IMG/VR virus record: IMGVR_UViG_3300046167_000097
Span: 1-24,783 of that record
Source of the DNA: a virus
Strand: one strand, 5' to 3'
Length of the DNA: 24,783 bases
A model generated the notes under the pieces. The model was not told where the DNA came from. It did no database searches and saw only the letters and a list, made by a program, of their open reading frames with translations. Position 1 is the first letter of the stretch. Each line of letters begins with the position of its first letter. This document shows, piece after piece, positions 1 to 24,783 of the stretch. Position numbers and translations under genes: made by a program.

Positions 1-615
1 GCTAGGGACATCATGTGGCAAACGCTCCTAGAGTTAGGTCACGATGTAATCACAGGTTCCCACATTAACAACTTACAGCTTAAGTTAGTCAATGGAGCCA
101 CGATTACGCTTAAGGGGGCAGATAGGCCAGAGACTATGCGTGGTGTCTCCTTGAAGTTTCTGGTGATGGATGAGTACGCAGATATGAAGCCTGACGTATG
201 GGAGCAGGTCTTACGTCCAGCGTTGGCAGACCAGAAGGGACACGCGATGTTCATAGGGACACCTATGGGTCGTAATCACTTCTATGAACTCTATAAGTAT
301 GCGGAGATGGGTGATGATGAGACATACTCAGGTTGGCACTTCACAAGCTACGATAACCCATTACTCGACCCTGATGAAATTAATGTCGCCAAGAAGTCCA
401 TGTCTTCTTACGCCTTTCGTCAGGAGTTCATGGCGTCCTTTGAGGCTGTTGGCTCAGAGATGTTTAAGGAGGACTGGGTACACTACGGAGAGGCCCCGGA
501 AGCAGGGGACTACTATATAGCCATTGACCTCGCAGGCTTTGAGGAAGTAGGTAAGAAGAGGACGAAGAGTTCTAAGTTAGATGAGACAGCAATCTCTGTA
601 GTCAAAGGTTGGTGA
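1..615 (+). CDS. terL: Terminase large subunit, ATPase end and start of nuclease (partial, frame broken)
   Basis: This is the middle part of the phage DNA-packaging motor, which cuts concatemeric DNA and drives it through the portal using ATP. The reading frame is open from base 1, so the ATG at 13 is probably internal and the Walker A half lies upstream of the window. A Walker B-like stretch (hydrophobic run then VMDEYADM, with Asp-Glu at 169-174) and a coupling-type motif (FIGTPMGRNHF, about 265-297) are visible. The first RNase H-like nuclease motif (YYIAIDLAG, Asp at 526-528) follows. The frame then ends at TGA 613-615, while the same protein continues in the next frame from 602. Portal follows downstream, as expected for terminase. 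The family call is secure from motifs and context; whether the broken gene works is open. Confidence 0.88.
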   Translation, partial: ARDIMWQTLLELGHDVITGSHINNLQLKLVNGATITLKGADRPETMRGVSLKFLVMDEYADMKPDVWEQVLRPALADQKGHAMFIGTPMGRNHFYELYKYAEMGDDETYSGWHFTSYDNPLLDPDEINVAKKSMSSYAFRQEFMASFEAVGSEMFKEDWVHYGEAPEAGDYYIAIDLAGFEEVGKKRTKSSKLDETAISVVKGW

Positions 616-1072
616 CAACGGAGACTGGCACGTAGAGAACATAGTTTACGGACGTTGGACCTTAGATGAAACAGCGATGAAGATATTCCAAGCAGTAAGG
701 GATTACCAACCTATCTCGGTAGGTATTGAGAGGGGTATAGCAAAGCAAGCGGTAATGAGTCCTCTAATGGATCTTCAGAGGAAGTATGGTAAGTACTTTA
801 GGGTAGAAGAGTTAACCCACGGTAATAAGAAGAAGACAGACCGTATTATGTGGGCGTTGCAAGGGCGCTTTGAGAACGGTGTAATAAGCTTGAACAAGGG
901 GGAGTGGAACGCTAGATTCCTAGATCAACTCTTCCAGTTCCCTGATCCACTGACACACGATGACTTAGTGGACTCTTTGGCTTACATAGATCAATTAGCG
1001 ACCATCCCTTATGGGATCCATGAGTTCATAGAAGATGAGCTTGAAATCTTAGATATTGTAGCGGGATACTAA
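602..1072 (+). CDS. terL: Terminase large subunit, C-terminal nuclease part (frame +1)
   Basis: This segment continues the terminase in the +1 frame and carries the rest of the nuclease domain. Read from 602 it gives SKVGDNGDWHVENIVYGRW and then the second acidic motif (SVGIERGIAK, Glu at 728-730). A third acidic cluster (LTHDDLVDSLAY, Asp codons at 959-964 and 971-973) is typical of phage terminase nucleases. No ATG occurs in this frame before 677, and 677 has no obvious ribosome binding site, so it is unlikely to be a separately started gene. The frame is closed upstream by TAG at 599-601, which limits the frame change to about 602-612. All catalytic acidic residues survive on both sides. 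This looks like one gene split by a single-base shift: an assembly error, a real mutation or a programmed +1 event. Confidence 0.82.
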   Translation, partial: SKVGDNGDWHVENIVYGRWTLDETAMKIFQAVRDYQPISVGIERGIAKQAVMSPLMDLQRKYGKYFRVEELTHGNKKKTDRIMWALQGRFENGVISLNKGEWNARFLDQLFQFPDPLTHDDLVDSLAYIDQLATIPYGIHEFIEDELEILDIVAGY

Positions 1073-1074
1073 TT

Positions 1075-3171
1075 ATGAAAGACACCCTATATAGCCCAGA
1101 TCCTCTGATGATAGATGAGTCCCTAGAAGACTGGGTGATGACTAAAGCAGAGGACTGGCGAGACAACTACGAGAGTAACTACGCTGAGAAGTTTGATGAG
1201 TACTACCGACTTTGGAGGGGTATCTGGGCAGCAGAGGATCAGCAGAAGCAATCAGAGCGCTCAAGAATCATATCCCCGGCTCTCCAGCAGGCCGTAGAGT
1301 CTAATGTTGCTGAGATGGAGGAAGCCACCTTTGGTCGTGGTAAGTTCTTTGACATCCAAGATAACTATGGAGACAAGGATTCTCAGGACATACAGTACCT
1401 AAGGAACAAGTTAACTGAAGACTTTGAGAACACTAAGGTACGTAAGGCTGTCGCTGAGTGCTTGATTAACGCAGCAGTCTTTGGAACCGGGGTGGGTGAG
1501 ATAGTCTTAGAGGAAATCAAAGAGATGGCCCCGGCTACTCAGCCTATGATGGATGGTCAACTACAGGCTGTAGGTGTCAACATTACAGATAGGGTAGTCG
1601 TTAAGTTAAAGCCTGTGATGCCTCAGAACTTCCTTATTGACCCTGTAGCCACATCCATTGAGGATGCTATGGGTGTAGCCATTGATGAGTTTGTAAGTCC
1701 ACATCTAGTGGAGCAACTACAGGAGCAAGGGGTCTATAGGGACACCTATGTAGGCACATCATCCACAGATAGTGACTTAGAGCCTGACCATGAAATCTCT
1801 GTATACAGTGATGACAAGGTGCGCCTAACGAAGTACTACGGCTTAGTCCCTAAGCAACTCTTAGATGAGGCCATGGATGATGAGGATGAGGAGGTAGAAA
1901 ACCTAGGTTCCTCTGATGACTCTGGTAGTTACGTAGAGGCTGTGGTAGTCATAGCTAACGGTGGTGTCCTCCTGAAGGCTGAGGCTAACCCCTACATGAT
2001 GCAAGACAGGCCTGTGGTGGCATTCCCATGGGACGTAGTACCCTCTATGTTCTGGGGTCGAGGTGTGTGTGAGAAGGGCTACAATAGCCAGAAGGCTTTG
2101 GATACTGAGTTACGGGCTAGAATAGATGCTTTGGCTCTCACAATACATCCTATGTTAGCCATTGATGCCACTAAGTTCCCACGAGGGGCCAAGCCTGAGG
2201 TACGCCCCGGCAAGACTATATTAACCAATGGAGATCCTCGTGAAGTCTTACAGCCGTTCAACTTTGGTCAAGTGGGTCAGATCACGTTCGCCCAAGCATC
2301 CTCCTTGCAACAGATGGTACAGCAGGCTACTGGAGCAGTTGACTCAGCAGGACTCTCTGGTTCTGTTAATGGTGAAGCTACTGCCGCTGGCATCTCTATG
2401 TCTCTTGGCGCTATTATTAAACGTCATAAGCGCACCTTAATTAACTTCCAACAGTCCTTCTTGATCCCCTTTGTCACTAAGGCTGCACATAGGTACATGC
2501 AGTTTGACCCTGAGAACTACCCTGTGAAGGACTATAAGTTCAACGCAACCTCAACCTTAGGTATCATAGCTAGGGAGTATGAGGTTACACAGCTTGTACA
2601 ACTCTTGCAGACTATGAAGCAGGATAGCCCTGTGTACCCTGTGTTGCTCCAGAGCATCGTAGATAACATGAACCTGAGTAACAGGGAAGAACTGATAGCC
2701 TCTATGCAGCAAGCGCAGCAGCCTAACCCACAGGCTCAACAGGCAGCTATGCAAGCACAACAGGCACAGCTTGAGTTCCAGCAGTCACAGACAGCAGCGT
2801 TGGCTGCACAGGCTGCTGAGTCACAAGCGAGAGCACAGAAGTACTCTGTCGAAGCGCAGCTTGAGCCTCAAGAGGTTGAGATTAAGAAGATTGAGGCTAT
2901 CACTAGAAACCTCCAAGCTGGTGACCAAGACGACAAGGAGTTTGAACGTAGGCTCAAGGTTGCTGAAGTAGCCTTAAAGGAGACTGAGCTTCAGGATAAG
3001 AAGGAGGCTGTGAACTCTAAATCAGCGGGGGTTAAAGAGAAGGCTGAAGTAGACCTCCTTAAGTCTCTGATGAGGGACGAAGGAGCCACCCCAGACACCC
3101 CTAGTGACGTAGGTGCACCTAGGGGGCCTAGGGGTCCTAATGTAGGTACACCACCTCAGGGGGGCGTGTAA
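1075..3171 (+). CDS. Portal (head-tail connector) protein
   Basis: This 698-residue protein is the likely portal: a ring at one capsid vertex through which DNA enters and leaves and on which the tail is built. The call rests on its place directly after the terminase (two bases after its stop), its length, and the general character of podovirus portals. These include an N-terminal segment with several Trp/Tyr residues (DEYYRLWRGIWAAEDQQKQSER), then mixed alpha/beta sequence. The C-terminal third is Gln/Ala-rich (about residues 540-610: QQAQQPNPQAQQAAMQAQQ and on) and predicted helical, as in portals with a long internal barrel. A strongly acidic stretch (DEAMDDEDEEVENL) sits near residue 265. 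The tail end is Gly/Pro-rich. The ribosome site before 1075 is weak, which fits coupling to terminase translation. Confidence 0.85.
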   Translation: MKDTLYSPDPLMIDESLEDWVMTKAEDWRDNYESNYAEKFDEYYRLWRGIWAAEDQQKQSERSRIISPALQQAVESNVAEMEEATFGRGKFFDIQDNYGDKDSQDIQYLRNKLTEDFENTKVRKAVAECLINAAVFGTGVGEIVLEEIKEMAPATQPMMDGQLQAVGVNITDRVVVKLKPVMPQNFLIDPVATSIEDAMGVAIDEFVSPHLVEQLQEQGVYRDTYVGTSSTDSDLEPDHEISVYSDDKVRLTKYYGLVPKQLLDEAMDDEDEEVENLGSSDDSGSYVEAVVVIANGGVLLKAEANPYMMQDRPVVAFPWDVVPSMFWGRGVCEKGYNSQKALDTELRARIDALALTIHPMLAIDATKFPRGAKPEVRPGKTILTNGDPREVLQPFNFGQVGQITFAQASSLQQMVQQATGAVDSAGLSGSVNGEATAAGISMSLGAIIKRHKRTLINFQQSFLIPFVTKAAHRYMQFDPENYPVKDYKFNATSTLGIIAREYEVTQLVQLLQTMKQDSPVYPVLLQSIVDNMNLSNREELIASMQQAQQPNPQAQQAAMQAQQAQLEFQQSQTAALAAQAAESQARAQKYSVEAQLEPQEVEIKKIEAITRNLQAGDQDDKEFERRLKVAEVALKETELQDKKEAVNSKSAGVKEKAEVDLLKSLMRDEGATPDTPSDVGAPRGPRGPNVGTPPQGGV

Positions 3172-5883
3172 ATGGATGATTTAGCCCTCTTAATGCTTCT
3201 AGAGAAATTTAAGAAGCGCTTAAACAAGGTAGACTCTCGTACAGCCAAAGTATACAAGGACGGCGAGAGAGGCCCTCAGGGGCCACAGGGGCCTCAAGGG
3301 ATCAAAGGGGAGGGTACACAAGGCCCTAAGGGTGAACAAGGCTCACAGGGTCCTCAGGGGCCTCAGGGAGCCAATGGTTCCGATGGTTCCTCGGGTGTCG
3401 ATGGTGTCGATGGTGAGGACGGAGTATCTATTGTAGACGCTGAGTTTGCTGCTGATGGTGACTTAGTATTTACCCTCTCCGATGGTACTGAGTTATCTGT
3501 AGAGATGCCTTTGGACTCTGGTGGTGAGAAGAGTAACATCTTTATAAGCCAAGGGGGCGGAGGTAACTCAGGTGGCTCAGGCGGCGATAGTATTGACATT
3601 GAGGAAAACATAGACTCAATTATTGAATCACTTGATCCTCGTTACATCAAGAAGGCTGGTGATACAGGGATTCAAAGTCTGTACTGGACAAAAGACGAGT
3701 CTATAGGTACTGATGGGGTCAACTTATTTACACTACGCCCCAGTGCTGTGGACTATGTTGGGGATTACACTGAGGATGACCATGTAGCCACTAAGAAGAA
3801 TGTCGATGATGCTATTGACAACATTGAACTGCTTGAGGGGCCAGAGGGTCCTGAGGGGCCGCAAGGCATACAAGGTGACAAAGGTGACACGGGAGACCAA
3901 GGACTACCGGGGCCGACAGCGGTGTCTACTGACGCTGACAACTACGCAACGCTAGGCACTGACAATAAGATATATGTTCCTACCCCTGTAGATACTTCAG
4001 CAAGCTTATCTCTCCAGTGGATGTTTAGGAACCCTCTAGGTAGCGCACCTGAGCCTAATTACTTCTCTACTAACAACGTAGACAACGCCTTAGTCACTGC
4101 GCTTAACGTGTCTTATGTTGCGTTTCCTAACAGAGAAGTCGCTAACTTACTTGGTGAGTTAAGGACAGGGGACAAGATATATCTACAGCAAGGCTCTGAC
4201 GAATCAGCCTACGCTAACTATGACCTGACAGGGGAAGTAATAGACAACGGAACGTACTACACAATCCCTGTCTCAGCCTATGACAACGGCCCTGATGAGT
4301 TTGAAGGCCAACAGCTATGTTCCTTCCTTATCTTTAGGACTTCATCTGAAGGCGGCACTGGAGGCGGAGGCTCTGATGAGAACGCACTGTCCTTTGCTAA
4401 GGGTGCAGGTCTAGCGGTAGAGCAAGGATTACTGGCAGCAGACGGTCAACCCGCTAAGACGGTACTAGCCGTTGGCCCTACGAACACAGGTAAAGTCCAA
4501 GGCTGTAGCTTAGGCGCTGGTAACGTGGTCGAGGTCTACGCCAGTGGTGCTGACTACAACAACGCTACCGTGCTGTACCGTGAGTTCATGGGCGCAGGTG
4601 AGCCTATCTGCTTTACGGGTCTGAGTACCGGCGCAATCATAACGTCTACTCAAGGCTTCTATGGCATGAGCGAGCAGCTAAACGGAAGTTTTGAAAGCCC
4701 TATGCCGCTGCTAAGTCTAGGCTTGGCGTTCACAAGTACGTTTGTTTACTGCTTCCGAAACTCACAAAGCTTCCCCGGCTCGGGTGCCAGCACAGGGCAG
4801 ATCACAATTATTAACGGTGCGCTCCCCTCTACGGTGACATTCACTAGAAATGGCAACGAAGTTGGAGGACAAGCTCCTAGAGACTTAGCCCCCTTTGAGG
4901 CTTGCTACTTTTACAGTGACGCTAACGGCGAGTTTCTAATCGAAGCTACAAGCCCTGTCATGGCGTGTGTTCAAGCCTACATGGGAACTAACCCACCCTT
5001 AGAAGTTGGCGATCCGGGGGATGCTGGTCAACGATTCTACGACGCACGTCTCGTTATGCCGCTGACTAATGACGGTATGACATGGCCGCGTTCTGGATTC
5101 GTAAGTGCGCCTTATGCTGGTACGGAGTCTAAGTATTACGTGCGCGATGGTGTGACTGGAGACTTCCCAACGGTAAGTCCCGGCTCTCCCGTAGACTTCG
5201 ACGCTGGTGGTAGCACAGGCGCAGCCGACCAAGACTACGAGCCGAGGGGCTGTACACGCCTAAGGGTAGCAGGTCTAGTATCAGCCTACTCTGGTGCAGA
5301 CTCAGCGGGTCTTGAGGCATCACCTATGATTCCTGTAAGCGCTATGTCTCAGGTTGTAGCTCAGCCTTTCACTATTGCTGACAACGGTGACGGAGGTAAC
5401 TCAGGTGTCGCCATCGGCAGCCCTTACGAGGGAACCGCTAAGGTTTACCAGTGGAACACAGCGACAGGCGTTGCTGAGTTGGCCTACACAGTACCGCTAG
5501 GCAGAGGCACCACAGGGCAGGGTATAGCCCCGGCAACACCGGAGGATCAATACATCCCGTGTGCTGGCTTGGTAGCTAACGAGACAGCACTTGGTGCCTC
5601 TGATCCATCAGTGGTTGAGTTGGTAGGCACGTTAAACCCCGGCTATATCGTAGCTGATGTGCCTATTACGGTGGTTGCTCAGAACGGCGACCCCGGCACG
5701 ATCCCACCAATACGCTCTCAGAATGGCACAACGACTCAAGGCATTGTATCGGACGATGACGAGACTCTGATGCTTGGCTGGACGCCAGCGCAGAAGAAGG
5801 CCGAGATCACTGAGGATGCCGATGGATTTACCCGCAAACGAGTACTAGATAACACAGGAGCAGTAACGTGGCCCCTAACTTAA
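3172..5883 (+). CDS. Collagen-like fibre / appendage protein
   Basis: This 903-residue structural protein probably forms a trimeric fibre on the virion. The start ATG directly follows the portal stop (TAAATG) and is preceded by a G-rich ribosome site. A short helical N-terminus is followed by Gly-X-Y repeats at residues 31-84, with one stagger near residue 47, rich in GPQ triplets. A second run lies at residues 223-249. Between them is a phage-fibre-like segment (DPRYIKKAGDTG, then EDDHVATKKNVDDAI) similar to tail-fibre repeats. The large C-terminal part (about 400-903), after a Gly/Ser linker, is beta-rich with many Gly, Asn and Thr and a handful of Cys; I cannot assign it to a family, but it is a good candidate for a receptor-binding or cell-adhesion domain. 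Placement between portal and scaffold is unusual for a tail fibre, so a head fibre is possible. Confidence 0.72.
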   Translation: MDDLALLMLLEKFKKRLNKVDSRTAKVYKDGERGPQGPQGPQGIKGEGTQGPKGEQGSQGPQGPQGANGSDGSSGVDGVDGEDGVSIVDAEFAADGDLVFTLSDGTELSVEMPLDSGGEKSNIFISQGGGGNSGGSGGDSIDIEENIDSIIESLDPRYIKKAGDTGIQSLYWTKDESIGTDGVNLFTLRPSAVDYVGDYTEDDHVATKKNVDDAIDNIELLEGPEGPEGPQGIQGDKGDTGDQGLPGPTAVSTDADNYATLGTDNKIYVPTPVDTSASLSLQWMFRNPLGSAPEPNYFSTNNVDNALVTALNVSYVAFPNREVANLLGELRTGDKIYLQQGSDESAYANYDLTGEVIDNGTYYTIPVSAYDNGPDEFEGQQLCSFLIFRTSSEGGTGGGGSDENALSFAKGAGLAVEQGLLAADGQPAKTVLAVGPTNTGKVQGCSLGAGNVVEVYASGADYNNATVLYREFMGAGEPICFTGLSTGAIITSTQGFYGMSEQLNGSFESPMPLLSLGLAFTSTFVYCFRNSQSFPGSGASTGQITIINGALPSTVTFTRNGNEVGGQAPRDLAPFEACYFYSDANGEFLIEATSPVMACVQAYMGTNPPLEVGDPGDAGQRFYDARLVMPLTNDGMTWPRSGFVSAPYAGTESKYYVRDGVTGDFPTVSPGSPVDFDAGGSTGAADQDYEPRGCTRLRVAGLVSAYSGADSAGLEASPMIPVSAMSQVVAQPFTIADNGDGGNSGVAIGSPYEGTAKVYQWNTATGVAELAYTVPLGRGTTGQGIAPATPEDQYIPCAGLVANETALGASDPSVVELVGTLNPGYIVADVPITVVAQNGDPGTIPPIRSQNGTTTQGIVSDDDETLMLGWTPAQKKAEITEDADGFTRKRVLDNTGAVTWPLT
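3262..3423 (+). repeat. Collagen-like Gly-X-Y repeat run 1
   Basis: The codons for residues 31-84 of the appendage protein give Gly at nearly every third position, many as Gly-Pro-Gln, with one residue missing near residue 47. It should form a trimeric collagen-type helix. The DNA is correspondingly G-rich and internally repetitive. Confidence 0.9.
3838..3918 (+). repeat. Collagen-like Gly-X-Y repeat run 2
   Basis: The codons for residues 223-249 of the same protein give nine Gly-X-Y triplets (GPEGPEGPQGIQGDKGDTG and on). It starts shortly after the ATKKNVDD fibre segment and precedes the large C-terminal domain. Confidence 0.88.
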
Positions 5884-5899
5884 CCAAGGAGAACCAAAG

Positions 5900-6094
5900 A
5901 TGTTAATGACAGCAGCAGACCTGAAGAATCTCATTAATCAAGTCAATGAGGCATTCAAGGGGCAATTTACTCGTTTGTCAGATTTAGAGACTAAGTTGGC
6001 TGAACTAGAGGAGAAGGTAAATGAGCAAAGCAAAGGATCCACGGCTAGCAAGGGCAGGGGTAAGCGGGTACAACAAGCCAAAGAGAACGCCTAG
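5900..6094 (+). CDS. Small coiled-coil protein of unknown function
   Basis: This 64-residue protein is preceded by a good ribosome site (AAGGAG at about 5885-5890). An in-frame ATG two codons later (5906) is an alternative start. Residues 5-42 read as an amphipathic helix with heptad-like spacing (LKNLINQVNEAF, then LSDLETKLAELEEKV), so it should oligomerise as a coiled coil. The C-terminus is basic and rich in Lys, Gly and Gln. The last 74 bases overlap the next gene in another frame. I do not recognise a family. A small structural or assembly accessory role is a guess from position between the fibre and head genes. Confidence 0.65.
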   Translation: MLMTAADLKNLINQVNEAFKGQFTRLSDLETKLAELEEKVNEQSKGSTASKGRGKRVQQAKENA

Positions 6095-6287
6095 CCACCC
6101 TACTAAGTCTCACGTAGTTGTAGCCAAGGAAGGCGATAAGGTTAAGACCATTAGGTTTGGACAACAGGGAGTCTCAGGCGATAAGAAGCCCACGGCTCGT
6201 CAGAAGTCCTTCAAGGCACGACATGCAAAGAATATAGCCAAAGGCAAGATGTCTGCGGCATATTGGGCTAATAAGGAGAAGTGGTGA
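6021..6287 (+). CDS. Small basic protein, DUF6321-like
   Basis: This 88-residue, strongly basic protein starts inside the previous gene with its own good ribosome site (GAGGAGAAGG just upstream of 6021). Its sequence (MSKAKDPRLARAGVSGYNKP, then HVVVAKEGDKVKTIRFGQQG, ending AAYWANKEKW) matches in my memory a small conserved family found often in marine phages, which I believe carries the DUF6321 label; this should be verified. Function is unknown. The many Lys/Arg residues suggest nucleic-acid contact or a role inside the capsid, but this is inference. It is followed by the next small gene with a one-base TGATG overlap, so the three small genes are probably translated as a coupled set. Confidence 0.75.
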   Translation: MSKAKDPRLARAGVSGYNKPKRTPSHPTKSHVVVAKEGDKVKTIRFGQQGVSGDKKPTARQKSFKARHAKNIAKGKMSAAYWANKEKW

Positions 6288-6394
6288 TGCCTACAGTTAA
6301 AGGTAAGAAATACCCGTACACTAAAGCTGGCAAAGCAGCAGCAAAGAAGGCCAAAGGGGGCTGTAGCTGCTCCAAAGGTAAGAAAGGTAAATAA
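6287..6394 (+). CDS. 35-residue lysine-rich peptide
   Basis: This very short ORF starts at ATG 6287, overlapping the preceding stop by one base (TGATG), with AAGGAG at about 6274-6279 as the ribosome site. The product begins MPTVKGKKYPYTKAGKAAAK and ends in a Gly/Lys tail containing a CSC motif (residues 26-28). About 40 percent of the residues are Lys. The tight overlap, good ribosome site and fit with the neighbouring basic protein support a real gene. I recall similar tiny peptides (VKGKKYPYTKAGKAAA type) after this neighbour in marine phage genomes. The role is unknown; DNA binding in the head is a guess. Confidence 0.72.
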   Translation: MPTVKGKKYPYTKAGKAAAKKAKGGCSCSKGKKGK

Positions 6395-6409
6395 TACCAA
6401 AGGAAAGAC

Positions 6410-6438
6410 TTGACTTTAGTATTCCTGTGTGTTACAAT
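6410..6438 (+). promoter_or_regulatory. Sigma70-type promoter ahead of the endonuclease gene
   Basis: A TTGACT -35 box (6410-6415) and a TACAAT -10 box (6433-6438) are separated by exactly 17 bases. Each differs by one base from consensus. The predicted transcript start is near 6445, followed at once by AGTTAACACA (6447-6456). It would transcribe the HTH/HNH gene and probably the head genes downstream. Confidence 0.8.
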
Positions 6439-6468
6439 AGTAGTATAGTTAACACATTAGGAGTACTT

Positions 6469-6963
6469 ATGTCAAGCATAGTTTGGAAAGATGAGTTAGA
6501 TACCATTGCTGAGTTACTGAAGACAAAGACGACAGAGCAGATAGGGGAGCACTACGGTGTTTCTAAGCAACGTATTTATCAGGTGATGCAGAAGTTTGGT
6601 TTACAGACAACCCTGAGGAAGCGTAAGAGCTTCTTAAGTGGCAAAGGCCCTAAGCACTATTGGTTAAACAAGATGTTGACCTCTAAAGGAGTCCCTAAAG
6701 GTGAGAAATTAAGGATTCTTGAGGAGCTAGAGGTTCCTGATGAGTGTCCTATGTTGGGTATACCTCTGAACTACAGTGGTGGCGAAGGGGGCGGGTGGAA
6801 CGGAAGGACTGATGATAGCCCATCTATAGACCAAATTAGGCCCTCCCAAGGCTACAAAAGAGGCAATGTCCAAGTAATCAGTTGGAGAGCTAATCGCATT
6901 AAGAACGACTCAACACCCGAAGAACTTGTTAAAATTTCACAATACATGCAAAAACTATTATAA
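6469..6963 (+). CDS. HTH plus HNH-like endonuclease, probable free-standing homing enzyme
   Basis: This 164-residue protein joins an N-terminal helix-turn-helix (about residues 19-43: TEQIGEHYGVSKQRIYQVMQ) to a C-terminal region resembling phage HNH/His-Me-type endonucleases. That region reads CPMLGIPLNY, then SPSIDQIRPSQGYKRGNVQV, then SWRANRIKND. The ordered Cys, Ser-x-Asp-x-Ile, Gly-Tyr, Gly-Asn-Val and Arg-Ala-Asn-Arg-x-Lys elements are typical of small phage endonucleases often annotated as homing enzymes. The start at 6469 has AGGAG five bases upstream; the longer frame beginning with GTG at 6427 overlaps the promoter and is rejected. It has its own promoter and lies among structural genes, as expected for a mobile intruder. 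A regulatory DNA-binding role is an alternative. Confidence 0.75.
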   Translation: MSSIVWKDELDTIAELLKTKTTEQIGEHYGVSKQRIYQVMQKFGLQTTLRKRKSFLSGKGPKHYWLNKMLTSKGVPKGEKLRILEELEVPDECPMLGIPLNYSGGEGGGWNGRTDDSPSIDQIRPSQGYKRGNVQVISWRANRIKNDSTPEELVKISQYMQKLL

Positions 6964-6968
6964 AGGTA

Positions 6969-6997
6969 TTGTGGTATTCTTTAAAATATGTTATAAT
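6969..6997 (+). promoter_or_regulatory. Second sigma70-type promoter, ahead of the head gene cluster
   Basis: A perfect TATAAT -10 box (6992-6997) lies 17 bases after a weak -35 box TTGTGG (6969-6974) in a very AT-rich stretch directly after the endonuclease stop. The leader contains AGTTAAACACA (7006-7016) at the same distance from the -10 region as in the promoter at 6410-6438. It should drive the small genes, scaffold and capsid. Confidence 0.7.
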
Positions 6998-7035
6998 ATA
7001 CCGTAAGTTAAACACACAAAGGAACTAAGGCTGAT

Positions 7036-7281
7036 ATGAACCCTGAACTAGAGAGATACTTCAATGTATACTTTGACCTCTTTAACACCGAGGGTTGGAA
7101 GCAACTCACGGAAGAGTTTGGATCAAATGGTAACGTGATTAACTCTGTGGAGGCAACCAAAGATACTAACGATATGTATTTTAGGAAGGGACAATTAAAT
7201 GTCATAGCCCACCTAATAAACTTAGAATCCTCGGTAGAGCAGGCTTACGAGGAAGCCAAAGAATCCAATGAAGATGATTAA
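7036..7281 (+). CDS. Small acidic protein of unknown function, head region
   Basis: This 81-residue acidic protein is the first gene after the second promoter, with GGA/AAGG elements upstream of 7036. Its sequence (NPELERYFNVYFDLFNTEGW, then VEATKDTNDMYFRKGQLNVI, ending in a Glu/Asp tail) looks like a compact helical protein. I recall similar small proteins next to scaffold and capsid genes in marine phages, none with a known role. It overlaps the following gene by 14 bases, so both are likely co-translated. A role in head assembly is inferred only from position. Confidence 0.75.
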   Translation: MNPELERYFNVYFDLFNTEGWKQLTEEFGSNGNVINSVEATKDTNDMYFRKGQLNVIAHLINLESSVEQAYEEAKESNEDD

Positions 7282-7483
7282 GGTATACGACTTTAAGTGT
7301 ACTGAGGGTCATTACTTTGAAGAATTTGTAGAGGACGGTGTTACAACCAGTAGGTGCGGTTGTGGTGCTAACGCTACAAGGGTCGCTTCTGCAACACCAT
7401 GCGTACTCGACGGTGCCTCTGGGGATTTCCCCGGTAGACACATGAAGTGGGTACGAGAACATAGTGAAGCAGGGCGTAAATAA
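7268..7483 (+). CDS. Small zinc-ribbon-like protein
   Basis: This 71-residue protein starts inside the end of the preceding gene. It has a metal-binding pattern: Cys11 and His15 (FKCTEGHYFE), then Cys30 and Cys32 (RCGCG), with a further Cys45. This resembles short FmdB-like zinc ribbons, which begin with a similar Tyr-Asp-Phe-x-Cys segment. The C-terminal half carries a distinct motif (LDGASGDFPGRHMKWVREH) that I recall as conserved in related phage proteins. Small zinc ribbons often act as regulators or assembly partners, but no function is established here. It is followed by 34 non-coding bases and then the scaffold gene. Confidence 0.72.
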   Translation: MKMIKVYDFKCTEGHYFEEFVEDGVTTSRCGCGANATRVASATPCVLDGASGDFPGRHMKWVREHSEAGRK

Positions 7484-7517
7484 ACTCCACAACCGTTAGG
7501 CGGAGAAGGTTAATAAT

Positions 7518-8315
7518 ATGGGACGAGCACAACTCGTAGACGAGCGTTCGGAAGAAGAAGTAAACAACGAAACCGTAGATACACTAGACACAGAGGATAC
7601 TTTAGAGTCTCCAGAGGAGGTAGCTCAAGAGGAGCCTAGTGTACCAGAGAAGTATCAGAACAAGTCCTTGCAAGAGGTTGTTCAGATGCACCAAGAGGCT
7701 GAGAAGCTCCTAGGTAAACAAAGCTCTGAAGTTGGTGAACTACGTAAGGTTGTTGACGACCACATCCAAACACAACTCGCACAACAACAAGCACCTGTAC
7801 AACAGCAAGAAGAAGATGATACTGACTTCTTTGTTGATCCACAGGCCGCAGTTAGTAGGGCAATTGAGAACCACCCTAGTATTAGAGAAGCTAATCAAGT
7901 CACTCAGAACTACAAGAAGCAAACAGCTTTGTCGCAGTTACAGAGTAAGCATCCAGATATGAACACTATTATCCAAGATGCTAACTTTGCTGAGTGGATC
8001 AAAGGCTCTAAGATTAGGACTCAATTGTTTGTACAAGCAGACCAAAAGTATGATTATGATGCCGCTGATGAACTGTTCTCCCTCTGGAAAGAGAGAGCCT
8101 CTGTTGCAGAACAGACGGTAGCAGTTGAGAAGCAAGCACGTAAGCAGCAAGTTAAGTCTGCAAGTACAGGTAACGCCCGAGGAACAGGCCAAGGTTCACG
8201 TAAGAAAGTATATCGTCGTGCTGATATTATTAAACTTATGAACACTGATCCCGACCGTTACGCAGCTTTGTCAGAGGAAATCTTTCAAGCTTATGCAGAC
8301 GGGAGGGTCAAGTAG
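7518..8315 (+). CDS. Capsid scaffold protein
   Basis: This 265-residue protein lies directly before the major capsid gene and has the composition expected of an internal scaffold. The N-terminal third is very acidic (Glu/Asp/Thr-rich up to about residue 45), followed by a Gln-rich coiled-coil-like segment (about 50-100). The C-terminal end is basic and helical (about 205-265: RKKVYRRADIIKLMNTDPDR), matching the capsid-binding helix of many scaffolds. Such proteins guide shell assembly and then leave or are degraded. An AGAAGG ribosome site precedes the ATG. No protease motif is visible. The call rests on position and composition, not on a sharp motif. Confidence 0.8.
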   Translation: MGRAQLVDERSEEEVNNETVDTLDTEDTLESPEEVAQEEPSVPEKYQNKSLQEVVQMHQEAEKLLGKQSSEVGELRKVVDDHIQTQLAQQQAPVQQQEEDDTDFFVDPQAAVSRAIENHPSIREANQVTQNYKKQTALSQLQSKHPDMNTIIQDANFAEWIKGSKIRTQLFVQADQKYDYDAADELFSLWKERASVAEQTVAVEKQARKQQVKSASTGNARGTGQGSRKKVYRRADIIKLMNTDPDRYAALSEEIFQAYADGRVK

Positions 8316-8337
8316 CCTAATCTAAAGGAGATTTATT

Positions 8338-9291
8338 ATGGCGACTCAAACTTATCCCGGTACAGTAGGCGGTGGCTCCATTGTCAATAAGACAGCCGCA
8401 GCAACATTCATCCCTGAAATCTGGAGCGACGAAGTAATCGCAGCATACCAGAAGAACCTGAAGATGTCACCTCTCGTTAAGAAGATGTCAATGACAGGTA
8501 AGAAGGGTGACTTAATCCATGTACCTAAGCCCATCCGTGGTGCTGCTTCCGCTAAGGTTGCTGACACGGCTGTTAACATCCAAGCAAACGTAGAAGGTGA
8601 GCTGACAATCGCAGTTGATCGTCACTTTGAGTACTCACGATTCATCGAAGATATTGTAGAAGTTCAGGCCCTCACGAGCCTACGTCAGTTCTACACTGAA
8701 GACGCTGGTTACCAACTAGCTGTCCAAGTTGACACTGACCTAATGAACTGTGCTACAGGTTTCGGAGATGGAACCCGAGTAGTTGCTCCATCGTCTGCTT
8801 CTGACTGGACTAACTCTAACAGCTATGAGTTCGTAGATGCTGCTGGTCTAGCACTGTTCGGTACTGGTACTCCCGGTGCGTTCAACGACGAAGGCTTCCG
8901 TACAGCCATTAAAATCTTAGATGATGCTAATGTGCCTATGGATAACCGTTGTCTTGTGATCCCCCCTGCTGCCCGTAAGGACATCATGGGAATCGACCGT
9001 TACGTATCTAGTGACTTCGTTGGTGGCCGTGGTGTTGAATCTGGCCTCATCGGTAACCTCTACGGTGTTGACATTTACGTGTCATCTAACGCTCCTACGC
9101 TGACTACTGGTGTACGTGGATGTGTATTCTTCCACAAAGACGCCATTGTTCACGCAGAGCAGATGAGTGTACGTTCGCAGACTCAATATAAGCAGGAATA
9201 TTTAAGCACCCTGTACACCGCAGACACTCTGTACGGTATCGAAACATATCGTCCAGAAGCGGGTTTGATCTTGGCTGTCTCAGACGCGTAA
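8338..9291 (+). CDS. Major capsid protein
   Basis: This 317-residue protein forms the icosahedral shell. Its size, location after the scaffold, strong ribosome site (AAAGGAGAT before 8338) and following terminator all fit a highly expressed coat protein. The sequence has the feel of an HK97-fold phage coat: a flexible N-terminus, FIPEIWSDEVIAAYQKNL, a loop-like KKGDLIHVPKPIRG, a spine-like helix (LAVQVDTDLMN) and an A-domain-like C-terminal half (IGNLYGVDIYVSSNAP). No long N-terminal delta domain is seen, in keeping with a separate scaffold. Codon choice appears more uniform than in neighbours, as expected for high expression, though I did not measure it. Confidence 0.9.
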   Translation: MATQTYPGTVGGGSIVNKTAAATFIPEIWSDEVIAAYQKNLKMSPLVKKMSMTGKKGDLIHVPKPIRGAASAKVADTAVNIQANVEGELTIAVDRHFEYSRFIEDIVEVQALTSLRQFYTEDAGYQLAVQVDTDLMNCATGFGDGTRVVAPSSASDWTNSNSYEFVDAAGLALFGTGTPGAFNDEGFRTAIKILDDANVPMDNRCLVIPPAARKDIMGIDRYVSSDFVGGRGVESGLIGNLYGVDIYVSSNAPTLTTGVRGCVFFHKDAIVHAEQMSVRSQTQYKQEYLSTLYTADTLYGIETYRPEAGLILAVSDA

Positions 9292-9299
9292 GACTACTC

Positions 9300-9325
9300 A
9301 GGGGGCCTTCGGGTCCCCTTTCTTC
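9300..9325 (+). terminator. Intrinsic terminator after the capsid gene
   Basis: GGGGGCC (9301-9307), a TTCG tetraloop (9308-9311) and GGTCCCC (9312-9318) form a seven-pair stem with one G-T pair, extended by A9300-T9319. The T-rich run TTTCTTCT follows. It would limit or reduce transcription from the capsid gene into the fibre operon; no promoter is visible between it and 9352, so partial read-through is likely. Confidence 0.85.
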
Positions 9326-9351
9326 TCCCCCTGTTTCTCAGGAGTCCTTCA

Positions 9352-11394
9352 ATGGCTACAACGATTATCACAAAGAATGGATCAGGTGCTCCCGCAGCAG
9401 GCGACTTAGTTCAGGGTGAACTTGCGGTAGACTTAACAAACCAAACTTTATATTCAAAAGATTCTTCAGGCAACGTCTTCAAAGTAGGTGACACCGGTGG
9501 TGGTTCTCCCGGTACCTTTACTGATTTGGTTGCCACAGACAGCTTTACTTCCCCCGGCATCGACGATAATGCTACGTCAACTCAGATTACTGTTACCGAT
9601 ACAGATGTAGACTTTAGTGGCAACATTGATGTTACTGGTACAGCTACCCTTCCTGACGCCGATGTAACAACCTTAGATGTCACAGGTACAACCACCCTAG
9701 CAGACGTAGACGTAGTAGATCTTGACGTTACGGGTAGCTTTACTTCCCCCGGCATCGACGACAACGCTACGTCCACGGCTATCACGATTGATGCTAATGA
9801 GAACGTGGGCATTGGTACTACGAGTCCTTTTGGCCCTTTAGATGTAAAAGCCGCTACTGACATTCACGTTGGCATTGCTGACAGCGGCAGTGACGCTCTG
9901 ATATACGCATCTACAGACGCAGGGCAAACCGCTGTTGTGCCTTTAAAGTTTCAAGGCAGCTCGTTTAAGTTTAATGGCTCTAGCGAGTTTATGCGTATCG
10001 ACGCCTCAGGAAACGTGGGCATTGGATACAACTCCCCGACCGCGAAGCTTCACGTTTTAGAAGATGGTAGTCCTTGCGCTTTAACTGTTCAAGCTCTTGG
10101 CGCTAGTAATACAGCAACTTTAAATCTACTAGGTAGAGATTCGTCTAATGTGTCGGTGGCTTATAAAATCCAAACCGTAGCAGACGGGGCGCTATCATTC
10201 TCTAAAGACTCTAACGAGCGCCTCCGTATCGACGCCGCAGGAACCACAACGGTAACAGGTGGCTTCTTGGCTGCTCAACCGAGTGCTGGTTCTGGTGCGT
10301 TTGCTGCTGGTACTGACGCAGGAGCGATAAGTCAATCCGCTAGCGCTGTTGCTGTAGGCAATGCGGCGGGGTATACAGGCCAAGGAGCAAATACTGTTGC
10401 TGTCGGTCTGCTGGCTGGACGTACAAACCAAGGCCAAGATTCTGTTGCTATTGGTAAATACTCAGGCAACAACACTCAGGGTGGTCAGGCTGTTGCTATT
10501 GGCGTCAGCGCAGGTCAGACAACCCAACAAGGCAGTGCTGTCGCTGTTGGCCGCCAAGCAGGCGAGACAGACCAAGGTTTCGCTAGTGTCGCTACTGGCT
10601 ACCAAGCGGGGCAGTTAAGGCAGGGTGGCTATGGCGTTGCTGTAGGTCATGCGGCAGGACTTTCAGACCAAGGCGCCCGTTCTGTTGCCGTTGGACTCAG
10701 CGCTGGTCAGGTAAACCAAGGCGCTAGTTCGGTAGCGATAGGCCATCTGGCAGGCCAAACCAACCAAGCCGCTAACAGCATTGTTATTAGCTCGTTAGGT
10801 TCCGCAGCAAACGCACCCGAAGCCAACTCTATTCGTTTGATATCGTCGTCAACTAAGTACCTGCACTACAACGGCACTAACGCTTGGACGTTCACAGGCG
10901 GTGACGTAAAGGTTCCCGCTGACGACTTAGTAGTAGGTACTTCCAGTACTGTAGGCAACGGCGTTAGCACGGCTGGCGTACAGCTCACTACTAACCCTTC
11001 TGGAGTCGGACAGATTCGGCTTGGTAAGACACTATCTGGCACATATTCGATGCTGGCTAACTACCACAACGGCGTGTTTGTAGGTGGCCTAAACGTGTCA
11101 AACACAACCACTGCCCTAGTTGCTTCATCTGATGAGCGCCTAAAGAAGAACATCGTTGATGCTCCTGCTGGTAACATTGAGGACATTAAGGTTCGTTCAT
11201 TCGACTGGAAGTCTACTGATGAGCACCAAGAGTATGGTGTAATAGCTCAGGAGTTAAACGAGGTTGCTCCTTACGCAGTCCACCATAACGAGGAAGAGGA
11301 TCACTGGGGCGTAGACTATGCCTCATTAGTCCCAATGCTGGTTAAAGAAATCCAAGACTTAAAGGCCGAAGTAGCGGCACTCAAAGGAGCATAA
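9352..11394 (+). CDS. Tail fibre with S74 self-cleaving chaperone
   Basis: This 680-residue protein is a probable trimeric tail fibre or spike. The N-terminus (ITKNGSGAPAAGDLVQGELA) is typical of phage fibres. A beta-rich shaft includes NVGIGTTSP and NVGIGYNSPTAKLHV segments. Residues 332-475 are nine 16-residue repeats of the type SVAVGxxAGxTxQG, similar to YadA-type left-handed beta-roll repeats. The C-terminus (from about 590) matches peptidase S74 intramolecular chaperones: SDERLKKNI, FDWK, YGVIAQELNEV, and a final coiled coil. By analogy with endosialidase, Ser593 and Lys598 form the dyad (same +5 spacing) and the chaperone is cut off before Ser593 once the trimer has folded. The ribosome site CAGGAG precedes the ATG. 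Host-receptor binding is inferred. Confidence 0.88.
   Translation: MATTIITKNGSGAPAAGDLVQGELAVDLTNQTLYSKDSSGNVFKVGDTGGGSPGTFTDLVATDSFTSPGIDDNATSTQITVTDTDVDFSGNIDVTGTATLPDADVTTLDVTGTTTLADVDVVDLDVTGSFTSPGIDDNATSTAITIDANENVGIGTTSPFGPLDVKAATDIHVGIADSGSDALIYASTDAGQTAVVPLKFQGSSFKFNGSSEFMRIDASGNVGIGYNSPTAKLHVLEDGSPCALTVQALGASNTATLNLLGRDSSNVSVAYKIQTVADGALSFSKDSNERLRIDAAGTTTVTGGFLAAQPSAGSGAFAAGTDAGAISQSASAVAVGNAAGYTGQGANTVAVGLLAGRTNQGQDSVAIGKYSGNNTQGGQAVAIGVSAGQTTQQGSAVAVGRQAGETDQGFASVATGYQAGQLRQGGYGVAVGHAAGLSDQGARSVAVGLSAGQVNQGASSVAIGHLAGQTNQAANSIVISSLGSAANAPEANSIRLISSSTKYLHYNGTNAWTFTGGDVKVPADDLVVGTSSTVGNGVSTAGVQLTTNPSGVGQIRLGKTLSGTYSMLANYHNGVFVGGLNVSNTTTALVASSDERLKKNIVDAPAGNIEDIKVRSFDWKSTDEHQEYGVIAQELNEVAPYAVHHNEEEDHWGVDYASLVPMLVKEIQDLKAEVAALKGA
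9541..9566 (+). repeat. Near-exact direct repeat within the fibre gene, copy 1
   Basis: A 26-base stretch beginning AGCTTTACTTCCCCCGGC encodes the start of SFTSPGIDDNATST. It recurs identically at 9736-9761, 195 bases (65 codons) downstream, and the similarity continues for about 14 more bases. Confidence 0.85.
9736..9761 (+). repeat. Near-exact direct repeat within the fibre gene, copy 2
   Basis: This is the second copy of the 26-base repeat at 9541-9566, in the same frame. It marks a duplicated fibre-shaft segment. Confidence 0.85.
10345..10776 (+). repeat. Nine 48-base coding repeats (YadA-like beta-roll)
   Basis: Nine consecutive 16-codon units encode variants of SVAVGxxAGxTxQG (residues 332-475), and a degenerate tenth unit follows. 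The period is exactly 48 bases, while third-position bases vary, so the copies are old and kept by protein selection. The likely structure is a stacked left-handed beta-roll in a trimer. Confidence 0.88.
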
Positions 11395-11397
11395 AGA

Positions 11398-11781
11398 ATG
11401 ACAACGATTACATGGAGCATTGTAGCCATTGACTACGACATTAAGGGAGGCGTTAAGGTTCCTACTCGTACACATTGGGTTTGTTCTGGTGAGGACGCTG
11501 AAGGCAACACGGGTCGCTACATAGGCACCCGAGCAGTCACTCAGGGTGATACAAAGACCTTCACTGGTTGGGACAACATCACTGAGGAAGCAGCTCTAGA
11601 GTGGCTTTTGACGGACATGGGTGTAGTAACGATGGATGTAGATGCAGAAGGCAACGTCCCTAAGTCTGAGAAGGACACCATAGAAGCTGCTGTGAACGCT
11701 CAGGTTGCTGAGAAGGCTAAACCCACTAAGGGTACTGGGTTGCCTTGGGCTGCTCCTGAAGCAGCTACTATGGAGGTCTAA
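11398..11781 (+). CDS. Small tail-region protein, DUF7936-like
   Basis: This 127-residue protein follows the fibre gene after three bases, with AAAGGAG upstream. It begins TITWSIVAIDYDIKGGVKVP and continues with a beta-rich region (THWVCSGEDAEGNTGRYIGT) and then TEEAALEWLLTDMG. The overall pattern, an N-terminal TWSI/TWxV strand followed by a Trp-containing strand and a helix with a central Trp, matches in my memory a small phage family labelled DUF7936; this should be checked. The function is unknown. Position next to a fibre suggests a fibre-associated or assembly role. The last 20 residues are Pro/Ala-rich and likely disordered. It overlaps the next gene by one base (TAATG). Confidence 0.72.
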   Translation: MTTITWSIVAIDYDIKGGVKVPTRTHWVCSGEDAEGNTGRYIGTRAVTQGDTKTFTGWDNITEEAALEWLLTDMGVVTMDVDAEGNVPKSEKDTIEAAVNAQVAEKAKPTKGTGLPWAAPEAATMEV

Positions 11782-11921
11782 TGAAGACCTTAGTAGCCCT
11801 AGCACTCGTGTTACTCTGTGGATGCTCAGGCACACTACGAGAGAAATCTACGGTGTGCTTGGGCTTCTGTGCTCACACTGAAGTTGAAACTGAAACTCAC
11901 ACAAAGGAAATCAAGAAATGA
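11781..11921 (+). CDS. 46-residue predicted lipoprotein
   Basis: This short ORF begins at the ATG sharing one base with the previous stop (TAATG) and ends overlapping the next start by four bases (ATGA), a tight coupling that supports a real gene. The product starts MKTLVALALVLLCGCSG: a basic N-terminus, a hydrophobic core and a lipobox-like L-C-G-C with Cys15 as the lipidated residue (Cys at -2 is unusual but tolerable). The mature part is only about 32 residues, has Cys26 and Cys30, and ends polar (HTEVETETHTKEIKK). Small phage lipoproteins include outer-membrane spanin subunits and superinfection-exclusion proteins; neither can be chosen here, and no inner-membrane spanin partner is seen. 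Confidence 0.72.
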   Translation: MKTLVALALVLLCGCSGTLREKSTVCLGFCAHTEVETETHTKEIKK

Positions 11922-12247
11922 ATGCATTTGTTCTACTACTCACCTTAGTCACCTTCTCTACTATGGCTGCTGAGATTTACTTAGATGACGGTAGGGTCGT
12001 AGCGTTACCTGTAGGCTCCAAGGTGTACATAGATGATGGGACTGTATGGACGTTCACACGGTTCAACGAGGGTGGCTTCGACATTAGACCCTTGACACCT
12101 TTGGTGGAGATTACTGAGGTATGTCCACAGTCAGGCTTAACTTTTGGTGGCAGCAGCGGCTCCTGTGTAGTAGAAGAGGTAGTGACAGAGGAGACAGAAG
12201 AAGCCTGTGATGGGTTCACCTTTGGTGGTAGCTCTGACGGATGTTGA
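11918..12247 (+). CDS. Secreted small protein with Cys-flanked TFGG motifs
   Basis: This 109-residue protein has a clear signal peptide (MNAFVLLLTLVTFSTMAA, cleavage probable after Ala18). A small beta-rich region follows (EIYLDDGRVVALPVGSKVYI, then GTVWTFTRF). The C-terminal half has two copies of a motif in which Cys residues bracket TFGG: CPQSGLTFGGSSGSC and CDGFTFGGSSDGC, separated by an acidic Val/Glu/Thr linker. Disulfides would be possible in the periplasm. The same motif occurs in the next gene. The start overlaps the lipoprotein stop by four bases. I do not recognise a family. An envelope-active or virion-attached role is suggested by the signal and by its lipoprotein neighbour, but is unproven. 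Confidence 0.7.
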   Translation: MNAFVLLLTLVTFSTMAAEIYLDDGRVVALPVGSKVYIDDGTVWTFTRFNEGGFDIRPLTPLVEITEVCPQSGLTFGGSSGSCVVEEVVTEETEEACDGFTFGGSSDGC

Positions 12248-12257
12248 GGGGTAAATA

Positions 12258-14135
12258 ATGACTGCTTATGTAGATGATAAAAGAAAACCCATAGGACAAG
12301 AAATTAATGTCGGACTTGACGGTGGTGCTCAACAAACCTCATACCAAGGAGGCTCACAGCAGGCTAATCAGTACGTAAGAGAAGCAATGCGTATAAAGAG
12401 GCAGACGTGTACTGCTACTGGTGGGTTTAACAAAGGACAAGGAGATAATCACGAGTGCCTATATGGCGAAGATGCAGTAGCGCACATTGAAGGCATTGGA
12501 GAAAACGCACCTGCTTATGACCGTGCTCAACAGTGGTTAGCTGAGTACAATGAAGAGCCTGATCTAGATGATCCTTATTCTGTAGATGGAGAAGACCCCT
12601 TCGATGACACAGGTGCCTATGCTATTGACACAGACGGTGATGGTTTTGTAGACACTGTTGTACGTGATAACTACATAGAAGTGGCTGGCGAGAACGGAAT
12701 AGAAACTCAAATTGAAACCGTAAGGGTCAACGGTAACGAGGAGCTTGATGCTGAAGTACAGGCTGCTCAAGACCTTAAGGATTCCATATACAACCAAGAA
12801 GGCTGGGATGACCTAGAACCTTGGGAGCAAGACCAACAGTTGATTAACGCAGGAGGCACTGCAATCAACGGTACTGATGGTAACCCTCCTGAGGAGACTG
12901 AGGAGACTGAAGAAACATTGGTTGAAGGTGTTACCTCTACTGTACAAGAAGGGATTGATAAGATTAAAGAAGAGTTCCCAACTTGGGAAGAACTCTGGGG
13001 TAACATTAAAGATGCCCTACCTAGCGACCCTGAGGAGTGGGGAGATGCCATTAGAGGTGTGCTTACTTCTGTAGGTGTTGATTTACCCAGTGGAGACATT
13101 TGGGAAATACTCAATGGAGGATACGGTGTTATTGCTACTGGTGGTGGGTCTATATTTAACCCAGCTAACCAAAACGTATTCATCCCCGGTATTCCCGTAG
13201 GTTTACCCCCGTCATCTACAGTCATAGGCACTGTGGAGGATTTAATCAACGACCCTGTAGGAACATTGGTTAACAAGGTTAAAGATGTCTTTGGAGACAT
13301 TGTTTCTGATCCCGGAGCCTTCGTACAAGGGATACTAGAGGGAACCTTAGATGTCCCCTCAAGTGTCTGGGATGTCCTTGTAGGCGGTGTTGCAGCAGGT
13401 CAAGATGTGTACGACTGGGTTAAGGAAACCATAGGTAGTTCTGAAGAAGAAACTATTGTAGGTGGCGAAGAAGAAGAAGTCGAGGAGCAAACTGAGGAGC
13501 AAGTCGAGGAGCAAGTCGAGGAGCAAGTCGAGGAGCAAGTCGAGGAGCAAGAAGATCCAGCAGAAAACGCTAGAGTAAATCAAGTCCTTGACTTCTTTAG
13601 CAGCGCCTTCAACTCCGTCCCTGATCCTGAGGAGCAAGTCGAGGAGCCTGAAGATGGGCTTACCTTTGGAGGAGAAAGTGTAGTTTATGAGCAGGGTGAG
13701 ATAAACCCTAGAGAGCAACAAGTCGTTAGCCTCTTCAGTAGTATGTTTAACTCTGTACCTGATCCTGAGGAAGAAGAAGAAGAGGAAGTAATAACAGGAG
13801 GAGAAGTAACTGAGGAAGAAGAGGTAGTAACTGAGGAAGAAGAGTGTGATCCATTTACATTCGGTGGCGGCTCAGGGTGTAATGCATACGACCCCGTAGT
13901 ACAAGATCCTGTAGTAGAAGACCCTATAGTAGACACTCCTCCTCCCCCTCCTCCAGAAGAGCCTCCGATAACCGGGGGTGGTGGAGCTAGTGGAGGTGCT
14001 GGAGGCAGTAATAACGGTGAGTTTGAAGGCTTCTTAAGTGGCATTGATTATAATCCCTTGCAGATCCAAGCTTTAATCGAATCTAAGCAGCGTAAGTCTC
14101 TTGTTTCATCTCTGTTTTCGGAGTACTTTGCATGA
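12258..14135 (+). CDS. Large acidic repeat protein of unknown function
   Basis: This 625-residue protein has a GAGGGG ribosome site upstream and no signal peptide. The N-terminal third is polar with a Cys pair (about residues 51-70) and an Asp-rich loop at 124-132 (DTDGDGFVD) that resembles a calcium-binding loop. The middle (about 215-390) contains amphipathic helical segments with several Trp and Gly/Pro-rich links. From about 400 it is extremely acidic, with six EEQ-type tandem units, two copies of an FSSxFNSVPDPEE element, two TFGG motifs (one as CDPFTFGGGSGC), and a Pro run. A Gly/Ser linker leads to a short C-terminal helix (FLSGIDYNPLQIQALIESKQ). It sits between the secreted protein and the adaptor, so a virion or tail component is plausible. 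No family is recognised. Confidence 0.7.
   Translation: MTAYVDDKRKPIGQEINVGLDGGAQQTSYQGGSQQANQYVREAMRIKRQTCTATGGFNKGQGDNHECLYGEDAVAHIEGIGENAPAYDRAQQWLAEYNEEPDLDDPYSVDGEDPFDDTGAYAIDTDGDGFVDTVVRDNYIEVAGENGIETQIETVRVNGNEELDAEVQAAQDLKDSIYNQEGWDDLEPWEQDQQLINAGGTAINGTDGNPPEETEETEETLVEGVTSTVQEGIDKIKEEFPTWEELWGNIKDALPSDPEEWGDAIRGVLTSVGVDLPSGDIWEILNGGYGVIATGGGSIFNPANQNVFIPGIPVGLPPSSTVIGTVEDLINDPVGTLVNKVKDVFGDIVSDPGAFVQGILEGTLDVPSSVWDVLVGGVAAGQDVYDWVKETIGSSEEETIVGGEEEEVEEQTEEQVEEQVEEQVEEQVEEQEDPAENARVNQVLDFFSSAFNSVPDPEEQVEEPEDGLTFGGESVVYEQGEINPREQQVVSLFSSMFNSVPDPEEEEEEEVITGGEVTEEEEVVTEEEECDPFTFGGGSGCNAYDPVVQDPVVEDPIVDTPPPPPPEEPPITGGGGASGGAGGSNNGEFEGFLSGIDYNPLQIQALIESKQRKSLVSSLFSEYFA
13479..13550 (+). 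repeat. Six tandem 12-base units in the acidic protein gene
   Basis: Six units of GTCGAGGAGCAA (the second begins ACT instead of GTC) run head to tail and encode VEEQ repeats (one TEEQ). A further copy-like stretch occurs at 13629-13646. Near-identity at DNA level points to recent expansion, so length may vary between relatives. Confidence 0.92.
13581..13772 (+). repeat. Duplicated FSSxFNSVPDPEE segment
   Basis: Two in-frame copies of a segment with hydrophobic start and PDPEE end (residues about 445-461 and 490-507) lie about 140 bases apart, each preceded by a Gln-containing stretch and separated by a TFGG motif. The DNA copies differ at many third positions, so this duplication is older than the 12-base expansion. 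The protein C-terminus (SSLFSEYFA) weakly echoes it. Confidence 0.75.
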
Positions 14136-14779
14136 CATATTTACAATTAGTAAACAACGTCCTGAGAAGGATGCGAGAAGAGGAGGTTCCTAGTGTTGAC
14201 TCCTCTACCTACAGTAAGATGATAGGTGACTTCGTTAACGATGCTAAGAAACTTATAGAGACTTCTTGGGACTGGTCAGCCTTACGGACTACAGTAGTGT
14301 TCACAACCTCTGAGGATGTCTTTACTTACCCCTTAGAAGATACTAAGGATACTGTGAAGGCTTTGAATGTAATTAACGACACCTCTGATTTCTTCATGGA
14401 CTATCGTACTACTGACTGGTTTGACAATCAGTATTACAACCAAGATCCGGTTAAGGGGACACCACAGTTGTACACCTATAGGGGCCTTGATTCTAATGGC
14501 GATACTCAGATAGATGTATACCCTAAGCCTGACGGTGCTTATGTTGTTAGGTTCAACTGTGTCTTACGTAACGATGAGCTAGTGGCTGACACAGATAAGC
14601 TAATGATTCCTAACATGCCTGTGATTCACCTCGCGGTAGCCTTATCAGCCCGTGAGCGAGGCGAGACAGGAGGCACATCAACAGCCGAGTACTTTGCTAT
14701 TGCTAATCAGTATCTCTCTGATGCTATCGCTCTGGACGCACAGAAGCACCCTTATGCAACAGACTGGTATACCCCTTAG
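14132..14779 (+). CDS. Head-tail adaptor / tail tubular A-like protein
   Basis: This 215-residue protein probably forms the ring below the portal. Its start overlaps the preceding stop by four bases (ATGA). The N-terminal helical segment (TYLQLVNNVLRRMREEEVPS, then VNDAKKLIETSWDWSALR) is the typical beginning of podovirus adaptor (gp11/SU10 adaptor-like) proteins. A beta-rich centre follows with a QLYTYRG and IDVYPKPDGAYVVRF pattern. It closes with a helix (HLAVALSARERGETGG, then YFAIANQYLSDAIALDAQ). Length and the nozzle-like neighbour fit this family. The exact subfamily is uncertain. Confidence 0.8.
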   Translation: MTYLQLVNNVLRRMREEEVPSVDSSTYSKMIGDFVNDAKKLIETSWDWSALRTTVVFTTSEDVFTYPLEDTKDTVKALNVINDTSDFFMDYRTTDWFDNQYYNQDPVKGTPQLYTYRGLDSNGDTQIDVYPKPDGAYVVRFNCVLRNDELVADTDKLMIPNMPVIHLAVALSARERGETGGTSTAEYFAIANQYLSDAIALDAQKHPYATDWYTP

Positions 14780-14789
14780 GAGCTAGTGT

Positions 14790-16307
14790 ATGGCCCAGCC
14801 CTTACAAAGTATTAACCTAGTTGCTCCTGCGTTCAAGGGGATCAACACTGAGGATTCCCCGTTAGCTCAGGACCCCTCGTTTGCTGATGTTGCAGATAAC
14901 GCTGTCATTGACAAGCGAGGACGTATTGCAGCACGTAAAGGTCTTGATACGCTTACTAACTATAAGTCAGAGTTAGGTACTGATTACGTACATTCAATAC
15001 ACGAGTTCTTCTCTGAAGCCGGTAATACTGTCGTGTTCAGCATGGGTAACGATAAGATACTCTCAGGAGTCCATGCCTTTGTCGATGAAACACCAGCAGG
15101 TTACGTAATTGCTGAGAACGACTGGCGCACCGTAAACTTTAACAACGCTGCTTACTTCTTCCAGAGAGGACAAGAGCCACTCATCTATACCGACACAGGT
15201 GGCCTTCAGACCTTTGGTGACTACGAAGGACACACGACTCCTACGACTTTGTATTGTAATGAAGCTGCTGCGGCATACGGTAGACTCTGGGTAGTCGATA
15301 GTAACGAAGGTGCACAGACTATCTATTGGTCTGACTTACTCAACGGTACTGATTTCTCTAGTGGCACCTCAGGCTCTATAAATATTTCTGAGGCTTGGCC
15401 TGATGGTGCCGATAGTGTCGTAGGCATCGCAGCACACAACAGCCTCCTAATTATCTTTGGTAGACGCAGCATCATTGTGTACGAAGGTGCTGACTCTCCA
15501 GCTACTATGGCTATTGTTGACACAGTTCCCGGCGTAGGTTGCATTGATAGAAACTCTATACAGCACATCGGTACTGACATACTCTTCTTAGATGACACAG
15601 GGCTTAGGAGCTTTGGTAGAACCATCCAAGAGAAGTCTATGCCTATTAGCGACCTCAGTGGTAACATCAAGACTGAGTTCATCCAGACTCTTGTTAACCG
15701 ACAGGGGCCAGTAGCTACCATATATTCACCAGAGAATACATTTTACCTCGTGTCGTTCCCCTCTAATAACCTTACGTACTGCTTTGATCTTAAGGGTAGG
15801 ACAGAGAATGGATCATATAGGGTTACTCGTTGGCCTTCTAGTTATTTCTTCTCCTTTGAGACTCTTGCTAACGGAGAGCTTCTTGTGGGTAACACTAACG
15901 GTCTAAGCATCTACGCAGGATACTCAGACAATAATGAAGCTTATCGTTTTAGGTACTACAGTCCGGGGTTAACCTTTGGTGACCCTTCAAAGCTAAAGAT
16001 CCTTAAGAAGCTTAGGCCCACCATTGTAGGCGCTAACTCAGCTACGGTGTTTCTTTACTGGGCCTATGACTTTAGTACTGCGTATAGATCCCAAGCATAC
16101 ACTGTAGGTAATCAAGACCCAGCCTTCTATAACATTTCTGAGTTTAACATAGGTGAGTTCACTGGTGGTACTTTGATTTCTCGAAGGGCCATTAACGCCA
16201 CAGGAGATGGTAGTGTGATAACAATTGGACTTGAAGCAGACATCAATGGGTTCGCTTTGTCACTACAAGAAATTAACGTACTAGCACTGATAGGTAAAAC
16301 ATTATGA
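14790..16307 (+). CDS. Tail nozzle / tail tubular B-like protein
   Basis: This 505-residue protein probably builds the short tail below the adaptor. It begins with the AFKGINTEDSPLAQDPSFAD segment seen in many podovirus tail proteins, followed by ADNAVIDKRGRIAARKGLDT, a pattern of beta-propeller nozzle proteins that I recognise from marine phage annotations. The middle has repeated beta segments (LWVVDSNEGAQTIYWSDLLN, then GRRSIIVYEGADSPATM), as in a propeller. A TAGGAG ribosome site lies upstream of 14790. Only ten bases separate it from the adaptor stop, so the two are a matched pair. A strictly enzymatic role is unlikely, as no active-site motif is visible. Confidence 0.8.
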   Translation: MAQPLQSINLVAPAFKGINTEDSPLAQDPSFADVADNAVIDKRGRIAARKGLDTLTNYKSELGTDYVHSIHEFFSEAGNTVVFSMGNDKILSGVHAFVDETPAGYVIAENDWRTVNFNNAAYFFQRGQEPLIYTDTGGLQTFGDYEGHTTPTTLYCNEAAAAYGRLWVVDSNEGAQTIYWSDLLNGTDFSSGTSGSINISEAWPDGADSVVGIAAHNSLLIIFGRRSIIVYEGADSPATMAIVDTVPGVGCIDRNSIQHIGTDILFLDDTGLRSFGRTIQEKSMPISDLSGNIKTEFIQTLVNRQGPVATIYSPENTFYLVSFPSNNLTYCFDLKGRTENGSYRVTRWPSSYFFSFETLANGELLVGNTNGLSIYAGYSDNNEAYRFRYYSPGLTFGDPSKLKILKKLRPTIVGANSATVFLYWAYDFSTAYRSQAYTVGNQDPAFYNISEFNIGEFTGGTLISRRAINATGDGSVITIGLEADINGFALSLQEINVLALIGKTL

Positions 16308-16537
16308 GCAACTATACACCGACAACAGACTTTGCTTCTAAGGATGCTTTGCCTTCAGGTGATCCAGCTAAGATTATCAAAGGTACTGACTTTAGCGTAG
16401 AGTTTAATAACATTGCAACAGCAGTGGCGTCTAAGGCTAACACAGATAGCCCTACGTTCACGGGTGTTGTAACAATCTCTGACCTAAACTTTGTAGGTAC
16501 GTTGGATTCAGGAACAATTGACGGAGGTACTTACTAA
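16304..16537 (+). CDS. Short fibre-like tail protein
   Basis: This 77-residue protein overlaps the nozzle gene stop by four bases and shares one base with the next start. The N-terminus (SNYTPTTDFASKDALPSGDP, then KIIKGTDFSVEFNNIATAV) is the kind of segment that attaches phage fibres to the tail. The C-terminus is a short beta-type stretch (SPTFTGVVTISDLNF, TLDSGTIDGGTY), as in triple-stranded fibres. It is far shorter than a normal fibre, so it may be an adaptor onto which a separately encoded fibre is fixed, or a remnant. It probably acts at the tail tip or collar. Confidence 0.75.
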   Translation: MSNYTPTTDFASKDALPSGDPAKIIKGTDFSVEFNNIATAVASKANTDSPTFTGVVTISDLNFVGTLDSGTIDGGTY

Positions 16538-18039
16538 TGCAAGAACTTTTAGCTTTACTCGGTTTAGGAGCCACAGGAGGATTCTTAACTAACGAGGCCA
16601 TGGGTAGACTAGGAGACATAGGAGAGCAGTCTGTCGTAGGTACTCAAGTTGAAGGGCCTGATGGACAAATGGTAGATGTCCCCGGCGCTTTAGACCTAGC
16701 GAAGCTGGGTTTGGACCAAACTCAATTTCAGCCCTTCTCAGTTACCTCCTCTACAGGTAGTAAGTTTGGTTTCCAGCCAACTTATGATGCCGAAGGTGCT
16801 CTCTCAGGATTTGGATCTTCTACGACCCTATCCCCAGAGGAGCAGGCAATACAAAGTATGCTCATGGGTCAAGCGCAGTCAACTTTAGGCGCAGGGCCGT
16901 ATGGTCAGGCTGGAGGTAGAGCAGCAGCAGAGCAAGCGTACGGTCTTGGCGGTCAGTTTATGCAAGCTGCACAGACACAGCCGGGAGACATCAACCAACT
17001 TAGGGGGCAGTTTGCCAACCAAGTTAGTGGACAACTCGGACAGCAACCCAGTGCTGCTATAGGGCAACTCGGACAGCAAGCGTTAGGCTTAGGCTCTCAA
17101 GGCTTAGCAACGCAGGCTCCGTCAGACGTAGAAGCTCTTAGGCAGCAGTACGCAGGCTTGGCAGGTCAAGCGGCGGGTGACGTCTTAGGCTCTACAGCAG
17201 GCCGTGAGGCTGATGTATACAACCGCATCCGGGCTACTCAGAGGCCTGAGGAAGAACGACAGCGTATGGCTCTAGAGGAGCGTCTGTTCAATCAAGGTCG
17301 TTCAGGTGTCTCTACTAACATGTACGGTGGTACTCCTGAGCAACTTGCGATGGCTAAGGCTCAAGGGGAAGCACAGAACCAAGCTTCGTTAGCTGCTATT
17401 CAGCAAGCTCAGGCAGAACGTCAGCAGTCCTTAGGTGAAGCTAAAACCTTTGGTGGTATGTTTGGACAACAAGCGGGGCTGTCTAGTGACATACAGACTC
17501 AAGCACAAGCTAGGGCGTCACAGTTATCAACGCTAGGCTTGAGTGCAAACCAGATTGAGTCTCAGTTGCAGACTGAAGGCTTAGGTAGGGCAGTCACATC
17601 GTCTGGTCAGTCAGCAGCACTCGCTAAAATGGCAGGAGACTTGCAGGCACAACAGGCAGGCCTCGGCTTAGGAATGTCTGAGCTAGGTTCTCAGTTGTCT
17701 GCACAAGACATGGCGCTCTTAGGAGCACAGCAGAAGCTAGGCTTAGGATCTTTGGCTGGTGCTTATATACCACAGGGTCAGATGAATGATCTACAGGCTC
17801 AGAATCAGATGTACGCACAGCTAGGCCAACGTGGTCAACTCTCTGGCGCAGGCCTCTTTGGTGAAGCAGCTATGGGTGGCCTTGAGGCTCGACTAATAGC
17901 AGAGCAAGCACAAGCTAACCTCTTAGGTAACTTAGGATCTGGTTTACTTAGTGGTATCTTTAGCCCAGTTGCTCAAGCAGGTGGTGGTGCTACTAGCCTC
18001 ATTGGTAGTGCACTAAGTCAATTAGGTAAAGGGAGTTAA
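16537..18039 (+). CDS. Internal virion protein, Gln/Ala/Gly-rich
   Basis: This 500-residue protein is the first of three that probably leave the head with the DNA and help it cross the envelope. It opens with a hydrophobic Gly-rich segment (ELLALLGLGATGGFLTNEAM), has long Gln/Ala/Gly-rich helical stretches (about 110-450), and ends in another hydrophobic Gly-rich segment (NLLGNLGSGLLSGIFSPVAQ). A conserved-looking charged centre (RPEEERQRMALEERLFNQGR, then GGTPEQLAMAKAQGEAQNQ) is familiar from podovirus internal proteins. No lysozyme or transglycosylase motif is seen. Position after the tail proteins and before two larger partners fits the T7 gp14-15-16 arrangement by analogy only. Confidence 0.75.
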   Translation: MQELLALLGLGATGGFLTNEAMGRLGDIGEQSVVGTQVEGPDGQMVDVPGALDLAKLGLDQTQFQPFSVTSSTGSKFGFQPTYDAEGALSGFGSSTTLSPEEQAIQSMLMGQAQSTLGAGPYGQAGGRAAAEQAYGLGGQFMQAAQTQPGDINQLRGQFANQVSGQLGQQPSAAIGQLGQQALGLGSQGLATQAPSDVEALRQQYAGLAGQAAGDVLGSTAGREADVYNRIRATQRPEEERQRMALEERLFNQGRSGVSTNMYGGTPEQLAMAKAQGEAQNQASLAAIQQAQAERQQSLGEAKTFGGMFGQQAGLSSDIQTQAQARASQLSTLGLSANQIESQLQTEGLGRAVTSSGQSAALAKMAGDLQAQQAGLGLGMSELGSQLSAQDMALLGAQQKLGLGSLAGAYIPQGQMNDLQAQNQMYAQLGQRGQLSGAGLFGEAAMGGLEARLIAEQAQANLLGNLGSGLLSGIFSPVAQAGGGATSLIGSALSQLGKGS

Positions 18040-18042
18040 GTA

Positions 18043-19311
18043 ATGGCTAGATTCTCAAATCAATTTCTACAGGGACTAGGGAATCCTAGTTATAGCGAAG
18101 GCTTGTTTGACATAGGTAAAAACATATCTGGAACTCCTATGCTGATGAAGCAAGAGAAGGATAGGAAAGAACAACAAGCTCAGGTTATGCAGGTGCTTCA
18201 GAACAACTCAGATAACGCACCTCTACTGAACGCTCAGTCTCAAAAGTATCAAGCCCAAGGTAACGAGGAGTTAGCCAAGGTGTTCTCTGAGGCTGCTCAA
18301 CAGGCTGTCACAAAATCCACTAGAAGAGGAGAGATTGCTGACAAGAGTAGGGAGAGGGCAGATGTACGTGCGGAAGCTGTGGGTAAGAAGGTGGACGCAC
18401 AAGGCGCAGAGCTTCGAAGGTACGCACTTGAGCAGAATGCCACTAATGTTGCTAAGAGGATGATTAATGACCCTAATCAACTTGAGGCCACTTTAGTAGG
18501 CCTCAGGGGTGCCTCTGACGAGCAACTTAGGACCTTCTTAAAGGAAGCCTCTAAGCCTAAGGAGCGCAAGACTCAGCTTATGTCTCCCGGTAGTCAATTA
18601 GTGGACACAGCCACAGGTGAAGTGATAACCGAGGCACCCTTTAAGCCTACGGAGCCTAAAGGTAGAAACGTCAAGTCTCAGAAGATGGACGATGGTACTG
18701 TCGTACTGTTTGATGGAAACACAGCCGAGGTCATCAATACCCTTAAGCCAGATACGCCCGAGAATCAAGAAGGCCAAATACAGCTTATTGATAAGTTAGT
18801 TTTCCAAGAGAACCGAGCGCAGCAGTTAATTGATGAGGCCTCTGGTTGGGATACAGGGCTTACTGGCGGTGTTCTTTCATTGCTTCCCGGAACTGATGCT
18901 TATGATCGTGATGCTAAAATAGTAAACCTTAAGGCTAACTTAGGTTTTGACCAGATTAACGCTATGAAAGAAGAAGCTGCTAAGTATGGAGCCTCTGGAA
19001 CAGGCTTAGGTCAAATATCCAACATAGAATTTCTGTCGTTACAGTCTACAGTAGATACGCTGAGAGTCGGTATGTCAGAAGAAGCGCAGGTAGAAGCATT
19101 AAAAAACATAAAGAAGCATCTCAGTAACATCAGGTTAATAACTTCTGGGGTTGCTCCTAAAGATACCGTAAAGTGGAATAGCCCTGATTACAAAGAGAGA
19201 GGCTATGCCCAAGATCCTACGACAGGTAAAGTATTCTTTGCTCCTGACGGTCCTCAAGGAGATAGGTATGAACTCATTGACGGAAAGCTTGTTAAAATGA
19301 GGGCCTTTTAA
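18043..19311 (+). CDS. Internal virion protein (second)
   Basis: This 422-residue protein has an AGGGAG site before its ATG and shares one base with the next start. The N-terminal half is charged and helical (KQEKDRKEQQAQVMQVLQNN, then DVRAEAVGKKVDAQGAELRR), which suggests a long coiled-coil. A mixed middle (TQLMSPGSQLVDTATGEVIT) leads to a distinct C-terminal domain (about 280-360: KIVNLKANLGFDQINAMKEE, then LGQISNIEFLSLQSTVDTL). That block resembles a helical module found in many podovirus internal proteins. No enzymatic motif is visible. It is likely a soluble partner of the ejection complex; this is inferred from neighbours and composition. Confidence 0.72.
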   Translation: MARFSNQFLQGLGNPSYSEGLFDIGKNISGTPMLMKQEKDRKEQQAQVMQVLQNNSDNAPLLNAQSQKYQAQGNEELAKVFSEAAQQAVTKSTRRGEIADKSRERADVRAEAVGKKVDAQGAELRRYALEQNATNVAKRMINDPNQLEATLVGLRGASDEQLRTFLKEASKPKERKTQLMSPGSQLVDTATGEVITEAPFKPTEPKGRNVKSQKMDDGTVVLFDGNTAEVINTLKPDTPENQEGQIQLIDKLVFQENRAQQLIDEASGWDTGLTGGVLSLLPGTDAYDRDAKIVNLKANLGFDQINAMKEEAAKYGASGTGLGQISNIEFLSLQSTVDTLRVGMSEEAQVEALKNIKKHLSNIRLITSGVAPKDTVKWNSPDYKERGYAQDPTTGKVFFAPDGPQGDRYELIDGKLVKMRAF

Positions 19312-21041
19312 TGCCTAACGAATCTATGGATGCTTTTGATAGAGCCTTCGCCACTCCAGCTACAGGGGATCCTTTGGTTACCCCTGAGCAGCAGAAGGAG
19401 TTAAACGTAGATCCTGACTCTGCTTTTAGCAGGGCATGGGAAGCTTCTACTGTATCTACAGACAACGCTGATGTAGAGAATGAGGATGTATCATTCTTCC
19501 AGAGAGTCTTTGCAGAGCCTTATGAGAGGGCGATACAGAAGCAGTCTCAAGTGTTCTCTAGAATGGCTAGTACCTACGGTGGTAACGGTAATCAGCAGCT
19601 AGGGCAAGCCTTAAGTGACCCTGCGGTCCTTCAGGAGCAATACAGGCAGAATACTAACATACCCTCTGTGCTGCTTCAGACAGCCACTACGCCACTCTCT
19701 ATGATCTTTGATGGTGCATCAGAGATGGTCCTCTACGGCGCTGAGAAGGGCGTAGGGTGGCTCCCAGAGGAGTTCAGGGAAGACTCCTTGAAGGCCTTTC
19801 AGGATCTTATGAAAACTCAAGGTGGTCAAATGGCTCTAAATGCTGCTGGACAGGGCGTGAAGGCTTGGGAATCATTTAAGGAGTCTAACCCTAACGAGGC
19901 TGCTAACCTGACAGCCATATTAGACGTAGGTTTCGCTAAGTTCTCATCTAAGGCTGTCCCTGACTACACGCCTATGAAGATGGAACGTGTGGGCCTGCGT
20001 AATGAGGTTAAACCCTTAGCAGGAGACGATGCTGACATATATAAGATACTCTTTGAGCAAGATAAGAAGACTCCAGAGCAAGTAGAACTAACGACCGACC
20101 CGCAAGGACCATTAGGGGTTCAAGAGCAACTTGCGACAGCAGACCAACTAGAGCTTGTAGACGTAGCTAAGAAAGCTGGGTTGTCCGGTAATCAGACATT
20201 GCAGAAGAACTACAATAAGTTACAGACGTACTACCAAGGTTTAGAAGATAACCTTATGAAGTTACTCGCGAGGAACGAGAAGAAGATTAACTGGCCTCAG
20301 ATAGATACTAACCTTAGGGCAAACACTAGGGCGCAGTTTGATAAGATGGTAGAGAGTAACCCTAAGTTAATGTCTAACAAAGCAGCCGAAGCTGAGACAG
20401 CAAAGTTGTTCAAAGAGTTTCTATCCATCTTAGATGAGCAAGGGGGTACTCTTCAGGGTCTCAGGGTGGCTAGGTCTATGTTTGATGACCGCCTTAAGAG
20501 AATGGGTTACAATGTAGACGGTACTAAGCTTAACACAGGAAACCTAGCTTCTATGGCTGTACGTAACGCAGTCAATGAGACAATATATGGTGTAGTCCCA
20601 GAGGCCCAAGGTTTGTTTACTCAGATGTCAAAGATAATACCCACCATAGGATCCTTAGGCACTAAGGCCGCTAAAGAGGCTAACTCTACTGTTGGTAGGT
20701 TTATGCAGGAGTTAGGCATTGAGAAATTTCTTGGTGGTTCTGCGTTAGCTGTAGCAAGCAACGCTGCCTATGTATTAGGAGGAACTGCTGTACTTTCCCC
20801 TTACTTCATCATTAAGAATCAACTTAAGAGGCCTCTGCCAGCCAAGGGGAGAGCAAAGCTGGCTTACATTAAGAGAGATATGATGTCAGAGATTGCCAAG
20901 AAGATTAAGGATACTACAGATCCTATTAAGAAGCAATCGTTAATCACTGACAGCCGAGCAGTCTACACGTACCTTAACGCAGCCTTTAAGGAAATTGATG
21001 AAGAGATGAAGGCAGAAGAGAAGGAAGCCTCTAATGGATAA
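19311..21041 (+). CDS. Internal virion protein with a membrane-type segment
   Basis: This 576-residue protein is translated from an ATG that overlaps the previous stop by one base. It is mostly helical and charged, with a short Gly-rich region near residues 85-95. Near the C-terminus a roughly 29-residue hydrophobic segment (about 473-501, FLGGSALAVASNAAYVLGGT and on) is followed by basic residues (KNQLKRPLPAKGRAK), a positive-inside pattern for membrane insertion. Ejection proteins that span the host inner membrane behave this way. It overlaps the following gene by eight bases. I do not recognise a named family, and no catalytic motif is visible. Confidence 0.72.
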   Translation: MPNESMDAFDRAFATPATGDPLVTPEQQKELNVDPDSAFSRAWEASTVSTDNADVENEDVSFFQRVFAEPYERAIQKQSQVFSRMASTYGGNGNQQLGQALSDPAVLQEQYRQNTNIPSVLLQTATTPLSMIFDGASEMVLYGAEKGVGWLPEEFREDSLKAFQDLMKTQGGQMALNAAGQGVKAWESFKESNPNEAANLTAILDVGFAKFSSKAVPDYTPMKMERVGLRNEVKPLAGDDADIYKILFEQDKKTPEQVELTTDPQGPLGVQEQLATADQLELVDVAKKAGLSGNQTLQKNYNKLQTYYQGLEDNLMKLLARNEKKINWPQIDTNLRANTRAQFDKMVESNPKLMSNKAAEAETAKLFKEFLSILDEQGGTLQGLRVARSMFDDRLKRMGYNVDGTKLNTGNLASMAVRNAVNETIYGVVPEAQGLFTQMSKIIPTIGSLGTKAAKEANSTVGRFMQELGIEKFLGGSALAVASNAAYVLGGTAVLSPYFIIKNQLKRPLPAKGRAKLAYIKRDMMSEIAKKIKDTTDPIKKQSLITDSRAVYTYLNAAFKEIDEEMKAEEKEASNG

Positions 21042-22731
21042 CTGGGTAACTAAGTTCTTAAGGAACTACGGCGCTGCCCAAGAACCCTCTGATTATTATG
21101 AAACCCGTGCTAGACAGCAGGAAGAAGCTAGGCTCAGAGAAAGTGAGTATAGTAGGGCTGCTGTAGACAACGTAGGTGCAGTACTGGACGCCCCTAGTAA
21201 CTATGTTAGGGACGCAGTGATGGGCGAGGGTGTTCCTTACTTTGCTGAGGGAGACGTAATACACAGGCCTAGCGCCTTCGGTATGCAAGGACCTGAGGTT
21301 CTTACAGAAGAATCCGCAGCAGCCCAAGATGCTGTATTAGGAGGCTTCGCTGATCCTATTAACCTAGCTGGTACTGGTTTGTTTACTGGTGGTGTTAACA
21401 GTGCTAGAGCACTCTCAGGAGCTAATAGTCTCAAAGGCAATGCCTTGAGTTCTGCGCGTAACTACATACCTAATAACTACGCGCCCTCAGGTAATGCTCA
21501 GGCAGGGGCTATGGACAACTTAGTTTTTAATCAAAAGGAGAAACTAGCGAAGATACCTAAGGTAGGTCCTATGCTGTCTAATGCTAATAGTCCTCAAGAG
21601 ATTGCTAACATCCGTGAGAAGGTTACGTCATTTGGTGGGTGGGCTGCTGATAGCGCAGCTAGGGGAATCCAGCAAACATTAAGCCCTTCTCAAAGAGCAA
21701 CGTATAGAGGGCAAGGGATAAACAAAACAACTCAAGATGTTGCTAAAGAAGCTCTAGCCGCTGGGACACCTAGGGCTGAAGCAAAAGCCGTAGCACAATC
21801 TCAGGCCTCTAGCTCACTCATACCAGATCAAGCAGGCAGGGTAGGCCCTAAGGCTCAGGCAGTTAAGGACATAGAGAACCGAAGTTACCTAACGGAGCCG
21901 GTACCTGCTACAGAAGGTTCCTACTCTTCCCTAATTAAAGACAACGATCTTAAGGGTAGGTATGAATCAGGCAGGGCCGTGAGTGTGTCCGATAACGACC
22001 TAAACATAATAGATAACCATGTTAGGAACATATGGAAAGGCGCTGACGGTAAACCCTTAGGGGAAACTAAAGGTGCTCACATAAGAATCAAGAATGCAGG
22101 CTCAGGTGACATGGTTTCTGGGCAGCACCACTTTGATTTCCAGAGTAAGAGTGGAGTAGTATCTTCTTTGAAACCTTTGTTTAAGGAAGGTAACCTAACG
22201 GAGAGACAACTTTGGGATAGACTTAATGCAATGTCTAAGGCTAATGTAAAGACTAACAAGAATCTTAAGAAGGGGCAAACACCTAAATGGACTTTATCAG
22301 GTAACAGCGATACCTTTGAGAAGGCACAGAAGAACGGCATGTGGGTCACTGGCTCCTTCGTAGGTAACGCTGTAACAGAAGGTGGCGTAAACTATTTAGC
22401 TAAGGTTACCCCTAACGGTAAAGTAATGGGTGTTATATCAGATGAGCACAACTTCCTTGAGAAGGTTCCTGTAGTAGGTAGGGTTGTAACTGAAAGTTTA
22501 CCTAATCGTTCACTGTCTGTTACCCCTCCGATGCACTTTGATCTAAAGGGTACAAGTAAGAAAGTAAAGTCTGAGCAGCCTCAAAACAAGGTGCCTGTGA
22601 AGGAGAGCCTACAAGCAATAGCAGATGCTAAACCCTCTGCGGCTGCTTTGAATGCTGAAAGAAGAGTAAACGCAGGTGCAGGTATGTTAACAGGTAACGC
22701 ATTAGTAGGGGATGAAGAAAGGGGACCCTAA
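21034..22731 (+). CDS. Internal virion protein with an unassigned C-terminal domain
   Basis: This 565-residue protein closes the structural operon. The N-terminus (MDNWVTKFLRNYGAAQEPSD, then a charged helix) and a Gly/Ala-rich middle (LAGTGLFTGGVNSARALSG) resemble ejection proteins. From about residue 295 the character changes to compact, mixed alpha/beta sequence with His, Trp and charged residues: SYSSLIKDNDLKGRYESGRA, GAHIRIKNAGSGDMVSGQHH, QTPKWTLSGNSDTFEKAQK, VNYLAKVTPNGKVMGVISDE, and LPNRSLSVTPPMHFD ending near 502. The tail is low complexity. This domain could be an enzyme or toxin-like cargo; I cannot name the family. The stop lies inside a terminator stem. Confidence 0.7.
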   Translation: MDNWVTKFLRNYGAAQEPSDYYETRARQQEEARLRESEYSRAAVDNVGAVLDAPSNYVRDAVMGEGVPYFAEGDVIHRPSAFGMQGPEVLTEESAAAQDAVLGGFADPINLAGTGLFTGGVNSARALSGANSLKGNALSSARNYIPNNYAPSGNAQAGAMDNLVFNQKEKLAKIPKVGPMLSNANSPQEIANIREKVTSFGGWAADSAARGIQQTLSPSQRATYRGQGINKTTQDVAKEALAAGTPRAEAKAVAQSQASSSLIPDQAGRVGPKAQAVKDIENRSYLTEPVPATEGSYSSLIKDNDLKGRYESGRAVSVSDNDLNIIDNHVRNIWKGADGKPLGETKGAHIRIKNAGSGDMVSGQHHFDFQSKSGVVSSLKPLFKEGNLTERQLWDRLNAMSKANVKTNKNLKKGQTPKWTLSGNSDTFEKAQKNGMWVTGSFVGNAVTEGGVNYLAKVTPNGKVMGVISDEHNFLEKVPVVGRVVTESLPNRSLSVTPPMHFDLKGTSKKVKSEQPQNKVPVKESLQAIADAKPSAAALNAERRVNAGAGMLTGNALVGDEERGP

Positions 22732-22741
22732 GGCCCCCTTG
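22719..22741. terminator. Bidirectional terminator between convergent genes
   Basis: AAGGGG (22719-22724) pairs with CCCCTT (22735-22740), with an inner CC/GG pairing around a small loop. On the + strand GGTTTACT follows; on the - strand TTTCTTC follows the stem. The + strand gene stop (22729-22731) lies in the loop and the - strand gene ends at 22749, so the same hairpin can end both transcripts. Confidence 0.75.
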
Positions 22742-22748
22742 GTTTACT

Positions 22749-24614
22749 CTAGATTTCGCAGTTGTTCCCAACGCAGGCTAACGTTTGACTACCTTCAGTC
22801 ATATCACTAGCCTCCTCTATGTCCCAACTGAAGTCCTTAGGGAAACCTTTGGACAACCTTTGGTACTCCTTGGAATCAATGGCCTCGTAAGGGGCCTGTT
22901 GGTAGTTATGATCTGAGTAAGGTAAGAAGCTAATGCCACTGATCTTATCAAACTTATTGTACAACCATTGTCCTACCTCAAGGAACTCAGAGTCACGGTA
23001 GTAGCAAGTCATCGAAGGCTTATGCTCACACCAGTAGTCCTGATATATCTCCCACAACTCTAGCTGCTCCATGGCACCCATCTCTGAGGCCAACACAGCG
23101 CACTCAGGAGCCTCCATAGGGAAACTAAATACCTTCGTATTGGGTGACATCATATCGTCCTCCACAGGGACTCCTGCGGCCTCTAGGATAGCACACAGGG
23201 GGTCATCTGAGGATCCTCGGACACGCCTTATGTAGTGTCGTGAGAATCTCGGGTGAATACCTGAAGCAGAGTCCACAAGCTGACTAACAGTACCAGAGGG
23301 CTTAACAGCAGTAATAGCAGTAGAAGCATTAATGCCAAGTCTGTCAGCATGAGCTTTGTTGGTAGCCACAGCTTCCTCGCGTAGTGCCTTAAGCCACTTC
23401 TTAAGTTTGTCACTGTCTTCCCTCCCTGACAACACTGGATGGTCCATGATGCCTGTTAAAGACACACCTAAGAGGGCTTCCTCTTTTGTGTTAGTCTCCC
23501 ATATCTTACGTAGGTACCTAAAGTTAGTTAGGGTAGCCTGAAGAGTCCCAAGGATAGTTGCAACACGTACCTTTCGTTTGAGGTCTGATAGTGTATCGGC
23601 TGGCCTGACAACAACTTCTGATAAATTACAGAACTGGTAAGGTCTGAGGATGATTTCTGAACACGGATTAGTTCCAAAATCATAGGTAGCATCTCGTCGC
23701 TCGTTCTTTGCAGCTTGCTTTTGACTTGCGACTCTAGAGAACATACCTCGTTCACCTGACCTTGACTCATATAAACTTGTCCACTCGTTTAGGAACGCCT
23801 CAAAGTCGGGCTTCTCTGTATAACACGCTGAGTTATTAGCTAGACCACGCTGGGGATTATCTACCCACCACTGTCCTGACTTGGCTCGTCGGATTCTGTC
23901 GTCTGTAAGGTTACTGAGACCGATAAGGGCACTTCTTCGGACCCCTCCCACGACGACGATCTGTGCAATCTTACAGCATAAATCGTGGCATTCGACAGAA
24001 CTGAGCCTACGTCCAGCAGAGGCGCGAAAGACCTCAACGGTGAACCTGAACAAATCCTCAAGAGGCTCTGGCCCAGAAGCTCTACCTCCGAATGTTTTGA
24101 GGGGTGCACCCGAAGGTCGTACTCCAGATACGTCCCACTTTGGAACTTGACCACTATAGAGCATAGCGATGAGTTCCCTGTACGCCTTGGCCCAGCCAAT
24201 TTTTGAGTCTGAAACGTGTATGATACTGTCGGTTCCATGGAAGTCCTCTGCCACTTCTGGTAACTTGTGAATATACTGGCGTTCAACACTGAATCCTGCT
24301 CCTGTGCCACACATAAGAACATACATTAGTTCATCAAAGGCCTTAGGGTGATCTATAGGCATGTAACTACAGTTGAACCCTGCAACGTTGTCACGATCTA
24401 AAGCCTCACCAGCGGTCATCAGTGCGCGCATGGAGGGCATTACCTCTAGGTTCTCAATGGCCTTCCGAGCTTCCTTAGCGTCCTTCTCGGGTAGCTTATC
24501 GCCCCAGTAGTCTACGTAGCGCCCTACGGTTTCTTCCCAAGTCTCTCGACGCTTAAGCTCTGGTATGTAACGTGCGTACCGTGACTTGTGTATGTACTGT
24601 TGATATGCGTCCAT
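22749..24614 (-). CDS. nrdJ: Class II (B12-dependent) ribonucleotide reductase, monomeric type
   Basis: This 621-residue enzyme converts ribonucleotides to deoxyribonucleotides, supplying phage DNA synthesis; class II enzymes use adenosylcobalamin. By analogy with the Lactobacillus monomeric enzyme, Cys82 (FNCSYMP) and Cys329 form the redox pair. NPCSEI at 316-321 gives the active-site Asn316, thiyl Cys318 and Glu320, and the Cys318 to Cys329 spacing (+11) matches. KPSGTVS at 438-444 lies in the substrate-binding region. The last residues include CVGNNC (Cys614, Cys619), the swinging reductant pair. It is shorter than the roughly 740-residue bacterial form. The start has AGGAGGAG upstream, and an upstream ORF stops immediately before it (TAGATG). 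It is transcribed toward the structural genes. Confidence 0.92.
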   Translation of the reverse strand: MDAYQQYIHKSRYARYIPELKRRETWEETVGRYVDYWGDKLPEKDAKEARKAIENLEVMPSMRALMTAGEALDRDNVAGFNCSYMPIDHPKAFDELMYVLMCGTGAGFSVERQYIHKLPEVAEDFHGTDSIIHVSDSKIGWAKAYRELIAMLYSGQVPKWDVSGVRPSGAPLKTFGGRASGPEPLEDLFRFTVEVFRASAGRRLSSVECHDLCCKIAQIVVVGGVRRSALIGLSNLTDDRIRRAKSGQWWVDNPQRGLANNSACYTEKPDFEAFLNEWTSLYESRSGERGMFSRVASQKQAAKNERRDATYDFGTNPCSEIILRPYQFCNLSEVVVRPADTLSDLKRKVRVATILGTLQATLTNFRYLRKIWETNTKEEALLGVSLTGIMDHPVLSGREDSDKLKKWLKALREEAVATNKAHADRLGINASTAITAVKPSGTVSQLVDSASGIHPRFSRHYIRRVRGSSDDPLCAILEAAGVPVEDDMMSPNTKVFSFPMEAPECAVLASEMGAMEQLELWEIYQDYWCEHKPSMTCYYRDSEFLEVGQWLYNKFDKISGISFLPYSDHNYQQAPYEAIDSKEYQRLSKGFPKDFSWDIEEASDMTEGSQTLACVGNNCEI

Positions 24615-24782
24615 CTATTCTTCTCCTCCTAAACCTAAGGTTTCTAACATGATTGACTGTGCACCCATCTGGAGTAGCATGTGTGTTGAATCTGGGTAAC
24701 CATCGTTGCTTACAACTTGCATTACCTTGTCATCACTGAAGATAACAATGGCTGTCTTAACATCTATACCTTCTTCTTCCAT
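24615..24782 (-). CDS. 55-residue protein upstream of the reductase gene
   Basis: A short ORF on the - strand ends in TAG that directly abuts the reductase ATG (TAGATG), a strong sign of coupling. The visible product begins MEEEGIDVKTAIVIFSDDKV and ends with a Gly-Glu-rich tail (LGLGGEE); the tail codons also form the reductase ribosome site. The start codon sits at the window edge, so the true start may lie farther upstream. It has a beta-strand-like start (TAIVIFSDDKVMQVV) and a later helix (LLQMGAQSIML). I do not recognise it. A link to the reductase is suggested only by the coupling. Confidence 0.65.
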   Translation of the reverse strand: MEEEGIDVKTAIVIFSDDKVMQVVSNDGYPDSTHMLLQMGAQSIMLETLGLGGEE

Positions 24783-24783
24783 C

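Follow-up and report, generated by a model that had tools for sequence, protein, structure and literature searches.

A short TFGG peptide occurs in both exported and tail-region proteins of uncultured phages

Why should a small secreted protein of a phage and the large acidic protein encoded next to it carry the same short peptide? The question is raised by a stretch of viral DNA of 24,783 nucleotides (IMG/VR record IMGVR_UViG_3300046167_000097), analysed as a whole and called the window in what follows, where a Cys-flanked TFGG motif had been noticed in two neighbouring genes. We found that this observation is real and broader than first seen.

The two neighbouring genes and their surroundings

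With its 24.8 kb, the window covers part of the genome of an uncultured phage. Its genes follow a podovirus-like arrangement: terminase, portal, scaffold, capsid, S74 tail fibre, DUF7936 protein, 46-aa lipoprotein, P0001 (the small secreted protein), P0002 (its acidic neighbour), tail adaptor and nozzle-like protein, part of these names being given from position and from our own reading, without a family match. A ribonucleotide reductase gene lies on the opposite strand. The genes from the tail fibre to the tail adaptor, described next, are all on the + strand. The tail fibre with its C-terminal S74 chaperone domain (9352..11394; PF13884, E 1.3e-11) is separated by the DUF7936 protein (11398..11781; PF25590, E 1.1e-16) from the 46-aa lipoprotein (11781..11921), which has an LCGC lipobox and a mini-loop CLGFC, and whose stop overlaps the start of the P0001 gene (ATGA). 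P0001 (11918..12247) is an exported protein of 109 aa with a signal peptide, a small beta-rich domain, a disordered acidic tail and two Cys-flanked TFGG loops: CPQSGLTFGGSSGSC (loop 1, 12122..12166) and, at the very C-terminus, CDGFTFGGSSDGC (loop 2, 12206..12244). The beta-rich domain and the disordered tail are those of an AlphaFold2 model of low confidence (pLDDT 51, and below 50 for residues 61-109).

P0002 (12258..14135), an acidic protein of 625 aa without signal peptide, occupies a hypervariable gene slot just before the SU10-type tail adaptor (14132..14779; PF24175, E 6.8e-15). Its AlphaFold2 model is also of low confidence (pLDDT 39). A predicted disordered acidic stretch of about residues 400-585 (13455..14012) holds both of its motif copies, the bare GLTFGGES (13656..13679) and the Cys-flanked CDPFTFGGGSGC (13845..13880), together with a duplicated segment (NQVLDFFSSAFNSVPDPEE / QQVVSLFSSMFNSVPDPEE). 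These motif-bearing stretches, modelled as disordered in P0001 and P0002 alike, would be the picture of a short linear motif recognised by one partner. The original prediction had two copies in each protein and a signal peptide in the smaller one only, exactly as we find them. It also had an acidic linker ahead of every copy; this is right for loop 2 and for both copies of P0002, less so for loop 1, which follows PLVEITEV. P0002, known by its position beside the tail adaptor, has no PHROG or Pfam match, neither protein has a Pfam, PHROG or NCBIfam match above cut-off or a PDB relative by sequence, and the module can indeed be called recurrent and without a named domain.

Elsewhere in the window, the best PHROG match of 14790-16307 is labelled 'amidase', the other matches being head closure, packaged DNA stabilisation and putative structural protein; these matches and the position indicate a nozzle-like tail protein, and the 'amidase' label looks wrong. 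The product of 16537-18039 (presumed internal virion protein) and its homologues have a conserved SLGEAKTFGGMFGQ, whose TFGG we treated as unrelated, as it comes without preceding Leu or Phe and without acidic context. The collagen-like protein of 3172-5883 is 94% identical over 689 aa to L086:7210-9660 of another phage, G012, while portal, scaffold and capsid of the two are only 50-55% identical. Because of this difference, we see here a sign that the collagen-like gene was recently exchanged between the window's phage type and G012.

Distribution of the peptide and of its cysteines

The C-terminus of the P0001 family has the form C-x(2-5)-[LF][TSG]FGG-x(0-5)-C down to about 30% identity. A scan of viral contigs with six TFGG-free search peptides gave 18 relatives of P0001, all with both TFGG loops; homologues deprived of the motif, which the original prediction would have taken as a sign of chance similarity, were not seen among them. 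In an alignment of 17 sequences of the family, T, F, G, G and the last Cys of the C-terminal loop are invariant and the acidic linker is variable. An alignment-based scan gave 35 contigs, to about 29% identity, with one pattern which included the motif, so that this set is partly selected; the universality of the motif in the exported family rests on the scans whose patterns were motif-free. Some contigs were retrieved via motif-containing patterns, and the collections consist of fragments, so that what is missing from a contig is not necessarily missing from the phage. A scan of all IMG/VR DNA for CDG[LF]TFGG returned 27 stretches, nearly all from the P0001 family. Among 50,697 phage records there were zero relatives of P0001 and P0002, and no isolate has a relative of P0001, P0002, the 46-aa lipoprotein or the two other exported proteins described in the next paragraph. 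A scan of about 85,000 cellular genomes confirmed no relative: it gave 15 pattern matches, none a relative, and we rejected the idea of a widespread cellular motif. A scan of cellular genomes for the Mx8-like capsid, aimed at the host through prophages, confirmed nothing, and a literature search on the motif gave nothing relevant.

P0001 is not the only exported carrier. A non-homologous lipoprotein of 264-266 aa (the A4 family, with core NADVAKTQS) replaces it in L025, L027 and L046-L048, and the TFGG group of phages is the only one where A4 proteins were found to end in C-x-[LF][TS]FGG-x-C. Relatives of A4 in other phages (L050-L060) keep a C-terminal C-x-F-x-C loop with the cores PQFSP, VMFSP, PTFEG and PTFDG, as though the loop peptide were specific to the phage lineage. 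In contigs of T4 type (L123 has matches for tail tube and head closure, and in L139 the exported gene is next to NrdA/NrdB), a P0001 relative of 119-122 aa ends in CVPDGLTFGGGC, CTPDGLTFGGGC, CNPDGLSFGGC or CDELGFGGTCEN; motif-free search peptides gave the last two, and the loop core there is still [LF][TGS]FGG. Variants of the motif are LGFG[GHP] and LSFGG. A second variant is common to both classes of proteins, as seen in the exported first loop CIDQLGFGPEQC (L119) and in DTLGFGPEQ of a slot protein (L116).

The slot proteins are large, acidic and encoded beside the tail adaptor, with one to five motif copies. They belong to several unrelated families with little overall similarity (the P0002, MAVGRDV, MAWVDNK and L045 types), and they would be located in the virion. 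Other families of the same slot, collagen-like (L012, L014) or Cys-rich (L015-L018, L030), are without the motif. The slot between secreted protein and tail adaptor (window 12258-14135, L009-L045) is hypervariable and receives interchangeable proteins of 411-1492 aa, which are acidic, collagen-like, Cys-rich, EKD-repeat or DUF4214-containing. A sister motif LGFG[HP] is found in slot proteins of L009, L010, L028, L033, L035 and L116, mostly near the N-terminus.

The related phage contigs have 485 non-redundant ORFs, in which we counted 56 copies of [LF]TFGG where shuffled sequences led us to expect 0.25. A single copy (L131:5928-8147) falls outside the exported proteins and the large proteins that belong to the slot class or neighbour it. 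P0002 has two copies for 0.004 expected. A fairer test is given by 17 slot proteins from contigs found through genes other than the slot protein's own motif: nine of them are motif-positive, with 26 copies in all for 0.054 expected.

The cysteines follow another rule. Among 43 distinct exported contexts, 40 have a Cys on both sides inside the short stretch of residues displayed; in two others the first Cys lies just beyond this stretch, and the remaining one comes from a truncated slot protein (L044). The slot contexts number 38, of which 37 are without flanking Cys and one, CDPFTFGGGSGC of P0002, has both. Since the cysteines flank nearly all exported copies and only one slot copy, the shared element is the TFGG peptide, and the cysteines follow compartment and export. 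Hence the cysteines, which the original prediction had put into the shared module, belong to it in the exported proteins and drop out of it in the slot proteins. There are no conserved ligands beyond the two Cys, and we rejected the metal site once envisaged as unsupported; the exported loops are probably closed by a disulfide. With its linker (EEEVVTEEEECDPFTFGGGSGC), the exceptional slot copy resembles the tail of the L116 exported protein, EEEVIVEEEECDPFTFGGSGDC, over 22 residues, 30 of 36 bases being identical across 12 identical residues. Because of this resemblance, the slot gene may have acquired this copy by recombination with an exported gene.

This resemblance would also suit the idea that the motif is a functionless product of chance or of simple local duplication of neighbouring genes. 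We consider this very improbable, given the number of copies in the 17 slot proteins and the following facts. The longest DNA word shared by the P0001 and P0002 genes has 12 bases, and the copies encode TFGG with different, synonymous codons. Furthermore, the two motif classes co-occur without being adjacent in G013 (35.0 kb) and G014 (33.7 kb), two Mx8-like genomes (the G013 capsid is 62-70% identical to those of Mx8 and BUCT555) with a gene reading as integrase. Compared by blastp with window-type phages, their fibres are 28-55% identical, their terminase about 20% and the A4 lipoprotein 67% (G013 copy versus L025), and G014 possesses the N-terminal 25 residues of MAVGRDV slot proteins at 96% identity. 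In each of them [LF]TFGG is encoded at exactly two sites: in the loop of the lipoprotein and, several genes off, in a large protein. The genes flanking that of the large protein are direct neighbours in BUCT555, for which reason it reads as an insertion relative to BUCT555. Local duplication therefore does not explain a pair which is not adjacent. We rejected the duplication that the original prediction had envisaged, as a recent local event, and concluded that it is excluded together with chance.

What the shared peptide may do

The distribution suggests that exported and tail-region proteins grip the same partner, perhaps shielding the infected cell or the new virions. Such a shared partner would most likely be a host envelope protein: because the motif is common to phage types with hardly anything else in common, the partner is likelier to come from the host than from the phage, even if remote phage homologues, for instance of the adaptor or nozzle, could be the partners. 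The reading which we prefer, tentatively and with less than even confidence, is that [LF]TFGG is a short linear motif binding a host envelope protein, used for entry in the tail region and exported late as a receptor shield. One partner would recognise the peptide in both settings. The large and mostly disordered protein of the tail or adaptor region, whose acidic linkers contain the bare peptide one to five times, would meet the partner during virion attachment or ejection. The small exported protein, secreted or lipid-anchored, would display the peptide C-terminally between two cysteines, a form fit for the oxidising conditions of the periplasm, and would keep the partner occupied at a late stage of infection. 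As a result, superinfecting phages, or the phage's own progeny, would not be caught on the cell or its debris.

We counted in favour of this shield that the exported gene overlaps the gene of a Cor-like lipoprotein (see the next section) and follows the fibre. Also in its favour are the enrichment of the peptide in the two protein classes, the rule of the cysteines, the retention of the peptide in distant P0001 relatives and of the loop in the A4 lipoprotein, the second variant common to both classes, the non-adjacent pairs of G013 and G014, and the small size, periplasmic location and disulfides of known exclusion lipoproteins. Several facts count against it. Eight of the 17 slot proteins are motif-free though their exported partner retains the motif. 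G012, probably complete because it is terminally redundant, has the motif in the exported gene only and at most a variant, KGLSFGPHGG, in the slot region. In the phages with QFSP or TFEG lipoproteins, the slot proteins do not clearly repeat the loop core and have only weak look-alikes. The Cor match of the lipoprotein is below cut-off and depends on the signal peptide. Last, the exported gene is beside a holin gene in relatives, which suits lysis too.

This last fact leads to an alternative, unlikely in our opinion, where the exported protein is an accessory of a late lysis cassette (holin, coiled-coil membrane protein, lipoprotein), its TFGG loops tethering it to a component of the envelope or cell wall and the slot protein using the same anchor during passage of the virion through the wall. 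The exported gene does adjoin those of a GTA_holin_3TM holin (E 3.5e-21 in L025) and of a coiled-coil protein of 80-90 aa with a C-terminal membrane segment in L025, L027-L035, L037-L040, L044 and L045, with L026 and L036 as exceptions. However, no holin adjoins it in the window or in L003-L019; in L020 and L041-L043 it lies beside replication and ribonucleotide reductase genes, and we recognised no lysis gene next to it in the T4-type contigs. P0001 does not look like a spanin either: it consists of signal peptide, beta-rich domain and disordered tail (in the low-confidence model) and matches no spanin family; nor does it match DUF7244, an SH3 protein of lysis modules, DUF6719 being the only one of the plausible families to match, weakly. 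We also observed that holin and coiled-coil protein (a weak XhlA/DUF7201 match) lie between the exported and slot genes, L094-L099 included, and that neither is there in the window.

A docking inside the phage, which we judge slightly less likely still, would have the motif bind a phage-encoded partner such as the adaptor, the nozzle or a fibre; it would attach slot proteins to the virion, and particles released into the envelope would be coated or chaperoned by the exported protein. The slot gene does adjoin the adaptor gene, several slot proteins have a related C-terminal segment (FxxFLxGIxYxPxxxQxII), and multiple motif copies suit avidity. This is opposed by the blastp comparison of G013 and G014 with the window-type phages, which gave no single conserved phage partner, and by the exported loop of the T4-type phages. 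It is also improbable that TFGG, instead of binding a partner, is recognised or cut by a peptidase or modifying enzyme of host or phage. A short motif ending in Gly-Gly, repeated and lying in predicted disorder could be expected of a processing site, but only one to five residues, ending in or near Cys, are left after the exported C-terminal copy, [LF], T and F are conserved ahead of the Gly pair, and the flanking cysteines are found almost exclusively in exported proteins. Hence we prefer the exported receptor shield, itself tentative, over lysis accessory and docking.

A more general reading, which we would advance with little confidence, is that the peptide is a 'key' in two compartments, bare and repeated on the tail-region protein, cysteine-closed on at least two unrelated exported families. 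This code would cross lineages, phages which have hosts rather than ancestry in common exporting a mimic of their own entry peptide. Should a host envelope protein be what the motif binds, sequence alone would have pointed to the entry factor used by a group of uncultured phages, and superinfection would be excluded by an exported protein that mimics the peptide with which the phage itself enters. As the cysteines are present only in the oxidising compartment and the same peptide is found in three phage types, these ideas are directly testable with synthetic peptides.

Comparison with exclusion proteins and other families

A Pfam family to compare with P0001 is DUF6719 (PF20477), weakly alike over the signal peptide and the first strands in 11 of 17 members (best E 2e-4); P0001 of the window differs in reaching 16.1 bits for a gathering score of 27 bits, only its N-terminal part being covered. 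DUF7244 proteins are small and near a holin, as are the relatives of P0001, which in its low-confidence model has a beta-rich domain; P0001 differs from them in its export and its TFGG loops.

The comparison with superinfection exclusion comes from the neighbouring 46-aa lipoprotein, whose best match in PHROG and NCBIfam is the exclusion protein Cor (PHROG_1119: E 4e-5 to 1.4e-4, the latter for the window's copy, with an hhalign probability of 94%; NCBIfam: E 8e-4 to 0.016 and 15.2-19.3 bits, below the curated cut-off of 31 bits). The mature part alone gives no match to Cor, the signal peptide being needed, and nine A4 lipoproteins, which form a natural control, do not match Cor. With its LCGC lipobox and a VC at the Cor-equivalent position, the protein aligns with the first half of Cor of N15 and HK022 (GCSGxLxEKSxVCxG). 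It has 46 residues where Cor has about 77 with a Cys near the C-terminus, and thus is without the C-terminal half. The gene order is also reminiscent: fibre, DUF7936 and lipoprotein in the window, tail tip fibre, two genes and cor in N15. By its sequence, the lipoprotein is probably Cor-like, with a match below the curated cut-off, and points to a known kind of function for the cluster noticed in the original prediction.

The exclusion lipoproteins Llp of T5 and Rtp45 are small disulfide-bonded proteins of the periplasm; those of the Llp type also block adsorption to lysed cell fragments (PMC9586334, PMC12685063). P0001 has in common with Cor, Llp and Rtp45 (phages HK022, N15, T1, T5, Rtp) that it is small, exported and cysteine-containing, and that its gene lies near the fibre gene, as in N15; it differs from Cor by having no lipobox and no sequence relation to it. 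We know of no exclusion lipoprotein which shares a peptide with a tail-region protein. The g3p of filamentous phages is a part of the entry apparatus which also blocks later infection when it is periplasmic. It would be an analogy of mechanism only, the likeness being an entry part that doubles as a periplasmic block.
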